A stretch of DNA of 64,000 nucleotides, from the NCBI RefSeq assembly GCF_017104565.1, contig NZ_JAAGPD010000042.1, positions 38,726 through 102,725 of the forward strand, given 5' to 3'. How positions within the stretch are numbered: position 1 is the stretch's first letter; every line of letters starts with the position of its first letter. The position numbers and the translations under genes were made by a program. This document shows positions 1-64,000 of the stretch, piece by piece. Below the pieces are notes generated by a model. It saw nothing but the letters and a program-made list of their open reading frames with translations. It did no database searches and was not told where the DNA came from. Origin of the DNA: Paraburkholderia sp. Tr-20389. Lineage in GTDB: Bacteria; Pseudomonadota; Gammaproteobacteria; Burkholderiales; Burkholderiaceae.

Positions 1-2
1 CC

Positions 3-1064
3 AAGACAGGGCACGTGGTCGGCGTCCACAACGTCTCCTTCGACGTACAGGAAGGCGAGATTTTCGTGCTGATGGGCCTGTCGGGCTCGGGCAAGTCGAC
101 GCTGATCCGTCTCATCAACCGGCTCGTCGAACCGACGGCCGGCAAGGTCATTATCGACGGCCGCGACGTGGCGGCCATCAAGCGTTCGGAGCTGACGTCG
201 CTGCGGCGCACCGACATGAGCATGGTGTTCCAGTCGTTCGCACTGATGCCGCAGCGCACGGTGCTGTCGAATGCCGCGTTCGGTCTCGAAGTGGCGGGCG
301 TGGGGCGCAAGGAGCGCGAGAAGCGCGCGCTCGACGTGCTCGAGCAGGTGGGGCTCGCGACCTTCGCGGGCAAGCTGCCGGCGGAACTCTCGGGCGGGAT
401 GCAGCAGCGTGTGGGTTTGGCGCGCGCGCTGGCCGTGAACCCCTCGCTGATGATCATGGACGAAGCGTTCTCCGCGCTCGACCCGCTCAAGCGCAAGGAA
501 ATGCAGAACGTGCTGCTCGAACTGCAGAAGAACCAGCAGCGCACCATCCTGTTCGTCTCCCACGATCTGGAAGAGGCGCTGCGCATCGGCACTCGCATCG
601 CGATCATGGAAGGCGGCCGCGTGGTGCAGATCGGCACGCCGCAGGACATCATCTCGAACCCCGCCGACGACTACGTGCGCGCGTTCTTCGAAGGCGTCGA
701 CACGAGCCGCTATCTGACGGCAGGCGACCTGATGCAGGCGAACGGCGTGCCCGTCGTACGCAATCTGGATCAGACGAGCGTCGCAGAGTCGCTGAACGGC
801 AGTGCCGAATACGCGTTCGTGCTCGATGGGGAGCGCCGTATTCGCGGCTTCGTGACGCGCGATTCGATCGGCAGCGCGACGCCGTCGCTGAAGAAGGTCG
901 AATGCATTTCGCGCGGCGCGCCGCTCGAACATGTCGTGTCGCGCGTGTGCGCGAGTGCGACGGCTCTGCCCGTGGTCGACGACGAGGACCGCTATTGCGG
1001 TTCCGTCGATCAAGCCGCTGTCCTGAAGGTCATTACACGCAACAGAGGTGCCGCCCATGTCTGA
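3..1064 (+). CDS. choV: Quaternary-amine (choline/glycine betaine) ABC transporter ATP-binding protein, 5'-truncated by window edge
   Basis: The reading frame is open from the first bases of the window (K-T-G-H-V-V-G-V), so the true start lies upstream and only the N-terminal tip is missing. It shows the Walker A GLSGSGKST, signature LSGGMQQR, Walker B MIMDEAFSALD and H-loop VSHD of an ABC ATPase. About 120 C-terminal residues follow, resembling the CBS-type regulatory tail of ProV/OpuAA proteins. It would energise uptake of choline, betaine or a related osmolyte. Its stop overlaps the downstream permease start by 8 nt, indicating translational coupling. Substrate is inferred from the neighbouring ChoX-like binding protein. 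Confidence 0.9.
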   Translation, partial: KTGHVVGVHNVSFDVQEGEIFVLMGLSGSGKSTLIRLINRLVEPTAGKVIIDGRDVAAIKRSELTSLRRTDMSMVFQSFALMPQRTVLSNAAFGLEVAGVGRKEREKRALDVLEQVGLATFAGKLPAELSGGMQQRVGLARALAVNPSLMIMDEAFSALDPLKRKEMQNVLLELQKNQQRTILFVSHDLEEALRIGTRIAIMEGGRVVQIGTPQDIISNPADDYVRAFFEGVDTSRYLTAGDLMQANGVPVVRNLDQTSVAESLNGSAEYAFVLDGERRIRGFVTRDSIGSATPSLKKVECISRGAPLEHVVSRVCASATALPVVDDEDRYCGSVDQAAVLKVITRNRGAAHV

Positions 1065-1962
1065 GATCATTCCACTCGGCCGTTGGGTCGACCAGTCCGT
1101 TCACTATCTGCTCGACCACGACGCGAGCACGTTCGATTCGATCGGCAAGGCGATCGAGAGCTTCGCTGCGATGATCGAGCATGGCTTGCAGGCCATTCCG
1201 ATGTGGGCGCTGATGGCGTTGTTCATTGCAGTCGGCTTGTGGCGGGTGGGCTGGCGCTTTGCAATCTTCGCGACGGCTTCGCTGTTGCTGATCTATGCGA
1301 CCGGGTTCTGGGACCAGACGGTCATTACCCTGGGTCTCACGCTGTCGTCGACGTTGATCAGTCTCGTGTTCGGCATTCCGCTCGGCATCTGGGCCGCGAA
1401 GAACAAGCATGTGCAGATGATCGTGCGTCCGATCCTCGACCTGATGCAGACGATGCCTGCGTTCGTCTATCTGATTCCGGCTGCGATGCTGTTCGGTCTG
1501 GGTCGCGTGCCGGGCATTCTGTCGACGGTGATCTTCGCGATGCCGCCCGCCGTGCGTCTGACGAGCCTTGGCATCAAGCATGTGAACCGCGAGATCGTCG
1601 AAGCGGGGCAGGCCTTCGGCTGCACGCCGTGGCAGTTGCTCTACAAGGTGCAATTCCCGAACGCGTTGCCGTCGATCATGCAAGGCGTGAACCAGACGAT
1701 CATGATGGCGTTGTCGATGGTGATCATCGCGTCGATGGTGGGCGCGGGCGGCCTGGGTAACGACGTGCTCGCCAGTATCCAGCGCCTCGATATTGGTCTC
1801 GGCTTCGAAAGCGGTCTGTCCGTCGTGTTGCTCGCGATCATTCTCGACCGCATCACCGAGAGCTTCGGCCGCACGCCGGGCTCCGCAACGGCACCGCGTT
1901 TCGCCGGCCTTCGCAATGTGATGCGCGTGCGCCGCGAACAGCCGGCTGTCGCGCAAAGCTAG
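1057..1962 (+). CDS. choW: Quaternary-amine ABC transporter permease
   Basis: The protein has about 301 residues and several hydrophobic segments. The binding-protein-dependent permease loop (EAGQAFGCTPWQLL...PNALPSIMQGVNQ) couples to the ATPase. I chose ATG 1057 because an AGAGG ribosome site lies about 8 nt upstream; a GTG at 1048 is in frame but less likely. It overlaps the ATPase gene by 8 nt. ProW/ChoW family members form the inner-membrane channel for betaine or choline. The hairpin at 1984-2001 probably closes this two-gene unit. Confidence 0.9.
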   Translation: MSEIIPLGRWVDQSVHYLLDHDASTFDSIGKAIESFAAMIEHGLQAIPMWALMALFIAVGLWRVGWRFAIFATASLLLIYATGFWDQTVITLGLTLSSTLISLVFGIPLGIWAAKNKHVQMIVRPILDLMQTMPAFVYLIPAAMLFGLGRVPGILSTVIFAMPPAVRLTSLGIKHVNREIVEAGQAFGCTPWQLLYKVQFPNALPSIMQGVNQTIMMALSMVIIASMVGAGGLGNDVLASIQRLDIGLGFESGLSVVLLAIILDRITESFGRTPGSATAPRFAGLRNVMRVRREQPAVAQS

Positions 1963-1983
1963 ATCTTTGTCGCATTGAACCAG

Positions 1984-2001
1984 GCGCCGGATTTCCGGCG
2001 C
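1984..2001 (+). terminator. Hairpin after choVW
   Basis: A perfect 8-bp stem (GCGCCGGA / TCCGGCGC) with a TT loop begins 21 bases after the choW stop. No clear T-run follows, so it may be an mRNA-stabilising hairpin or a weak terminator rather than a classic intrinsic terminator. Confidence 0.4.
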
Positions 2002-2099
2002 GTCTGCAATAGAGCCTACCAATAGTGGTCGTCCCGCGAAGGCCTTCGGGTCTCCGCGGTGGCCAAACACATACTTCTTTGTGCATCACGGAGCGCGAC

Positions 2100-3077
2100 G
2101 TGACGTCTACCCGGGCTGAAACGCCGTTGTCGGATCTTGCGCATGTGGGCTTTCTGACTTTGCCCAGTTTTTCGATGATCGCGTTCACGAGCGCGGTCGA
2201 GGTGCTGCGGATGGCGAACTATGTATCGCGCGCGCAGCACTATCGCTGGTCGATCATCACGCACGACGGTGTGCCCGTGCGGGCCAGCAACGGCCTCACC
2301 GTCAAGCCGACGTGCACGCTCGAAGAAGCGGGCATGCCGGACGTGCTGATCGTGTGCGGCGGCACGCAGATACGCAATGCCGTCGATACGAACGTCAAGA
2401 CCTTGCTCGCCGACGCGGCGTCGCAAGGCGTGCCGCTGGGCGGTATTTGCACGGGCGCTTATGCGTTGATGGCGTCGGGGCTGCTCGACGGCTATCGCTG
2501 CTCGGTGCATTGGGAGGATCTGTCGGCGCTGCACAGGGAATATCCGCATGTGTGTTTCGCCGACGAACTGTTCGTGATCGATCGCGACCGCCTGACCTGC
2601 ACGGGCGGCACCGCGCCGCTCGATCTGATGCTCGATCTGGTCGGTTCGCGGTTCGGACAGAACCTCGCGGCGCAGGTGTCGGAGCAGTTCATTCTCGAGC
2701 GCATCCGCAGCGCGAGCGACCCGCAGCCGATTCCCGTCGATGCGCGCGTCGGATTCTCGCGTGCCGAGCTGATCGAAGTGGTGCGGCTGATGGAGGCGAA
2801 TATCGAAGAGCCGTTATCGCTCGAAGAACTCGCGCGGCTCGTGCAATTGTCGCAGCGTCATTTGCAGCGGATGTTCAAGGTCTACCTGAGCGTATCGCCC
2901 ACGCATTACTACCTGTCGCTGCGTTTGCGGCGCGCGCGCGATCTGCTGCGCACGACGGACGCATCGATTGCGCGCGTGACGGCCGTATGCGGCTTTCATT
3001 CGCCGTGTCATTTCAGCAAGGCGTATCGCGCGCAATTCGGCCACGCGCCGAGTGTCGAGCGTCGCCACGCGAGCTAG
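2100..3077 (+). CDS. GlxA-family (DJ-1/PfpI plus AraC HTH) transcriptional regulator
   Basis: The protein has about 325 residues. The N-terminal half is a DJ-1/PfpI-like amidotransferase fold with the elbow motif GGICTGAYAL. The last ~90 residues carry a double AraC helix-turn-helix (SLEELARLVQLSQRHLQRMF and a second recognition helix near the end). GTG 2100 is preferred because GGAG lies 6 nt upstream; a longer in-frame extension has no ribosome site. GbdR and CdhR, which control betaine and carnitine catabolism, have this architecture. Its position between choW and choX suggests it controls quaternary-amine uptake or use, but the ligand is an inference. Confidence 0.88.
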   Translation: MTSTRAETPLSDLAHVGFLTLPSFSMIAFTSAVEVLRMANYVSRAQHYRWSIITHDGVPVRASNGLTVKPTCTLEEAGMPDVLIVCGGTQIRNAVDTNVKTLLADAASQGVPLGGICTGAYALMASGLLDGYRCSVHWEDLSALHREYPHVCFADELFVIDRDRLTCTGGTAPLDLMLDLVGSRFGQNLAAQVSEQFILERIRSASDPQPIPVDARVGFSRAELIEVVRLMEANIEEPLSLEELARLVQLSQRHLQRMFKVYLSVSPTHYYLSLRLRRARDLLRTTDASIARVTAVCGFHSPCHFSKAYRAQFGHAPSVERRHAS

Positions 3078-3128
3078 CAGTCGAGCGAAGCCATCGACTG
3101 TGGCAAGAACAACCCTGAGGAGAATGTA

Positions 3129-4070
3129 ATGAAACGCAAGCTGATGATGGCGGCCGCGCTGATGATGACGGCTGCCGCGACCGCGCAGGCCGCCGATCCC
3201 GCCGTGTGCCGCAACGTCCGATTCGCCGACGTCGGCTGGACCGACATTGCGGCGACGACGGGCCTCGCGTCGACGATCTTCCAGGGCCTCGGCTACAACC
3301 CGACGAAGACGATTGCGTCCGTGCCGATCACGTTTGCGGGCATCAAGAGCAAGCAGATCGACGTGTTCCTCGGCTACTGGGCGCCGACGATGGATCCGAT
3401 CATCCAGCCGTTCGTGAAGGCGGGCACGATCAAGGTGCTCGCGACGCCTAACCTGACGGGCGCGAAGTACACGCTTGCGGTGCCGGACTATGTGTACAAC
3501 GGCGGTTTGAAGAACTTCAGCGACATCGCGAAGTATGCGGACAAGCTGGACGGCAAGATTTACGGGATCGAGCCGGGCAACGACGGCAATGCGCTGATCA
3601 AGAAGATGATCGACGGCAATCAGTTCGGGCTGGGCAAGTTCAAGCTGGTGGAGTCGAGCGAGGCGGGCATGCTGGTGGAGGTGAATCGCGCTGTTCGCGA
3701 CAAGAAGTGGATCGTGTTCCTCGGCTGGGAGCCGCATCCGATGAACGTGCAGATGAAGATCGATTATCTTGCCGGTGGCGATGATGTGTTCGGGCCTAAT
3801 TATGGCGAGGCCAAAGTGTTTACGGCGACGCCGCCGGATTATGCGGCGCGTTGCCCGAATGCCGCGAAGCTCGTGTCGAATCTGCAGTTCACGACTGCAA
3901 TCGAGAATCATGTGATGGTGCCCATCATGAACAAGGAAGATGCTAATAAAGCTGCGCTGGCCTGGTTGAAGGCTAATCCTCAGGCTTTGGATAAGTGGCT
4001 TGCCGGTGTGCAGACGTTTGATGGCAAGGACGGCTTGCCGGCCGTTAAGGCTTATATTGCGGCGCATTGA
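3129..4070 (+). CDS. choX: Choline/betaine-type periplasmic substrate-binding protein
   Basis: The 313-residue protein has a Sec signal peptide (hydrophobic stretch to about residue 20, cleavage after AQA). The mature part shows OpuAC/ChoX family signatures: VGWTDIAATTGLAS near the N-terminus, PITFAGIKSKQIDVFLGYW, and further aromatic residues (W, Y) likely to form the cation-pi box. A strong GAGGAG site precedes ATG 3129. It would capture the substrate for the ChoVW permease complex encoded just upstream. Separation from choVW by a regulator gene is unusual; rhizobial systems keep choXWV contiguous. Exact ligand cannot be read from sequence. Confidence 0.87.
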   Translation: MKRKLMMAAALMMTAAATAQAADPAVCRNVRFADVGWTDIAATTGLASTIFQGLGYNPTKTIASVPITFAGIKSKQIDVFLGYWAPTMDPIIQPFVKAGTIKVLATPNLTGAKYTLAVPDYVYNGGLKNFSDIAKYADKLDGKIYGIEPGNDGNALIKKMIDGNQFGLGKFKLVESSEAGMLVEVNRAVRDKKWIVFLGWEPHPMNVQMKIDYLAGGDDVFGPNYGEAKVFTATPPDYAARCPNAAKLVSNLQFTTAIENHVMVPIMNKEDANKAALAWLKANPQALDKWLAGVQTFDGKDGLPAVKAYIAAH

Positions 4071-4087
4071 GGGTGCTGGTTTTTTTT

Positions 4088-4970
4088 GTCTGCGACGCAG
4101 TCGCTGGTCTTGCCTTCTTGGCGAGGGCTTCGCCGGTTTGGTTTTTGTGCTGTTGTCGCCGGCATCCGCGGTTTGCTTCTGGTTTTCTAGCGTTGCCCCT
4201 GTGCGGGGCGGCACCTACTTTTCTTTGCAGCGGCAAAGAAAAGTAGGCAAAAGAAAGCCGCTCACACCGCTAGCCCGTATGTTCGCCCAGGGGCTCTCAA
4301 CGGCCCCGTCCTTCACGCGGCAACGCGCTATTTCATGCGCGTTGCCAGCGTTCCTGGATTCGCCTCACCCACTTCACACTCCCGCGTCACGTACCTCGTT
4401 ACCAAACCTTCACCGCCGCCCAGGTGGCAAACTGTGTGCAGGCCGTCGCGACGGAAGTGCACCACTCCGGACTGAAAAGCGGGATCGGTGTCGTAGAAGC
4501 GCGAACGCGTAAGGTGCGACAAGCTACACACCGTTTGCCACCTGGGCGGCGCAGACGAATCGCTGCCGCTGGCTGCCTGCGGGTGATTGGAGTGGGTGAT
4601 GCGCCTGTTCAGGGCGCTGGCAACGGGCGCAACACAAAGTATTGCCGTGTGGAGTGCGGGACCCGTTGGGGGCCCGCAGGCAACAACTAGCGCTGGCGGG
4701 GTTAGCCCGCTTTCTTTGCTTACTTTCTTTGCGGCGGCAAAGAAAGTAAGTGCCGCCCCGCACAGGGGCAACGCATGAAGTCCGAAGGCAAGACGCGGAT
4801 GCCCGCGAAAAGCAGGCGCTTGCCAGCAAAAAACCCAGTTTTGCTGCAAAGAAAAGTAGGTGCCGCCCCGCACAGGGGCAACGCATGAACTACGAAGGCA
4901 AGACGCGGATGCCAGCGAAAATCAGGCGCTTGCCAGCAAAAAACCCCAGAATGGCGACTGCGTCGCAGAC
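4088..4970. repeat. Nested palindromic intergenic element, copy 1
   Basis: An 883-bp element fills the gap between the convergent choX and nasS stops (17 nt and 13 nt from the stop codons). Its ends are the inverted 17-mer GTCTGCGACGCAGTCGC (4088-4104) and complement (4954-4970). Inside lies a second inverted pair beginning GTTGCCCCTGTGCGGGGC (4192) with partners near 4750-4772 and 4846-4882. A third pair contains CCCAGGTGGCAAACTG and its complement, flanking the centre. The short ORFs inside are by-products of the repeat. Two further copies occur in this window. I see no transposase. Confidence 0.85.
4751..4950. repeat. Tandem duplication of the right arm inside element copy 1
   Basis: A block starting TGCCGCCCCGCACAGGGGCA at 4751 is repeated at 4861, a 110-bp period. 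The two units differ at a few positions, for example GCCCGCGAAA versus GCCAGCGAAA. Copies 2 and 3 of the element lack this duplication, which explains why copy 1 is longer. Confidence 0.8.
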
Positions 4971-4983
4971 ACCAACAAAAACC

Positions 4984-6126
4984 TCACGCCTTGATAGAAA
5001 ACCCTTGCAAATAAGCAAGATCAAAATTCCCATCCCAACGACGCCCATCGATCAACCGCACCGAAGGTGCATCGTCACGAACAGCGACACCGACATTAGC
5101 GGCAGCCTGCCGATATAACTCAACCTGATTGACCTCACTAGCAAGACGAGCAAAGTCATCACGCGAATGCACCATCCCCCACCTCGCGTATTGAGCAAAA
5201 AACCAGACCCCCTCAGCAGGATGCGGAAAATTGACTGCGCCGTCAGCAAAGAACGCTACAGCACGACGAGTTTCGTCACATCCAGCAGAAACCAGCCGCG
5301 AGGCAATAGAATCCGCCGAGACACCAAGAAATTCATCACCAGCGAGCCTGCGAGCAATCTCCACTCGATGCTCGTCGTCATCGAGCCAGCGACACGCTTC
5401 GAGCATCGTCTGAACGAGCGCTCGCGCGGTATTCGGATATCGCGTGACGAAGTCGCGCCGGCTCGCGAGTACTTTCTCCGGATGATCGGGCCACACCTCG
5501 CTCGTGTACGCAATCGTCCTGCCGACACCCTGTTCCTGCGCCACGGCATTCCACGGCTCGCCGACACACAGCCCGTCGAGACGGTCCCGCGCGAGCGCAT
5601 CCACCATCTGCGGCGGCGGGATCACCACACTGTCGATATCGCGCAACGGATCCACGCCCTGCGAAGCGAGCCAGTAATACAGCCACATCGCGTGCGTGCC
5701 GGTGGGAAACGTCTGCGCGAAGACAGGCTTGCGACCGAGCGTCGCGAGCGCCGCAGGCAACGTCTTGTGCTCGTCGAGCGCAGCGGCAAGACGGTTCGAT
5801 ACCGTGATCGCCTGGCCATTGCGGTTCAGCACCATCAGCACGGCCATGTCCGTTTGCGGTCCGCCGAGGCCCAGTTGCACCCCATAGACGAGGCCGTACA
5901 GGGAATGCGCGGCATCGAGATCGCCGGATAACAGCTTGTCGCGAATCGCCGCCCAGGAAGGCTGCTTCAGCAGTTCGATCGTGAGGCCATGCGCGTGGCC
6001 GAATTCGAGCAGCTTCGCGGCGACCAGCGGCGCGGCATCGCTGAGCGCGACGAAGCCGAGACGCAAGTGCGTTTTCTCGAGCGTGCCCGGGTCGGCGGAA
6101 AGAGAGGTGTTGGCGGTCGAGTTCAT
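4984..6126 (-). CDS. nasS: NasS-type nitrate/nitrite-sensing protein (CmpA/NrtA family)
   Basis: The protein has about 380 residues and no signal peptide, and resembles the nitrate-binding proteins NrtA/CmpA (LRLGFVALSDAAPLVAAKL, then GVDPLRDIDSVVIPPPQMV). A cytoplasmic member of this family next to an ANTAR regulator is the hallmark of NasS. NasS sequesters NasT until nitrate or nitrite binds. ATG 6126 is chosen; an in-frame GTG at 6135 is the alternative. It follows nasT with a gap of about 10 nt, so the two are co-transcribed. No nitrate-reductase or uptake genes lie within the window. Confidence 0.88.
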   Translation of the reverse strand: MNSTANTSLSADPGTLEKTHLRLGFVALSDAAPLVAAKLLEFGHAHGLTIELLKQPSWAAIRDKLLSGDLDAAHSLYGLVYGVQLGLGGPQTDMAVLMVLNRNGQAITVSNRLAAALDEHKTLPAALATLGRKPVFAQTFPTGTHAMWLYYWLASQGVDPLRDIDSVVIPPPQMVDALARDRLDGLCVGEPWNAVAQEQGVGRTIAYTSEVWPDHPEKVLASRRDFVTRYPNTARALVQTMLEACRWLDDDEHRVEIARRLAGDEFLGVSADSIASRLVSAGCDETRRAVAFFADGAVNFPHPAEGVWFFAQYARWGMVHSRDDFARLASEVNQVELYRQAAANVGVAVRDDAPSVRLIDGRRWDGNFDLAYLQGFSIKA

Positions 6127-6136
6127 GAGCTGCACA

Positions 6137-6712
6137 TCAATCTGGCAAGTCGGCTGCAGCGACGATCTGGCGCGCGACTTCGGCGAGCTTCACGCCCTGG
6201 TTCATCGCGCGCTTGCGCATCGTCGCGTAGGCGGCGTGTTCGGTCATCTTTTGCGAGTCCATCAACATGCGCTTCGCACGGTCGATCAGCTTGCGTTCGG
6301 CAAGCTCGTTCTCGGCCTGCGCGAGACGCTCGCGCAGTTGCGATTCCTGCGCGAAGCGCGCGAGCGCCACTTCGAGAATCGGTGCAAGGCGCTCGGTCGC
6401 GAGCCCCTCGACGAGATACGCCGTCACGCCCGCGCCGACGGCATCGCGGATCAACTGCTGGTTCGCGTCGTTGCTGAACATCAGCACGGGACGCGGCGCG
6501 GTTGCGTTCATCACGGCGAGCTGTTCGAGCGTGTCGCGCGACGGCGACTCGGTGTCGATGATCACGACATCGGGCCGCTCGCTTTCGACCGTCTCGTGCA
6601 GCGCCTGCGGCGAGGCCGTCGCGGCAAGCATGTCATAGCCGAGCCGCGCGAGGGCGTCGCGCAACTCGCCGATAGGCTTGTCGGTGTCGGTTACGAGCAA
6701 TACACGCAGCAT
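6137..6712 (-). CDS. nasT: NasT-type ANTAR-domain antitermination regulator
   Basis: The 191-residue protein starts MLRVLLVTDTDK. It has a receiver-like domain (residues 1-120) and a C-terminal ANTAR RNA-binding helix bundle (ERKLIDRAKRMLMDSQKMTE). In established systems NasT binds two-hairpin leaders of nitrate-assimilation mRNAs and prevents termination once NasS releases it. ATG 6712 is chosen because the family is about 190-200 residues long. It forms an operon with nasS. Its target leaders are expected elsewhere in the genome; I saw none here. Confidence 0.9.
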   Translation of the reverse strand: MLRVLLVTDTDKPIGELRDALARLGYDMLAATASPQALHETVESERPDVVIIDTESPSRDTLEQLAVMNATAPRPVLMFSNDANQQLIRDAVGAGVTAYLVEGLATERLAPILEVALARFAQESQLRERLAQAENELAERKLIDRAKRMLMDSQKMTEHAAYATMRKRAMNQGVKLAEVARQIVAAADLPD

Positions 6713-7003
6713 GGATTGCCCGGCATGAGGGATTCGGAGTTGCGCAAGTTCATTCGTCGGATTGCGGGAGGCCGTCATTCGTCCCCAACGGGACGTGGCA
6801 GTCGTTGCATGAGCGTGCTCAATACTCTGCAACTTATATGCCATCGGGCGGCAATCTCTTTGACGTTGATTGCGTGGCGTCAACCTTCTGTCGAACGCGG
6901 GCGTTTTGCACCGCAGCAGTGCGAAGTCGACCTCATTGCACCGGATTGGCGCGAGTCGAAGCACAGTGCACGTGGGGAATGCGCACTCCGCAGGCCGAGC
7001 TTT

Positions 7004-8263
7004 TTAGCGCGAGCCGAGCCAGCGTGCGTAGCTGCGAGGAGAAAACGCGAAGGTCAGCGCGATCATCGCGGCGATGCACACGGCGAGCATGATCCACGCG
7101 GCCGTGAAGCTGCCCGTGAGGTCGCGCAAACGTCCTGCGACGATGGGCGAGATCGCCGCGACGACGAACCCGACGCCCTGCACGAACGCGCCGAGTCTTC
7201 CGGCAACGCGATGATCGTCGGCATGGTCGAGCGAGGTCACGAGTGTCAGCGAGAACGTGCCGCCGAGTCCCGCGCCGGCGATCGCGACCCACGCAAGCGG
7301 CGCGGCATCCGGCCACGCGAGCAGGCCGACCATGCCGATCAGTTGCGCCGACAGCCCCGCCACGAGCCACGGGCGGCGATCGCGGAACGAGGCTGCCGCG
7401 AGCGGCAGCAGCAGTGCCGACGCGGCCTGGAAGACCGTCATCGCCGCGAGCAGCGAGCCGCTGTGCGCGACGCTTGCGCCGCGCTGCTGATAGTAAGCGG
7501 GCAGCCACGCGACAAGCGTCGTGTAGCCGCCGTTGACGAGCCCGAAGTGCAGCCCGAGCGCCCACGCGCGGCGCTTGCGCCACATCGCGACGTGCGGCGC
7601 GTCACCTGCATGAGCGCCAGCGGGCGAGGCTGCCCGTCGATCCGGCGATGCGCAGCGCTGCAACGCGAGCCAGCACGTGCAGGCGAGCGTGGCGGGGACG
7701 GCCCACATCGCGAGCCCTGCGTGCCACGAATCGAATGCCTTCGCGACGTATGGGCTGAAGCTCGCGCCGAGTCCGCCGCCACCCATGATCGACGCCGAGA
7801 ACAGGCCCATCGCGAGCGGCACGCGCGCGTGAAAACGCTGCTTCATCACGCCGGGCAGCAGCGCCTGAATGACCGCGACGCCGATGCCCGCGACGAGTGC
7901 CGTCATCAGCAGCGCCGGGCCGCTCGACGCGGCGAAACGCGCGCCGCACGCGACGGCAATCGCCAGCAATCCCAACGCGACTCCGCGTGCTTCGCCGACC
8001 ACGCGCGTCAACAAGCCCGCGCCGAATGCGCCGAAGCCCATCGCGACGACGGGCAGGCTCGTCAGCAGCGAGGCGCCCGAAAAACTGAGACCCGTTGCTG
8101 CGCGGATCGTCGCCAGCAGCGGGCTGATGGACGTGAGCAGCGGCCGCAAGTTGATGCCGATCGCGACGATTACCGCGAGCCAGAGCCCGTCTTTCCACGA
8201 AAGCGCGGCGGATGTCGTGGTGCGCGGAGTGGTTTGCGTGTCGATGCGAGAAGTCTGGTTCAC
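7004..8263 (-). CDS. CynX/NimT-family MFS transporter
   Basis: The protein has about 419 residues and twelve predicted hydrophobic segments, with a basic loop in the middle (about residues 205-225). The N-terminal core (GINLRPLLTSISPLL) matches the cyanate/2-nitroimidazole MFS subgroup. GTG 8263 is preferred because AAGG lies 7 nt upstream; a TTG at 8278 is in frame. It is transcribed away from a GntR regulator, and the two palindromes at 8289-8323 lie at its promoter, so it is probably the regulator's target. Substrate unknown. Confidence 0.85.
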   Translation of the reverse strand: MNQTSRIDTQTTPRTTTSAALSWKDGLWLAVIVAIGINLRPLLTSISPLLATIRAATGLSFSGASLLTSLPVVAMGFGAFGAGLLTRVVGEARGVALGLLAIAVACGARFAASSGPALLMTALVAGIGVAVIQALLPGVMKQRFHARVPLAMGLFSASIMGGGGLGASFSPYVAKAFDSWHAGLAMWAVPATLACTCWLALQRCASPDRRAASPAGAHAGDAPHVAMWRKRRAWALGLHFGLVNGGYTTLVAWLPAYYQQRGASVAHSGSLLAAMTVFQAASALLLPLAAASFRDRRPWLVAGLSAQLIGMVGLLAWPDAAPLAWVAIAGAGLGGTFSLTLVTSLDHADDHRVAGRLGAFVQGVGFVVAAISPIVAGRLRDLTGSFTAAWIMLAVCIAAMIALTFAFSPRSYARWLGSR

Positions 8264-8288
8264 GGCAATACCTTGCAAGCGGGCTCAA

Positions 8289-8323
8289 ATGGTTAACCAT
8301 AATAACTTAAAATGGTTAACCAT
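8289..8323. promoter_or_regulatory. Twin operator ATGGTTAACCAT x2 between MFS and GntR genes
   Basis: Two perfect 12-bp palindromes, ATGGTTAACCAT at 8289-8300 and 8312-8323, lie 23 bp apart centre to centre, about two helical turns. The core TGGTTAACCA fits the TNGTNNACNA pattern known for FCD-type GntR regulators. The position in the divergent promoter region suggests autoregulation plus control of the MFS gene. Confidence 0.8.
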
Positions 8324-8434
8324 TTTGGCGGAATCCGCTATCTTGCCTATTTGCTTGCCGGCGATGACGCAGCATGCAGCCGGACGCAAGCGTCGCTAAA
8401 ATACGGCCGCTCGCGTCAATCTCACTCTTCACAT

Positions 8435-9142
8435 ATGGCCACACGCCCGATCACACCGCCGCCCGCCGCAGATGCCGACAACGTCGAGGACCGCATTTAC
8501 GCGTCGATCACCACGGCGCTGCTCGAAGGGCGCCTGCGGCCCGGCGCGCAACTCGTCGAACGCGATCTCGCGGCTGCCTTTGGCTGCACGCGCGGCGCGC
8601 TGCGCAAGGTGCTCGCGCGGCTCGGCTTCGAAGGCAAGCTCGTGCTTGAGGCGAATCGCGGCGCGTTCGTGCCGTCGCCGTCGGAAGAGGACGTGCGGCA
8701 GGTCTATCGCGCGCGGCAGATCGTCGAGGCGGGTATCGTCACCGCGTTGTGTGGCGCGCTGTCGGCGCAGGACAGACGTGCGTTGAAGGCGCATGTCGCC
8801 AGCGAGAAGAAGGCGCTGAAGGACGCGCGCGTCGACGAGCAGGTGCGGCTCGCCGGGCATTTTCACGTGCTGCTGACGCAGATCGCGGGCGGTGCGGAGT
8901 TGCAGGCCTTTGTCGCGCAACTGGTCGCGAAGACGGAGCTGTACAAGGCGCTTTACGATCCGTCGAAAGGCACCACGTGCTCAGCCGACGAACATGCGCA
9001 TCTGATCGATGCTCTCGATCAAGGCGATCTGAATTCGGCGCTGGAGGCAATGCGCGAGCATCTCGCGGAACTGGAAGAGCGTGTCGTCACGCGCATGCAG
9101 TCGGGCGCGAGCGACGATCCGGGTGCGGTCTTTCGGGGATGA
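8435..9142 (+). CDS. GntR-family regulator (FCD type)
   Basis: The 235-residue protein has an N-terminal winged helix (about residues 15-80, with LVERDLAAAFGCTRGALRKV). An all-helical FCD ligand domain (about 90-225) carries conserved D/H residues such as HFHVLL and DEHAHLIDAL that bind metal and carboxylate effectors. ATG 8435 gives the normal family length; the longer in-frame extension would run through the operators. Divergent from the MFS transporter, it likely represses it until a small organic acid binds. Confidence 0.88.
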   Translation: MATRPITPPPAADADNVEDRIYASITTALLEGRLRPGAQLVERDLAAAFGCTRGALRKVLARLGFEGKLVLEANRGAFVPSPSEEDVRQVYRARQIVEAGIVTALCGALSAQDRRALKAHVASEKKALKDARVDEQVRLAGHFHVLLTQIAGGAELQAFVAQLVAKTELYKALYDPSKGTTCSADEHAHLIDALDQGDLNSALEAMREHLAELEERVVTRMQSGASDDPGAVFRG

Positions 9143-9279
9143 TGAGGTGAGAGGCAGGCGGCATGCGTTGCACATGCCGCATCTGTTGCGTGATCGACGG
9201 CCTTGTGCGTCGATCCATTCCTGCGTCCCGCCCGATTGATCGCGAGACGCGTCCGCTGCTTCTGCTGGATGCCGCTGCG

Positions 9280-9543
9280 TCAGCGGCGGCGCACCGGCGC
9301 ACTGCGCGGGCCGCTGCTGCGTTCGTCCTTGTGACGGAAGTTGATGCGTCCTTTGGTCAGGTCGTAGACCGACAATTCGAGCGTGACGCGGTCGCCCGCG
9401 AGGATACGGATGTGATTCTTGCGCATGCGGCCCGATGCGTACGCACCCACGACGACGCCGTTGTCGAGCGTCACGCGGTAGCGGCTGTCGGGCAGTACTT
9501 CGTCGACGATGCCGTCCAGTTCGATGAGTTCTTCTTTCGCCAT
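9280..9543 (-). CDS. infA: Translation initiation factor IF-1 (second, longer paralogue)
   Basis: The 87-residue S1/OB-fold protein ([20 protein letters not shown]..., then [16 protein letters not shown]) matches IF-1 over its full domain. A basic C-terminal tail ([10 protein letters not shown]) is absent from the usual 72-residue form. Burkholderiaceae typically carry the standard infA in the ribosomal-protein cluster plus this extra copy. No ribosomal-protein genes are adjacent, so this is the accessory copy. It would bind the 30S A site during initiation. Confidence 0.92.
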
Positions 9544-9682
9544 GCACTACTCCTGGTCGATGAGGGAAGGGTGCCGCGCGCGGCGCGCAGCGTGTCTTGC
9601 GCGGCAGCGTGAACGCTGCTGCGGAAATGCGGGTGAATCGTCAAACAGCGGTGAAGCAACGCGCCTCCTGCGGCGCGCCCGA

Positions 9683-9967
9683 TCAGAGGTCGGAAACGGT
9701 TTGCCCGTCCACGCGACCGTCGATCACTTGCGACGCATGCTCGATGCACGCCATGCGCGCCTTGCCCGCGCCTTCGAACGGGCGGAAGTACGCGAAGCGG
9801 AACACGCGGCCGTCGGCGGAGGGATTCGCGCCGACGCGGCAGATGCGCACCGACGCGTCGTAGCCGCTGTCGATCGAATTGCGGTGTGTCACGCCGGCCG
9901 CGGTGCGTCGCGGATAAACCAGCGGATGAATCTCGTAGCCCTTGTAGGTTTTGACGCCTTGAGTCAT
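9683..9967 (-). CDS. Small conserved hypothetical protein
   Basis: The 94-residue protein starts MTQGVKTYKGYEIHPLVYPR and contains Y-K-G-Y-x-I-x-P, RICRVG, RFAYFRPFEGAGKARM and ASQVIDGRVDG. It has no signal peptide or membrane segment. It resembles small uncharacterised proteins common in Burkholderiaceae, but I assign no function. ATG 9967 is preferred over the TTG two codons upstream. Confidence 0.65.
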   Translation of the reverse strand: MTQGVKTYKGYEIHPLVYPRRTAAGVTHRNSIDSGYDASVRICRVGANPSADGRVFRFAYFRPFEGAGKARMACIEHASQVIDGRVDGQTVSDL

Positions 9968-10488
9968 GTGCAAATCCTGTCATGCGGGCCGCCGACACGC
10001 CTCTGCATCACGCAGGTACCGGCGAATGGGCAGCAGGCGGCGCAGCACCGTAGGGCGCACCGCAACGAAAAAGTTTGGCGCGAGCCAAATGCGTAGGCTC
10101 GAACACGGCCGCGATCAACGCGGAACGAATGGAGATAAATACGCTGATGCCGCGCAGGCACCGAACGTAGCAAGTGTCACCCGGTCGGGTTCAAGCGCGC
10201 AGCGCGTGGCCGAAGCGACGAAAACCGCCGGGTCGCCGCTGCATGCTGTGGCGCGGTGACGGGACGGCTGGGACGTAACGCAATCAGTGCAACGCGGTGA
10301 AGACGAAACAAGCGGAAAGACGTTGACGCGTTGCGGTTAAGTAGATGCCGGATGATGCTGGCAGAACGCTGCGTTCCACATATTATGCCCTAAAAACAGG
10401 GCTCTGTGTAGCAGAAACTTTCGTGGGGGCGCCTTAGCGCAGCACGCCGGCGGCGAAGATAGTGACAGAGCGGAGAGGCTGGGCGCGC
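9968..10488. other. Intergenic stretch without a recognisable gene
   Basis: About 520 bp with only overlapping, low-quality reading frames. A small hairpin GCCCT-N6-AGGGC lies at 10387-10402. I see no repeat, RNA gene or recognisable protein fragment. Confidence 0.5.
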
Positions 10489-10707
10489 TTACTCCGTCGT
10501 CTGCGTCATGCGCTTTTGCAATTCGCGCGTGGCGGCGAGCGGAATCCGCGCGTCGTCCCATTTCGCGAGCCATTCGACTTCCTTCGACGTGAAAATCTGG
10601 CCGTGATTGCGCAGCGCGTATTGCAGCGAATCGATGATGTGATTGCGGATGATCTCGGGCGTGCGTGCATCGTCGAGCACGGTACGAAACGCTTCGAGCG
10701 TAGCCAT
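10489..10707 (-). CDS. Small hypothetical protein
   Basis: The 72-residue, mostly helical, charged protein (MATLEAFRTVLDDARTPEII..., VEWLAKWDDARIPLAAT) has no export signal. The codon pattern and length suggest a genuine small cytoplasmic protein, but the family is not recognised and the neighbours give no hint of function. Confidence 0.55.
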   Translation of the reverse strand: MATLEAFRTVLDDARTPEIIRNHIIDSLQYALRNHGQIFTSKEVEWLAKWDDARIPLAATRELQKRMTQTTE

Positions 10708-10886
10708 CGGTTGCCTCTTGTCGGTGAGCGCTTGTGAAAGACCTGACTCTTATCGCACATCAAAAAGCGCGCTGCCACGCGGTCAAAATTCACGCCGCTT
10801 CAATGGGGTCTCGGTCGCGCATGGTGGTGGGTATGCACTTTGCAACGCGCATCACGCTTGCCATTGCAGACGATACGAGGCACTTC

Positions 10887-11300
10887 ATGACATTCAGAAC
10901 GATTGCGCCGCTCGCGTTATGGACTGTCGCGCAGCTGGCCGTCGCCGCGACGGGCGATGCGTCGTGCGGCGTGCTGTCGGGTCCGGGCGGAGGGGCATCG
11001 GGTGCATCGGGCGCATCGGGTGTGTCCGTTGCGAGCGGCTTTGCGTTGCGCGACGGCGAGCCCGTCGATTTCATTGCGGGCGGCAAGACCGTGCGCGGCA
11101 CGCTGCATGTGCTGACGGATGGCGGCATCTATCGTGCGTACTGGCAGCCGCAAGGCCGACCCGAACGCTACGTGCTGGCGAATGCGGGTACGGACGCCGT
11201 GCGGTTGATCGCGACGCGGGCGCAAGGCTCGCCAGCCACGGGCGGCATGCCGGGTACGACACTCAATCCGCAGCAGGTGCTGTCATGTCCGGCGTTCTGA
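10887..11300 (+). CDS. Small secreted hypothetical protein
   Basis: The 137-residue protein has an N-terminal signal peptide (MTFRTIAPLALWTVAQLAVA) followed by a Gly/Ala/Ser-rich linker with repeated GAS triplets. A predicted beta-rich domain (GKTVRGTLHVLTDGGIYRAY) then ends in QQVLSCPAF. ATG 10887 is chosen because it starts the signal peptide; the longer in-frame start adds an implausible leader. Function unknown. It ends 3 nt from the convergent phosphatase gene. Confidence 0.55.
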   Translation: MTFRTIAPLALWTVAQLAVAATGDASCGVLSGPGGGASGASGASGVSVASGFALRDGEPVDFIAGGKTVRGTLHVLTDGGIYRAYWQPQGRPERYVLANAGTDAVRLIATRAQGSPATGGMPGTTLNPQQVLSCPAF

Positions 11301-11303
11301 GCG

Positions 11304-11879
11304 TCATGCCGGGCGGTGAGGCGCGGGCCACCATGTCCAGCCGCGCTCGTCGCGCCGTAGTTCGACGACGGCGAGCGGCGGTATTTCGACCCGCGTGAAA
11401 GTGGCGAGCGGCGCTTGCAGCACACGCATCAAGGCAGCGCGGATCACACTTGCATGCGTGACGGCGATCACGTTGCCGCGATGCTCGAGCGCATCGAGCC
11501 AGCCGCCTATGCGCAACGTCAGCGCATCGAACGATTCGCCGCCATGCGGCGCGGCGGATGGATCGCGTGTCCATGCGGCCAACGCGTCGGGCTCTTCGTC
11601 GGCCAGTTCGAGCAGACGGCGGCCGCGCCATCGTCCGTAGTCCGCATCGGCAAGCGCGGGCACGGCATGCGCCGCGAGTCCGAGCGCCTTTGCGGTATCC
11701 AGCGCGCATGCAGCGGGGCTGCTCAATGCCAGACCCGCATCCAGAAGAGGACCGTTCGATGCACGGAACGCCGCGGCGTCTTCGGCAGCGCGAGCATCCA
11801 GCGGGTCGTCGTCGGGAAACATGCCCTTGCGCTGCGCGGCCGTCGCCGGGTGGCTGATCAACAACAGACGTGTGCGCAT
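11304..11879 (-). CDS. Histidine-phosphatase-family protein (CobC-like), altered active-site motif
   Basis: The 191-residue protein has the phosphoglycerate-mutase-like layout: nucleophile region LLLISHPATAAQR near the N-terminus, an acidic middle (YGRWRGRRLLEL) and a second histidine in VTHASVIRAALM. The canonical RHG triad is SHP here, so the histidine is kept but the arginine and glycine are not. Location next to a cobalamin riboswitch and cobalt transporter suggests a CobC role (dephosphorylating alpha-ribazole phosphate or a cobalamin precursor). That role is inferred from context only. Confidence 0.75.
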   Translation of the reverse strand: MRTRLLLISHPATAAQRKGMFPDDDPLDARAAEDAAAFRASNGPLLDAGLALSSPAACALDTAKALGLAAHAVPALADADYGRWRGRRLLELADEEPDALAAWTRDPSAAPHGGESFDALTLRIGGWLDALEHRGNVIAVTHASVIRAALMRVLQAPLATFTRVEIPPLAVVELRRDERGWTWWPAPHRPA

Positions 11880-11940
11880 CGGCGGCTCTTGCTCGGAAGG
11901 ATGGGAAGAAAGTCGAAAGCGTGTCGCAGTTTAGCGCGTA

Positions 11941-12057
11941 GAATAGGCGCCACTCGAAGCGCGGAAGCCGGTGCAAGCCCGGCGCGGTCGCGCCACTGTA
12001 ATCGGCAGTACATGTGTTCACCAACATGCAGTACGCAAGCCGGAAGCCAGACCCAAG
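11941..12057 (+). promoter_or_regulatory. Cobalamin (B12) riboswitch
   Basis: The leader contains conserved B12-riboswitch elements: GGAAGCCGGTGCAAGCCCGG at about 11963-11982, GCGGTCGCGCCACTGTAA at 11984-12001, and a B12-box-like CAAGCCGGAAGCCAGACCC near 12036-12054. It precedes the cbtB start by about 60 nt and is on the same strand. In this family adenosylcobalamin binding lowers expression, so cobalt uptake should fall when B12 is sufficient. Confidence 0.93.
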
Positions 12058-12115
12058 CTTCGACTTCCCTTATCAATCGACTATCGGGGCGCGTTACCCC
12101 CTGGAGATATCCGTC

Positions 12116-12340
12116 ATGAACGACACCGCGCTGCACCACGCCGGTCAGACCGATCAACCCGCTATCACGCCGATTCCGCTGCGCGAACTGCTGCCCTGGA
12201 TCATCTTCGGCGGTTTGCTGATGCTGCTCGCACTCTACTTCGTCGGCGCCGAGCAAGGCGCGACGTCGCTGTTTCCCGGCATGTACGTGCATGAGTTCGT
12301 GCACGACGGCCGCCATCTGCTCGGCTTTCCTTGCCACTGA
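12116..12340 (+). CDS. cbtB: CbtB cobalt transporter small subunit
   Basis: The 74-residue protein has a single transmembrane helix (LLPWIIFGGLLMLLALYFVG). Its C-terminal, His-rich metal-binding tail contains HEFVHDGRHLLGFPCH, the CbtB hallmark. GGAG lies 10 nt before ATG 12116. It is directly downstream of the cobalamin riboswitch and 21 nt upstream of cbtA, forming a B12-controlled cobalt uptake unit in the inner membrane. Confidence 0.93.
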   Translation: MNDTALHHAGQTDQPAITPIPLRELLPWIIFGGLLMLLALYFVGAEQGATSLFPGMYVHEFVHDGRHLLGFPCH

Positions 12341-12361
12341 TCGCGTAAGGGAGTCATCGCC

Positions 12362-13129
12362 ATGGTTGGGAAGTTGTTGATGCGAGGCATGCTTGCAGGC
12401 ATCGTCGCGGGCTTGCTCACGTTCGCGTTCGCGCGCGTGGCAGGCGAGCCGCTGGTGGACACCGCGATCTCGCTGGAAGAAAAACTGCACGCCGAACACG
12501 ATCACGGTGATGCAGGCGGCCACGATCACGAAGAAGAACTCGTGAGCCGCGGCACGCAGGCGGGCCTCGGTCTGCTGACGGGCGTGGTCGCGTACGGCAT
12601 GGCGTTTGGTGGCCTGTTCGCGCTGACCTTCGCGTATCTGCACGGGCGTGTCGGCAAGCTGGGCGCGCGTGCGTTGTCGGCGTGGCTCGCGCTCGGCGCC
12701 TATGTCGCCGTGGTGCTGGTGCCGACCATCAAGTATCCGGCGAACCCGCCTTCCGTCGGCGATCCCGAGACGATCGGCATGCGTACCGGGCTGTTCTTCC
12801 TGATGATCGTCACGTCGCTCGTCGTTGCCGTGTTCTCGATGAAAGTCCGCAAGCATCTGGTGCCGCGGCTCGGCGTGTGGAACGCGTCGATCGTCGGCGG
12901 CATCGTGTTCGTCGCGATCATTGCCGCGGTCCAGATCGCGCTGCCGACGGTCAACGAAGTGCCCGAAGCCTTCCCGGCCGTCGTGCTGTGGAAGTTCCGC
13001 ATCACGGCGCTCGGCATGCAGGCGATCATGTGGGCCGTTATCGGTCTGCTGTTCGGCGCGCTGGTCGAGCGCAGCGAACGCATCGCGCGCGCGTCGAACG
13101 CCGCGGCGCGCAAGTCGGCCTATCTGTAA
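12362..13129 (+). CDS. cbtA: CbtA cobalt transporter subunit
   Basis: The 255-residue membrane protein has about five hydrophobic helices. A His/Asp/Glu-rich loop after the first helix (HAEHDHGDAGGHDHEEE, about residues 43-60) is a plausible Co2+ binding site. It follows cbtB in the same transcript under the cobalamin riboswitch. CbtAB families are linked comparatively to cobalt supply for B12. It ends convergently with the LysR gene. Confidence 0.92.
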   Translation: MVGKLLMRGMLAGIVAGLLTFAFARVAGEPLVDTAISLEEKLHAEHDHGDAGGHDHEEELVSRGTQAGLGLLTGVVAYGMAFGGLFALTFAYLHGRVGKLGARALSAWLALGAYVAVVLVPTIKYPANPPSVGDPETIGMRTGLFFLMIVTSLVVAVFSMKVRKHLVPRLGVWNASIVGGIVFVAIIAAVQIALPTVNEVPEAFPAVVLWKFRITALGMQAIMWAVIGLLFGALVERSERIARASNAAARKSAYL

Positions 13130-13150
13130 CGCCTGCCTGTAACCCTTCAA

Positions 13151-13178
13151 GCCCGCGCCTGCGCACGATTGCGCGGGC
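13151..13178. terminator. GC-rich hairpin between convergent cbtA and LysR genes
   Basis: GCCCGCGC (13151-13158) pairs with GCGCGGGC (13171-13178) across a 12-nt loop. Its location between two converging genes suggests a bidirectional terminator, though no long T-run is present on either side. Confidence 0.4.
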
Positions 13179-13197
13179 GCGCGGCGCCCTCGTCTGC

Positions 13198-14073
13198 TTA
13201 CCTCCAATTCGCCATTTCCAGAAACCGCGCCAGACACGGATTGCGGTTCGACGGCGACCACACGAGCAGCTGCGAAATCGTCGGCGCATCGGCAAGCGGC
13301 CTGAAGACGACGCCCGCCAGTTGCGCCTTGCTCATCGACTTCGGTACGAGCGCGATCCCGACGCCTTCATCGACGAGACTCAGCACCGTCTGTTGCAACT
13401 GCACTTCGAAGCGGACGTCGGGCGCGAATCCGCCTTGCGCGCAATGATCGACGATGGTCGCGCGCAAGCTCGGCGACACGGCTTCCGATGCCATCACGAA
13501 CGGCTCGTGCGCGAGTTGCGCGACCTTCAACTGCCGTGCGCGCGCGAGCGGATGATCGCGTGACAGCGCGACACACAGTGGCTCCGTGAAAATCGCGCGC
13601 GTGTCGAGGCTCTTGCTGGGCGCGCCCGGAAACATGATCGCGGCGTCGATCTGTCCGCTCAGCACCTGTGACGCCAGATCGTTGGAGACCACCTCACGCA
13701 GGTTGAGCGTGACGTCGGGATACGCGTCGCCATACGCGCGTGCGTAAGCGGGCAGCACGCTGTACGCGGCGCACATCGTGAAACCGATGTTCAACTGCCC
13801 GCTATCGCCGACGGACGCCGCGCGTGCATTTTTCGCCGCCTGTTCGATCGACGCGAGGATCGCCTTCGCATCTTCGTAAAAGCGCTGGCCGGCCGCCGTC
13901 AGCGTGACGCTGCGCGGGCTGCGCTCGATCAGCGTGACGCCCAGCGATGCTTCCAGCGCCGACAACTGGCGGCTCAGCGGCGGTTGCGAAAGATTGAGCC
14001 GGGCGGCCGCGCGGCCGAAATGCCGGGTTTCGGCGAGCGTGACGAAATAGCGGAGTGGCTTGACGTCGAGCAT
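13198..14073 (-). CDS. LysR-family transcriptional regulator
   Basis: The 291-residue protein has an N-terminal winged helix (residues 4-63; FGRAAARLNLSQPPLSRQL) and a two-lobed effector domain (about 90-290; LNIGFTMCAAYSVLP). The S-Q-P-P-L-S-R-Q motif is typical of the BenM/CatR-like branch. It is divergent from an AEC transporter across a 108-bp gap, the normal arrangement in which LysR controls its neighbour. Effector unknown. Confidence 0.9.
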   Translation of the reverse strand: MLDVKPLRYFVTLAETRHFGRAAARLNLSQPPLSRQLSALEASLGVTLIERSPRSVTLTAAGQRFYEDAKAILASIEQAAKNARAASVGDSGQLNIGFTMCAAYSVLPAYARAYGDAYPDVTLNLREVVSNDLASQVLSGQIDAAIMFPGAPSKSLDTRAIFTEPLCVALSRDHPLARARQLKVAQLAHEPFVMASEAVSPSLRATIVDHCAQGGFAPDVRFEVQLQQTVLSLVDEGVGIALVPKSMSKAQLAGVVFRPLADAPTISQLLVWSPSNRNPCLARFLEMANWR

Positions 14074-14181
14074 GATGCAAAAAAGGTATTGTCGAGGGCT
14101 CTATTCTGCATTGGATTGTATGGATAGAAGCGCTTACGCTTGCGCGTCTTCGTCATTCTTTGCGTTCGTCGCCGCGCTCTC

Positions 14182-15132
14182 ATGCTGTCCACGCTCGAAA
14201 TCCTGCTGCCCGTCTTCGCGCTGATCTTCGCGGGCTTCTTTTGCCGCCGCCGCAATCTGCTCGGGCCGACGGCCGCTTCCGAACTGAACCGCTTCGTCGT
14301 GTGGCTCGCGCTGCCCGCGCTCCTGTTTGACACGATGGCGCATTCGACGTGGCAGCAGCTCGACCAGCCGGCCTTCATCATCACCTTTTCGATTGCCTGC
14401 GCGGGCGTGTTCATTGCCGTGCTGCTGGTGCGCGTCGCGAGCGGACGGCATCTCGCCGATGCGAGTGTCGACGCCATTGCGGCGTCATATCCGAACACGG
14501 GCTATATCGGCTTTCCGCTCGGACTGCTCGCGTTCGGCAAGGCCAGCCTCACGCCGACCACCATCGCGACGATCCTGGTTGCCTGCGTGCTGTTCGCACT
14601 CGCGATCGTGCTGATCGAAATCGGCTTGCAGACGGAGCGCACGCCGCACAAGCTCGGTGCGAAGGTCGCGTGGCGGCTCCTGAAGAATCCGCTGATCGCG
14701 TCGCCGATACTCGGCGTACTCGCGGCGAGTGTGCATCTGTCGTTGCCGCAGAGCGCCGAAACCTTCCTCAAGCTGCTGAGCGGCGCGGCCAGCCCGTGCG
14801 CGCTGGTGAGCCTCGGGCTCTTTCTGGCGGAGAAGCGCCCGGTCAGGGAGGAAGGGCGCGAGTCGCTCACGTCGTTCGTGCTGACGGCCATCAAACTGAT
14901 CGCGCAGCCGGCGCTCGCGTGGTGGATCTCCGCGCGCGTGTTTGCGCTGCCCGCGCCGATGGTCGATATGGCCGTGCTGCTTGCCGCGCTGCCAACGGGC
15001 ACGGGCCCGTACATGCTCGCCGAGTTCTACCGGCGCGAGGCGCAGATCACGTCGCAGACCATTCTGCTGTCGACGCTCGGCTCGCTGGTCACTTTGTCGA
15101 TGCTGCTGTTCTACATGCACGCGCCGGGGTGA
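14182..15132 (+). CDS. AEC-family (auxin efflux carrier type) transporter
   Basis: The 316-residue protein has about ten hydrophobic helices, starting MLSTLEILLPVFALIFAGFF. It carries the family motifs SYPNTGYIGFPLG in the first half and AALPTGTGPYMLA in the second. Bacterial AEC members carry malonate, malate or other carboxylates. ATG 14182 is chosen over an upstream GTG-type extension because it begins at the first membrane helix. Probably regulated by the divergent LysR protein. Terminated by a hairpin at 15177. Confidence 0.88.
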   Translation: MLSTLEILLPVFALIFAGFFCRRRNLLGPTAASELNRFVVWLALPALLFDTMAHSTWQQLDQPAFIITFSIACAGVFIAVLLVRVASGRHLADASVDAIAASYPNTGYIGFPLGLLAFGKASLTPTTIATILVACVLFALAIVLIEIGLQTERTPHKLGAKVAWRLLKNPLIASPILGVLAASVHLSLPQSAETFLKLLSGAASPCALVSLGLFLAEKRPVREEGRESLTSFVLTAIKLIAQPALAWWISARVFALPAPMVDMAVLLAALPTGTGPYMLAEFYRREAQITSQTILLSTLGSLVTLSMLLFYMHAPG

Positions 15133-15176
15133 CGGGCGTCCGCTGAACCGTTGTCGCGGTCTCGCAACGCGCACCG

Positions 15177-15203
15177 AATGAGCAGTGGTCTGCTCATTTT
15201 TTT
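15177..15203 (+). terminator. Intrinsic terminator after the AEC gene
   Basis: A perfect 9-bp stem AATGAGCAG / CTGCTCATT with a TGGT loop is followed directly by a run of Ts. This is a classic Rho-independent terminator for the AEC transcript. Confidence 0.85.
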
Positions 15204-15222
15204 CGTCTTACACTCGACAAAA

Positions 15223-15257
15223 GTTCCATATAAGGATAAGTGTTTTATATATGGAAC
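15223..15257. promoter_or_regulatory. Perfect 10-bp inverted repeat upstream of the chemoreceptor gene
   Basis: GTTCCATATA (15223-15232) and TATATGGAAC (15248-15257) are separated by 15 bp and end 30 nt before the chemoreceptor start. The AT-rich setting is unusual for this genome and fits a promoter/operator. The binding protein is unknown. Confidence 0.5.
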
Positions 15258-15287
15258 ATAAACAGACCGAGAGTGAGACCAGAAAAC

Positions 15288-16835
15288 ATGAAGAAACTGA
15301 CCATCAACGCCCGGATCGCGACCACGATCGCGTTTCTCGGCGTGCTGCTGATCGCGACGGGTGCGCTCGGCATTTTCGGCATGGCCGAAAGCAATCGCGC
15401 GCAGCGCAATGCGTATGAGGTCAACTTCGCGTCGGTGGTGGCGCTGGGACGCTCGGGCACGGCGATGTCGCGGGCGCGCTTCGGTCTCGACTGGGCGATG
15501 AGCAATCCGCATTCGCCGCAACTGGGCGAACAGTTGAACCGCGCGAAGCGTCTGTTGGGCGATTCCGACAAGGCGTGGGCCGAGTTCCGCGCGCTGTCGA
15601 AGACACCCGAGCTGCAGCGGCTCACCGACGATCTCGACGCCAAGCGCACGGCGGTATTGCGCGACGGCATCGACCAGCTGATCCAGGCGATCGGCAGCGG
15701 CGACACGAGCTGGATGGACGAGAGCCGCGCGAATCATCTGATCGGTCTGTATTCGGCGATGAACGCGAGCCAGGGTGCGCTGGAAAAGTATCTCGACGAC
15801 GCTGCGCAGGATGCCGCCGACCGCTCAACCGCGACTTTCAGGACGTTGCTGGCCGCGTGCGTCGCGAGCATCGTCGTCGGACTGGGCGTCGCGTTTTTCA
15901 GCTGGCGCGCGCTGCGCCGCGCGATCATGTCGCCGATGCGCGATGCGCTCGGCCAGTTCGACGCCATCGCGTCGGGCGAACTGCGCACGCGCGTCGAGAT
16001 CCGTTCCGACGACGAGATGGGCACGCTGCTGCACGGCCTCGCGACGATGCAGGACAAGCTCGGTGCGACGATCACGACGGTGCGCAAGGGCTCCGATTCG
16101 ATCGCGGCGGCGACGCAGCAGATTGCGGCGGGCAATCTCGATCTGTCGCAGCGAACGGAAGAGCAGGCGGCGTCGCTCGAACAGACGGCAGCCGCGATGG
16201 ACGAACTGACGTCGACGGTGCAACTGAACGCCGAGAATGCGCAGCATGCGAACAGGCTCGCCGAAGACGCGTCGTCGATGACCGCGCGCGGGCGCGAAGC
16301 CGTGGGCACACTCGTCGAAACGATGCATGCGATCGACGCAGGTTCGTCGAAGATGACGGGCATCATCACGGCGATCGAAGGCATTGCGTTTCAGACCAAC
16401 ATCCTCGCGCTGAACGCGGCCGTCGAAGCGGCGCGCGCGGGCGAGGAAGGGCGCGGCTTCGCGGTGGTGGCGGGCGAAGTGCGCAGCCTCGCTCAGCGCT
16501 CGGCTGCGGCGGCGAAGGAAATCGGCCTGCTGATCGCGGACTCGACGGCGCGCGTCGCGCACGGCGCGCAGATCGCGACGGGCGCGGGCGACACGATACG
16601 CGAGATCGAGGCGTCGATTTCGCGCGTTGCGAAGATCGTCGGCGAGATCGCAACGGCGTCGCAGCAGCAGAGCGACGGCATCAAGGAAGTGAGCCTCGCC
16701 GTCACGCAAATGGATGAAGTAACGCAGCAGAACGCGGCGCTCGTCGAGGAAAACGCGGCGACGGCGGCTTCGCTGGCCGATGAAGCGAAGCGGTTGAGCG
16801 AGTTGACGGCTGCGTTCAGGGTGGAGGGGGAGTGA
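15288..16835 (+). CDS. Methyl-accepting chemotaxis protein
   Basis: The 515-residue chemoreceptor has TM1 at residues 11-31, a four-helix-bundle periplasmic domain to about 185, TM2 near 190-212 and a HAMP domain (RRAIMSPMRDALGQFDAIASG). The signalling domain has the conserved tip FQTNILALNAAVEAARAGEE. It ends in RVEGE and lacks a C-terminal NWETF-type pentapeptide, so it probably relies on other receptors for CheR/CheB tethering. ATG 15288 (MKKLTINARIA) starts at the natural membrane-anchor leader. No che genes are adjacent. Ligand unknown. Confidence 0.93.
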   Translation: MKKLTINARIATTIAFLGVLLIATGALGIFGMAESNRAQRNAYEVNFASVVALGRSGTAMSRARFGLDWAMSNPHSPQLGEQLNRAKRLLGDSDKAWAEFRALSKTPELQRLTDDLDAKRTAVLRDGIDQLIQAIGSGDTSWMDESRANHLIGLYSAMNASQGALEKYLDDAAQDAADRSTATFRTLLAACVASIVVGLGVAFFSWRALRRAIMSPMRDALGQFDAIASGELRTRVEIRSDDEMGTLLHGLATMQDKLGATITTVRKGSDSIAAATQQIAAGNLDLSQRTEEQAASLEQTAAAMDELTSTVQLNAENAQHANRLAEDASSMTARGREAVGTLVETMHAIDAGSSKMTGIITAIEGIAFQTNILALNAAVEAARAGEEGRGFAVVAGEVRSLAQRSAAAAKEIGLLIADSTARVAHGAQIATGAGDTIREIEASISRVAKIVGEIATASQQQSDGIKEVSLAVTQMDEVTQQNAALVEENAATAASLADEAKRLSELTAAFRVEGE

Positions 16836-16895
16836 ACCCGGACGCAAAGTGCGGAGCGCGGCGGCGCTCGATCGCGCATCCGCACCGCCGCTCGG

Positions 16896-17264
16896 TCAAG
16901 CGGCCCCGATGAGAACTTCGGCAGGAATATGCAGCCCCGCGTGCAACCGCCGGATCATTGTGAGACTCAGAGCGCGCTTGCCGTTCAACACTTCATAGAC
17001 CCGGTTCGCGTTGCCGATGAACGGTTGCATATCGGGAACCGACAATCCCTGTTGCTCCATCCGAAACTTGATGGCCTCGATTGGATCAGGGCTTTCCAGC
17101 GGAAAGTGCTCGTTTTCGTAGTGCTCGACCAGCATCGAGAGAATTTCGAGCTCATCGCCTTCCGGTGTGTCAGGTGCCGGGTCGGTATCAACGAGTGTCG
17201 ACACTGCCGCGAGAGCAGTCTTGTAGTCTTCCTCGGTGCGCAGCGGACGAATATCCATGTTCAT
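16896..17264 (-). CDS. higA: HigA-type antitoxin (COG5499)
   Basis: The 122-residue protein has an N-terminal toxin-neutralising region (DIRPLRTEEDYKTALAAV) and a C-terminal XRE helix-turn-helix (GLSVPDMQPFIGNANRVYEV). It is encoded after the toxin; the stop of higB overlaps its ATG by 1 nt (TAATG), so translation is coupled. HigA proteins neutralise HigB and repress the operon through the palindrome upstream of higB. Confidence 0.92.
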   Translation of the reverse strand: MNMDIRPLRTEEDYKTALAAVSTLVDTDPAPDTPEGDELEILSMLVEHYENEHFPLESPDPIEAIKFRMEQQGLSVPDMQPFIGNANRVYEVLNGKRALSLTMIRRLHAGLHIPAEVLIGAA

Positions 17265-17575
17265 TACTCCAGTTCCACTGTTGCCGCGTCGACCTTATCG
17301 TACTCAGCATGCGTTCCTACAAATTTCACGTAGACCACGCCGAGTTGATAAGCGACAGCGACGATCAATCGGAAATCGTTGCCCTTGATATTGAACACCA
17401 CTCGGTTCTTTCCAACGAAACTGGCTGAAGCGTACAAATCCTTTATGTCTTGCGGGGTTTTCCACGTGGCTTTTGATGCTTCGGCATACCACGAAAGCAG
17501 TGCCTGTTCGGCTCGGGCGTGCTTATGGGTGAAATCCAGCAATGTCTTTCTGGCAACGATTCGCATAAAGCGCAT
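17264..17575 (-). CDS. higB: HigB-type mRNA interferase toxin
   Basis: The 103-residue RelE-superfamily toxin has the HigB pattern: EQALLSWYAEASKATWKTP, then ASFVGKNRVVFNIKGNDFRL and a C-terminal KFVGTHAEYDKVDA. Family members cleave ribosome-bound mRNA. The toxin-first order and reversed repression by HigA are typical of higBA modules. A second ATG three codons downstream could also start it. No phage or transposon genes adjoin it. Confidence 0.92.
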   Translation of the reverse strand: MRFMRIVARKTLLDFTHKHARAEQALLSWYAEASKATWKTPQDIKDLYASASFVGKNRVVFNIKGNDFRLIVAVAYQLGVVYVKFVGTHAEYDKVDAATVELE

Positions 17576-17577
17576 AG

Positions 17578-17596
17578 TAGTCCCATTTCGGGACTA
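17578..17596. promoter_or_regulatory. higBA operator palindrome
   Basis: TAGTCCC (17578-17584) and GGGACTA (17590-17596) form a perfect inverted repeat with a 5-bp spacer just 2 bp upstream of the higB start. It is the likely HigA autoregulatory operator and must overlap the promoter or leader. Confidence 0.7.
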
Positions 17597-17646
17597 TGTA
17601 AAGTGTCTCCCGGTATAGGCGCGGCACGACGGTAGCGCGCGCCCAT

Positions 17647-18891
17647 TCACCCAAACCGCTCCACCCGATAAGCCCGCGGATCCGTAAAAGGCGCTTCCCC
17701 CGTCATCATTTCCGCCAGCAGCCGCCCGGTAACCGGCCCGAGCGTCAGTCCATGATGGTTGTGCCCAAACGCGAACCACAACCCGCGATGACGCGGCGCC
17801 GGGCCGATGACGGGACGCATGTCCGGCGTGCAGGGACGCATGCCGAGCCACGGCTCTTGATCGACCCGCTCGCCGAGCCCGAACGTCGCGCGCGCAAGCG
17901 GTTCGACCCGTTCGAGCTGGATGCCTGTCGGCGGCGCGCCGCGCTCCGCGATCTCCACGCCCGTCGTCACACGCAGCCGGTTGCCGTCCATCGGCGCGAC
18001 CACGTAGCCCCGTTCGGTATCGACGATGGGCACGGAGAGCATTTGCCGCGCGGGCCGATAGTGCATGTGATAGCCGCGCTTCGCGCGCAGCGGAATCTTG
18101 TAGCCGAGCGGCCCGAATACGGTATCGGACCACGGCCCGAGCGCGAGCACGACCTGCTTCGCGCTGAGGGTGCCATGCTGCGTTTCGACCGTCCACGCAT
18201 CGCCCGACGAACGCAGGCTCGTCGCGTCCCCGCTCACAAATGTGCCGCCTTCCGCTTCGAACAGACGCGCATAGCCTTTGACGAGCGCGCCCGGATTCAT
18301 CACGCTCTTCGGATCCTTCCAGTGAATCGCGCCGCAGATGCCATCGCCGACGCCCGGCTCTCGCGCGCGCAGCGAGGCCGTATCGAGCACGCTTACGTGC
18401 AGGCCGTGCTCGCGCACCGCGTCGTCGGATGCCTTTGCCTCATGTTCGAACGCGGCGCGCGTGCGGAACGCCTCGATCCAGCCGCCGTCATGGACGAGGG
18501 CGCCGAGCCCCGCGCGCGCGATGAGCCGGTCGTGCTCGTCCACGCAGGCGCCGATCAACGGCATCATGTCGCGCGCGGCGGCCGCGAGGCGCTGCGGCGA
18601 CGATTCCCACCAGAAACGCGCGAGCCACGTCGCATACGCGGGCAGCGCCTTGTAGTCCCAGTACAGATCGGTCGACTGGTTGCGCGCGTAGCGCAGCAGC
18701 GTGCCGAGCTTGCGTGGAAAGCCGTACGGCACGATCGACGAACGCTCGATCAGCCCCGCATTGCCGAAGCTCGTCTCCTCGCCGGGTGCGCGCCGGTCGA
18801 CGAGCGCGATGCGTTGCCCGCGATCCTGCAGATGCAGCGCCGACGACACGCCGACGATGCCCGCGCCCAGCACAATGACGTCGAAATCCAT
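17647..18891 (-). CDS. FAD-dependent D-amino-acid dehydrogenase (DadA/DauA-like)
   Basis: The 414-residue DAO-family oxidoreductase has the FAD-binding motif VIVLGAGIVGVSSALHL at residues 5-21, an internal GYARLFEAEGGTF segment and the C-terminal GHNHHGLTLGPVTGRLLAEM flavin motif. It would oxidise D-amino acids to 2-oxo (imino) acids and pass electrons to the respiratory chain. It is downstream of a polar amino-acid binding protein and close to a DauB-like reductase and DauR-like regulator, suggesting D-arginine or another basic D-amino acid. Substrate is inferred. Confidence 0.88.
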   Translation of the reverse strand: MDFDVIVLGAGIVGVSSALHLQDRGQRIALVDRRAPGEETSFGNAGLIERSSIVPYGFPRKLGTLLRYARNQSTDLYWDYKALPAYATWLARFWWESSPQRLAAAARDMMPLIGACVDEHDRLIARAGLGALVHDGGWIEAFRTRAAFEHEAKASDDAVREHGLHVSVLDTASLRAREPGVGDGICGAIHWKDPKSVMNPGALVKGYARLFEAEGGTFVSGDATSLRSSGDAWTVETQHGTLSAKQVVLALGPWSDTVFGPLGYKIPLRAKRGYHMHYRPARQMLSVPIVDTERGYVVAPMDGNRLRVTTGVEIAERGAPPTGIQLERVEPLARATFGLGERVDQEPWLGMRPCTPDMRPVIGPAPRHRGLWFAFGHNHHGLTLGPVTGRLLAEMMTGEAPFTDPRAYRVERFG

Positions 18892-19026
18892 AACGGTCAG
18901 CTTGTCCTTGAAATGGCTCGGGAAGCAGCCAGAAAGCAGCCAGAACGTGGCCGGAAGCGCAACGAGCGCGTGTCGCCACGCGCTCGCGCATTGAAAAGGA
19001 GAGGCCGGTTCCCGCTCAGCAGCCTA

Positions 19027-19806
19027 TCACTTCGCGATGATGTCGCGCTTGAAGTATTTCTGCGAGAGCGACGTCAGTGTGCCGTCTTTCTTGAGTTCGG
19101 CAAGCGCGCCGTCGACCTTCGCCTGCAAGGCCTTGTCGCCTTTGCGCAGACCGAAGCCGGTCCCTTCGCCGAGCGTCGACGGATCTTTCAGCGGCTCGCC
19201 GACGATCTCGAAGCCCGCGCCCGCCGGCTTGTTCAGGAAGCCGTCGCTGGCTGTCTGCGCTTCCTGCACGGCGGCGTCGAGGCGTCCCGCGACGAGGTCC
19301 GCGTAAACCTGATCCTGGTCCTGATACGACACGACCTGCACACCCGCATTCGCCCAGTGCGCCTTGAGGAAGTCTTCCTGCGACGAGCCCTGCAACACGC
19401 CGACATGCTTGCCTTGCAGGTTCTTCACGTCCGGCTTCAAGCCCGAACCGTGCTTCGCGATCATCACGATGGGCACGACGTAGATGGGCGGCGTGAACGC
19501 GATGCTTTCCTTGCGCTTCGACGTGATGTTCATCGCCGAATTGATCACGTCGAACTTGCGCGCCTGCAGCGCGGGGATCAGGCCGTCGAACGCGTTCTCG
19601 ACCCACACGCACTTCATCTTCAGCTTTGTGCAGACGGCGTTGCCGACGTCGACATCGAAGCCTTCGAGCTGGCCCGACGCGCTCTTGCTTTCGAACGGAG
19701 GGTAGGCGGCTTCGATGCCGAAGCGCAGTGTGTCGGACGATTGCGCGCAGGCGGCGCCTGCCGTCATCGCGAGGACGGCGGCAGCGAAGGAGAGCTTCAG
19801 GTTCAT
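19027..19806 (-). CDS. Polar amino-acid ABC transporter substrate-binding protein
   Basis: The 259-residue protein has a signal peptide (MNLKLSFAAAVLAMTAGAACA) followed by the family-3 binding-protein fold: FGIEAAYPPFESK, GFDVDVGNAVC, FDVINSAMNIT. It resembles ArtJ/HisJ-type binding proteins for basic amino acids. No permease or ATPase gene is adjacent, so it would feed a transporter encoded elsewhere. Operator-like inverted repeats lie upstream (19875-19909). It is co-directional with the D-amino-acid dehydrogenase 135 nt downstream. Confidence 0.9.
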   Translation of the reverse strand: MNLKLSFAAAVLAMTAGAACAQSSDTLRFGIEAAYPPFESKSASGQLEGFDVDVGNAVCTKLKMKCVWVENAFDGLIPALQARKFDVINSAMNITSKRKESIAFTPPIYVVPIVMIAKHGSGLKPDVKNLQGKHVGVLQGSSQEDFLKAHWANAGVQVVSYQDQDQVYADLVAGRLDAAVQEAQTASDGFLNKPAGAGFEIVGEPLKDPSTLGEGTGFGLRKGDKALQAKVDGALAELKKDGTLTSLSQKYFKRDIIAK

Positions 19807-19874
19807 GACGGTTCCTGTCGTTGATGATCGGGCCACCCGCAGCGTGCGGCGGCGCAGGTGAAATATAGACTGAA

Positions 19875-19909
19875 AGTCCAGTATGGACTATAGGGAATAC
19901 GATAGTCCA
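19875..19909. promoter_or_regulatory. Overlapping inverted repeats built on AGTCCA/TGGACT
   Basis: AGTCCA-GTA-TGGACT is a perfect palindrome (19875-19889). Its right half extends to TGGACTAT, which pairs with ATAGTCCA at 19902-19909 across 10 bp. Three half-sites in 35 bp, 70 bp upstream of the binding-protein start, look like a cooperative operator. Confidence 0.6.
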
Positions 19910-20052
19910 GTGATCAAAAATGCCCGGCCGATCCCCTCGTGGCCTTGTGTGATAAGCGCAAGAGCCGCATAAAACCAGACTCGATGCGATTCATGTTCTA
20001 GCAACGCTGCGTCCAGAACGAGACTTTTCTGTCCAAATTTATAAAGTCTCAA

Positions 20053-20069
20053 GTAGACTATCTGTCTAC
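20053..20069. promoter_or_regulatory. Inverted repeat GTAGAC-N5-GTCTAC
   Basis: A perfect 6-bp inverted repeat with a 5-bp spacer lies 84 bp upstream of the ornithine-cyclodeaminase-family gene, in the same divergent region as the AGTCCA sites. It is a plausible operator for the YheO/DauR-like regulator encoded downstream. Confidence 0.5.
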
Positions 20070-20153
20070 GATGCGATCGACCCGTCAACCGATGTATCGA
20101 TCGGACAGGAATAGCAATGGTCGCTTGACGCGCCGCCTCAGGAGATGAACTCG

Positions 20154-21119
20154 ATGAAAACCGCCTTGCCACTCGCCGTCGACGAACAGGCCGTCCGCGA
20201 AGCGCTGCCCGCCCTCGATGTGCGCCGCGCGCTGACCGCGATGTTTCGCGCGCTCGCATCCGCCGAGGCGGTGCAGCCGCCGCAGACGCTGACGCTGTTC
20301 CCGAACGGTGCCGGCGACTTCATCACCTATCTCGGCGCGCTCGCCGATGCGAAGGTGTTCGGCGCGAAGCTGTCGCCGTATATCGTGACGGGCGGGCGGC
20401 CGATCATCACCGCGTGGACGGCGCTAATGTCGATGGAAACGGGGCAGCCGCTGATGTGGTGCGACGCGGGGTTGCTCACCACCGAGCGCACGGCGGGCAC
20501 GACGGCGCTCGCCGTCGACCAGCTCGCGCGCACGGATGCGAAGCGGCTGGCCGTCGTCGGCGCGGGCGCTGTCGGACTGGCGCATTTGCGACACGTCGCG
20601 CCGCTGCGTGCGTGGGAGTCGATCCGTGTTTATTCGCCCGATCTCGCCGCCAACGATGAGAAGCGCGCGGCGGTGCACGCCGCCGACGCGCGCGCCGAGG
20701 CCAGCGCGAGCCTCGCAGCCTGCGTGAAGGAGGCGGATGTGGTGATGCTTTGCACGTCGTCGGGCACGCCCGTGCTGCCGCGCGACGCGTTGACGAAACC
20801 CGCGCTCATCACGTCGATCAGCACGAACGCTGCCAACGCACATGAAATCGATCCGGCGTGGCTGCCGGAGCTGGACGTCTACTGCGACTATCGCGCGACG
20901 ACGCCCGCGAGCGCCGGCGAAATGAAGCTCGCCGCGCAGCAAGGCTGGTCGCCGGAGAGCGTGAAGGGCGATCTGCCGTCGCTGCTGGCGGGCACCTGCT
21001 CGAAGCCCGCATACGGGCGGCATGCGTTCTTCCGTTCGATCGGTCTCGGCCTCGAAGACGTCGCGATTGCGAGCGAGCTGTATCGCTACCTGAGCGATCG
21101 TAGAGACCAGGCACAATAG
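20154..21119 (+). CDS. Ornithine cyclodeaminase/mu-crystallin family reductase (DauB-like)
   Basis: The 321-residue protein has a dimerisation region (FITYLGALADAKVFGAKLSP, with the conserved lysine near residue 72) and a Rossmann motif LAVVGAGAVGLAHL at about 132-145. The family includes ornithine cyclodeaminase, alanine dehydrogenase, ketimine reductases and DauB, the NAD(P)H-dependent enzyme that re-aminates 2-ketoarginine to L-arginine. ATG 20154 is chosen because AGGAG lies 9 nt upstream; the ATG at 20145 sits on that site. With the nearby D-amino-acid dehydrogenase it could convert D- to L-amino acids. Confidence 0.85.
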   Translation: MKTALPLAVDEQAVREALPALDVRRALTAMFRALASAEAVQPPQTLTLFPNGAGDFITYLGALADAKVFGAKLSPYIVTGGRPIITAWTALMSMETGQPLMWCDAGLLTTERTAGTTALAVDQLARTDAKRLAVVGAGAVGLAHLRHVAPLRAWESIRVYSPDLAANDEKRAAVHAADARAEASASLAACVKEADVVMLCTSSGTPVLPRDALTKPALITSISTNAANAHEIDPAWLPELDVYCDYRATTPASAGEMKLAAQQGWSPESVKGDLPSLLAGTCSKPAYGRHAFFRSIGLGLEDVAIASELYRYLSDRRDQAQ

Positions 21120-21210
21120 CTACAATGTCGGTCAGCCGCCACTGTGCGCCGGGTATGAGAGGCGCGCAGCGGCACCACGAAGACACTGCGAAGCCCGTCA
21201 CCGTCCGCCG

Positions 21211-21855
21211 ATGCGCAAGAAAAAAACCTCCCCCGTCAAGGATCTGCTGCTGACCCGCTATGCGCCCATTGCGGACGGCATCGCCGCGCTGTTCTTCCCG
21301 TACGCGGAAGTCGTGATCCACGACCTGCACGACCAGACGGTGCTGTACCTCGCGAACAACCTGTCGAAGCGCGAGATCGGCGACGATTCCGCGCTCGAAG
21401 AAACCGAGCATTCGGCACGCGAGCGCGTGATCGGTCCGTATGAAAAGCTCAACTGGGACGGCCGCCGCATGCGCTGCGTGAGCAACGTGCTGTTCGACGA
21501 CAACGGCCAGCCGGCGGGCATGCTGTGCATCAATTTCAACATCGCCGTGTTCGAGGACGTGCGCTCGACGCTCGATCTGTTCATCAAGGGTGCGGGCGTC
21601 GTCGCGCAGCCGGACGAACTGTTCCGCGACGACTGGCAGGAACGCATCAACACGTTCCTGCACGGCTGGCTGCGCGAGCGGCAGATCGGCCTGAACGGGC
21701 TCACGCGCGAACATCGGCGCGAACTGGTCGAAGCGCTCTATGCAGAAGGCGCGTTTCGCGGTAAGAGTTCGGCGAACTATGTCGCGAACGTGCTTGGCAT
21801 GGGGCGTGCAACCGTCTATAAGCATCTGAAGCAGATGAAAGAGGGTGCGAACTGA
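21211..21855 (+). CDS. YheO/DauR-type transcriptional regulator
   Basis: The 214-residue protein has a PAS-like YheO domain (about residues 10-120; PYAEVVIHDLHDQTVLYLAN) and a C-terminal helix-turn-helix (SANYVANVLGMGRATVYKHL). DauR, the repressor of D-arginine catabolism in Pseudomonas, belongs to this family. It follows the DauB-like gene by 91 nt on the same strand, matching that gene set. Likely binds the inverted repeats in the 19.87-20.07 kb divergent promoter region. Confidence 0.87.
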   Translation: MRKKKTSPVKDLLLTRYAPIADGIAALFFPYAEVVIHDLHDQTVLYLANNLSKREIGDDSALEETEHSARERVIGPYEKLNWDGRRMRCVSNVLFDDNGQPAGMLCINFNIAVFEDVRSTLDLFIKGAGVVAQPDELFRDDWQERINTFLHGWLRERQIGLNGLTREHRRELVEALYAEGAFRGKSSANYVANVLGMGRATVYKHLKQMKEGAN

Positions 21856-21925
21856 CGCATGCGACGAAGTGCGTCGACGCGACCCACGCTGCTTTGTCCG
21901 TTCAGACACCCGCGAGGAAATCACT

Positions 21926-22123
21926 GTGACCGTACGTTATCGACACTACAAGGGCGGTATTTACGAATTCATCTGCGAGGCGACGCTCGAATCGGATCCG
22001 AGCGTCACGATGATCGTTTATCGCGCTGACAACGGCACCATCTGGACGCGGCCGTCGTCGGTATTCTTCGAACTGATCGAGCACGAAGGCCAGACCGTGC
22101 AGCGCTTCGCGCCCATCAACTAG
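21926..22123 (+). CDS. DUF1653-family small protein
   Basis: The 65-residue protein starts at GTG 21926 with a GAGGAAA site just upstream. The sequence V-R-Y-R-H-Y-K-G-G-I-Y and MIVYRADNGTIWTRP match the DUF1653 beta-barrel-like fold. Function is unknown in the family. The upstream in-frame extension lacks a ribosome site. Confidence 0.75.
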   Translation: MTVRYRHYKGGIYEFICEATLESDPSVTMIVYRADNGTIWTRPSSVFFELIEHEGQTVQRFAPIN

Positions 22124-22126
22124 AAA

Positions 22127-22516
22127 CTAGAAACGCCTGACGGGCGGCGTCGGTGTGGCCGGAATCTCGGCGGCGTCGGGCACGTCGATCACGAGATCGC
22201 TTTGCGCGACAGCCACGCACGGCAGGATATAACCTTCCGCCTTTTCTTCGGCGCTCACGCCGGGCCACTCGACCGTATAGCGCACGCTGCCCGACTCGAG
22301 ACGGCACAGACACGTGCGGCACGTGCCGTTGCGGCACATGCGCGGCAGATGCAGATTCGCGAACCCCGCCGCTTCGAGCACGGTGAGCGATTCGGGCGCC
22401 TCGAACGTGCGGCCGAGCGGCTCGACGCGCACCGCGAAGGTCCGCTCGCCATGTTCATGCGTGGTTTCGTTCGATGGACGCAGCGATTCGCTGCCAGACT
22501 GTTCTTCGCGGGACAT
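22127..22516 (-). CDS. 2Fe-2S ferredoxin-type protein
   Basis: The 129-residue protein has plant-type ferredoxin ligands C61, C66, C69 (CRNGTCRTC) and C100 (ILPC), the CX4CX2CX30C spacing. An extra cysteine, C71, lies beside the loop. The N-terminal ~25 residues are polar and probably disordered. It would carry electrons to an oxygenase or reductase, but no such enzyme is encoded next to it. ATG 22516 is chosen because the longer frame runs into the regulator gene. Confidence 0.85.
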   Translation of the reverse strand: MSREEQSGSESLRPSNETTHEHGERTFAVRVEPLGRTFEAPESLTVLEAAGFANLHLPRMCRNGTCRTCLCRLESGSVRYTVEWPGVSAEEKAEGYILPCVAVAQSDLVIDVPDAAEIPATPTPPVRRF

Positions 22517-22608
22517 CGCGCCAACACAACCGATAGGGGGACGGGACGCAAGCTTAACGCAGCGCGACCTGGCGCGCTGCTTCGCGTGCGGGTGCGAACC
22601 GCGGCGGA

Positions 22609-24561
22609 TCAGTGCGTGGTGCGCATCCGCATGTAGCGGTAGACCGTGTTGCGCGCAAGGCCCAGTTCGCGCGCGGCCGCCGAAATATTGCCGTTGTTGC
22701 GCGCAAGCGTCTGCTCGATCAACGTCGCCTGCAGTTCTTCCATGTTGGCTGGCTTCGACGGCGCGGCCGAATGGGCGGCGGGCACGGCCTGCAACGGCTC
22801 GTCGTCGTGCGGTGCGCAGTCGTGCAGGAAATCGTCCGGCAGATGGTCCAGTCCGATTTCGGCGGCGCCTTCGGCCATGATGCCCGCCGTGCGCAGCACG
22901 TTCGCCAGTTGCCGCAAATTGCCGGGCCAACGGCAGCGCGCGAAGCATTCGAGCACGTCGGGCGCCACGCGCGTCGGCATGTGCTCGCTGTCGGGCTCGT
23001 CGCGCCGCAGTCGCGCGAGCATCCGCTCGACGAGCACGGGCAGATCGGTGCGTTCGGCCAGCGCGGGCAGCGTGACGACGAGCCCGTTGATCCGGTAGTA
23101 CAGGTCTTCGCGGAAGGTGCCTTCTTCGATCATCGCGCGCAGGTTGCGGTGTGTCGCGCAGACGATGCGCACGTCGACGGGCACCGCGCGCGTGCCGCCG
23201 AGCGGCACGACGGAGCGCTCCTGCAGCACGCGCATCAGACGCACCTGCTGCGCGAGCGGCATGTCGCCGATTTCATCGAGAAACAGCGTGCCGCCGTCGG
23301 CCTGGACGATCTTGCCGACGTTGCCGCGCTTGCGCGCGCCCGTGAACGCGCCGTCTTCGTAGCCGAACAACTCCGCTTCGATGAGCGTATCGGGCAATGA
23401 CGCGCAATTGACGGCGACGAACGGCGCGTCGCGGCGCGGCGACTCTTCGTGCATCGCGCGCGCGAGCCATTCCTTGCCGGTCCCCGTCTTGCCGAGCACG
23501 AGCAGCGGAATATCGCGGCCGCGCACTTTCTCGACGCGGCCGAGCACGGCGGCCATGCGGGCGTCGCCCGTGTCGAGCGTCGCGAAGGTGATGGCGGCAG
23601 CGCGCGATCTGCACGACGCCGTCGCCGTCGCCGGTGCTGGAGGCGCCGATGCGCGCGGCGTGCCTGCGTCGGCGGAAAATGCGGGCCGTGCGGCGTATTC
23701 GGCGCGCGCCAGTACGCGCACGCCGCTGGGCAGCATCAGCGTCAGGCATTCGCCCGGCGCGCGCGACGCCTGCTGCAGCACGGCGGGAAACGCCGTGCCG
23801 AACAGCGCCTCGAACGGCTGTCCGAGCAACGCGTCGAGTGGCCGGCCGAACTGGAACAGTGCGCTGCGGTTGGCCGCGAGCAGCGTGCCGTTGGCGCCGA
23901 AGGCGGCGAGCCCTTCGAACAGCGTGCCGATGAACTCGCTGCGAGCATGAAAGCGCACGCGCACGGCATCGCCGAACTGGTTCGCGAACAACTGGTTTTC
24001 GATAATCTGCGCCGACATGCGCACGAGCGCCAGCGTGTGCTTGTGGAAGCCGCGCGGGTCGCCGCTCACATCGAGCGCGCCGATCGTGCGCCCGTACGGA
24101 TCGGCGATCGGTGCGCACGAGCAGGTGAGGATGCGGTTGGCCTCGAGAAAGTGCTCGCCGCCGTGCACGACGGTCGGCTGGCCTTCGGCGAGCGCCGTGC
24201 CGACGGCATTCGTGCCGCGATGCGCCTCCGACCACGACACGCCTGCACACAGCGCGACGCGGTTCGCTTTCTCGACGAAATCGCTGTCGCCGAGACTGTG
24301 CAGGATCACGCCGTTGCTGTCGGTGAGCAGCACCATGCTTTCCGTATCGACGATCTGCGCGTGCAGCGTTTCCATCACGGGCAGCGCGTGCGCATACAGC
24401 GAGCGGTTGAGCTCGACGAGATCGCGCAGGGCGACGGACTGCAAGGGATGAAAGTCGGGCGCCTCGGACGCGCGCAGGCCGAATTCGCGCGAACGCGCAT
24501 GAGCTTGCGCGAGCACGTCGGCGCGGCCCGTGACGGACGGCGTGACGGAACGTTGGGTCAC
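22609..24561 (-). CDS. Sigma-54-dependent activator, AcoR type (GAF-AAA-Fis)
   Basis: The 650-residue protein has an N-terminal GAF/sensory region (about residues 75-200), a PAS-like region (about 205-290), a linker rich in Ala/Pro, an AAA+ domain (about 330-560) and a Fis-type helix-turn-helix (about 610-650). It keeps the sigma-54 contact loop GAFTGA (404-409) and Walker B TLFLDEIGD. Walker A reads GKTGTGKE, with K where most family members have E. AcoR-like proteins activate acetoin or other small-molecule catabolic operons; no obvious target operon adjoins it here. Confidence 0.92.
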   Translation of the reverse strand: MTQRSVTPSVTGRADVLAQAHARSREFGLRASEAPDFHPLQSVALRDLVELNRSLYAHALPVMETLHAQIVDTESMVLLTDSNGVILHSLGDSDFVEKANRVALCAGVSWSEAHRGTNAVGTALAEGQPTVVHGGEHFLEANRILTCSCAPIADPYGRTIGALDVSGDPRGFHKHTLALVRMSAQIIENQLFANQFGDAVRVRFHARSEFIGTLFEGLAAFGANGTLLAANRSALFQFGRPLDALLGQPFEALFGTAFPAVLQQASRAPGECLTLMLPSGVRVLARAEYAARPAFSADAGTPRASAPPAPATATASCRSRAAAITFATLDTGDARMAAVLGRVEKVRGRDIPLLVLGKTGTGKEWLARAMHEESPRRDAPFVAVNCASLPDTLIEAELFGYEDGAFTGARKRGNVGKIVQADGGTLFLDEIGDMPLAQQVRLMRVLQERSVVPLGGTRAVPVDVRIVCATHRNLRAMIEEGTFREDLYYRINGLVVTLPALAERTDLPVLVERMLARLRRDEPDSEHMPTRVAPDVLECFARCRWPGNLRQLANVLRTAGIMAEGAAEIGLDHLPDDFLHDCAPHDDEPLQAVPAAHSAAPSKPANMEELQATLIEQTLARNNGNISAAARELGLARNTVYRYMRMRTTH

Positions 24562-24846
24562 TGCATGTCTCCGATGTTGTACCTGAACGCTGCCTCACAG
24601 GCGCACGTGCATGCGGCGTTGCGCAATGCAGCACGGAATGCCCGTTGAAAGTGTCGTCCGCTGGAAAACGTCCGGTCTGTGCCGACTCATGCCGGACCAT
24701 CTTACAGGAGGACGCGTGGCGCGTGTTCCGCTTGCCTTCTGGCGCAGAAGTGCAATCATCGTAGACAGGCACGCGTTCGCGCCGCGTGCCGTCACTCGGG
24801 TTTCGTTCGTCGCGTTCCCGGCCAGCGCCATTTCGAGGAGAACGTC

Positions 24847-25113
24847 ATGGTGCGTATGGAGTTGAGAGTCGTCCTCGCCACGCTTGCGATCTTCATCGCG
24901 CTAGGGGGCATCGGATTATCGATCCACGGTTCGCTCTACTATCTGGATCACGAGATCTGGACGGGCGTGATTCTGATTGCGATCGGTATTGCGGGCTGTG
25001 TGACGATGCTCACGTTGTGGCCGCGCGACTTGCCTGGCAAGACTCCGCCCGAGCATCCCGCCGACGACGCTGGACCACACGAACATCAACATCATCTGCC
25101 GACGCAGTTCTAG
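24847..25113 (+). CDS. Small inner-membrane protein of unknown function
   Basis: The 88-residue protein has two hydrophobic helices (VVLATLAIFIALGGIGLSI and WTGVILIAIGIAGCVTML) and a hydrophilic His-rich C-terminus (GPHEHQHHLPTQF). GAGGAG sits about 6 nt before ATG 24847. The His cluster could bind metal, but no function is recognised. Confidence 0.7.
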   Translation: MVRMELRVVLATLAIFIALGGIGLSIHGSLYYLDHEIWTGVILIAIGIAGCVTMLTLWPRDLPGKTPPEHPADDAGPHEHQHHLPTQF

Positions 25114-25345
25114 GTCTGTTTTCGCTGCGGTGCCGCAATTCTTGGTGCGTGGCGGCACCATGCTGGGGTATGGCGAAACAAAACTTGCGGCGCGGCGGAA
25201 GTCGTCTACAGTGGTGAGATCGACCGACGGCACGTGCGATGACGGCGTGTGTTTGCGGTCGACAGCCCGCGCTGCGATCCATAACGGAGGTGTGAACAGG
25301 GGCAGGCGCGATTTTCGGCGATGACGTTCCATCAAGGTGTTCCCC

Positions 25346-25636
25346 ATGCAGATCAATTTCCCGAAAGAAGTCCCTGAATATTCTGGGCGCGAGCTGACTC
25401 TGGCGTTTCCGGCCATGGTCGATGGAGAACGGGTGGAATGCACGATCACCGCCGAGGCGCTGGAAGACCACTTCGGCGCGGCCTCACCGCGCATCGAAGA
25501 CATGCTGGGCGCGTTCTCGACGCACCGCGAGCGGATCGAAGCCGCTACGCGGAGGTTGCTGTCGGAGACAGGGGCGCAGTGTGTCGTATTGAGGAGTGGG
25601 TATGTGAGGTTTTATGAGGCTAATTGGCGGGCGTGA
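25346..25636 (+). CDS. DUF1488-family protein
   Basis: The 96-residue protein has an N-terminal beta-rich half (ELTLAFPAMVDGERVECTIT) and a helical tail (IEAATRRLLSETGA), matching DUF1488 proteins common in Burkholderiaceae. Function unknown. Element copy 2 begins 19 nt after its stop. Confidence 0.8.
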   Translation: MQINFPKEVPEYSGRELTLAFPAMVDGERVECTITAEALEDHFGAASPRIEDMLGAFSTHRERIEAATRRLLSETGAQCVVLRSGYVRFYEANWRA

Positions 25637-25655
25637 TGTTGTTGTTGGTGGTGGT

Positions 25656-26394
25656 GTCTGCGACGCGGCGTTGCCGGTTTGGTTTTTTTCGCTTTCGCTG
25701 GCATCCGCGTGATGTATTCGTGCTTCATGCGTTGCCCCTGTGCGGGGCGGCACCTACTTTTCTTTGCAGCGGCAAAGAAAAGTAGGCAAAAGAAAGCCGC
25801 TCACACCGCTAGCCCGTATGTTCGCCCAGGGGCTCTCAACGTCCCCGTCCTTCGCGCGGCATCGCGCTATTTCATGCGCGTTGCCAACGTTCCTGGATTC
25901 GCGTCACCCACTTCACACTCCCGCGTCACGTACCTCGTTACCAGACCTTCACCGCCGCCCAGGTGGCAAACTGTGTGTAGGCCATCGCGACGGAAGTGCA
26001 CCACTCCGGACTGAAAAGCGGGACCACTACATCCTAGAAGCACGAACGCGTAAGGTGCGACAAGCTACACACAGTTTGCCACCTGGGCGGCGCAGACGGG
26101 TCGCTGCCGCTGGCTGCCTGCGGGTGATTGGAGTGGGTGATGCGCCTGTTCAAGGCGCTGGCAACGGGCGCAAAAAAGCGTGTTGCCGTGTGGAGTGCGG
26201 GACCCGTAGGGGGCCCGCAGGCAGGAAGAAGGATTGGCGGTGTTAGCGGCTTTCTTTTGCCTACTTTTCTTTGCCGCTGCAAAGAAAAGTAGGTGCCGCC
26301 CCGCACAGGGGCAACGCCAGCAAACCAGAGACATCACGCGGACGCCAGCGAAAGCAAAAACAAAAACCAAAACCGGCAACGCCGCGTCGCAGAC
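25656..26394. repeat. Nested palindromic intergenic element, copy 2
   Basis: A 739-bp element between the DUF1488 stop (19 nt away) and the convergent purine permease stop (8 nt away). Terminal inverted repeats GTCTGCGACGCGGCGTTGCC (25656) and complement (26375-26394) are perfect and extend to about 25 bp. An inner pair, 25731-25801 versus 26245-26315, is a perfect 71-bp inverted repeat by eye. A third perfect 27-bp pair lies at 25953-25979 and 26066-26092. Its ends differ from those of copies 1 and 3, yet match each other. Confidence 0.87.
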
Positions 26395-26402
26395 AAAAGA
26401 AT

Positions 26403-27704
26403 TTACTCAGATCCGAGATAAAAGAACCGAAACAAAAACACAGCAGCAATGATCCACACAACGAACTTGACCTGGCGAGCCCGCCCAGTGAGCAATTTCA
26501 AACCAGCATAAGAAATAAATCCAAACGCGACACCATTCGCGATGGAATACGTGAAGGGCATCATCAAAGCGGTGAGTGCAGCGGGCACGACTTCAGTGGC
26601 GTCATCCCAGGGCAGATCGGCCATTTCCCGCAGCATCAAACACGACACATACAGAAGAGCCGGTGCCGTCGCGTAGCCAGGCACAACGCCAGCCAGCGGC
26701 GCAAAGAACAGCGCGAGCAAGAACAGCACGCCAACCGTAATTGCGGTAACGCCAGTGCGCCCGCCCGCCTGTACCCCCGAAGCACTCTCGATGTAAGCCG
26801 TCGTCGACGACGTACCCAGCACCGACCCCGCGAGAATCGCAGTGCTATCCGCCAGCAACGCGCGGTTCAATCGATGCATCTTGCCGTGCACCAGCAGTCC
26901 CGCGCGATTCGCGACACCCATTAGCGTGCCCGTCGCATCGAACAGTTCGACGAGGAAGAACACCAGAACCACGTTGAGCACGCCTGTCGACAGCGCAGCC
27001 TTGATGTCGAGCTGGAACAGTGTCGGCGAGATCGACGGCGGCGCGGACACGATCCCGCGAAACTCGTTGCCGCCGAAGAAGAAGCTCAGAATCGTCACGC
27101 CGACGATGCCGATCAGGATAGCGCCGCGTACGCGCAGGAAGTCGAGCGTGACGATCGCGAAGAAGCCAATGATCGCGAGAATCACATGCGGATCGTGCAG
27201 GTTGCCGAGCGTAACGAGCGTCGCCGGGTTGCCCGTGACGATGCCCGCCGTCTTCAGCGAAATGATCGCGAGAAAGAGGCCGATGCCGCCCGTGATCGCA
27301 ATGCGGATCGAATGCGGAATGCCATTGACGATCACTTCCCGCACGCGAAAGAGCGTGACGATCAGGAACAGACAGCCCGAGATGAACACCGCGCCGAGCG
27401 CGGCCTGCCACGTGAAGCCCATGCCCTTGACGACCGTGTACGCGAAATACGCGTTCAGACCCATGCCGGGTGCGCACGCAATCGGGTAGTTCGCATAGAA
27501 GCCCATGATCAGCGAAGCGAGCGCCGCGACGAGACACGTCGCAACGAACACCGAGTCTTTCGGCATGCCCGCATCGCCGAGAATCGCCGGGTTGACGAAG
27601 ATGATGTAGGCCATTGTGAGGAACGTGGTGATGCCCGCGAGCACCTCCACGCGCAGGTTCGTGCCTGCTTCGTCAAAGCCGAAATACCGTTTTACGGAGT
27701 CCAT
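26403..27704 (-). CDS. NCS2-family purine permease (AdeP/GhxP type)
   Basis: The 433-residue protein has 12-14 hydrophobic helices and COG2252 hallmarks: an N-terminal YFGFDEAGTNLRVEVLAGIT, CAPGMGLNAYFAY, and GTSSTTAYIESASGV in the middle. Members are proton symporters for adenine, guanine, hypoxanthine or xanthine. No purine riboswitch is visible in the 374-bp upstream gap. The gene ends 8 nt from element copy 2. Confidence 0.92.
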   Translation of the reverse strand: MDSVKRYFGFDEAGTNLRVEVLAGITTFLTMAYIIFVNPAILGDAGMPKDSVFVATCLVAALASLIMGFYANYPIACAPGMGLNAYFAYTVVKGMGFTWQAALGAVFISGCLFLIVTLFRVREVIVNGIPHSIRIAITGGIGLFLAIISLKTAGIVTGNPATLVTLGNLHDPHVILAIIGFFAIVTLDFLRVRGAILIGIVGVTILSFFFGGNEFRGIVSAPPSISPTLFQLDIKAALSTGVLNVVLVFFLVELFDATGTLMGVANRAGLLVHGKMHRLNRALLADSTAILAGSVLGTSSTTAYIESASGVQAGGRTGVTAITVGVLFLLALFFAPLAGVVPGYATAPALLYVSCLMLREMADLPWDDATEVVPAALTALMMPFTYSIANGVAFGFISYAGLKLLTGRARQVKFVVWIIAAVFLFRFFYLGSE

Positions 27705-28078
27705 GAGCCGAGTCTCTCGTCGTGTGAATGTCGTTGGTAACCGCTTGTTGTGCCGCGTCTCGTGCCGCTTCGTGACTGCCCGTGGGCGGATTTAATCACG
27801 ATTGTTCAGCAAATACCGCATTTGCCGCGCGCGCGTGTAGCCGAAGCAACACTCGATAGTCGGGCGGCGAAGTCAAACGCGGATTTTGCTGGCGGAGGGC
27901 CGTGATGATACCTGAGCCGGCGCTTCAGGTCGGATTACGAGCGGAACGGGAAGGGATGCGGGAAGACGAGGGGAGGCTTGTGCAACGCGTCGATGCCCGG
28001 CGCTGGATAGACAACGCAATACGTGACGCGCTCTGCGATTTGAAGCACGCGCGTCACGCACGCATCGATCGAACGGAA
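27705..28078. other. Intergenic stretch without a recognisable gene
   Basis: A 374-bp leader upstream of the purine permease. I see neither a protein-coding frame of good quality nor a purine-riboswitch core. It probably holds the permease promoter. Confidence 0.5.
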
Positions 28079-28330
28079 CTACTGCTGCGTGCCTTGAGCT
28101 TGCGCGCGATGCTGCGCGACGATGCGGCCCGCCGCGATCGCATTGGCCGGATAGTTGATCCAGTCGAGCGGATCGTAGCCAGCCTTGCGCCATTCGACGA
28201 GATCGGCCTTCACTTCGGCGCGTGTCTTGGGCGTGTTCTGGTCATACGCGCGCGATGTCTGCGCAAATGCGGACGACACGGCTGCTGCGCCGATGAGCGC
28301 GCCCAGAACCATACGAGGAATCAGCTTCAT
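28079..28330 (-). CDS. DUF4148-family periplasmic protein
   Basis: The 83-residue protein has a signal peptide (cleavage after SAFA) and the DUF4148 core KTRAEVKADLVEWRKAGYDP followed by a tail rich in Ala and Gln. This family is abundant in Burkholderiales, and its function is unknown. It is monocistronic here. Confidence 0.85.
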   Translation of the reverse strand: MKLIPRMVLGALIGAAAVSSAFAQTSRAYDQNTPKTRAEVKADLVEWRKAGYDPLDWINYPANAIAAGRIVAQHRAQAQGTQQ

Positions 28331-28476
28331 GGCAGGGGCCCTGAAAAGTTAGGATGACCCCCTTATTTTAGGTTCTGTATCCGCATTGAGTAAGGTTCGT
28401 AACTGAAATGAACCGTTGCTCACTTTGCGCCAAATGGGCTCTGCCAGCCGCATCAATCATGCGTGCAGGGTCGACG

Positions 28477-29256
28477 CTAGCCCATATGCTGAGAAGGCTT
28501 GCCCATTCGATCGAGTACGGCCGTCAACAGATCGACGGGCAGCGGAAACACGATCGTCGAGTTCTTGTCGGCGGCAATGGTCGTCAGCGTCTGCAAGTAG
28601 CGCAACTGCATCGCCTGCGGTTGTTGCGCGAGCATCTGCGCGGCCTGCAACAGCTTCTCCGACGCCTGCAACTCGCCCTCGGCATGAATCACCTTGGCGC
28701 GGCGCTCGCGCTCGGCTTCTGCCTGACGCGCAATCGCGCGGATCATCGTTTCGTTGATGTCGACATGCTTGATCTCGACATTCGATACCTTGATGCCCCA
28801 CGCGTCCGTCTGCGCATCGAGCACCCGCTGGATATCGGTGTTCAGCTGCTCGCGCTCGGAGAGCAGTTCGTCGAGGTCGTGCTTGCCGAGCACGGCGCGC
28901 AGCGTGGTCTGCGACAACTGGCTGGTCGCTTCGAAGTAACGCGCGACCTGAATCACCGCGCGCTCCGGATCGACGACGCGAAAGTACACGACAGCATTCA
29001 CCTTGACGGACACGTTGTCGCGCGTGATCACGTCCTGCGGCGGCACGTCGAACACGACGGTGCGCAGATCCATGCGCACGACCTGCTGCACGACGGGGAT
29101 GATCAGCACGAGGCCCGGGCCCTTGACCTTCCAGAAGCGGCCGAGCATGAACACGACGCCGCGCTCGTACTCGCGAAACACGCGTACCGACGAAGCGACC
29201 AGCACGATCGCCAGAAGAATCAGGATGCTGCCGAAGCCGAAAGTGAAACCGATCAT
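28477..29256 (-). CDS. Slipin / stomatin-like SPFH (band 7) membrane protein
   Basis: The 259-residue protein has an N-terminal membrane hairpin (residues 6-28), an SPFH domain ([20 protein letters not shown], then [20 protein letters not shown]) and a C-terminal helical oligomerisation segment rich in charged residues. It is coupled to the upstream nfeD gene by an ATGA overlap. NfeD-slipin pairs are thought to form membrane quality-control complexes in which NfeD cleaves the slipin C-terminus. Confidence 0.92.
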
Positions 29257-30938
29257 GTGCGTTCTCCTTGTGATGAGGCCGGGTTCGCGGGCACGACGGT
29301 GAGCATGAGGCCGCGCCGCCCGGTCACGCGCACCGCATTGCCTGCCGCGAGCGGCGCGTTGCTGCAGACACGCCAGCGCTCGCCATGCACGCGCGCCCAG
29401 CCGACGCGCTCCGGCTCGCCATGCAGCAGGCTGTCGGACCGGACCTCGGCGCGGCTTTCCATTGAATCGGCATCGGCGGCGACCAGGCCGTCGTCGAGCA
29501 CGACGCCGACGCTGCCGATCATCGCCTCGGCACCCGTCACGACAGGCCGCCGCCGCGAACGCAGCACGAGGCTCGACACGCCGAAAATGAACAACACGCT
29601 GAATACGACGACGGCGGCGATCATCGGCAGCGGAATGCCATAGCCGGGCACATCGGTATCGATCAGCATCAGCGCGCCGATCGCGAACGCGACGATACCG
29701 CCGAAGCCGAGCGCGCCGAAGGTCGGCAGAAACGCTTCGGCGATCAGAAACGCCAGACCGAGGAAGATCAGACCGAGACCCACGTAATTGACGGGCAGCA
29801 GTTGCAGCGCGAACAGGCCCAACAGCAGGCTGATCGCGCCCGCGACGCCGGGCAGCACGAAGCCGGGATTCGCGAACTCGAAGAACAGGCCATACATGCC
29901 GATCATCAGCAAGATCAAGGCCACGTTCGGATCGGTGATGACGGCGAGGAAGTGGTTGCGCCAGTCCGCTTCGAGCGTGACGACGGGCGCGTGCGCCGTC
30001 GTCAGGTGCTGCGCGCCGGCTGCCGTGTCGTAGGTGCGGCCGTCCAGTTGCCGCAGCAGATCGGGAAGGTCGCGCGCAATGATGTCGACCACTTTCTGCT
30101 CGAGCGCGTCGCGCGCCGACAGGCTCACGGCTTCGCGCACCGCGCGCTCGGCCCATTCCACGTTGCGGCCGCGCAGTTGCGCGAGGCCGCGGATATACGC
30201 CTGCGCGTCATGAAGCTGCTTGCGCAGTTCCGTCGACTGACTGTCGAGCGCGAGCGCGCCCGATGCAGCATTGTCCCTGGCGGCCGGGCTCGATGACGGG
30301 CTCGACGAAGGCGCTGCGCCCGGCAACGCGGGCGGCTGGCCAGGCCGGGGCGCATCCTGTCCGCCGATGCCCAGCTGCACGGGCGACGCTGCGCCGAGAT
30401 TGGTACCGGGCGCCATCGCCGCGATGTGGCTTGCATACGTGATGTAGGTGCCCGCGCTCGCGGCGCGCGCGCCGCCGGGCGCGATATAGGTTGCGACGGG
30501 CACGGGCGACGCGAGAATCGCCTTGATGATCTGCCGCATCGAGGTGTCGAGTCCGCCTGGCGTATCGAGTTGCAGTACGGCGAGTTGCGCGTGGTCCTCC
30601 GCCGCGCGGGCGAGACCGCGCACGATGAAGTCGGCAGTGGCGGGGCTGATCGCGCCCGCGACGGGAATCACGACTACGCTGCCGGGCGCGATGGCCGGCT
30701 GCGCAGCATCGGCGCAAGGGCCGAAGATTGCCGCGCAGCATACCGTCAACGCGAGCAGCAGTGCTCGCCGCAACGGTGTGCACGTGCCATGGGCGACGAC
30801 GCGTAGCGCGCGAGCCCATGCAGTGCGGACCTCGGCGGCCGCAACTGCACCGTACGCGCTGCGATTCGCGAAGCATGCGCGACCGGACAAACGTCGCAAA
30901 CCCGCTTGCCGGATCGGGAGAAGCCGGTAGGTTCCCAT
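29253..30938 (-). CDS. NfeD-family membrane-bound ClpP-class serine protease
   Basis: The protein has about 561 residues. After a leader with a hydrophobic segment comes a ClpP-like protease domain with [16 protein letters not shown], containing the likely catalytic serine, and [10 protein letters not shown]. Several transmembrane helices follow (about residues 330-460), then a C-terminal OB-fold NfeD domain. ATG 30938 is chosen; an earlier in-frame start would overlap the AraC gene. The long form plus the overlapping slipin gene is the classic NfeD1b-slipin arrangement. Confidence 0.88.
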
Positions 30939-31017
30939 CGTCGACGGCCGGGCGCGCGGCGACGGATCACGTTCGTATGCGGCGCGCCTGGCCTGAAAAA
31001 GCTGGCCTGTCTTAAGC

Positions 31018-32076
31018 TTAGTCGGATTCCGCGGGTTCCGCGCGGCGGGACATACCCGTGCCCGGCGCTGCATTCACCGCCCGATAATCCGCCGGCCGCA
31101 TCCCCGTCCACTTGCGGAACGCACGATGAAACGCACTCGGCTCCGCAAAGCCGAGCGTCGCAGCGATGTCGGCGATCGGCCGGCCGCCGCGCTGCAGTTC
31201 CGTGATCGCGATGTCGCGCCGCAAGTCGTCCTTGATCGACTGGTACGTATAGCCTTCCTGCTTCAGATGCCGGCGCATCGTCGCCTCGGCGACGTGCAGG
31301 CGTTGCGCCATCTCGTCGGAGCCGGGCCACGCGGCCATCGGCAGCGCACGCAACGTTTTGCGCACGCGTGCCGCGAGCGAGCCGGGATTGCGGTACTTGA
31401 TGATGAAACTCGCGGGCGCGTCGCGCAGGAAGGGCTTGACGGACTTCGTGGTCTGCACGACAGGCAGGTCCAGAAAGCCGGGTGCGAGGTCGACGTACGA
31501 CTCGCGTTGATCGAACGACAGGTCGTCGCAGAACATCAGCCGGTATTCGTGCGCGGCGGGCGGCTCCGCGCAGCGAAAGCGCGCTTCGATCAGCGGAATG
31601 CGCCGCCCGACCAGCCAGCACACCAGTCCATAAACCAGAATGAAGTACGTTGCGTAGGCAAACATGGCCGGCTGCGGCGCGCCGTCCCGATGATCGAATG
31701 CGAGGCGCACGCAGTCGTCGCGTTTGACGATCTGCACGCTCATGTCGTCGAGGACGAGGCGCATGAAGCCGACCGCGCGCGCCAGCGCCTGGCCGCCGTT
31801 GCGCGCGGTCAGCGCCATCTGCGTCATCGCGATGAAGCTGCCGCTCTTCATCGCGTGGGAATCCTGGCCGAAGAACTCGTCGTCGAGTGCGCGGGCGATG
31901 TTGGCCCACAGCGCGCCGTATTGCGCGGGCGTGACGCGGCTCTTTGCGCTGCCGAGCATCTGCGGCGCGATGCCCGCCGTCTCGACGATGGGCAGCACGT
32001 CGACGCCGCGAGCCCGAGCGAGCGCCAGCGTTTCTTCGACGAGACTCACGGAGATCGTGCCTCTTTCGGCTTTCAT
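31018..32076 (-). CDS. AraC-family regulator, probable regulator of the valine/mms operon
   Basis: The 352-residue protein has an N-terminal ligand-binding domain of the type often called Arabinose_bd-like (about residues 20-205) and a C-terminal AraC helix-turn-helix (MAQRLHVAEATMRRHLKQEG, then ADIAATLGFAEPSAFHRAFR). It is divergent from the acyl-CoA dehydrogenase gene across a 282-bp region. MmsR, an AraC protein, activates mmsAB in Pseudomonas, so this is a reasonable functional counterpart. The link is inferred from position. Confidence 0.85.
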   Translation of the reverse strand: MKAERGTISVSLVEETLALARARGVDVLPIVETAGIAPQMLGSAKSRVTPAQYGALWANIARALDDEFFGQDSHAMKSGSFIAMTQMALTARNGGQALARAVGFMRLVLDDMSVQIVKRDDCVRLAFDHRDGAPQPAMFAYATYFILVYGLVCWLVGRRIPLIEARFRCAEPPAAHEYRLMFCDDLSFDQRESYVDLAPGFLDLPVVQTTKSVKPFLRDAPASFIIKYRNPGSLAARVRKTLRALPMAAWPGSDEMAQRLHVAEATMRRHLKQEGYTYQSIKDDLRRDIAITELQRGGRPIADIAATLGFAEPSAFHRAFRKWTGMRPADYRAVNAAPGTGMSRRAEPAESD

Positions 32077-32358
32077 GCAGTCGGGATCCTTGTGTCGGCA
32101 GGAAGGCTGCGTTTCGTGCGTTCTTCGTGCGTTCTGGCAAATGCGCTCACATTGACGGCAATGCGCGCCTCGTAGTGCCCGCCATTTTGCCGCATAGGCG
32201 AGGCTGCCGGTATCCGGATATGGCAAATGCGCTCACGCAGATTGATCGAACGCGGCATCGAATCCCGCTTTCGCGCCGCCTACACTGGGTGCCATCGAAC
32301 GCGCCTTGTGTGCAACGCAGCAGGCGCGTCAGCCAAACCGGAGAGGACACGCAGACAC

Positions 32359-33492
32359 ATGGACGAGTTCTATACCGACGATCAGCGGATGATCCGCGAC
32401 GCGGCTCGCGACTTTTCGGTCGAATGCCTCGCGCCGAACGCAGCGCAATGGGACCGCGAAGGCGCGTTGCCTGCGCAAGTCGTCAGACAGATGGGCGAGC
32501 TTGGTTTTCTCGGCATGATCGTGCCGTCCGAATGGGGCGGCTCGTATACCGACTACATCGCGTATGCGCTCGCGCTGGAAGAAATCGCCGCCGGCTGCGC
32601 TGCGTGCGCGACGATGATGAGCGTGCACAACTCGGTCGGCTGCGGTCCGATCCTCAATTTCGGCAACGACGCACAGAAAGACCGCTATCTCGCCGACCTC
32701 GCGACGGGCAAGCGCATCGGTGCGTTCTGTCTGACCGAGCCGCACGCGGGCAGTGAGGCGAACAACATTCGCACGCGCGCCGTGCTCCGCGACGGCCAAT
32801 GGGTGATCAACGGCAGCAAGCAGTTCGTGACGAACGGCTCGCGCGCGAGCATCGCGATCGTGTTCGCCGTCACCGATCCCGAGGCGGGCAAGCGCGGCAT
32901 CTCGGCCTTCATCGTGCCGACGGATACGCCGGGCTTCAACGTCGGGCGGCCCGAGAGCAAGCTCGGCATTCGCGCCTCGGATACCTGTCCAATTTCACTC
33001 GACGATTGCGCGGTGCCCGAAGCGAACCTGCTTGGTGCGCCGGGCGAAGGCTTGCGCATCGCGCTGTCGAATCTGGAGGGCGGCCGCATCGGCATCGCGG
33101 CGCAGGCGATCGGCATCGCGCGTGCGGCCTTCGACGCAGCGCGTATCTATGCGAATGAGCGCATCCAGTTCGGTAAGGCGTTGAAGGAGCACCAGACCAT
33201 TGCCAACATGCTCGCCGACATGGCTACGCGTCTGAACGCCGCGCGGCTGCTCGTGCATCACGCGGCGCGGCTGCGCAGCGCGGGGCGGCCGTGTTTGTCG
33301 GAAGCGTCGCAGGCGAAGCTGTATGCCTCGGAGGTGGCCGAGGAGGTTTGCTCGAAGGCGATCCAGATTCACGGCGGTTATGGCTACCTCGAAGACTACG
33401 CGGTCGAGCGGCACTATCGCGATGCACGCATCACGCAGATTTACGAAGGGACGAGCGAAGTACAAAGAATGGTTATCGCGCGGCATGTTTGA
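32359..33492 (+). CDS. Acyl-CoA dehydrogenase (probable isobutyryl-CoA dehydrogenase)
   Basis: The 377-residue flavoenzyme has the ACAD motifs [14 protein letters not shown] and the C-terminal [11 protein letters not shown], whose Glu (about residue 363) is the catalytic base position. The CoA/FAD signature [13 protein letters not shown] lies just before it. It begins a co-directional series of valine-pathway genes, so its likely reaction is isobutyryl-CoA to methacrylyl-CoA. Substrate is inferred from context. A 92-bp tandem hairpin array follows its stop. Confidence 0.9.
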
Positions 33493-33530
33493 GCGCAGAA
33501 TAATCCGCTAATAAAGCGCGATCGGCGCAG

Positions 33531-33898
33531 CGCGAGAGGGACCTGAGTAAGCGCTAAAGCGCTAACTCAGGCCGACTCCGCATGGGATCCGGGTAGGCGC
33601 TGAAGCGCCAACCCGGATCGACCGCGAGAGGGACCTGAGTAAGCGCTAAAGCGCAAACTCAGGTCGACTCCGCATGGGATCCGGGTAGGCGCTGAAGCGC
33701 CAACTCGGATCGACCGCGAGAGGGACCTGAGTAAGCGCTAAAGCGCAAACTCAGGTCGACTCCGCATGGGATCCGGGTAGGCGCTGAAGCGCCAACTCGG
33801 ATCGACCGCGAGAGGGACCTGAGTAAGCGCTAAAGCGCTAACTCAGGTCGACTCCGCATGGGATCCGAGTAGGCGCTAAAGCGCCAACTCGGATCGAC
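33531..33898 (+). repeat. Four-unit 92-bp tandem array of alternating hairpins
   Basis: Four units with an exact 92-bp period (unit landmarks ACCTGAG at 33541, 33633, 33725, 33817). Each unit holds two hairpins: A, CCTGAGT-a-AGCGCT with its complement, and B, ATCCGGGT-a-GGCGCT with its complement, both with 2-nt loops and one internal mismatch. Hairpin B in unit 4 shows a paired change (GAGT with ACTC) relative to unit 1 (GGGT with ACCC); units 2-3 carry the G-U intermediate. The array ends beside the ligase start. Confidence 0.9.
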
Positions 33899-33910
33899 AT
33901 GGAGACGACA

Positions 33911-35617
33911 ATGACGGCAGCCCAAGGCTTTTTCGAAGCGCGCGACCTGTTGTTGCGCCATCGCACGGACTATGAGCGCGCATATAGCGAGTTCAGATGG
34001 CCGGAACTCGGGGAGTTCAACTGGGCACTCGATTATTTCGACGTCGTCGCGCAAGGCAATCACAATCCGGCGCTGTGGATCGTCGACGACGCCTCGCAGG
34101 AAGGGCTGAAGCTGTCGTATGCGCAGATGTCCGAGCGCTCGTCTCGGATGGCGAATTTTCTGCGTGGGCTCGGCGTGGGGCGCGGCGATCGCCTTCTGCT
34201 GATGCTGCCCAATCGCGTCGAACTGTGGGACGTGATGCTCGCGGCGATGAAGCTCGGCGCGATCGTGCTGCCCGCCACCACGCAACTGTCGCCCGACGAT
34301 GTGCGCGACCGCGTGCAGATCGGCGGTGCGAATGTCGTCGTGGTCGATAGCGTGGAGACGGCCAAGTTCGATGGACTCGACGCGGCGGTGAAACGCATCT
34401 CGGTCGGCGCGCCGCGCGACGGCTGGACGGACATCGCGGCCGCATACGAATCATCGCCAGCATTCACGCCCGACGGCCCGACGCGCGCTACCGATCCGAT
34501 GCTGCTGTACTTCACGTCGGGCACGACGTCGAAGCCGAAGCTCGTCGAACACACGCATCAGAGCTATCCCGTCGGCCATCTGTCGACGATGTACTGGATC
34601 GGCCTGCAACCCAACGACATCCACTGGAACATCAGTTCGCCGGGCTGGGCCAAGCACGCGTGGAGCTGCTTCTTCGCGCCGTGGAATGCGCAGGCCTGCG
34701 TGTTCGTCTACAACTTCGCGCGCTTCGTACCGAAGGAAACGCTGGATGTGCTGGTGCGCTGCAACGTCACGACGCTGTGCGCGCCGCCTACCGTGTGGCG
34801 CATGCTCGTGCAGGAACCGCTCGCGTCGTATGCCGTGAAGCTGCGCGAGATCGTCGGCGCGGGTGAGCCGTTGAACCCCGAGATCATCGAGCGCGTGCGG
34901 CATGCATGGAACATCACGATCCGCGACGGCTATGGGCAGACGGAAACCACCTGCCAGATCGGCAACCCGCCGGGGCAGCCGGTCGTGGCCGGCTCGATGG
35001 GGCGACCGCTGCCGGGCTATCGCGTCGAACTCGTCGACGCCGACGATCATCCCGTGACGGAAGGCGAAATCGCGCTGCCGCTCGATGTGCGTCCGCTCGG
35101 CCTGATGACGGGCTACGCGAACAATGCCAAGGCCACCGAACACGCGATGCGCAACGGCTACTACCACACGTCCGATGTCGCGATGCGGCGCGACGATGGT
35201 TATCTCGTGTACGTGGGCCGTTCCGATGACGTGTTCAAGTCGTCCGATTACCGGCTGAGTCCGTTCGAACTCGAAAGCGTGCTGATCGAGCACGAAGCGA
35301 TTGCTGAAGCGGCCGTCGTGCCGAGCAACGATCCGCTGCGTCTGTCGGTGCCGAAGGCATTCGTCACTGTGCGTCATGGTTTCGAAGCCGGCCCCGAACT
35401 CGCGCGCGACGTATTCCGCTTCTCGCGCGAAAAGCTCGCGCCATACAAACGCATTCGACGCCTGCAATTCAGCGATCTGCCGAAGACGATCTCCGGCAAG
35501 ATCCGCCGCGTCGAACTAAGGCGGCGCGAACTGGAGCGCACGGGCGAGCCCGCGCGTCTGCCTGACGAGTACTGGGAAGAAGATTTCCCCGAGCTTCGCA
35601 ACGGCAATGGCAACTGA
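33911..35617 (+). CDS. AMP-dependent acyl-CoA synthetase/ligase
   Basis: The 568-residue ANL-superfamily enzyme has P-loop LYFTSGTTSKPKLVEHT, the adenylate motif DGYGQTET, hinge region YVGRSDDVFKSSDYRLSP and C-terminal catalytic lysine motif PKTISGKIRR. ATG 33911 is preferred because GGAG lies 6 nt upstream, directly after the hairpin array; ATG 33899 is in frame. Within a valine/isobutyrate operon it may activate isobutyrate or another short branched acid to its CoA thioester. Substrate cannot be read from sequence. Confidence 0.88.
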   Translation: MTAAQGFFEARDLLLRHRTDYERAYSEFRWPELGEFNWALDYFDVVAQGNHNPALWIVDDASQEGLKLSYAQMSERSSRMANFLRGLGVGRGDRLLLMLPNRVELWDVMLAAMKLGAIVLPATTQLSPDDVRDRVQIGGANVVVVDSVETAKFDGLDAAVKRISVGAPRDGWTDIAAAYESSPAFTPDGPTRATDPMLLYFTSGTTSKPKLVEHTHQSYPVGHLSTMYWIGLQPNDIHWNISSPGWAKHAWSCFFAPWNAQACVFVYNFARFVPKETLDVLVRCNVTTLCAPPTVWRMLVQEPLASYAVKLREIVGAGEPLNPEIIERVRHAWNITIRDGYGQTETTCQIGNPPGQPVVAGSMGRPLPGYRVELVDADDHPVTEGEIALPLDVRPLGLMTGYANNAKATEHAMRNGYYHTSDVAMRRDDGYLVYVGRSDDVFKSSDYRLSPFELESVLIEHEAIAEAAVVPSNDPLRLSVPKAFVTVRHGFEAGPELARDVFRFSREKLAPYKRIRRLQFSDLPKTISGKIRRVELRRRELERTGEPARLPDEYWEEDFPELRNGNGN

Positions 35618-35653
35618 GTCCTGACACCGATATTGATCAAGGAGACACCGAGC

Positions 35654-37183
35654 ATGAGCGCAATTCCAACGACAGTCGCAAGCCAGAAGGTCGAGACCGT
35701 GAAGCTGCTGATCAACGGCGAGTTCGTCGAATCGAGCGCGACCGAGTGGCGCGACATCGTGAATCCGGCGACGCAGCAGGTGCTCGCGCGCGTGCCGTTT
35801 GCGACGCGAGAAGAAGTGGACGCCGCGATCCGCTCCGCGCATGCCGCATTCGCGACGTGGAAGAACACGCCGATCGGCGCGCGCATGCGCATCATGTTGA
35901 AGTATCAGGCGCTGATTCGCGAGCACATGCCGCGCATCGCGAAGACGCTGACGGCGGAGCAGGGCAAGACGCTGCCCGATGCCGAGGGCGATATCTTCCG
36001 CGGCCTCGAAGTGGTCGAGCACGCGTGTTCGATCGGCACGCTGCAACAGGGCGAGTTCGCGGAGAATGTGGCGGGCAGTGTCGACACGTACACGCTGCGT
36101 CAGCCGATTGGCGTGTGCGCGGGCATTACGCCGTTCAACTTCCCCGCGATGATTCCGCTGTGGATGTTCCCGATGGCGATCGTATGCGGCAACACGTTCG
36201 TGCTGAAGCCTTCGGAACAGGATCCGCTGTCGACGATGCAACTCGTCGAACTCGCGATCGAAGCGGGCGTGCCGAAGGGCGTGCTGAACGTCGTGCATGG
36301 CGGCAAGGAAGTCGTCGATGCGCTTTGTACGCATGAACTGGTGAAGGCGATTTCGTTCGTCGGCTCGACGGCCGTGGGCACGCATGTGTACAACCTGGGC
36401 AGCCAGCATGGCAAGCGTGTGCAATCGATGATGGGCGCGAAGAATCATGCTGTCGTGTTGCCTGATGCGAATCGCGAGCAGACCTTGAATGCGCTGGTTG
36501 GTGCCGGCTTTGGCGCGGCGGGGCAGCGGTGTATGGCGACTTCTGTTGTCGTGCTGGTGGGTGCGTCGAAGGACTGGTTGCATGAACTCGTCGAGAAGGC
36601 GAAGACGTTGAAGGTGAATGCGGGTCATGAGCCGAAGACGGATGTCGGGCCGGTTGTTTCGCGTGCCGCGAAGGCGCGGATTCTGGGTTTGATCGAAAAG
36701 GGTGTGGAGGAAGGCGCCACGTTGGCGCTGGATGGGCGCGATGTGGAGGTGGCTGGCTACGCCGATGGGAATTTTGTCGGACCGACGGTGTTTAGCGACG
36801 TGAACGTCGGGATGGAGATCTACAAGACAGAGATCTTTGGGCCTGTGCTGTGTGTGATGACCGTGCCTACGCTTGATGATGCGATTGCGCTCGTGAATGC
36901 GAATCCGATGGGTAATGGCGTTGGTCTCTTCACGCAGAGCGGCGCGGCGGCGCGCAAATTCCAGAGTGAAATCGATGTCGGACAGGTGGGGATCAATATT
37001 CCTATTCCCGTGCCGGTGCCTTTTTTCAGTTTTACCGGGTCTCGGGGATCCAAGCTTGGGGATCTTGGGCCTTACGGCAAGCAGGTTGTGCAGTTTTATA
37101 CGCAGACCAAGACCGTTACCGCTCGATGGTTCGACGACGTTACTGTTGTCGATGGTGTGAATACAACCATCGCTCTGCGGTAA
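35654..37183 (+). CDS. mmsA: Methylmalonate-semialdehyde dehydrogenase (CoA-acylating)
   Basis: The 509-residue aldehyde dehydrogenase has the nucleophile C293 in GAAGQRCMATS, the MmsA-specific PFNFPAMIPLWMFPMAI and the C-terminal FFSFTGSRGSKLGD. The enzyme converts methylmalonate semialdehyde to propionyl-CoA, the last step of valine degradation. GGAG lies before ATG 35654. Element copy 3 begins 7 nt after its stop and separates it from mmsB, which it would normally adjoin. Confidence 0.95.
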   Translation: MSAIPTTVASQKVETVKLLINGEFVESSATEWRDIVNPATQQVLARVPFATREEVDAAIRSAHAAFATWKNTPIGARMRIMLKYQALIREHMPRIAKTLTAEQGKTLPDAEGDIFRGLEVVEHACSIGTLQQGEFAENVAGSVDTYTLRQPIGVCAGITPFNFPAMIPLWMFPMAIVCGNTFVLKPSEQDPLSTMQLVELAIEAGVPKGVLNVVHGGKEVVDALCTHELVKAISFVGSTAVGTHVYNLGSQHGKRVQSMMGAKNHAVVLPDANREQTLNALVGAGFGAAGQRCMATSVVVLVGASKDWLHELVEKAKTLKVNAGHEPKTDVGPVVSRAAKARILGLIEKGVEEGATLALDGRDVEVAGYADGNFVGPTVFSDVNVGMEIYKTEIFGPVLCVMTVPTLDDAIALVNANPMGNGVGLFTQSGAAARKFQSEIDVGQVGINIPIPVPVPFFSFTGSRGSKLGDLGPYGKQVVQFYTQTKTVTARWFDDVTVVDGVNTTIALR

Positions 37184-37190
37184 GTTTTTT

Positions 37191-37948
37191 GTCTGCGACG
37201 CAGTCGCCATTCTGGTTTTTTTTTGCTGGCGAGCGCCTCATTCGCGCTGGCATCCGCGATTTCACGTCGGTGGTCATGCGTTGCCCCTGTGCGGGGCGGC
37301 ACCTACTTTTCTTTGCAGCGGCAAAGAAAAGTAGGCAAAAGAAAGCCGCTCACACCGCTAGCTTTTGTACTTGCCTGCGGGCCCCCAACGGGTCCCGCAC
37401 TCCACGCGGCACCGCATCGTTTTGAACCCGTTGCCATCGTGCTAACTTATGCATCACCCGCTTTACATCCCCGCGTGAAGGGCTGCGTTACCTGAAAGTC
37501 CACCGCCGCCCAGGTGGCAAACTGTGTGTAGGCCGTCGCAATGGAAATGCACGACTCCGGACTGAAAAGCACGATCGGTGTCGTAAAAGCGCGAATGCGT
37601 ACGGTGCGACAACCTACACACAGTTTGCCACCTGGGCGGCACGGACGAGTCGCTGCCGCTGGCTGCGCTACGGGTGACTGGAGTGGGTGATGCGACTGTT
37701 AAGGCGTTGGCAACGGGCGCAAAACAAAGTGTTGCCGTGTGGAGTGTGGGACCCGTTGGGGGCCCGCAGGCAGGAACAAGCACTGGCGGTGTGAGCCCGC
37801 TTTCTTTGCTTACTTTCTTTGCGGCGGCAAAGAAAGTAAGTGCCGCCCCGCACAGGGGCAACACCAGCAAACCAGAAGCAAACCGCGGATGCCAGCGAAA
37901 GCAAAAAACCAAAAACCAAAAAAGCAAAACGACGACTGCGTCGCAGAC
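37191..37948. repeat. Nested palindromic intergenic element, copy 3 (inside the mms operon)
   Basis: A 758-bp element between mmsA (stop 7 nt upstream) and mmsB (Shine-Dalgarno 5-6 nt downstream). Ends are GTCTGCGACGCAGTCG (37191) and complement (37933-37948). The inner arm GTTGCCCCTGTGCGGGGC begins at 37280 with a partner ending near 37862. The central CCCAGGTGGCAAACTGTG pair is also present. The right arm carries its own variant of the CTACTTTTCTTTGC hairpin (TTACTTTCTTTGC), as in copy 1. Confidence 0.86.
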
Positions 37949-37970
37949 AGCACAAAGGAGGACATCTGAC

Positions 37971-38864
37971 ATGAAGATCGGCTTCATAGGACTAGGCAAC
38001 ATGGGCGCGCCGATGGCGCACAACCTGCTAAAAGCGGGCCACACGTTAAACGTATTCGATCTCAACGCGCACGCAGTGCAATCGCTAGCAGCCGAAGGCG
38101 CAACGGCGTCAAGAACACCAAAAGCAGCATCCACAGACGTGGAATATGTAATAACGATGCTCCCGGCGGCAGCACACGTAAAAGCGGTGCTAACAGGAGA
38201 AGACGGCATCCTCGCGGGCATCGCGAAGAACGTAACGATCATCGACTCAAGCACCATCGACCCAGCCAGCGTAAAAACCTTCGCCGAACTGGCGAACCAA
38301 AACGGCAATACGTTCGTGGACGCCCCGGTATCAGGCGGCACAGGCGGCGCAACAGCCGGCACGCTCACCTTCATGGTGGGCGGCAGCGCAACAGCCTATG
38401 AGCACGTCAAACCCATCCTGCAAGCAATGGGCAAAAACATCGTCCACTGCGGTGACACCTCGACCGGTCAGGTCGCAAAGATCTGCAACAACCTCGTGCT
38501 CGGCATCACAATGGCCGGCGTCTCCGAAGCGATGGCGCTGGGCGTTGCGCTCGGCATCGACCCTAAAGTGCTCGGCGGCATCATCAATACGTCGACGGGC
38601 CGCTGCTGGAGTTCCGACACCTACAACCCGTTCCCCGGCGTGATCGAAACCGCGCCGTCGACGCGCGGCTATACAGGCGGCTTCGGCACCGACCTGATGC
38701 TCAAGGATCTCGGCCTCGCCACCGATGCCGCCAGGCTCGCGCGCCAACCCGTCTATCTCGGCGCGCTCGCGCAGCAGCTCTATCAGACGATGAGCACCAA
38801 AGGCGCAGGCAAGCTCGACTTTTCCTCCGTCATCAAGCTGTATCGCAACGAAGGAGACGCGTGA
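37971..38864 (+). CDS. mmsB: 3-hydroxyisobutyrate dehydrogenase
   Basis: The 297-residue protein has an N-terminal Rossmann motif GFIGLGNMGAPMAHNL, substrate loop DAPVSGGTGGA (about 118-128) and catalytic lysine K170 in GQVAKICNN. It oxidises 3-hydroxyisobutyrate to methylmalonate semialdehyde, the MmsA substrate. A strong AAAGGAGG precedes ATG 37971, just beyond element copy 3. Its TGA overlaps the next ATG by one base. Confidence 0.94.
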   Translation: MKIGFIGLGNMGAPMAHNLLKAGHTLNVFDLNAHAVQSLAAEGATASRTPKAASTDVEYVITMLPAAAHVKAVLTGEDGILAGIAKNVTIIDSSTIDPASVKTFAELANQNGNTFVDAPVSGGTGGATAGTLTFMVGGSATAYEHVKPILQAMGKNIVHCGDTSTGQVAKICNNLVLGITMAGVSEAMALGVALGIDPKVLGGIINTSTGRCWSSDTYNPFPGVIETAPSTRGYTGGFGTDLMLKDLGLATDAARLARQPVYLGALAQQLYQTMSTKGAGKLDFSSVIKLYRNEGDA

Positions 38865-39670
38865 TGATCGAACTCGATTACGCCCATGACGGCAGCGTCG
38901 CGCTGCTGTCCTTGAAGCGCCCGCCCGCGAATGCATTTACGCCGGAAGGGCTGCTGCAGTTGCAACACATCGTCGGGCGGCTCAATGGCGAAGCGCAGGT
39001 GCGCGCGATCGTGATCACGGGCGACGGTTCGAAGTTCTTCAGCGCGGGAGCCGACCTCAACACGTTCGCCGACGGCAACAAGGAAGTCGCGCGTACGGCG
39101 GCGACACGCTTCGGCACCGCCTTCGAGGCTCTGCAGAACGCACGGCCGGTCGTGATCGCGGCGATCAACGGTTACGCGATGGGCGGCGGGCTCGAATGCG
39201 CGCTTGCGTGCGATATCCGCATCGCCGAGCAGCATGCCGTGATGGCGCTGCCGGAAACGGCCGTCGGTTTGCTGCCGTGCGGCTGCGGCACGCAGACGCT
39301 GCCCTGGCTCGTCGGCGAAGGTTGGGCGAAACGCATCGTGTTGACGGGCGAGCGCGTCGATGCGGCGACGGCACTGCGCATCGGCCTCGTCGAAGAAGTG
39401 GTCGAGAAGGGCGCGTCGCGCGAGTTCGCGCTCGCGATGGCGGCGCGCGTCGCGGGCCTGAGTCCGCAGGCCGTCACGTTCAGCAAGGAACTCATCCAGC
39501 AGGCGCGCAACGGCGTGCCGCGCGCAGCGGCGCTCGCCGTCGAGCGCGAGCGTTTCGTCGATCTGTTCGACGGCGCGGATCAGCGCGAGGGCGTCAATGC
39601 GTTCCTCGACAAGCGTGCACCGCAATGGCAAGCCGCGCAAATCACACAAACGAGCGAGCCGCAGCGATGA
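38864..39670 (+). CDS. Enoyl-CoA hydratase (probable methacrylyl-CoA hydratase)
   Basis: The 268-residue crotonase-fold protein has the oxyanion-hole sequence FSAGADLNTF and the second loop AMGGGLECALACD with a catalytic glutamate. It is translationally coupled on both sides (1-nt overlap with mmsB, 4-nt overlap with the hydrolase gene). In valine breakdown it would hydrate methacrylyl-CoA to 3-hydroxyisobutyryl-CoA. Confidence 0.9.
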   Translation: MIELDYAHDGSVALLSLKRPPANAFTPEGLLQLQHIVGRLNGEAQVRAIVITGDGSKFFSAGADLNTFADGNKEVARTAATRFGTAFEALQNARPVVIAAINGYAMGGGLECALACDIRIAEQHAVMALPETAVGLLPCGCGTQTLPWLVGEGWAKRIVLTGERVDAATALRIGLVEEVVEKGASREFALAMAARVAGLSPQAVTFSKELIQQARNGVPRAAALAVERERFVDLFDGADQREGVNAFLDKRAPQWQAAQITQTSEPQR

Positions 39671-40821
39671 GCGCCGTCCTCCAGCAGGAAGTCATGCGCG
39701 AACGGGAAGTGTTGTTTCGCGTCGTCAATCGCGTCGCGATCGTCACGCTCAACCGGCCTGCGGCGCTCAATGCGCTATCGCACGACATGGTGCGTGAACT
39801 GGCTTCGCTGATCGAACGTTGCCGCAACGATAGCGAGATCGTCGCCGTCGTGTTGCGCGGCGCGGGCGCGAAAGGCTTCTGCGCAGGCGGCGATGTGCGC
39901 GCGCTTCACGGCATGCGCCAGCGTAACGACAGCGGCTGGCAGCAGTTCTTCATCGACGAATACCGGCTCGACTACGCACTGCACACATTTCCGAAACCCG
40001 TCGTCGCGCTGCTCGACGGCATCACGATGGGCGGCGGCATGGGGCTGGGCCAGGCGGCGCGGCTGCGCATCGTCACCGAACGCACGAAGATCGCGATGCC
40101 GGAGACGCGTATCGGCTTTCTGCCGGACGTCGGCGCGACGCGCTTTCTTTCCATGATGCCCGCCGAGCTCGAACTGTACGTCGGGTTGACCGGCGCGACG
40201 CTGACGGGCGCCGATGCGCTGCATTGCCGGCTCGCCGATCTGTGCGTGCCGTCCGAATGGCTCGATACGTTCGAAGAGCGCCTGTTGCGCGTGTCGACAG
40301 CCGACATCGCCGCCGGCGATCTGTTGCGCGCGTTGCGCACCGTCTTCGAGCCGCCGTGCAACATCGTTCCGCATGCGGGGCTCGGCGCTTTCACGCAGGC
40401 GATCATGCGCCATTTCGACAAGCGTTCGGGCGTCGAGCGCATCGTTGCGGCGCTGCGCCAGGATCTTGAGCGAGAGCATCCGCGCGAGATGCGTCAATGG
40501 TTGCAGGCCACCTACGACGCGCTCACGTCGCACTCGCCGACCATGCTGTACGTGACACGCGATGCGCTGTTGCGCGGCCGTCAGATGACGCTCGCCGAAT
40601 GCTTCCGGATGGAATTGGGCATCGTCACGCGCGCGATCGAAGAGGGCGATTTCAGCGAAGGCGTGCGCGCACATCTCGTCGACAAGGATCGCAAGCCGCG
40701 CTGGGCGCCGGCGACGCTTGCGGAAGTGCGGCCGGAACGTGTGCGGCATTTCCTGTCGTCGCCGTGGCGCACGCAGGCGCATCCCCTGGCGAGTCTCGGC
40801 GAGGAGCCGGCCGTCGTGTAA
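39667..40821 (+). CDS. 3-hydroxyisobutyryl-CoA hydrolase
   Basis: The 384-residue crotonase-superfamily protein is longer than a hydratase, with the HIBCH-specific motifs KGFCAGGDVRAL and DGITMGGGMGLG, then ETRIGFLPDVGATRFLS. It releases CoA from 3-hydroxyisobutyryl-CoA so that MmsB can act. Its ATG overlaps the preceding stop (ATGA). A perfect terminator hairpin 37 nt downstream closes the operon. Confidence 0.92.
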   Translation: MSAVLQQEVMREREVLFRVVNRVAIVTLNRPAALNALSHDMVRELASLIERCRNDSEIVAVVLRGAGAKGFCAGGDVRALHGMRQRNDSGWQQFFIDEYRLDYALHTFPKPVVALLDGITMGGGMGLGQAARLRIVTERTKIAMPETRIGFLPDVGATRFLSMMPAELELYVGLTGATLTGADALHCRLADLCVPSEWLDTFEERLLRVSTADIAAGDLLRALRTVFEPPCNIVPHAGLGAFTQAIMRHFDKRSGVERIVAALRQDLEREHPREMRQWLQATYDALTSHSPTMLYVTRDALLRGRQMTLAECFRMELGIVTRAIEEGDFSEGVRAHLVDKDRKPRWAPATLAEVRPERVRHFLSSPWRTQAHPLASLGEEPAVV

Positions 40822-40857
40822 CGCCCCGTGTGTGTGAAGCGACACGACACCGCAATC

Positions 40858-40884
40858 GAAACGAGGCCCAATGGGCCTCGTTTC
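40858..40884 (+). terminator. Terminator of the valine operon
   Basis: A perfect 12-bp stem GAAACGAGGCCC / GGGCCTCGTTTC with an AAT loop, with short T-tracts at and after its 3' side. It follows the hydrolase stop and is the only strong terminator after the six-gene series. Confidence 0.8.
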
Positions 40885-40890
40885 ATTTAT

Positions 40891-41042
40891 CCCGACCCCG
40901 TGTTCAACGAACTGGGCGCGCAGAGGGCGCGGAGATCGGGCTCGCGGGCGTGGCGGCCGCGATCGCCGATGCCGTGCATCACGCGACGGGCGTCAGGGTG
41001 CGCAAGCCGCCCGTGATGATTGAGGATCTGCTCGCGGGCTAA
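40891..41042 (+). pseudogene. C-terminal remnant of a xanthine-dehydrogenase-type molybdopterin subunit
   Basis: One frame gives DPVFNELGA. After a frame change around 40915-40921 another gives AEIGLAGVAAAIADAVHHAT, then VRVRKPPVMIEDLLAG and a stop at 41042. This is the typical C-terminus of the large molybdenum subunit of xanthine dehydrogenase family enzymes. Only about 45 residues remain and the frame is broken, so it is a decayed fragment. Confidence 0.7.
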
Positions 41043-41312
41043 GCCGCGATGGCGAGGTTTGACGTCAGTCAGTCACGCTTCGCCTGCCGCTTCAGGGCCC
41101 GTTGCAGGCGTCGTCGCGGCGCCTGCAGCGTCGTGCTCGCCCGCACCGCTCACGCGCCCGATCCACCTGCACGCGAACACGGCCGCCGCGGCCGCGAGCC
41201 ACTCCACCGTGCCGTTTTCGCTTATTCCTTAGGCGCCATTCTGGAATGACGCGAATCGCAATGCGCAAACGGTTCCATTCGTTGTGCACACCCGCATGCA
41301 TTGACGACCATC

Positions 41313-41329
41313 GGGACGCGAATTGTCCC
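41313..41329. promoter_or_regulatory. GGGAC-N7-GTCCC inverted repeat, site 1
   Basis: GGGACGCGAATTGTCCC, preceded by CATC, lies 64 nt upstream of the small gene at 41393. Three related sites with the same 7-bp spacer occur at 41711, 45268 and 45314. The rest of the 350-bp gap (41043-41392) shows no gene. Confidence 0.55.
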
Positions 41330-41392
41330 AACGCGCACCTATAGTGTTGTCATTGCAGAGCGCACACCAGACAAACACGACGGGGAACAAGA

Positions 41393-41599
41393 ATGGCCAC
41401 TGAATATCTGCGCGACGACCACTATCACATCATCGACTCGATCGAGACCGACTCGAGCGGTAAGCAGATTGCGCGTGACGCGCATTACCACAGGCTTGGC
41501 GAATACGATCCCCGGGCCGATCAAACCCGCGACGTTTCGTTCCGGATCATCGGGACGGGCAATCAACTTTCGGCATTGATCTGGCGCGCAGTCAGATAG
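41393..41599 (+). CDS. Small hypothetical protein
   Basis: The 68-residue hydrophilic protein starts MATEYLRDDHYHIIDSIETD and ends TGNQLSALIWRAVR. A GGGGAACAAG stretch precedes the ATG. It is rich in His, Asp and Tyr at its N-terminus. Family not recognised; a GGGAC palindrome lies in its presumed promoter and a strong hairpin follows it. Confidence 0.55.
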   Translation: MATEYLRDDHYHIIDSIETDSSGKQIARDAHYHRLGEYDPRADQTRDVSFRIIGTGNQLSALIWRAVR

Positions 41600-41616
41600 C
41601 CCGAGTCGCGCATTGT

Positions 41617-41645
41617 CATTGGCCGACGAGAATCGTCGGCCAATG
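41617..41645. terminator. Perfect 13-bp hairpin after the 41393 gene
   Basis: CATTGGCCGACGA and TCGTCGGCCAATG are separated by GAA. The stem is long and perfect and begins 17 nt after the stop, as expected for a transcript end, though only weak T content follows. Confidence 0.6.
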
Positions 41646-41710
41646 CTGATAGAAAGTAGAGCCGGTGCCGTAATTGCCATAGTGTATTCATGGCGACCAG
41701 GCACGTCATC

Positions 41711-41727
41711 GGGACGCCGTTTGTCCC
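41711..41727. promoter_or_regulatory. GGGAC-N7-GTCCC inverted repeat, site 2
   Basis: GGGACGCCGTTTGTCCC lies 87 nt upstream of the small membrane-protein gene at 41815. It shares flanks with site 1 (CATC before, AA and GCG just after), arguing for a common regulator or promoter class. Confidence 0.55.
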
Positions 41728-41814
41728 AAGCGCGATGCAAATCGTGTGAGTGAATCCACGCACACGGTGGCATTGGAGACACAGACTCACTGTATTCGCC
41801 TGAGAGGACTCAGA

Positions 41815-41958
41815 ATGCTGAACAACAATTCTCCCCTTGAGAGCCTTGCGGCCTTTGCAATCGTCTTTGCCACCGGCATCCTGTCGACGGTCGTGCTCGG
41901 CAAATACATCGAAAAGGTGCGCCGCGACGCACAGCATGCCGAGCCTGGCGCAGCATGA
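41815..41958 (+). CDS. Tiny single-pass membrane protein
   Basis: The 47-residue protein starts MLNNNSPLESLAAFAIVFAT, with one transmembrane helix to about residue 28 and a basic KYIEKVRRDAQ tail. GAGAGGACT lies upstream as a ribosome site. It has no recognised family; the positive tail predicts a cytoplasmic C-terminus. Confidence 0.5.
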   Translation: MLNNNSPLESLAAFAIVFATGILSTVVLGKYIEKVRRDAQHAEPGAA

Positions 41959-42008
41959 GCATCTAACACACCGACTTCGCCGTTTCCACTCCAGCAAGCG
42001 TTCGCTCC

Positions 42009-42227
42009 ATGCCGATTCCCGCCCCTCCTATGAAATTGACCTGCCGCACTTGCGGCTGGCACCGCATTTACAGGCCGCGCAGCGACGTGCTAATGGTGCT
42101 GGGCGCATGCGAAGCGTGTGGGAGTGAGGACATCGAGATGAGGCCGGCGCGGCCATTCGATAGTCCCGGCACGTTGGCCGCGTGGTTGTTGGACCGTCTC
42201 AGCGGCCGCTCGCGCACCAGGTTCTAG
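42009..42227 (+). CDS. Small zinc-ribbon-like protein
   Basis: The protein has up to 72 residues, with two CxxC pairs (C12/C15 in CRTCG and C34/C37 in CEACG), 18 residues apart, suggesting a structural zinc site. An alternative start is ATG 42030. Function unknown. It sits in a run of very small genes upstream of the helicase region. Confidence 0.5.
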   Translation: MPIPAPPMKLTCRTCGWHRIYRPRSDVLMVLGACEACGSEDIEMRPARPFDSPGTLAAWLLDRLSGRSRTRF

Positions 42228-42308
42228 CGGCGCGCGCGTGCGGACATTTACATAACAACGACACAGACCACGGCGGACAGGCATAAGGAACAACGAGGGC
42301 CGTACTGG

Positions 42309-42479
42309 ATGAAAGATCAACAACGGGAAATGGAGCAGGCTGCCGCCTGGCTGCACGACGCGGATGGACTGCTGGTCACGGCAGGTGCAGGGATCGGCGT
42401 GGATTCGGGGTTGCCTGACTCTGCGAGAGCCGTAAATCGATCTGGCAAAAGGCATCGGCATTCGGGGCGGCGCGCTTGA
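42309..42479 (+). pseudogene. N-terminal remnant of a SIR2 family (sirtuin) deacylase
   Basis: The frame encodes about 37 recognisable residues including LLVTAGAGIGVDSGLPD, the conserved NAD-binding start of sirtuins. It then diverges into unrelated sequence and stops after 56 codons. The FRG that should follow GLPD is gone, as are the catalytic histidine and zinc-binding module. A deletion or rearrangement removed the rest of the gene. Confidence 0.75.
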
Positions 42480-42591
42480 GGGACTGACGGCAATCGATGC
42501 TGCGCTTGCCGGGGACTGAGCACAGGCTCAAGAAAGCGGCAAAAAGTGCCGTTAAACCCGAGACCATCCACTCACGCGACTCTATCGTTCA

Positions 42592-43026
42592 ATGTCCGAC
42601 ATCGACCGCGAAATCATGCGCGTGCTTCCCGACGCAGCCACGCAAAGCGATTACCTGAGCACGCCAGACATCTACCGGCGGCTGGCGGGCACCGTGCAGA
42701 ACATGCCGTGGCCGAAGACGGTTCACCGGCATCTCGCCCGGCTCGAGGAAGAAGGTCTCGTCGAGACAGGCCAGCGCGGCACGGCCTCCGTCTGGCGCAG
42801 GAAGGCGGGGGCGAGCGGCCTCGCCGCCAAGGCCGGCGCGATGATCAATTTCGACGACACGTACGTTGACGATGCGCTGCATGTGCAAGGCACGGTCATG
42901 TTGAGCCAGCGGTTGCGCTGGCGGCTGCGTTCGTTCGGCCCGAACGTCGAACTGCTCGGACCTGCGAGCCTGCGTGCCGAGCTTGCTGCGGAAGCGGCGG
43001 AGCTTGCGAACATCTATAGCAACTAG
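42592..43026 (+). CDS. Winged-helix protein with WYL-regulator-like C-terminus, apparently lacking the central WYL domain
   Basis: The protein has 144 residues. Residues 1-70 form a winged helix (STPDIYRRLAGTVQNMPWPK, RHLARLEEEGLVETGQRG). The last ~45 residues (SQRLRWRLRSFGPNVELLGP, ASLRAELAAEAAELANIYS) resemble the WCX tail of WYL-domain regulators. The usual ~100-residue WYL core between these parts is absent. It lies 23 nt upstream of a NERD-helicase gene on the same strand and may regulate it. It may be a deletion product or a genuine short variant. Confidence 0.65.
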   Translation: MSDIDREIMRVLPDAATQSDYLSTPDIYRRLAGTVQNMPWPKTVHRHLARLEEEGLVETGQRGTASVWRRKAGASGLAAKAGAMINFDDTYVDDALHVQGTVMLSQRLRWRLRSFGPNVELLGPASLRAELAAEAAELANIYSN

Positions 43027-43049
43027 CACGTCGCGCGAGGCAACGAAGC

Positions 43050-44684
43050 ATGGCTCGGATTTTCCCAACCGACTGGAACGACAAGCTCGTGAACGGCGCG
43101 GCGAAGCGCGAGATCGAAACGCTCGGCACTCTGCATCGCGGCTTGCCTGACACGTACGCTGTTTATCACGGCGTGCACTGGACGCAACTCAACAAAGGAT
43201 TTTCGATCTTCGGCGAAGCCGACTTCGTGGTCGTCAGCCCGACCGGCCGCGTGCTCGTGATCGAGCAGAAATCGGGTGCGCTCGAAGAGACACCCGACGG
43301 CCTCGTGAAGCTCTACGCGGGCAAGCGCAAGAGCGTGTCCTCGCAGATCGCGCGGACCATCGGCGGCATGCACAAGCGCTTTTCAGGCGCGTTCGGCGCG
43401 CAGAACTACAAGCTTGAAGAGATGTTGTATTGCCCGGACTATCGGGTGATGAATCCCTCGATAGCCGGCGTCAACCCGGAGCGGATCGTCGACGCGACGC
43501 GCAGCGATCAACTCGTGCAGATTGTCGAACGCATTCTTCCTGCCGACGAACCGGCGCAACCCTGCCGGGCGCGCCTCCATGCTTTTCTCGCCGACGAGCT
43601 TTCACTGATGCCGGATGTCCGGGCGATGATTGGTGAAGTCAACCGGCACGTAACGCGCGTGTCTGGTGGTCTTGCGACGTGGGTGCGGTCGATCGAATTC
43701 GAGCCGTTCAGGCTGCGAGTAATCGGTACGGCCGGCTCCGGCAAGACGCAGCTCGCAGTCCGCGTGCTCGATGATGCCGTCAAGGCGGGACAGCGCGCGC
43801 TTTACCTTTGTTTCAACCGCCCACTGGCCGATCATCTGCGGCATATCGCACCTGAAGGCGTGACCATACTCACGTATCACCAGCTCTGCCAGTGGGCAGC
43901 GGCACGCATAGGTCAGGTAGTCGACTTTGCCGACCAGCACGTATTCCGGACGCTCGAACACGCGTTGCTCGATGCGCAGTTCGACGAGGCTGAGTGTTTC
44001 GACACGGTGATCGTCGACGAAGGCCAAGACTTCCATCAAACATGGGTTGCGCCCGTAGAACGCCTGTTGCGCGAGAACGGCCGCTTCTGGTGGCTGGAAG
44101 ATCCGATGCAGAATCTGTACTTGCGAAGCAGTGTTGAACTGCCGGGGTGGGTCGCAGTGCGCGCCATGGCCAATCATCGCAGCCCGCATGACATCGTGCA
44201 GTTCATCGACATGCTGGCGGACGCGCCGATGAAGGTCGACGCGGCGGGACCGTTCACCCGCTCGGATGTCCGTACGATGACCTACGCCGGCGGCAACGCG
44301 ATGCAGGCCACCCGTGAAGCACTCGACGAAGCGATGGCGGCCGGCTTCTTGCCATCCGACATCGCGCTGCTGACATTCAGTGGGCGCGAGAAATCGCTAC
44401 TGGCCAGGTTCGACCAGCTTGGAAGCCATACGCTGCGCAGCTTTACGGGCGAATATGACGAGCGCGGCGCCCCACGCTATCGCGATGGCGAGATCATGAT
44501 GGAGAGCGTCTATCGCTTCAAAGGGCAAAGCGCTCCCTGCGTGATTCTGACGGAAGTCGATTTCGAACAGTTCGACGATACGGTGTTCCGACGCCTGTTC
44601 GTCGGTGCGACGCGCGCGACGATGAAACTGATCGTCGTGATGTCGGAGCGTGCGCAGACGCAACTGATCGAACGAATGTCATAG
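43050..44684 (+). CDS. NERD nuclease-domain plus UvrD-like SF1 helicase protein
   Basis: The protein has 544 residues. The N-terminal NERD domain (about 10-120) has the nuclease-like core GEADFVVVSPTGRVLVIEQK, with E56, D58, E72 and K74 as candidate catalytic residues. The SF1 helicase core follows, with Walker A GTAGSGKT (226-233), DEGQD (323-327) and C-terminal ESVYRFKGQSAPCVILTEV. Family members are found with DNA-processing and defence genes. It is co-directional with the short winged-helix gene and lies about 1.5 kb upstream of the Zorya-like operon. Confidence 0.85.
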   Translation: MARIFPTDWNDKLVNGAAKREIETLGTLHRGLPDTYAVYHGVHWTQLNKGFSIFGEADFVVVSPTGRVLVIEQKSGALEETPDGLVKLYAGKRKSVSSQIARTIGGMHKRFSGAFGAQNYKLEEMLYCPDYRVMNPSIAGVNPERIVDATRSDQLVQIVERILPADEPAQPCRARLHAFLADELSLMPDVRAMIGEVNRHVTRVSGGLATWVRSIEFEPFRLRVIGTAGSGKTQLAVRVLDDAVKAGQRALYLCFNRPLADHLRHIAPEGVTILTYHQLCQWAAARIGQVVDFADQHVFRTLEHALLDAQFDEAECFDTVIVDEGQDFHQTWVAPVERLLRENGRFWWLEDPMQNLYLRSSVELPGWVAVRAMANHRSPHDIVQFIDMLADAPMKVDAAGPFTRSDVRTMTYAGGNAMQATREALDEAMAAGFLPSDIALLTFSGREKSLLARFDQLGSHTLRSFTGEYDERGAPRYRDGEIMMESVYRFKGQSAPCVILTEVDFEQFDDTVFRRLFVGATRATMKLIVVMSERAQTQLIERMS

Positions 44685-44697
44685 CGCACGTCAATCC

Positions 44698-45216
44698 TCA
44701 TTGCGCATCCAGCTGCTGCGCGATCATGCGCAGCACCTCGCGCCTCACCACATGACGCGTCCCCTCGGGGCGCGTCGACGAGGCTGCAATCAATCGCCCT
44801 AGCCGCGCGAGCGCAGCCTGCGGCGACAACGTGCCCGAAAGCGCCCAGTGGCCTGAGCGTCTTTTCAGCAACTCATCCGGGCTGCCCGTAAACAGAACCA
44901 TTTCGTTGCGGCCCGCGGCATACGATGCCAGAACGGCCTGATTCGCCTGGATACTGTGCCAGCAAAACGCATCGTTCGCGCGGCGCGTGGGCTGGACCAG
45001 ATGCACGACGATGTCGGCATCCGTCTCACGCCTGAGGCGCGAAATCTTCCACGCAATTGAGCCGTCCAGATCGGGCAACTCGCCGATCCAGGACCGAACT
45101 TCCGTTTCATCGAATCCCCAAAGCCGCAACGCGATGCGAAGCGTATGCGCGTTGTCACGCGTATCGCGCCGCGCGATTATGATGTTCGTGCGAATCGGGT
45201 TCGTCGGCTTGGTCAT
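44698..45216 (-). CDS. Hypothetical protein beside the NERD-helicase gene
   Basis: The 172-residue protein starts MTKPTNPIRTNIIIARRDTR and contains LWGFDETEVRSWIGELPDLD, ADIVVHLVQPTRRANDAFCW and a C-terminal helical region. It has no signal peptide or membrane segment. I do not recognise the family. It converges with the helicase gene (13-nt gap). GGGAC palindromes lie in its presumed promoter at 45268 and 45314. A longer in-frame start at 45285 would read through the first of these. Confidence 0.6.
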   Translation of the reverse strand: MTKPTNPIRTNIIIARRDTRDNAHTLRIALRLWGFDETEVRSWIGELPDLDGSIAWKISRLRRETDADIVVHLVQPTRRANDAFCWHSIQANQAVLASYAAGRNEMVLFTGSPDELLKRRSGHWALSGTLSPQAALARLGRLIAASSTRPEGTRHVVRREVLRMIAQQLDAQ

Positions 45217-45267
45217 AGGTATCGGGCACTCCCAGTGATTGCGTGATCGAAATTGTGGGAGATCGTC

Positions 45268-45283
45268 GGGACAAATGCTGTCC
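45268..45283. promoter_or_regulatory. GGGAC-N7-GTCC inverted repeat, site 3
   Basis: GGGACAAATGCTGTCC has the same half-sites and 7-bp spacer as sites 1, 2 and 4. It lies 51 nt upstream of the 44698-45216 gene (minus strand). Confidence 0.5.
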
Positions 45284-45313
45284 ATATTCCCTGTCGAGAT
45301 CTGTAATCGTGTC

Positions 45314-45330
45314 GGGACGCGAATTGTCCG
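45314..45330. promoter_or_regulatory. GGGAC-N7-GTCC inverted repeat, site 4
   Basis: GGGACGCGAATTGTCCG is identical to site 1 over its first 16 bases. It lies 46 bp from site 3, so the two could be bound together at the promoter of the minus-strand gene. Confidence 0.5.
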
Positions 45331-46173
45331 GATGGGTTTTTATGTTCCGCACGGGCCTACCAACGTGTCGCTACATCAAACGATCAATGGAGGCATGTTT
45401 TGTCCAGACGAGTGCACAGAGTGCCGTCTCGTCGTTCGAGAGCAGTGAAAAAGCAACAGGAGATAAAACGAGAATACATCGACACATGAGTTTCAAGCGC
45501 TTTAAAAACACCATTGTTTCCACGTATCGAATCACGACGTCGCGATTCTTTTGCTGATCGTCATCGGCGTAATGTCGTATCGTTTTTTATGGCCGTCTAT
45601 GCCGTCAACTGAAACTTGGCGGTGCCTATCGTGTTGTCGCCGATACAGGAAAAGCGCTTGCGTATCGGCCTCAAGTGTCAGCGCTCGAGGCCGCGATTGT
45701 TGAAGAATCGCTGCGAACTCGCGAGATCGACCGAGACGTGCCCCGTCATTTCCCAACAAACGGCCGACACGCCGGCATATCGCGCCGTCTCAATGTGCAG
45801 TCGGCAATGAATGCAGTTACGGACTCGCACATCAGTGAGATCGCAAGATGGAGGGCAACCTCACGACGGTTACGAACCTGAACTGAGTATGCCCGTTAAT
45901 GCTCACCCCCAGAACAATGCGGCGCTCGCCGCGCAATCGTTTGCTATTGCTTGCATGACAGAAAATCCGGACGGCTTTGGCAATTGCGTCTAATTTGCAT
46001 CCAATCCTCCCTAGTCCATTCGAAATGATTTTTAAGCGGACCCTAAATATATCGAAGCTTAGACCGATATCACGAAGGTAGAACCAATCTGGCGGGTTTC
46101 AAGTCTGTCTTTAAGCCGGGTCAAGGCTTGTGATACAGACGTCGCCTGACAACAAACAATCCAGATATCGGAA

Positions 46174-47091
46174 ATGAGAGAACTTTCAGGGCATGACGAC
46201 TCCGCAAGCCGGTCGTCGTTTGAATTGCGCACTCCGCGCATCACGTTGGACCAGGACGTGGTGCTCGCTCCCGAAACGCGTCGCATGTTCGAAGAAGCCA
46301 TCGGCGCGATGCGCTATCACAAGACCATTTACGCCGATTGGGGCTTCGGGGCAGTGGACCCAATGGGCCGCAATATGGTCCTTAACTTCTATGGTCCGCC
46401 CGGAACAGGCAAGACGCTCGCCGCCGAAGCACTCGCGGGGACGCTCGGGCGTCAGTATCTGCACATTGGCATCTCCGAACTCGAAAGCAAATACGTCGGA
46501 GATACTGCCAGAAACATCACGCTTGCATTCAAGGAAGCAGCCGCCGAGGGAGCCGTGCTGTTCTTCGACGAAGCGGACACGCTGCTTGGCGCACGTCTTT
46601 CCTCTGTCACGCAAGGCATCGACAACGAGATCAACGCGATGCGCTCGACGCTTCTCGTCGAACTGGAACGCTTTGACGGGATTGTCGTGTTCGCCACCAA
46701 CTTTGCGAAGAACTACGACTCTGCGTTTGTGAGCCGTATCCGCTATCACATCGAGTTCAGACTGCCCGACCTCGAAGGTCGCAAGCAGTTGTGGGAGCGC
46801 TTTCTCGTGCGAGGCGTCCCGCTTGCCGAAGAGCGGTCGCTTGTGATCGATCGATGTGCTGCCGCATCCGATGGACTGAGTGGCCGTGAGATACGCACCG
46901 TTTTGCGCACCGCTTTTCCGCGCGCCATTGTGAGCAAACCAGCAGAGCCGTGCGTGCATTGGGAACACATCGAGACGGCGATCGGCGACGTGCGCGCAGC
47001 GCATCGCAATGTCGGAAAACAACGGCAGAAGGCCTACGGCACCGATATTGGAGTCGATGCAGGCATGCAATTGCTCGGCCTTTCTGCGTGA
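46174..47091 (+). CDS. AAA+ ATPase (classic-clade, Vps4/FtsH-like), first gene of a Zorya-like operon
   Basis: The 305-residue protein has a single AAA+ module: Walker A GPPGTGKT (74-81), pore-loop-like ESKYVGD (104-110), Walker B LFFDEAD (129-135), sensor/second region FATNFAKNYDSAFVSRIR with arginine fingers R188 and R190, and a C-terminal lid (about 205-285). There is no transmembrane segment or protease domain, so it is probably a soluble ring remodeller. It precedes three genes with tight spacing. It is not a component I know from described Zorya systems. Confidence 0.85.
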   Translation: MRELSGHDDSASRSSFELRTPRITLDQDVVLAPETRRMFEEAIGAMRYHKTIYADWGFGAVDPMGRNMVLNFYGPPGTGKTLAAEALAGTLGRQYLHIGISELESKYVGDTARNITLAFKEAAAEGAVLFFDEADTLLGARLSSVTQGIDNEINAMRSTLLVELERFDGIVVFATNFAKNYDSAFVSRIRYHIEFRLPDLEGRKQLWERFLVRGVPLAEERSLVIDRCAAASDGLSGREIRTVLRTAFPRAIVSKPAEPCVHWEHIETAIGDVRAAHRNVGKQRQKAYGTDIGVDAGMQLLGLSA

Positions 47092-47128
47092 AGCCACCAT
47101 TTTTTATTGACAGTCACGGGGAGATACA

Positions 47129-48418
47129 GTGGGATTTTTCGACGGGTTAAAGAGCGCGTGGAGTACTGTTCGTAGTGTCGCTAGCTCGGTCATCGAGACG
47201 GCGAAAGACGTTGCTGGCCGTGTAATTGGATGGATGGCGGAGGAAGCGGAACAGTTCGTCGGCGACGTCAAACAGATGTGGCAAACGGTGAAGCCTTTTG
47301 TCGAGCATATACGAACAGGCTTGAGAGCCGCAGCGGGCATTGCACCGTTTCCCTGGTTGAAGGGCGCGCTAACCGCGCTAGATGCAGGCTTGGGCGCACT
47401 CACCGCGTTCGAAAATTCCCCGATCGCCAAGAAGGTGGAGGAGGCAATCAAGTGGGCAATCGAGCTGGCAAAGCGTTGGCATAAGCCCGTGCGCGGCGAG
47501 GTGCAGGCAAGCGGTCAAGAAGCAAGCACGCTTTCCGATGAAGAACTCGTAGTTGCAAAACGCCATCAGCAGACGTTCCGATTCGCCGAACGCGAAGTCG
47601 TGTCCGACTCGTTGCGACACGAACTGGGGTTGGCATCGGCGATCAACGACTTTGAAATTGCGTCCATCGATGTGACAAAGGCAATCGATGCGGCGCCCGC
47701 CGACTTCGAACACTATCTTCGTCTGCGCGCAACGCAAAAGCTTCTGACAATGGCGGAGAAGAAATTCCGTTCGGCCGGCACAGTGGATGATCTGAGCGCC
47801 GACGATCTGTTTCTGGTGCGTATCGCTTCCGATCTGGTCAAGGCGAAACCCGAATTGTCGATAGAGACCGCGTTGCGGCTGGACCGTTTGTTGACGGATC
47901 GCTACGGCAAGAAGCTGACGCCGTTCGTCTTCGAGGAACTGATTGCCGCGTGGGCCAAACGTGGTGAAGTACTCGGCCAGCAATGGAACGAAGCGAACCG
48001 CACCTATGCAAAGGATAAAATTCTGCTGAAGCGTTTGACGCTTGCCAAGGAAATCCAGGAGGAGCTTTCGGAAGAAGAGACGCTCGAGCTTTCGAAACTC
48101 GAGAAGGAAGTGCCCGCGAAAAAGACGGCGCTGGATCAACTGGCCACCCGACAACTCGACACCGAGCGCTATGCCGGCGCAGCCGAAGGCTTCCTGCAAT
48201 TGCTCGAAAAAACACCTGAACAGATCGAAGCAGAAGATCGCAGCTATCTGATCGATGAAGGCGCGAACGTCGGAAAGATACTGATCGATTGTGCGCAAAA
48301 CGAGATTCCGTTCGACAAACTGAGCGCCGATAACCAGGCACTCGTCAACGACTACGCGAACATCTTCAAGAACGAATCGAAGCAACGTACTGAAGTCATC
48401 CTGAAGGCGGCAGCATGA
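47129..48418 (+). CDS. Unrecognised all-helical protein of the Zorya-like operon
   Basis: The protein has 429 residues from GTG 47129, with GGGGAG 6-7 nt upstream. The N-terminal ~115 residues are a series of amphipathic helices (MGFFDGLKSAWSTVRSVASS, WMAEEAEQFVGDVKQMWQTV) with a glycine/alanine-rich hydrophobic patch near 65-90. That patch is suited to membrane binding or insertion, although no typical signal or TM helix is present. The remainder (about 125-429) is charged and helical, with a coiled-coil-like stretch around 300-345. The stop overlaps the zorA-like start (ATGA). Family not recognised; an effector or adaptor role is an inference. Confidence 0.75.
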   Translation: MGFFDGLKSAWSTVRSVASSVIETAKDVAGRVIGWMAEEAEQFVGDVKQMWQTVKPFVEHIRTGLRAAAGIAPFPWLKGALTALDAGLGALTAFENSPIAKKVEEAIKWAIELAKRWHKPVRGEVQASGQEASTLSDEELVVAKRHQQTFRFAEREVVSDSLRHELGLASAINDFEIASIDVTKAIDAAPADFEHYLRLRATQKLLTMAEKKFRSAGTVDDLSADDLFLVRIASDLVKAKPELSIETALRLDRLLTDRYGKKLTPFVFEELIAAWAKRGEVLGQQWNEANRTYAKDKILLKRLTLAKEIQEELSEEETLELSKLEKEVPAKKTALDQLATRQLDTERYAGAAEGFLQLLEKTPEQIEAEDRSYLIDEGANVGKILIDCAQNEIPFDKLSADNQALVNDYANIFKNESKQRTEVILKAAA

Positions 48419-49884
48419 ACCCACGCGAAGTACTGGACTTTCTGCTTCCTCAGGCGAACGATCCGCTCCAGCTGATTTTTCTTTCGATCATCCTGCTGCT
48501 GATCTTGTGCACGATGGTCAGCGCGCATATCACGGCCAATCCGAAATCGTGGGAGCACAAGTGGAACCGCGGAACGCCCGACGACAGCAGCGATGACCTC
48601 GATATCGAGCATGGCAGCGTCACCGACCTCTGGCAAGCCGTCGCCACGACACCCGAGAAACTGGCCGACATCATGCCGGGCATGCTGCTGGTCATCGGGC
48701 TACTGGGCACGTTTCTGGGCTTAGGTCTCGCGCTTAATCACGCGTCCCATATTTTGGGCCAGCCGGACGCGCTGACGGCAAATGGTGCGGCCGATAGCAT
48801 GCGCGATCTGGTCGGCCTGCTTCAAGGTCTCGGGACCAAGTTCAAGACGTCGACGTGGGGTATTTCCGGGTTTGTGCTGCTCAAGTTCTGGAGCGAGATC
48901 ACCCGTTTTGCGGAGAAGCGTCTTGCCTGGGTGATCGGCAAGGTCAAGATCGAGCTTGAACAGCGCAAGCAGGAAGAAGCGGTTGCAACTGCAGCAAAGC
49001 AAAAGGCGTTGTTCGATGAGATCAAGGGCGCGGCGAACGGCATCGTGAATGGCTTCGCTGAGCAGATCGCGCGCATGGCCGCACACGACGATGAACTGCA
49101 TCAAGGCACGCAGACCCGTCTAGATGAACATTTTCGTCTGGTTCGTGAAGATCTCGGACAGGTGCAGGCTGCGAGCCGCGAAACTAACGCAGCGATGACG
49201 CAATTCACGTCGGGCGTGAAGACGGTCGTCGATGACATGGGCGATGCCGCGGCACGCATGGCGTCAGGCGCCGACAAAGTGGGCCGCGCAGCAGAGCAAT
49301 TGACCGGTTCAGTGGATGCGTTCAGCGCGCAGTTCAAGGACGTGCTTGACAGCGTGCGCAAGGATCTGGGCACGGCGATCAAGGACATGAGCACTCAGGC
49401 GTCGGAGACACTTGGGCGCGGAAGCCAGCAACTGGAGAGCGCGACCAGGGAAATTGCATCTTCGCTCAACGTGCTTTCGAGTGATGTGAAGGAAACGCTG
49501 ACGGCGGTGAAGGAGTCGATCGATAAATCGCTCAAAATGCAAACAGCGGCTTCCCAGACGTTCACTGTGTCGAGCGACGCATTGAACGAGACCATTGTCG
49601 AAATCAAGGAGCAATTCGACAAACTCGGTTCGAATATTTCCAGTGGACTGCAAGCCGTTTCGGGCGCCGGCCAGCATATGCGTTCGATCGGAAAAAGCCT
49701 GGGAGACGTTATCGCACCGCTGACCGCGATTTCAATCGAGCAGAAGGCATTGTTCGAACCGCTTGGCTCACTGCCGGCACAACAGCAGGCGATCCTGCGC
49801 GTACTTGGGGAAGTGCGCGACAATCTCGCGTCCACGTCCGCAGCGAAAATGGCCGCGAACGATGAAATCGTCCAGCCTGGCTAA
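48415..49884 (+). CDS. zorA: ZorA-like MotA/TolQ/ExbB proton-channel subunit with long cytoplasmic tail
   Basis: The 489-residue protein has hydrophobic helices at about 17-40, 85-108 and 145-162. The ExbB/MotA-type motif PGMLLVIGLLGTFLGLGLAL comes before GLGTKFKTSTWGISGF. Residues 165-489 form a long helical, coiled-coil-like tail rich in Ala, Thr, Ser and Asp. This is the architecture of ZorA, whose tail transmits a signal from a peptidoglycan-anchored motor into the cytoplasm during phage attack. Translationally coupled to the preceding gene and 9 nt from the zorB-like gene. Confidence 0.82.
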   Translation: MNPREVLDFLLPQANDPLQLIFLSIILLLILCTMVSAHITANPKSWEHKWNRGTPDDSSDDLDIEHGSVTDLWQAVATTPEKLADIMPGMLLVIGLLGTFLGLGLALNHASHILGQPDALTANGAADSMRDLVGLLQGLGTKFKTSTWGISGFVLLKFWSEITRFAEKRLAWVIGKVKIELEQRKQEEAVATAAKQKALFDEIKGAANGIVNGFAEQIARMAAHDDELHQGTQTRLDEHFRLVREDLGQVQAASRETNAAMTQFTSGVKTVVDDMGDAAARMASGADKVGRAAEQLTGSVDAFSAQFKDVLDSVRKDLGTAIKDMSTQASETLGRGSQQLESATREIASSLNVLSSDVKETLTAVKESIDKSLKMQTAASQTFTVSSDALNETIVEIKEQFDKLGSNISSGLQAVSGAGQHMRSIGKSLGDVIAPLTAISIEQKALFEPLGSLPAQQQAILRVLGEVRDNLASTSAAKMAANDEIVQPG

Positions 49885-49893
49885 GCGCGCGCC

Positions 49894-50532
49894 ATGAAAG
49901 AAAAACCTAGCGAATGGATCGCCATTTCCGACCTCATGGCGGGTGTGATGGCCGTGGTGATGCTCATGTTGGTGGTCGCTGTCGTGCAGAAGAGCACGAG
50001 CGAGGCGCGTTATCGGGAAGAGTTGGCCAATGCGAAATCGAGCAAAGGCGACCCACTTGCAAAGATGATGCAGTCGCTCAGCGCGAAAGTCGGTACGGGA
50101 GACGCTGCCGGGTTGATGGCGCTCGACCGGAATACCAACCGGCTGACGCTGCGAGACGGTGTGTTCGAACGAGGCAGCGCGTGCCTGACGCCCGATGCGC
50201 GTGCCGCCGTTGAAGCCGTACAGAGCCAGTTGGCGCACTTCGTGGTCGATAATCCGCACGCACGCATTCTCGTCGAAGGCTACACCGACAATTTGCCGGT
50301 CAACCGACCGGTCATCGACTATCAGCGGTTTTGCACCGTCTATGACGACAATTTCACGTTGTCGGCCGCGCGTGCGCGCGAAGCGCGCCGCGCGCTGATC
50401 GGAACCATCGATGAAGTGGCCGCGAGGCGCATCGTCGTAGCAGGCTATGGCGAATCGCGCCCGCTACAAGGACTGGACCCCGCCGATCCGAAGAACCGGC
50501 GCGTCGAGGTGCAGTTTCTGGTGGATCAATAG
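49894..50532 (+). CDS. zorB: ZorB-like MotB/OmpA-domain subunit
   Basis: The 212-residue protein has a short cytoplasmic N-terminus, one transmembrane helix (SDLMAGVMAVVMLMLVVAVV) carrying D13 at its start as the likely proton-conducting aspartate, a periplasmic linker, and an OmpA-like peptidoglycan-binding domain (ILVEGYTDNLPVNRP, LSAARAREARRAL, VVAGYGESRPLQG, NRRVEVQFL). In Zorya and flagellar motors this subunit anchors the ion-driven channel to the cell wall. It is the last gene of the operon. Confidence 0.85.
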   Translation: MKEKPSEWIAISDLMAGVMAVVMLMLVVAVVQKSTSEARYREELANAKSSKGDPLAKMMQSLSAKVGTGDAAGLMALDRNTNRLTLRDGVFERGSACLTPDARAAVEAVQSQLAHFVVDNPHARILVEGYTDNLPVNRPVIDYQRFCTVYDDNFTLSAARAREARRALIGTIDEVAARRIVVAGYGESRPLQGLDPADPKNRRVEVQFLVDQ

Positions 50533-50658
50533 ACCCACTCCGTAAGTGCCCATGGATGGTTTGCGTAGGGCGTTCCAGTCCTACGCGACATCCAGCGTGA
50601 ACGGCAACGAAACCCGATCTGGATAAATCGTACTTGACAGGCAATTCCCCAGCCGCAA

Positions 50659-50820
50659 TTACGCGAAATCTTTCCGACCGCGTTCAAACGGCGACTGGTC
50701 GAACGATCGCCTGAGCCGGGCGCATCGGTGGCGTTGATCACGCGTAGCAACGATACCAATGCAAACCTGTTGTTCGGATGGCGACGGCTATGCCCGCGCC
50801 AGACATCGGGGACGTCGTGA
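50659..50820 (+). pseudogene. IS66-type transposase orfA (tnpA) remnant
   Basis: The frame reads REIFPTAFKRRLVERSPEPG, then ASVALITRSNDTNANLLFGW and RRL. This is the helix-turn-helix start of the small IS66 accessory protein. It lacks an initiator context, stops at 50820 and has no intact downstream tnpB/tnpC. It marks old insertion-sequence activity at the right end of the Zorya-like region. Confidence 0.7.
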
Positions 50821-51024
50821 CCGTTGGCGGACCGGTGCCGCTCTCGTCAGCTATTTCGACGGCGCATTGAGCGGCGAGCGACCCTTCCGGAATCGACTAT
50901 GGCGCCGAACTTTGTGACAGGACTGGTTCGTAACGTCAACTAGACGGCGCGTTGTTCTGCGTCCGTTCGATCTGTAGCACAGAATGTCCGGAGGTTTGCT
51001 CGCCGTCGTTCTGCCCAAGTGGAC

Positions 51025-51201
51025 TCAATGACAGCCGATCGCGCACGCTATGGTCGATACGGCGCCTATGACACCAACGCCGACTCCCAGCCCAAACGTT
51101 TCAAGGGTCGTCGCACATCCTTGGAGAAGGCAAGCAGAAGCAAGCGTGCCTGCAATTAGTACGCGGCGCAAGGTGATGTGCGCCAGGGCGGGACGAAACA
51201 T
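51025..51201 (-). CDS. Small predicted lipoprotein
   Basis: The 58-residue protein starts MFRPALAHITLRRVLIAGTL and has a lipobox L-L-Q-G-C with the lipidation cysteine near residue 29. It ends in a Gly/Val-rich hydrophobic stretch with more cysteines (GVGVGVIGAVSTIACAIGCH). AAGGA lies 7-8 nt before ATG 51201. It is short, but the signal peptide, lipobox and ribosome site together support a real gene. Function unknown. Confidence 0.6.
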   Translation of the reverse strand: MFRPALAHITLRRVLIAGTLASACLLQGCATTLETFGLGVGVGVIGAVSTIACAIGCH

Positions 51202-51880
51202 GGCGTGTTCCTTCGTTTTTGTCAGCAGCCCGATTGCCGCATTGAAGGCAGTGTATCGGCACCACCCTTGGCATTACCGATCAAGCAGCTACGCAAGTCT
51301 GCAAGTCGTTGCAAAATGTTTCCCTGCTCGCAGGAAACATCGACATGAGGTGGCGCACCCGCGATCCTCGCAGTCTTCTCGATTGGGGATTGGGCAACGG
51401 ATGCCGATTCCGGATGCCTTCTATTCGAATCTCGGAGTCGCACGCGGTGTGTCGCGCGGATATCGATGAATCTACCGTGCAACTGATCGTCCAAAAAACG
51501 GAAGCTTGTTTGAAGGTTATCCCCGAGACGTTAGGTTCCGCTAGCGGCGAAAGCGGCAGGTTGGTCCGCCGCAATCGCGAAGAAACAGAGTAGCGATAAT
51601 GCGGAGCTATCGGTGAGCGGCTTGGCGATATGCAGATTGTCGCCTTGACTCGGAGTTTTGGGGTGCCGCAGATCAAGCGAACCAAACTCTCGCGGGCGGT
51701 TGGAAAATGAAAGCATGTTTCATTGGTATTGTAAGCTGGTGCGATACCAAGACTCATGGAAATCCCGTACATCCTGGCGTCATCCGCGAAAGCTTTGGGA
51801 AGGGTTTGCATCGCTAAAATCTCCTCCAATCAATTGAGTCGGGCAGTTTTAGTGCCGCCTCGAACTAACGGAGACACTTG
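51202..51880. other. Gene-poor stretch between the lipoprotein and the ABC importer
   Basis: About 680 bp with overlapping ORFs up to 182 codons on the minus strand and 94 on the plus strand. None has a recognisable domain or convincing composition. It probably holds decayed sequence and the promoter of the ABC importer at its right end. Confidence 0.5.
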
Positions 51881-52900
51881 ATGCAACCTACCTTTCGCGC
51901 GTTACGACATGTCGCACTTGTTTCTGGCCTGGTGGTTGCATTGGCGGGGCAGAGCGCGCGTGCTTCGGACGACGCCGGCGACAAGATCACCATCATGGTT
52001 GGTGGGATCACAAAAATCATCTATCTGCCGGCACGCCTCACGGAGCAACTCGGATATTTCAAGGAAGAGGGGTTGAATGTCGAACTGCTCTCGCAGCCAG
52101 CAGGTGTCGACGCCGAAAACGAACTACTAGCCGGAGCGGTGCAAGGCGTGGTTGGCTTCTATGATCACACGATCGATCTCCAGACAAAAGGTAAGGATGT
52201 CAAAGCGATTGTCGTATTCGGGCAGGTTCCTGGCGAGGTAGAGATGGTGTCGTCGAAGGCGGCAGACACCGTCAAATCGATGGCTGACGTCAAGGGAAAA
52301 ACACTGGGTGTGACCGGTCTCGGATCGTCCACAAGCTTCCTCACACAGTATCTTGCGAGCCAGCACGGCATCGCGTCGAGTGAATACAGCATGTTGCCGG
52401 TTGGTGCAGACGCCAGCTTCATTGCAGCTGTCAAGCAGGGCCGCATCGACGCGGGCATGACTACTGAGCCGACTGTCTCCGCGCTTCTGAAGGCGGGCGA
52501 TGCGAAGGTACTGGTGGACATGCGCACTGTCGACGGAACGCGTGCGGCGCTCGGTGGCACCTATCCGGCGGCAAGCCTCTATGTGCAGAACGCGTGGGCA
52601 ACGTCGCATAAAGCCCAGAGTGCGAAACTGGCGCACGCGTTCGTACGCACCATGCAGTTCATTCATTCGCATAGTGCCGAAGAGATCGCCGCGAAAATGC
52701 CCAGCGACTATCAAAAGGACAAGGTGCTTTATGTGAGTGCACTGAAGGCATCGCTGCCGATGTACACCGCCGACGGCAAGATGCCCACTGACGGTCCCGC
52801 GACGGTGCTGAAGGTTCTGTCCAGCTTTAATCCCTCGGTGAAGGGCAAGCATGTCGACTTGTCCAAAACCTATACGAACGAATTCGTCGAGACGAAGTGA
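51881..52900 (+). CDS. ABC transporter substrate-binding protein (SsuA/TauA/NMT1-like)
   Basis: The 339-residue protein has a signal peptide to about residue 28 (GQSARAS). Binding-protein signatures are YLPARLTEQLGYFKEEGLNV, GVVGFYDHTIDLQTKGKDVK and GLGSSTSFLTQYLAS. It belongs to the nitrate/sulfonate/taurine/thiamine-precursor binding superfamily; the ligand cannot be assigned. GGAG precedes ATG 51881. ATPase and permease genes follow, so this is a complete importer. Confidence 0.9.
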   Translation: MQPTFRALRHVALVSGLVVALAGQSARASDDAGDKITIMVGGITKIIYLPARLTEQLGYFKEEGLNVELLSQPAGVDAENELLAGAVQGVVGFYDHTIDLQTKGKDVKAIVVFGQVPGEVEMVSSKAADTVKSMADVKGKTLGVTGLGSSTSFLTQYLASQHGIASSEYSMLPVGADASFIAAVKQGRIDAGMTTEPTVSALLKAGDAKVLVDMRTVDGTRAALGGTYPAASLYVQNAWATSHKAQSAKLAHAFVRTMQFIHSHSAEEIAAKMPSDYQKDKVLYVSALKASLPMYTADGKMPTDGPATVLKVLSSFNPSVKGKHVDLSKTYTNEFVETK

Positions 52901-52993
52901 TGTTGTCGGGGCGTCGTCGCACGGCGCTCTTGCCGCTTCGCCCGATGTTTTTCTCGGTATTGGTGTCGTGCCAGGCACCTGAACAATCGTGAG

Positions 52994-53800
52994 ATGTCTT
53001 TGATGAAGCAAGCTCAAACCCGAACCGCTGCGCCGGCCATCGAGTTCCGCTCAGTCTCCTGCCGTTTCATCTCGCCGGACGGCAAGGCCACCATCGCCCT
53101 GCGGGATTTCAGCATGGCGGTCGCGCAGGGAGAATTTGTCGCGATCGTCGGCCCGACGGGCTGCGGCAAGTCCACGACGCTCAGCATGATCACCGGTCTG
53201 CTCAAGCCGACTGCAGGTGAAGTGCGTGTGATGGGGGCGCCAGTTAGCGGTATCGATCCGCGCATAGGCTTCGTCTTTCAGGCTGATGCCGTGTTTCCGT
53301 GGCGGTCAGTGCTCGACAACGTGGCAGCGGGCCCGCTCTACCGTGGTCGCTCAAAGCGCGCCGCCTACGACGAAGCAGGCGACTGGCTTCGCAGGGTAGG
53401 GCTCGACAGATTCGGCAAGCACTATCCCCATCAACTGTCCGGCGGAATGCGCAAACGTGTCGCGCTTGCACAGACCTTCATCAACAAGCCGGAAATCCTG
53501 TTGATGGATGAACCATTCTCGGCACTCGACATGCAGACACGGACGTTGATGCAGGACGAACTCCTTCAGCTTTGGGGCGGGACGGGCTCGGTGATATTCG
53601 TCACGCATGACCTCGAAGAGGCAATTGCGCTCGCCGACCGGGTTTTCGTGCTGACGGCCCGGCCAGCTACGCTCAAGAAGGTCTACGAGATTGATCTCCC
53701 GCGTCCGCGCATCACCTCTGAAATCCGCTATGCACCACGGTTCATCGAAATTTCGCGCGACATCTGGCACGACCTGCGCGAGGAGGTTCAAATTGCCTGA
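52994..53800 (+). CDS. ABC transporter ATP-binding protein (SsuB/TauB type)
   Basis: The 268-residue ATPase has Walker A GPTGCGKST (53-61), Q-loop FVFQADAVFPWRSVLDN, signature LSGGMRKR and Walker B ILLMDEPFSALD, then VTHDLEEAIALADRVFVLTA. These are typical of nitrate/sulfonate-type importers. It is 93 nt downstream of the binding-protein gene and overlaps the permease start. A second ATG lies at residue 4. Confidence 0.92.
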   Translation: MSLMKQAQTRTAAPAIEFRSVSCRFISPDGKATIALRDFSMAVAQGEFVAIVGPTGCGKSTTLSMITGLLKPTAGEVRVMGAPVSGIDPRIGFVFQADAVFPWRSVLDNVAAGPLYRGRSKRAAYDEAGDWLRRVGLDRFGKHYPHQLSGGMRKRVALAQTFINKPEILLMDEPFSALDMQTRTLMQDELLQLWGGTGSVIFVTHDLEEAIALADRVFVLTARPATLKKVYEIDLPRPRITSEIRYAPRFIEISRDIWHDLREEVQIA

Positions 53801-54671
53801 AACGCTCGAACTCCGGGAATTGCCCATGACAACCCATGCAACGCTGGACGGCAAGTCGCTCGAGCAGGTGGAGCGGATCGCACAACGCCGCTTGCGGCAG
53901 CGCCACGCCCTCGTTATAGGGCTGCGCGTGCTGGTGCTCATCGTAACCCTCGGTGGTTGGGAACTCGCGGGCCGCAACAAATGGATCGATCCGTTTTTCT
54001 TTTCGATGCCATCGCTGATCTTTCTGCAGATCGTCGACTGGTTCCAGAATGGAACCTCGCAGGGGCCGCTACTTCTTCAGGTATGGGTCACGCTGGAAGA
54101 AACCGTCATGGGTTTCCTGATAGGCGCGGTCGGGGGCGTGGTGTGCGGCGTGCTGCTCGGTCGTAACAAGCTGCTTTCCGATGTCTTCAGCATCTACATC
54201 AAGGTTGCCAACTCGATTCCGCGTGTGGTGCTCGGCTCGGTCTTCGTAATCGCGCTCGGTCTCGGCATGGCCTCGAAAGTCGCGCTTGCCGTCGTTATGG
54301 TGTTCTTTGTGGTGTTCGGCAATGCTTTTCAGGGCGTGCGCGAGGCGGACCGATACATGATCGCCAACGCGCAGATTCTGGGCGCATCGCGCAGACAGGT
54401 GACGACTTCCGTCGTGATTCCTTCGGCGTTGAGCTGGATTCTCGCGAGCCTGCATGTCAGCTTTGGCTTCGCACTGGTTGGCGCCGTGGTCGGCGAGTTT
54501 TTGGGCTCGAAACAGGGTATCGGGTTGCTGATCTCCACGGCACAGGGGGCGTTCAACGCGAGCGGCGTGTTTGCGGCAATGATCGTGCTCGCCGTCGTGG
54601 CGCTTTCAACGGATTACCTGCTGACGTTACTGGAAAAACGGTTGCTCAAATGGCGTCCCGCCGCGTTTTGA
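53793..54671 (+). CDS. ABC transporter permease (SsuC/TauC type)
   Basis: The 292-residue protein has about six transmembrane helices and the permease coupling motif ANAQILGASRRQVTTSVVIP. TTG 53793 is preferred because a strong GAGGAGG lies 7 nt upstream; it overlaps the ATPase stop by 8 nt. ATG 53826 is an alternative that would shorten the protein by 11 residues. Completes the importer with the two upstream genes. Confidence 0.88.
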   Translation: MPETLELRELPMTTHATLDGKSLEQVERIAQRRLRQRHALVIGLRVLVLIVTLGGWELAGRNKWIDPFFFSMPSLIFLQIVDWFQNGTSQGPLLLQVWVTLEETVMGFLIGAVGGVVCGVLLGRNKLLSDVFSIYIKVANSIPRVVLGSVFVIALGLGMASKVALAVVMVFFVVFGNAFQGVREADRYMIANAQILGASRRQVTTSVVIPSALSWILASLHVSFGFALVGAVVGEFLGSKQGIGLLISTAQGAFNASGVFAAMIVLAVVALSTDYLLTLLEKRLLKWRPAAF

Positions 54672-54724
54672 ACGGGGCCCGGGCAGTACCCAGGCGGGTT
54701 TGGTTTCGAGGTCGATTCACGGCG

Positions 54725-54757
54725 AAAGCCGTCCGGCGTGTGCCGTCGGGCGGCTTT
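54725..54757 (+). terminator. Hairpin between the importer and the two-component genes
   Basis: AAAGCCG (54725-54731) pairs with CGGCTTT (54751-54757), with inner CGGC/GCCG pairing; the stem's right side ends in TTT. It probably partially terminates the ABC transcript ahead of the kinase gene. Confidence 0.55.
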
Positions 54758-54776
54758 GTATCTGAGAGAACATCAG

Positions 54777-56162
54777 ATGGTGCATAGTCTGCGTGCGCGT
54801 TTGCTATTGTGGCTGCTGGTGCCGCTTGCCGCGTTTGTGCTCGTGACCAGCGCTGTATCATATGACGCCGCGCGCCAGACCGCGGATCTCATGCAGGATC
54901 ACTCCCTGCTCGATTCGGCGCGTACGATCATTGAAGACGTTGACTGGGATAATGGCGCGATCAGCGCGACGATTCCACCTGCGGCTCTGGAACTCTTTGA
55001 ATCGCCCTGGCAGGATCATGTCTACTACAAGGTACTGGCCGGCAATGGCCGGCTGCTGGGTGGCGTTCCAGACCTGCCGCTGCCGACAACCAGTGCTGCG
55101 GTGCCTGTGTTTTACGACAGCACATATGCGGGTATGCCGGTTCGCGCCGTCGCCTACGAGCGCCTTCTCTATGACTCGGGCCGCGCCGAACGTGTCACGG
55201 TGATCGTCGGCAAGACGATTGCGTCCCGCCAGGCCATGATCGAAAGCCTATGGCGGCCTCAACTCATACGGCAATGGCTCATGCTGGCGCTCGTCGTGCT
55301 GCTTGTGCCGCTCGGGCTCACCCTTGAGTTGCGGCCACTCGTGAAGCTCAAGGACGACGTGGCTGACCGCGAGCCGGCCCAACTGGAGCCGATTCGCCCG
55401 GATCATTTGCCGTCGGAGCTTAGACCGATTGTCGACGCGATCAACCAGTGCATCGCGCGGCTCAAGGTTCACGTCGCAACGCAACGCCAATTCATCGCTG
55501 ATGCGGCGCATCAGTTGCGCACGCCACTCGCGCTGCTGACGGCGCAGACGCAGTTCGCGAGCCAGTGCGACGCGCGTGATCCGGCACTCTTCGACGCGCT
55601 GAAAGGCGTGCGCCGCAACAGCCAGAAGATGGCGGAGTTGACGAATCAACTGCTTTTGCTTGCGCAGGCGGAATCGATGACCCAGTCGTCTCAGGTTCAG
55701 ACCCGGGTCGACCTCACAGAAGTCGTCTCTTCTGTGCTCGAGGAAATGGTCCAGGCCGCGGAACGGCGAAACATCGATCTCGGTGCAGAACTCGCCAACG
55801 AGATGTATGTGGCCGGCAATACGGGGCTGCTTGCCTCGCTGGTATCGAATCTGATCGACAACGCCATACGCTATACGCAGACCGGCGGCCGTGTAACGGC
55901 TGTTTGCCGCTGCGAGGGAGGGCAGATCGTGTTGCAGGTCGTGGACAATGGCCCGGGTATCCCGGCCGAGGTGCGTGCACACGTGTTCGAGCGGTTCTAT
56001 CGGGTCGCGACAGATACGGAGGGTACGGGTCTTGGTCTCGCCATCGTGCACCAGGTTGCGCGCTCGCACGGCGGATCAGTAAGCGTTGCTGCAGGGGGCG
56101 AACGCGTGGGGCTTGTCGCAACGGTACGGCTGCCTGTTTGGCAGGTTAAGGAGGGACCATGA
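54777..56162 (+). CDS. Sensor histidine kinase (TctE-like)
   Basis: The 461-residue protein has TM1 at about 8-27, a periplasmic sensor (28-160; PWQDHVYYKVLAGNGRLLGG), TM2 at about 165-183, phospho-acceptor H245 in ADAAHQLRTPLALL and ATP-binding motifs NLIDNAIRY, VDNGPGIP and GTGLGLAIVHQVA. It resembles TctE, the tricarboxylate sensor. It sits between an ABC importer and a porin, so it probably senses the imported compound. Its stop overlaps the regulator start. Confidence 0.92.
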   Translation: MVHSLRARLLLWLLVPLAAFVLVTSAVSYDAARQTADLMQDHSLLDSARTIIEDVDWDNGAISATIPPAALELFESPWQDHVYYKVLAGNGRLLGGVPDLPLPTTSAAVPVFYDSTYAGMPVRAVAYERLLYDSGRAERVTVIVGKTIASRQAMIESLWRPQLIRQWLMLALVVLLVPLGLTLELRPLVKLKDDVADREPAQLEPIRPDHLPSELRPIVDAINQCIARLKVHVATQRQFIADAAHQLRTPLALLTAQTQFASQCDARDPALFDALKGVRRNSQKMAELTNQLLLLAQAESMTQSSQVQTRVDLTEVVSSVLEEMVQAAERRNIDLGAELANEMYVAGNTGLLASLVSNLIDNAIRYTQTGGRVTAVCRCEGGQIVLQVVDNGPGIPAEVRAHVFERFYRVATDTEGTGLGLAIVHQVARSHGGSVSVAAGGERVGLVATVRLPVWQVKEGP

Positions 56163-56839
56163 AGCTGCTGCTGGTGGAGGACAATTCCGAACTTGCGCAC
56201 TGGATCGTCAACCTGTTGCGCGCGGAGAATTTTGTAGTGGACTGTGTGATCGATGGGGAATCCGCAGATTCCGTGCTGCTCACCCAGATCTACGATCTTG
56301 TGCTCCTCGATATGCGCTTGCCGAGCCTTAGCGGCAAAGACGTACTCAACCGTTTGCGGCGTAGGCGCAATAATGTGCCCGTGCTCATGTTGACCGCGCA
56401 CGGCTCGATCGACGACAAGGTAGCCTGCTTTGCTGCTGGCGCCGACGACTATGTGGTCAAGCCGTTCGACAGTCGCGAACTCGTCGCGCGCATCAAGGCG
56501 CTGATACGCCGTCAGTCAGGCGAGAAGTCGGGCTGCTTGACGTGCGGCGATTTGCATTATGTTTCCGACACGCGGGAGTTCCGTCATAACGATGCACCGC
56601 TAAATCTGCGTCGACGCGAGCATTCGATTCTCGAGGCGCTCATGCTGCGGCAGGGGAAGGCCGTCCCCAAGCACGTGCTGCTCGAGGGTATGTGCAGCCT
56701 GAGCGATGAAACGAGCGTGGACGCAATCGATATCTATATCCACCGGTTACGCAAGCATCTGGTGGAATCAAGTGTACAGATCACGACACTCCGCGGCCTC
56801 GGTTACATCCTGCGCGAGAAGGAACCGATCCTCGCGTGA
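56159..56839 (+). CDS. OmpR-family response regulator (TctD-like)
   Basis: The 226-residue protein has a receiver domain with acidic pair E7/D8 and phospho-acceptor D51 in LVLLDMRLPS, MLTAHGS and K in VVKPFDSRELV. A winged-helix effector (about 130-222; LRRREHSILEALML, VDAIDIYIHRLRKHL) follows. It overlaps the kinase gene (ATGA). Likely controls the downstream porin and upstream importer. Confidence 0.93.
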   Translation: MKLLLVEDNSELAHWIVNLLRAENFVVDCVIDGESADSVLLTQIYDLVLLDMRLPSLSGKDVLNRLRRRRNNVPVLMLTAHGSIDDKVACFAAGADDYVVKPFDSRELVARIKALIRRQSGEKSGCLTCGDLHYVSDTREFRHNDAPLNLRRREHSILEALMLRQGKAVPKHVLLEGMCSLSDETSVDAIDIYIHRLRKHLVESSVQITTLRGLGYILREKEPILA

Positions 56840-56989
56840 CCCAGGTCAGTATTTTTTTGGATATTAGTGCAAGCACTTAGGAATACAGATTTGATGTGAA
56901 AGAATCGTGAAGGAATCACCTCTCTAATATTCGTCTCATCCGCTGAATTGCAAAGTCTGGCCCGAAGAAAGACTGACTGCAGCGGATCC

Positions 56990-58153
56990 ATGAAAACTTC
57001 AACGCAGTATTCCCTGGAGACGATCTTGAAGAGAAGGCACCTTGTATTCACCGTGGCGGCTGGCGCATTGGCGACAAGCGGCGCACACGCCCAGTCGAGC
57101 GTTCAGCTCTATGGTCTCCTGGATCTGAGCGTACCTACGTATCAGTCTCACGCGGATGCCAACGGCAATCACGTGGTTGGCATGGGCATTGACGGCGAGC
57201 CGTGGTTCAGCGGCAGCCGCTGGGGCGTGAAGGGTGCGGAAGACATCGGCGGCGGCACCAAGGTGATCTTCCGGCTCGAGAGCGAATATCGCGTGAGCGA
57301 CGGCCAGATGGAAGATCCTGGCCAGATCTTCGACCGCGACGCCTGGGTGGGCGTCGAAGACGAACGCTTCGGTAAGCTCACCGCGGGCTTCCAGAACACG
57401 ATCGCGCGTGATGCGTCGGCCATTTATGGCGACCCGTATGGCAATGCGAAGTTGACGACCGAAGAAGGTGGGTGGACCAACGCGAACAACTTCAAGCAGA
57501 TGATCTTCTACGCTGCGAGCGCGACGGGCACTCGTTACAACAACGGCCTTGCATGGAAGAAGGTGTTCGATAACGGAATTTACGCTGCTGCGGGCTACGC
57601 GTTCGGCAATTCCACAAGTTTTGGCAGCAACGCGAATTACCAGTTCGCGCTGGGCTATAACGCCCCGACCTGGACGGCTTCGACGTTCTATAACCACGTG
57701 AACCGCGCCGGCAACACGAACCAGGCATTCTCCGTGGGCGGCAACTATTCGATCGGGATTTTGCGAGCCAACGCGGGCTATTTCCGCTACTGGGGTAACC
57801 AGGGGGCGCTTGGGCAGCGTCAGGACAACGCGTGGACGGTCTCGTTCAAGCTCGCGCCGAAGGGCGCGCTGGACTACGAGCTCGGCTATCAGCAGATGCG
57901 CACGCACAACGCCGCCTACAATGCTGACGGCGACATTCCGAATGCCAACCTCGGCGCGTTCGATCCCACCAGTGGCTTGCACAACGGCTTTAAGGAAACG
58001 CTTTACGGCTCGATCTTCTATCATCTGTCGAAGCGCACCGAAGTGTACCTTGCGGGCGACTACATGAAGCTACACGGCGGCTACACGGTGGGCACGACCT
58101 TTGGCGCAACCAATCAGGTCGAACTGACGACGGGCGTTCGCACCCGCTTCTGA
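56990..58153 (+). CDS. Gram-negative porin (Burkholderiales type)
   Basis: The protein has up to 387 residues, with a signal peptide ending AHAQ followed by SSVQLYGLLDLSVPTYQSHA. It has repeated amphipathic beta-strands and a C-terminal aromatic residue (GVRTRF) typical of outer-membrane trimeric porins. ATG 56990 gives a long leader; TTG 57026 with GGAG 6 nt upstream gives a more natural signal peptide (KRRHLVFTVAAGALATSGA) and may be the true start. Located right after the two-component genes. Confidence 0.9.
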   Translation: MKTSTQYSLETILKRRHLVFTVAAGALATSGAHAQSSVQLYGLLDLSVPTYQSHADANGNHVVGMGIDGEPWFSGSRWGVKGAEDIGGGTKVIFRLESEYRVSDGQMEDPGQIFDRDAWVGVEDERFGKLTAGFQNTIARDASAIYGDPYGNAKLTTEEGGWTNANNFKQMIFYAASATGTRYNNGLAWKKVFDNGIYAAAGYAFGNSTSFGSNANYQFALGYNAPTWTASTFYNHVNRAGNTNQAFSVGGNYSIGILRANAGYFRYWGNQGALGQRQDNAWTVSFKLAPKGALDYELGYQQMRTHNAAYNADGDIPNANLGAFDPTSGLHNGFKETLYGSIFYHLSKRTEVYLAGDYMKLHGGYTVGTTFGATNQVELTTGVRTRF

Positions 58154-58180
58154 TCGCATTCGTCGTGTATTGCCGCGGAC

Positions 58181-58212
58181 GCTCTTGGCGGAAACGCCGT
58201 TCCGCCAAGAGC
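58181..58212 (+). terminator. Hairpin after the porin gene
   Basis: A perfect 13-bp stem GCTCTTGGCGGAA / TTCCGCCAAGAGC with a 6-nt loop begins 27 nt after the porin stop. No T-run follows, but length and position support transcript termination or 3' end protection. Confidence 0.65.
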
Positions 58213-58303
58213 GCCGGGGGCGAGCGATGGGCTCGCTGGTTCTTGAGGTACGAGAATTCGTGTTCCTCGCACGACCTTGGCCCGTTCTCGGATCAATACT
58301 CCG

Positions 58304-58600
58304 TCAGCCCTCATTTATGCAAACCACGGTCGGCGCTGTGTATGCGGACGGATAGGGCGACGTAGGACCGCTCACCAGACGCAGCCGCTGCGTGGCGAGG
58401 ACATCTGCTTCGACCTGCTCGCGATGCGTCAGTATCGGTGGTTCGCCTGCCGGCGCTTCGTTCACGCTGCAAAGTAGGTGCTTTCCGTTGGACAATTGGA
58501 CGGGCGTCTCGTAGGCCGAACCCGGCGGTGCGGCGAGACCGTAGGTACTCCACAGGGCGGCGGCGCAACCTAACGCAAATCCCAGCTGATGGATCTTCAT
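58304..58600 (-). CDS. Small secreted hypothetical protein
   Basis: The 98-residue protein has a clear signal peptide (MKIHQLGFALGCAAALWSTY, cleavage near GLAA). The mature part contains GKHLLCSVNEAP and ends TAPTVVCINEG; two cysteines may form a disulfide. Family not recognised. It is convergent with the porin and follows the truncated MFS fragment on the same strand. Confidence 0.6.
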   Translation of the reverse strand: MKIHQLGFALGCAAALWSTYGLAAPPGSAYETPVQLSNGKHLLCSVNEAPAGEPPILTHREQVEADVLATQRLRLVSGPTSPYPSAYTAPTVVCINEG

Positions 58601-58786
58601 GGCTCTCTCCTCGATTGAGGTAGCTTATCTTCAATCAATGAAGGCTTCTTAGCCAGCGCTAATCCGGCAAGTTACTCTTGCGTTCTGCTCTGTCCCCGTG
58701 CTGGAGATCAGATCTTGTTGCAGACGAACAGAGCCGTAAGTGCACACCGGATAGCGAATTGATCGCTGAGATCCAGCTATCGTTCC

Positions 58787-58927
58787 CATGTCAGGCGAGA
58801 TCTCGAACGCGTGCATGATCTGCGGGCCGAGCGGCATCATCACCATGAAGTCCATGATGATGGTGAATTGCGTGAGCGCGAGCAGCCACAACAGGCGCCG
58901 CTCGTGCCGTTCGTTCAATGAGAGCAT
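58787..58927 (-). pseudogene. N-terminal fragment of an MFS transporter
   Basis: The first ~46 residues, HERRLLWLLALTQFTIIMDF followed by MVMMPLGPQIMHAFEISP, match the first helix and loop of DHA-type MFS efflux proteins. After that the frame runs into unrelated sequence and stops at 58649. Almost the whole transporter is missing, so this is a truncated gene. Confidence 0.75.
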
Positions 58928-58955
58928 CCAGTCGCTCCGGGTTGAATGAGGGGCA

Positions 58956-59777
58956 TCAGTCGTCGAGATTTTCGTGGACGGCCTGTTCGCCCTGTTTCCA
59001 GTACGCCGACGCGCGAATCCGCGATTTGTCGATGCCTCGCTCGTTGACGAGGTGCTGACGCACCGCGCGCATCGTCGCCGCTTCGCCCGCCGCCCATACG
59101 TAGCCTTCGCCGTCGGGCACGAAGGTTTCGCGCACCGCCTTCAGCAGCTCGCTGCCGCGATACGCGCCTTCGTTGCGATAGCGCCATTCGATGTACAGAT
59201 CGGCCTGTGTGTCGAACTCGATACGCGCCGACGGATCGGCCACTTCGATCAGCGCCGCGACGCGCGCGCCTTGCGGCAATTCCGCGAGACGCCGGCCGAT
59301 AGCGGGCAGCGCGGTATCGTCGCCGATCAGCAGATGCCAGTCGAAGCCCGTCGGCACGACGAACGAGCCGCGCGGCCCGCCGACGCCGAGGTATTGCCCG
59401 GCCTTCGCCTGCGCCGCCCATGCGGCGGCAGGACCGGCTTCGTGCATCGCGAACTCCAGATCGAGTTCGCGCGCGTCGCGATCATAACGCTTCGGCGTGA
59501 AATCGCGTGCGACAGGACGCGGGCGATCAGTCGGGAACACGGGACCATCGGGGCCCGCTGTCGGCACTGTCGGCTTGTCTTCACCGGGCGCCGGGAAAAA
59601 CACCTTCACGTGATCGTCGAACGAGGCGGACACGAAATCGTGCAGATCGTCGCCCGTCAGCGTCACGCGGATCAGATGCGGCGTGACGGCTTCAACACGC
59701 GTCACCTGCAACAGACGGAATTTCAGCGGATGACGCACACGCGTCACGGTCAGATCGGGTCGGGTTGCTGCTTGCAT
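58956..59777 (-). CDS. Siderophore-interacting protein (ViuB/YqjH-type ferric reductase)
   Basis: The 273-residue protein has an N-terminal FAD-binding barrel (VTPHLIRVTLTGDDLHDF, RDFTPKRYD) and a C-terminal NAD(P)H-binding SIP domain (DWHLLIGDDTALPAIGRRL, VWAAGEAATMRAVR). Members reduce ferric siderophores in the cytoplasm to release iron. It lies 33 nt downstream of a PadR regulator resembling YqjI. In E. coli YqjI represses yqjH in response to nickel. Confidence 0.92.
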   Translation of the reverse strand: MQAATRPDLTVTRVRHPLKFRLLQVTRVEAVTPHLIRVTLTGDDLHDFVSASFDDHVKVFFPAPGEDKPTVPTAGPDGPVFPTDRPRPVARDFTPKRYDRDARELDLEFAMHEAGPAAAWAAQAKAGQYLGVGGPRGSFVVPTGFDWHLLIGDDTALPAIGRRLAELPQGARVAALIEVADPSARIEFDTQADLYIEWRYRNEGAYRGSELLKAVRETFVPDGEGYVWAAGEAATMRAVRQHLVNERGIDKSRIRASAYWKQGEQAVHENLDD

Positions 59778-59810
59778 AGATTGTTCTCTCCAGATGTTCG
59801 GTTGGCGCGC

Positions 59811-60578
59811 TCAGGCTGTTTCGCCTGGCGTGTTGCCGCCCGTCTCGCGCGGCTTGCTTTCGATTTCGGCGGTGGCGCGCGCGAGGATCGCCGCGATGCG
59901 CCGCTGCTCTTCCGGCGATGCGTTGTCGCGCAGCAGCAGCGCATGTTTCAGCGCGCGGCGCGCCTGCACGAATTCGGGCAGCCAGCCGCCGTATTCGGCC
60001 GCGTTGTCGTCGCCGGCCTCGCCCGTTTCGCCTGCGAACGCGCGGCGCACCGAGTCCATTTTTCGCGCGATGTGCGAGAGTTTCGCCAGCATCAGGTCGG
60101 CGCGCTCACGGTTGCCGGCGAGGTATTCGCGGCCCGCGTCGGCAAGCGAATAGCGCTTGCGGTTGCCTTCCAGTTGCACGGTCACATAGCCGAGTTCCTC
60201 CAGATACGTGAGGGCCGGGTAGACCATGCCGGGACTCGGCGTGTAGAAGCCGTTCGAACGCGCTTCGAGCGCCTTGATCAACTCGTAACCGTGGCGCGGC
60301 TGTTCGTCGATCAGCGCCAGCAGCAGCAGTTGCAGATCGTCGGACGTGAATTTGCGGCCGCGTGGGAAACCGTCGCCTTCACCGCCGAAGCCGCCGCCTC
60401 CGAACGGGCCGCCGGCACCGCCGCCGAACGGTCCGCCATGCCGGCCGCCGCGCTGATGGCGGCCGACTGCGTGCCAGAACAGCTGGAAGCGCTCATGGAA
60501 GCCGAAGAACGAGGGATCGCGAGCAAAGGCGGCGTCGCGGGCGAAATCACGGGAAAAGCGGGGGTGGTGATGGCGCAT
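59811..60578 (-). CDS. PadR-family regulator (YqjI-like) with His/Gly-rich N-terminus
   Basis: The 255-residue protein has an N-terminal extension rich in His and Gly (MRHHHPRFSRD, HQRGGRHGGPFGGGAGGPFG) and a PadR winged helix (about 78-150; HGYELIKALEARSNGFYTPS). A C-terminal helical dimerisation region with an insert follows. The metal-binding-like N-terminus parallels YqjI (NfeR), a nickel-responsive repressor of a ferric reductase. Here regulator and target are co-linear. A perfect AT-rich palindrome lies upstream. Confidence 0.9.
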   Translation of the reverse strand: MRHHHPRFSRDFARDAAFARDPSFFGFHERFQLFWHAVGRHQRGGRHGGPFGGGAGGPFGGGGFGGEGDGFPRGRKFTSDDLQLLLLALIDEQPRHGYELIKALEARSNGFYTPSPGMVYPALTYLEELGYVTVQLEGNRKRYSLADAGREYLAGNRERADLMLAKLSHIARKMDSVRRAFAGETGEAGDDNAAEYGGWLPEFVQARRALKHALLLRDNASPEEQRRIAAILARATAEIESKPRETGGNTPGETA

Positions 60579-60611
60579 GTGGCATCTCCGAGTGTCTTAA
60601 GATGTATCGTA

Positions 60612-60623
60612 AGATATATATCT
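60612..60623. promoter_or_regulatory. Palindromic operator AGATATATATCT upstream of the PadR gene
   Basis: A perfect 12-bp AT-rich palindrome lies 34 bp upstream of the PadR start, flanked by further TATC/GATA half-sites. PadR proteins typically bind such ATAT-type dyads near their own promoters. Confidence 0.6.
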
Positions 60624-60635
60624 AAAGATAATTCG

Positions 60636-60887
60636 TCAAGAAGGATTTTTGTTTTTTATCGGGGGCAGAACGGGCGCTGCGGGTGGATTTCCGCCGGCAA
60701 GTTCGAGCAAATCCGAAAGCGTGTGGACGGTCTTCCGTTCGCGGTCGTTGAGAGCGTATGCGGCGTCGAACGGGGGCACGGGAGTGTGCGGGGGAGCGCT
60801 GGGGATCGTCACGCCAATAATCGGATTTGTGACTACGCAATGCTGATGAGGGAACGAGACAAGGAGTGCGCAGGGCACCGCACGCAC
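60636..60887 (-). CDS. Possible small hypothetical protein
   Basis: The frame has up to 83 codons; a shorter form from an internal GTG would give FDAAYALNDRERKTVHTLSD and LLELAGGNPPAAPVLPP. Composition is protein-like but start and function are uncertain. The remaining stretch to 61114 shows only overlapping spurious frames. Confidence 0.35.
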   Translation of the reverse strand: MRAVPCALLVSFPHQHCVVTNPIIGVTIPSAPPHTPVPPFDAAYALNDRERKTVHTLSDLLELAGGNPPAAPVLPPIKNKNPS

Positions 60888-61114
60888 GTAGGCAGCGGAG
60901 CACGGAGTGAGTCTCCGCGCAAATGGCCGCCACGCGGGGAGGGGGCGGGCCAGTGCGCAGTGGGCACAGGAAGGCGTTGAAGGTGGTCGGGTCCTGCCGG
61001 TCCGACTGCGCTCGCGCCCGGAGACGGAACTGAAGCCTGGTGGCCATTGCGGTCATTCAAGGGCCAGCAACTGACTAGCTGCTATCCGCGCTCTTACAGG
61101 CACTCACCTGGCCA

Positions 61115-63067
61115 TCATTGGTGCGACGAAAATGTTCCGCCGCGAAACTGTTCGAGGCTGACTCTCGCCTGATCGAAGGCCAGATGCGTGACATAGCCGG
61201 TTGCCATCTGCGGTGAGTCGCTTGCATCGATACTGTCCGGTCTGAGCAGCAGTTGCGCATCGCTCTCCAGTCCGGCAATCCTCCCGGCGTATGCGTAGAC
61301 GCCGCTTACACAAAGGCCTAGTCGAACGACACTGAGGCGGCCGGTCTCGATCGCTTCTTTCAAGCCGTCCATGCAACTCGTTGGCACATTGAGCGATGCC
61401 CACCACAAAGCGGGTTCGTGCAATTCCTTGTCGCTGCGGTTGAATCCGAGTCTGGCGGTACCTAGTGGAATATCGGAGAAGGCCATGCCGAGCGTTTCCT
61501 GCAAGCTGCGAAGCCCATCGTGGTCTGTGCTGCTGATCTGGCGGCTCGTAAAGGTGACATGCACCGTGGGGGTGGCGAGCCAGGGCTCACCAATGATCGA
61601 CAACTCGCCGTCGTCCAGAGATGCCATGCCGCAGATCGAGGTTGATAGGACCGCACTGGCCGACCCGGCGATGGGCTCCAGTTGGCGCACGACCCGGAGA
61701 TCCTGCAGGTGAAGCCAGATCGATCCCTTCAGCTTGAACGTTGAGATGCTTCCATCGTCCCTCAACCATTCAAGCGCATTCCGGCCGGCGTCCCGGATGA
61801 TTACGCTGCGAGGCAGGTCGGTATCGCTGGTCGCCGATCCGGGTGGCCTTTCAGTTTCAGTGTGTTTGTCACCAGACCGTGAGGTGGCCGGCAATCGCTG
61901 TCCAACGTATCCGGCTGCCGTCACGTTGTCGAGAATATCCTGACGCATGCGGACGACGGCGCGTTGTTCACCTGACGGGTATCTCGCGTCGGTCCCTGTT
62001 CGCGTCGATTCGTGCGATAACGGCGAAAGTTCCGGCGGGCTTCGAAGCTCGCGACACGGGCTCGACGGGTCGACAAAACTGCCCCACGCCGGCATCAGAC
62101 GAGTCAAGAGATTGCTGTAGGGCACGAGCAGCGGCATGAACGTCATTGCCACGAGAACGTTGAACAGCGTATGAAAGTCGGCCACGACCCGTCCGTTGTC
62201 CGGCTCGATCACGACTATCAGGCGGCCAATCGGCACCAGTGCTGCTAGCGCCACGCCGACGCCCATCAACAGCATCAGCAGGATCCCGGCGGGGACACGT
62301 CGCGATGACGGTTCGCCGGGCGCCGCGCGGTCAAGCACCGGCCGGGCGGCCGTACCGAGATTCGCGCCTAGAACAAGAGCGAAAGCCGTATCGGGCGGTA
62401 CTACGTTCTTCGCGCAAAGGGATGCGATCAGCAGCACTGCTGCCACGTTCGACTCTGCCGCCCAACTTAAGCTCGCGGCCAGCAGCATGTCGACCACCGG
62501 CATCGTGGACGCGGCGCCCAACACCATGCGAAGGCTGGGCGCGTCTTCGTAATCCGTCATCAGATCCAGCAGCGCATGCAGCCCGAGCAACATGAGCCCG
62601 AGTCCGATGAATGCGCGCCCCAGATCATGGGCGCGCGTGTTCGAAGCCTTGCGAAACATCAACACGCCAGCAAGGATGAGTGCGGGAGAGACAGCTGGCT
62701 GATCGACAACCAGCAGTATCTGCACGACAAGCGTCGCCCCTATATTCGCGCCGAGTACAGCCGCGAGTGGAGGTGCAAGGTCGGCCGGGCGCGTGATGGC
62801 CACACGCTCGGTCATCCATCCCATCACCGTGCTGCTCTGCTGGATGGTGGACACACCCAGCCCACCCAGAAAGGCATGTCCACGGTCGCGCAGCGCACGC
62901 AGAAGAAACGGCTCGAAGACCGGACTGAACGTCCGGTTCATGCCATTCTGGAACATCTGCATACCCAATAGCAGCAGCGCGACGGAGCCGGCGAGGTCGA
63001 TAAGGGTAAAGGTTTGCAGTGGCATGGCGACCCGTGCTGTTTCCGCAATAGTCCTTGCCGCTCCCAT
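61115..63067 (-). CDS. Na+/phosphate cotransporter family (NptA-like) protein with non-PhoU C-terminal domain
   Basis: The protein has about 650 residues. The N-terminal ~330 residues hold two Na/Pi repeats. Repeat 1 keeps the QSS-type core (GGLGVSTIQQSSTVMGWM); repeat 2 reads SWAAESNVAAVLLIAS where a second QSSS motif is expected. Residues ~390-650 form a soluble domain (RDAGRNALEWLRDDGSISTF, IGEPWLATPTVHVTFTSRQI) unlike the PhoU helical tail. ATG 63067 is chosen because AGGAGG lies 12 nt upstream; ATG 63025 begins nearer the first helix. Transport activity is uncertain. Confidence 0.75.
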   Translation of the reverse strand: MGAARTIAETARVAMPLQTFTLIDLAGSVALLLLGMQMFQNGMNRTFSPVFEPFLLRALRDRGHAFLGGLGVSTIQQSSTVMGWMTERVAITRPADLAPPLAAVLGANIGATLVVQILLVVDQPAVSPALILAGVLMFRKASNTRAHDLGRAFIGLGLMLLGLHALLDLMTDYEDAPSLRMVLGAASTMPVVDMLLAASLSWAAESNVAAVLLIASLCAKNVVPPDTAFALVLGANLGTAARPVLDRAAPGEPSSRRVPAGILLMLLMGVGVALAALVPIGRLIVVIEPDNGRVVADFHTLFNVLVAMTFMPLLVPYSNLLTRLMPAWGSFVDPSSPCRELRSPPELSPLSHESTRTGTDARYPSGEQRAVVRMRQDILDNVTAAGYVGQRLPATSRSGDKHTETERPPGSATSDTDLPRSVIIRDAGRNALEWLRDDGSISTFKLKGSIWLHLQDLRVVRQLEPIAGSASAVLSTSICGMASLDDGELSIIGEPWLATPTVHVTFTSRQISSTDHDGLRSLQETLGMAFSDIPLGTARLGFNRSDKELHEPALWWASLNVPTSCMDGLKEAIETGRLSVVRLGLCVSGVYAYAGRIAGLESDAQLLLRPDSIDASDSPQMATGYVTHLAFDQARVSLEQFRGGTFSSHQ

Positions 63068-63369
63068 CTGATACGCCGACCTCCTGAGTGTGGGCTGAAG
63101 GCGAATCAGGGCTGAACAACCGACAACGCGTAACTGAACCGAATTTTCCACGACATTGCATGGGCCATACGTGCGCTAACGAACAGCGCAATCAGTTGTT
63201 TGAGCCAGCAGGCGAAATAGACGGGGCAGGTTGTCGTGATCGAGGCTACCGCGCTGAAAGTGCCAACTCCTGCGTAGCAGGTATGTTCCTGGATCGATCG
63301 CGGGGTTCCGTACAAAGCGGAAGGTTGGCCGATGGCAGGCACTGTCGAGTACGGCGACGGTACGGCCGC
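63068..63369. other. Intergenic stretch without a recognisable gene
   Basis: About 300 bp upstream of the Na/Pi-family gene, downstream of the small 63370-63597 gene. Only overlapping short frames are visible; it likely holds the Na/Pi gene promoter. Confidence 0.45.
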
Positions 63370-63597
63370 TCAAAACGTGTCAATCCGCTCCAGCAAACGG
63401 TGCAGCCGCTGCTGCTGCTTAGGGGCGAGCCCGGTTGTCGCGGATGCCTGGAGCACCCGCTCGCGCCAGTATGCCCGCGAAAACAGTGATCTCGCGCCAT
63501 CGGCATCCAGCACAGTTTCCAGATGAGCAATTGCCGCATCGATATCGCGGAAGGTGTAGGGACTACGGTAGCCTGCCTTGGTATTGCCGGAAGCCAT
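63370..63597 (-). CDS. Small hypothetical protein
   Basis: The 75-residue helical, charged protein starts MASGNTKAGYRSPYTFRDID and has TVLDADGARSLFSRAYWRER and a basic tail QQQRLHRLLERIDTF. A longer frame extends to 63825 but the extra part is rich in Cys, Arg and Phe and unlike a protein N-terminus. Family not recognised. The region to 64000 otherwise holds only the terminator at 63938. Confidence 0.5.
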   Translation of the reverse strand: MASGNTKAGYRSPYTFRDIDAAIAHLETVLDADGARSLFSRAYWRERVLQASATTGLAPKQQQRLHRLLERIDTF

Positions 63598-63937
63598 GAC
63601 TTCGTACGAAAGAGGTTGATAAATATAAGTAGTACGTATTAACGCTGCGTTTTGAATCTCCCGCGAGGCCGCAAAATAATACGATCGACCGTAAGGGAAT
63701 ATCTTCAGACAACGGTTTCCGCGGCGACGAAGTTCAATAACGTCCGTGAGCAGGAAGCCGAAACATCTGTTGAATGTTGCGACGCAGCAGGCTATCGATT
63801 GTAAGGAACGGTGTGTGATTGTCAAACCGTTTAGCGCCTGGCGATCAGACTGGAAAGGAGAGGGCGTTAGCCATAATGCCGTTCAGTTAAGGTCTCTTTT
63901 GAGGACTCGAACGGTATAACGAAACGGTCTGGACTTG

Positions 63938-63971
63938 ACGGCCCGAGCGCAAGAGCGCCCGGGCCGTTTTT
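63938..63971 (+). terminator. Intrinsic terminator at the right edge
   Basis: ACGGCCCGAGCGC pairs with GCGCCCGGGCCGT (one bulge/mismatch) and is followed by a run of Ts. It probably ends a plus-strand transcript whose gene I cannot identify in the 63.6-63.94 kb stretch. It could also serve an RNA encoded there. Confidence 0.75.
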
Positions 63972-64000
63972 CGTTGATAAGTTGCTTGAGCCGCTCACGC

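Follow-up and report, generated by a model that had tools for sequence, protein, structure and literature searches.

Four adjacent genes at positions 46174-50532 (+ strand) of the window, by which the whole 64-kb stretch of DNA analysed here is meant (part of a 102,725-base contig of a 9.0 Mb Paraburkholderia genome), form one tight operon encoding an AAA+ ATPase, a helical protein referred to as ORF2, and ZorA-like and ZorB-like motor subunits, and the best reading of their sequences is that a putative AAA+ ring and ORF2 take the place of the known Zorya partners, an arrangement that appears uncatalogued within the libraries searched (PADLOC 2023, NCBIfam June 2026, Pfam 2025, PHROGs v4 and open-access papers). 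A role in defence, in some form, seems likely, and we give an even chance to the more specific proposal that the four genes constitute an uncatalogued Zorya-type anti-phage unit, in which a motor-triggered AAA+ ring would deploy ORF2 at the membrane. The four co-directional ORFs described in the initial annotation are intact, and both their coordinates and their tight spacing (37 nt between the AAA and ORF2 genes, a 4-nt overlap between ORF2 and the ZorA-like gene, and 9 nt before the ZorB-like gene) were confirmed; they are given below together with two neighbours that lie outside the proposed system:

42592..43026, + strand, neighbour outside the system: small HTH-WCX regulator, 144 aa (Pfam WCX 3.9e-8; PADLOC WYL 1.5e-8)
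43050..44684, + strand, neighbour outside the system: NERD-like and UvrD-like helicase, 544 aa (Pfam UvrD_C_2 8.5e-12; PADLOC RTasNERD-Hel 9e-22; Pfam NERD 0.0015, under its cut-off)
46174..47091, + strand, gene 1: classic-clade AAA+ ATPase, 305 aa (Pfam AAA, E 9.5e-26)
47129..48418, + strand, gene 2: ORF2, helical, 429 aa, GTG start, without a family match
48415..49884, + strand, gene 3: ZorA-like motor subunit, 489 aa, with a MotA/TolQ/ExbB-type membrane core and a helical cytoplasmic tail of about 320 residues
49894..50532, + strand, gene 4: ZorB-like motor subunit, 212 aa (Pfam OmpA 8.6e-13; PADLOC ZorB3 9.5e-18)

No nuclease family exceeded its Pfam cut-off within the four-gene cassette, and the promoter and terminator scans did no better than chance level. 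A 37%-identical relative of the 43050..44684 helicase was also seen at another locus (L033), where its end lies about 1.1 kb upstream of the cassette.

The grouping of these four genes is not a matter of chance, since all four are present in identical order in 38 of the 40 loci compared, the two exceptions (L035 and L059) being cut short by a contig edge that falls at the ORF2 end or within it; the AAA+ and ORF2 genes, whose conservation alongside the motor pair had been put forward as something to be checked by gene neighbourhood, are thus conserved with it as a unit. The 40 loci comprise 34 from a pattern-based, not exhaustive, scan of a species-genome collection with the ORF2 alignment, plus the window, a Paraburkholderia megaplasmid (L019), L020, L021, an IMG/VR locus (L061) and an E. 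coli locus (L062), with the scan hosts including Paraburkholderia, Shewanella, Massilia, Janthinobacterium, Pseudomonas, Acinetobacter, Vibrio, Citrobacter, Escherichia, Dickeya and other beta- or gamma-proteobacteria. The 38 loci should not be counted as independent, because L021 and L034 are apparently one contig (both 79,493 bases) and several of the Citrobacter, Escherichia and Pseudomonas rows are closely related. The junction between ORF2 and the ZorA-like gene is also nearly constant, being a 4-nt overlap in 30/38 and falling within -4 to +3 nt in 37/38. In IMG/VR, the ZorA-like core retrieved two loci, one with all four genes and the other with ORF2, ZorA and ZorB and a contig end inside ORF2, while the 80 relatives of the AAA gene listed there included two above 38% identity, one being that full cassette and the other stopping at a contig end. 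The E. coli copy was the sole one among 5,426 E. coli genomes in a near-identity search, by which distant copies would be missed. A GenBank “Bacteriophage sp.” record (MT835507.1) likewise contains an ORF2 relative; carriage by a phage was considered and rejected, as its ORFs, by eye, resemble a defence island of bacterial origin that includes two type I restriction systems, and the IMG/VR contigs were likewise not taken as phage carriage.

What ties the cassette to Zorya is its motor pair, whose sequences bear the marks of a motor driven by ions and tethered to peptidoglycan. The ZorA-like protein combines, as ZorA does, a MotA/TolQ/ExbB-type core with an extended cytoplasmic tail, and the long helical tail originally described for it was borne out, whereas the three transmembrane helices claimed alongside hold by homology and in the structure model and not by hydropathy, which gives two strongly hydrophobic segments (18-36 and 89-107), the polar third helix (144-163) being visible only in the model. 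Residues T99 and S146 are invariant (29/29 rows), and the lengths of 38 copies range over 489-732 aa, with that of the window being the shortest. The full-length profile favours designed coiled coils in the PDB (5.7e-10, ahead of ZorA at 7.5e-7), and the core was therefore tested alone: it has a single PDB sequence match below E 0.01, to a Zorya I ZorA, the best six Foldseek matches are all ZorA, and the type I ZorA 8vvn is the best match in both sequence and fold, four other ZorA chains scoring level with or beneath ExbB/TolQ in VIA. Pfam MotA_ExbB (PF01618) did not match gene 3 at E up to 1, nor did it match at the locus in the scan of its own genome.

The ZorB-like protein shows the architecture initially assigned to it, that is, a single transmembrane helix carrying an aspartate (D13, kept in 32/32 rows) followed by an OmpA-type peptidoglycan-binding domain, traits of ZorB that MotB has as well. 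Its profile finds MotB chains first in the PDB (1.9e-15) and ZorB after them (3.4e-9), and in NCBIfam it scores best with general models of MotB-like proteins, under cut-off in all the matches listed. Membership of a housekeeping motor clade, which would have counted against the original claim, is not what the ZorB tree suggests: the ZorB-like proteins form their own clade (100/98) on a long branch, separate from ZorB1/2, from ZorB3 and from the eight MotB rows, in a tree whose long branches drew a warning from the tool. The nearest relative of the window protein in that tree is from Paraburkholderia xenovorans LB400 (L028). Another locus of the window genome gives a strong ZorB3 match of its own. 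Because MotB comes out best in the PDB and the ZorB-like clade stands apart, “Zorya” should be understood here as a likeness in kind more than as proven membership.

The same separate clade and the same MotB chains could also be expected of an envelope machine with no part in defence (serving cell-wall stress, transport or motility) that sits on mobile islands by chance, and related motors do power Tol, Ton and motility according to PMC12204202. Such a machine is, however, improbable in view of its patchy and rare occurrence, of the defence genes carried by the flanks and of the five other MotA/ExbB-type genes found elsewhere in the window genome. Only 1/369 class-level genomes had the cassette, with its own genome being counted, and a reverse search with the first 195 ZorA-like residues matched 13 of the 300 order-level genomes at E 0.001, of which three matches (own genome included) were strong (E < 1e-80) and came with the full gene set in every case, the remaining ten being weak (E 6e-6 to 6e-4).

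Zorya types I, II and III are defined by their partner genes (PMC11890865 and PMC8565338). Type I (ZorA, ZorB, ZorC, ZorD) shares with the cassette the ZorA-like core with a long tail and the ZorB-like transmembrane aspartate and OmpA domain, but has ZorC/ZorD where the cassette has the AAA+ and ORF2 genes, and its ZorB falls in a separate clade; type II (ZorA, ZorB, ZorE) differs in that the ZorE model matches neither partner gene; and type III (ZorA, ZorB, ZorF, ZorG) provides the best PADLOC ZorB model, ZorB3, whereas its ZorF/ZorG models match neither partner gene. No match of the AAA gene or ORF2 to the PADLOC models of ZorC, ZorD, ZorE, ZorF or ZorG was seen at E up to 1, and the curated NCBIfam Zorya cut-offs were missed by a wide range (ZorA, 37.2 vs. 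190 bits; ZorB1, 24.6 vs. 400 bits). As far as sequence goes, the cassette would work like Zorya by its parts and, by its partner genes, is none of types I-III. The initial description of a Zorya-like operon with a new gene set accordingly stands for the motor pair and its uncatalogued conserved partners, and needs tempering where the ZorB-like proteins fall outside the Zorya I/II and III clades. An already catalogued system, the other outcome that would have undone it, was not matched in Pfam, PADLOC or NCBIfam; the gene set is named in no title or abstract opening of the open-access literature searched, in which no phage assay of it was found either. As the relaxed “other” rule of PADLOC is satisfied by two co-localised genes (PMC8565338), the motor pair may nevertheless be visible to tools as an untyped Zorya.

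Gene 1 was correctly recognised at the outset as a classic-clade AAA+ ATPase, and its sequence has the ATPase motifs intact and the pore-loop motif present: we take GPPGTGKT and LFFDEAD to be Walker A and Walker B, ESKYVGD to be pore-loop-1-like and SRI to occupy an arginine-finger-like position. Across the 34-row alignment, Walker A (GxPGTGKT) and Walker B ([LI]F[FL]DEAD) are found in 34/34 rows, residues S105, K106 and G109, as well as S187, R188 and I189, are invariant, and the pore-loop-1-like SK[YF][VM]G[DE] occurs in all 28 rows, out of 34, that were listed with the pattern. The strongest family match over PADLOC, NCBIfam, Pfam and PHROGs is PHROG 3757, of unknown function (6.5e-48), and the best PDB matches are the archaeal VCP-like, AFG2 and CDC48 ATPases. 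IetAS, a system made of the AAA ATPase IetA and a subtilase, supplies the best PADLOC and NCBIfam models (IetA/IteA; PADLOC IetA at 1.1e-28), but gene 1 falls far short of the cut-off (98.1 vs. 510 bits), and no protease family that could make up an IetAS-like partner is among the listed Pfam, PADLOC and NCBIfam matches of the other three genes.

ORF2 gave zero matches to Pfam, PADLOC and NCBIfam at E up to 1, its profile found no PDB chain under E 0.079, and a fold search matched nothing informative. It consists of an amphipathic N-terminal part of about 120 residues, near-neutral in charge in the window copy and up to +10 in relatives, followed by an acidic helical C-terminal part of about 300 residues; hydrophobicity is higher in the first ~110 residues than in the remainder, and the sequence beyond residue 120 is net acidic, in 34/34 rows each. 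The amphipathic N-terminus noted initially was hence recovered by charge and hydropathy analysis, with no predicted transmembrane helix (no 19-residue stretch at 1.8 on the Kyte-Doolittle scale). The AlphaFold2 model is all helix (pLDDT 76.7), with the highest confidence at about 280 to 420. A weak 31% match in a 1231-aa frame of the relative G028 (E 4.3e-4) was left out of the copy count.

Given neither a predicted transmembrane helix nor an informative fold match, it is the amphipathicity by itself that points to membrane action, and the output of the system is accordingly less certain than its being of a defence class: ORF2 might be deployed on the membrane, which we prefer, might be an adaptor for the unfolding of phage proteins, or might take part in regulation of the motor. 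Pore loops of the kind seen in gene 1 are typical of substrate-threading AAA proteins, and, together with the confidently modelled helical C-terminal half of ORF2, whose hairpin at 263-360 could suit an adaptor, they lend something to a defence system without membrane attack, in which the motor or phage proteins would be the target of the AAA+ protein and ORF2, the ring unfolding a phage protein or an ORF2-tagged one at the injection site with ORF2 as its adaptor; this is possible, if unlikely, and it leaves unexplained why the N-terminus of ORF2 should be more hydrophobic, with amphipathic stretches, in every row. The N-terminus also matched tape-measure families in PHROGs (best 2.8e-8), yet reversed N-terminal sequences match such families too (best 3.2e-5), and, although forward beats reversed in 4/5 pairs, ORF2 of the window itself scores 0.003 forward vs. 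0.0013 reversed; homology to tape-measure proteins was therefore rejected in favour of shared composition and periodicity. A fourth kind of Zorya-like immunity, in which the motor would drive a CDC48-like ring to unfold a tape-measure-like ORF2 and load it into the membrane where the phage injects, so that the injection channel would be blocked or hijacked and defence would come from protein remodelling with no DNA cleavage, is regarded as decidedly improbable.

The defence-island setting, which had been suggested for the window from its own letters, was often found again around the other copies, with restriction systems, WYL regulators and integrases in the flanks. The flank scan covered 111 proteins from 25 loci, namely 110 out of 167 within 4 kb of the cassette plus L043:561-2891 from farther away, with 57 left out by hand and the window, L021, L049, L051, L057, L061 and L062, several of which are near-copies, excluded beforehand. 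These proteins matched 252 PADLOC families at E 1e-10, the 25 families listed of the 252 including WYL (9 members) and type I specificity subunits, JukA, JukB, ZacC and mad5 (3 each), which overlap to a degree (a specificity subunit also matches mad5, and a helicase also matches ZacC); Fic is present as well. A control of 111 proteins drawn at random out of 199 from 16 unselected regions in genomes of the window's order had matches in 40 families, with three members each for mad3 and mad8 and with type III CRISPR genes also represented, and the family count is thus a rough gauge, since random regions match PADLOC too and the control species differ. WYL regulators lie at most 4.2 kb upstream in 10/40 loci (several loci having less upstream DNA), in 7/10 of them co-directional and at most 110 nt from the AAA gene, with 8/10 of these regulators having seeded the search profile; integrase-like ORFs occur in the flanks of 11/39 loci, five of which were seeds.

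Two copies illustrate this setting. After the E. coli one, a tyrosine integrase gene follows at 230 nt, and the same island contains a type I restriction operon; two products of this copy are hypothetical proteins according to PGAP, which names the others ATP-binding protein and OmpA/MotB family protein. That of Shewanella algidipiscicola (L030) has type I restriction and SoFic genes before it and, after it, ZorA1, ZorB1, ZorC and another ORF, the fourth, that is cut off by the end of the locus, which shows that the new pair and Zorya I genes can occur side by side. In two relatives of the window genome (G020 and G022), the genes flanking the cassette in the window lie more than 1.2 Mb apart on one contig, which marks the site as plastic; in the other relatives compared, several of them drafts, they are on different contigs, and a synteny break, not an empty insertion site, was what these comparisons yielded. 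The 64-kb window holds no tRNA genes. An island of this kind is silent on which invader is fought, and defence against plasmids has a precedent in Wadjet (PMC8565338), so plasmids or other mobile DNA could in principle be the target instead of phages; this we hold to be very improbable, for a peptidoglycan-anchored motor suits a sensor that responds to injection at the envelope, the role put forward for Zorya in PMC11890865.

It is the likeness to Zorya, taken together with the defence islands, that places the cassette in an envelope-triggered defence class. For Zorya, a phage-triggered ZorAB has been proposed to recruit a nuclease (PMC11890865). In the membrane-deployment scheme preferred here, ZorB would sense the cell-wall disturbance at phage injection, ion flow would turn or shift ZorA, and the ZorA tail would recruit or release the AAA+ ring, which might then remodel ORF2 and free its amphipathic N-terminal helices, which would either depolarise the cell or target the inner membrane where injection takes place; protein remodelling and a membrane step would thus stand in for the nuclease step of Zorya I/II.

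Should the cassette indeed defend, the ZorAB motor would be a general sensor of envelope injury able to drive quite different outputs, ORF2, unmatched in Pfam, PADLOC and NCBIfam, would represent a new effector or adaptor family, and the signalling from motor to cytoplasmic machine would become testable, as the AAA+ protein is of a well-studied type. The hosts of ORF2, moreover, include species amenable to culture and manipulation, for example Paraburkholderia xenovorans LB400, Shewanella and Pseudomonas.

The top family match of the AAA gene that opens the four-gene cassette in the window (46174-47091) is PHROG 3757 (E 6.5e-48), a family of phage proteins that has no assigned function, and the roughly 1.3 kb lying directly 3' of the operon (50533-51877) holds no convincing intact gene. 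Shortly upstream of the cassette sits a pair of genes that is possibly a second small defence module:

Window 42592-44684: HTH-WCX regulator, then NERD/UvrD-like helicase

In Vogesella urethralis (L033), a helicase 37% identical to this one likewise lies 5' of the cassette, with a WYL regulator between the two.

In other genomes, the cassette has these neighbours on its 3' side:

L055 13198-15018 and L056 13123-14943: 606-aa protein
L030 13351-19324, Shewanella algidipiscicola, immediately 3': ZorA1, ZorB1, ZorC and one further ORF

Relatives of the 606-aa protein are encoded by ORFs adjoining the cassette in two more loci (L045 and L058), and a Pfam search with the L055 copy at E 1e-4 returned no match. 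The ZorA1, ZorB1 and ZorC of the Shewanella locus are Zorya I genes, so that two ZorAB-type motors adjoin each other there.

The GenBank record MT835507.1 (L063), which derives from human faeces and is labelled "Bacteriophage sp.", contains the following, as judged from its ORFs by eye:

1-47505: cassette, two type I restriction systems, tandem AAA, WYL-like regulator, and a large helicase adjoining a 690-aa ORF

On the same by-eye judgement, its ORFs resemble a bacterial defence island more than a phage genome.

As for other ZorB-type proteins, the window's own genome has a strong match to ZorB3 (Zorya III; E 1.1e-115) at a second locus (L081, G000:C19:94831-95463). Six proteins matched by PADLOC ZorB1 (L095-L097 and L099-L101), which share the motif EKPFWIS[YF][AS]D[LM]MTA, form a separate clade (100/99) adjoining ZorB1/2 in the ZorB tree, and may represent another motor system.
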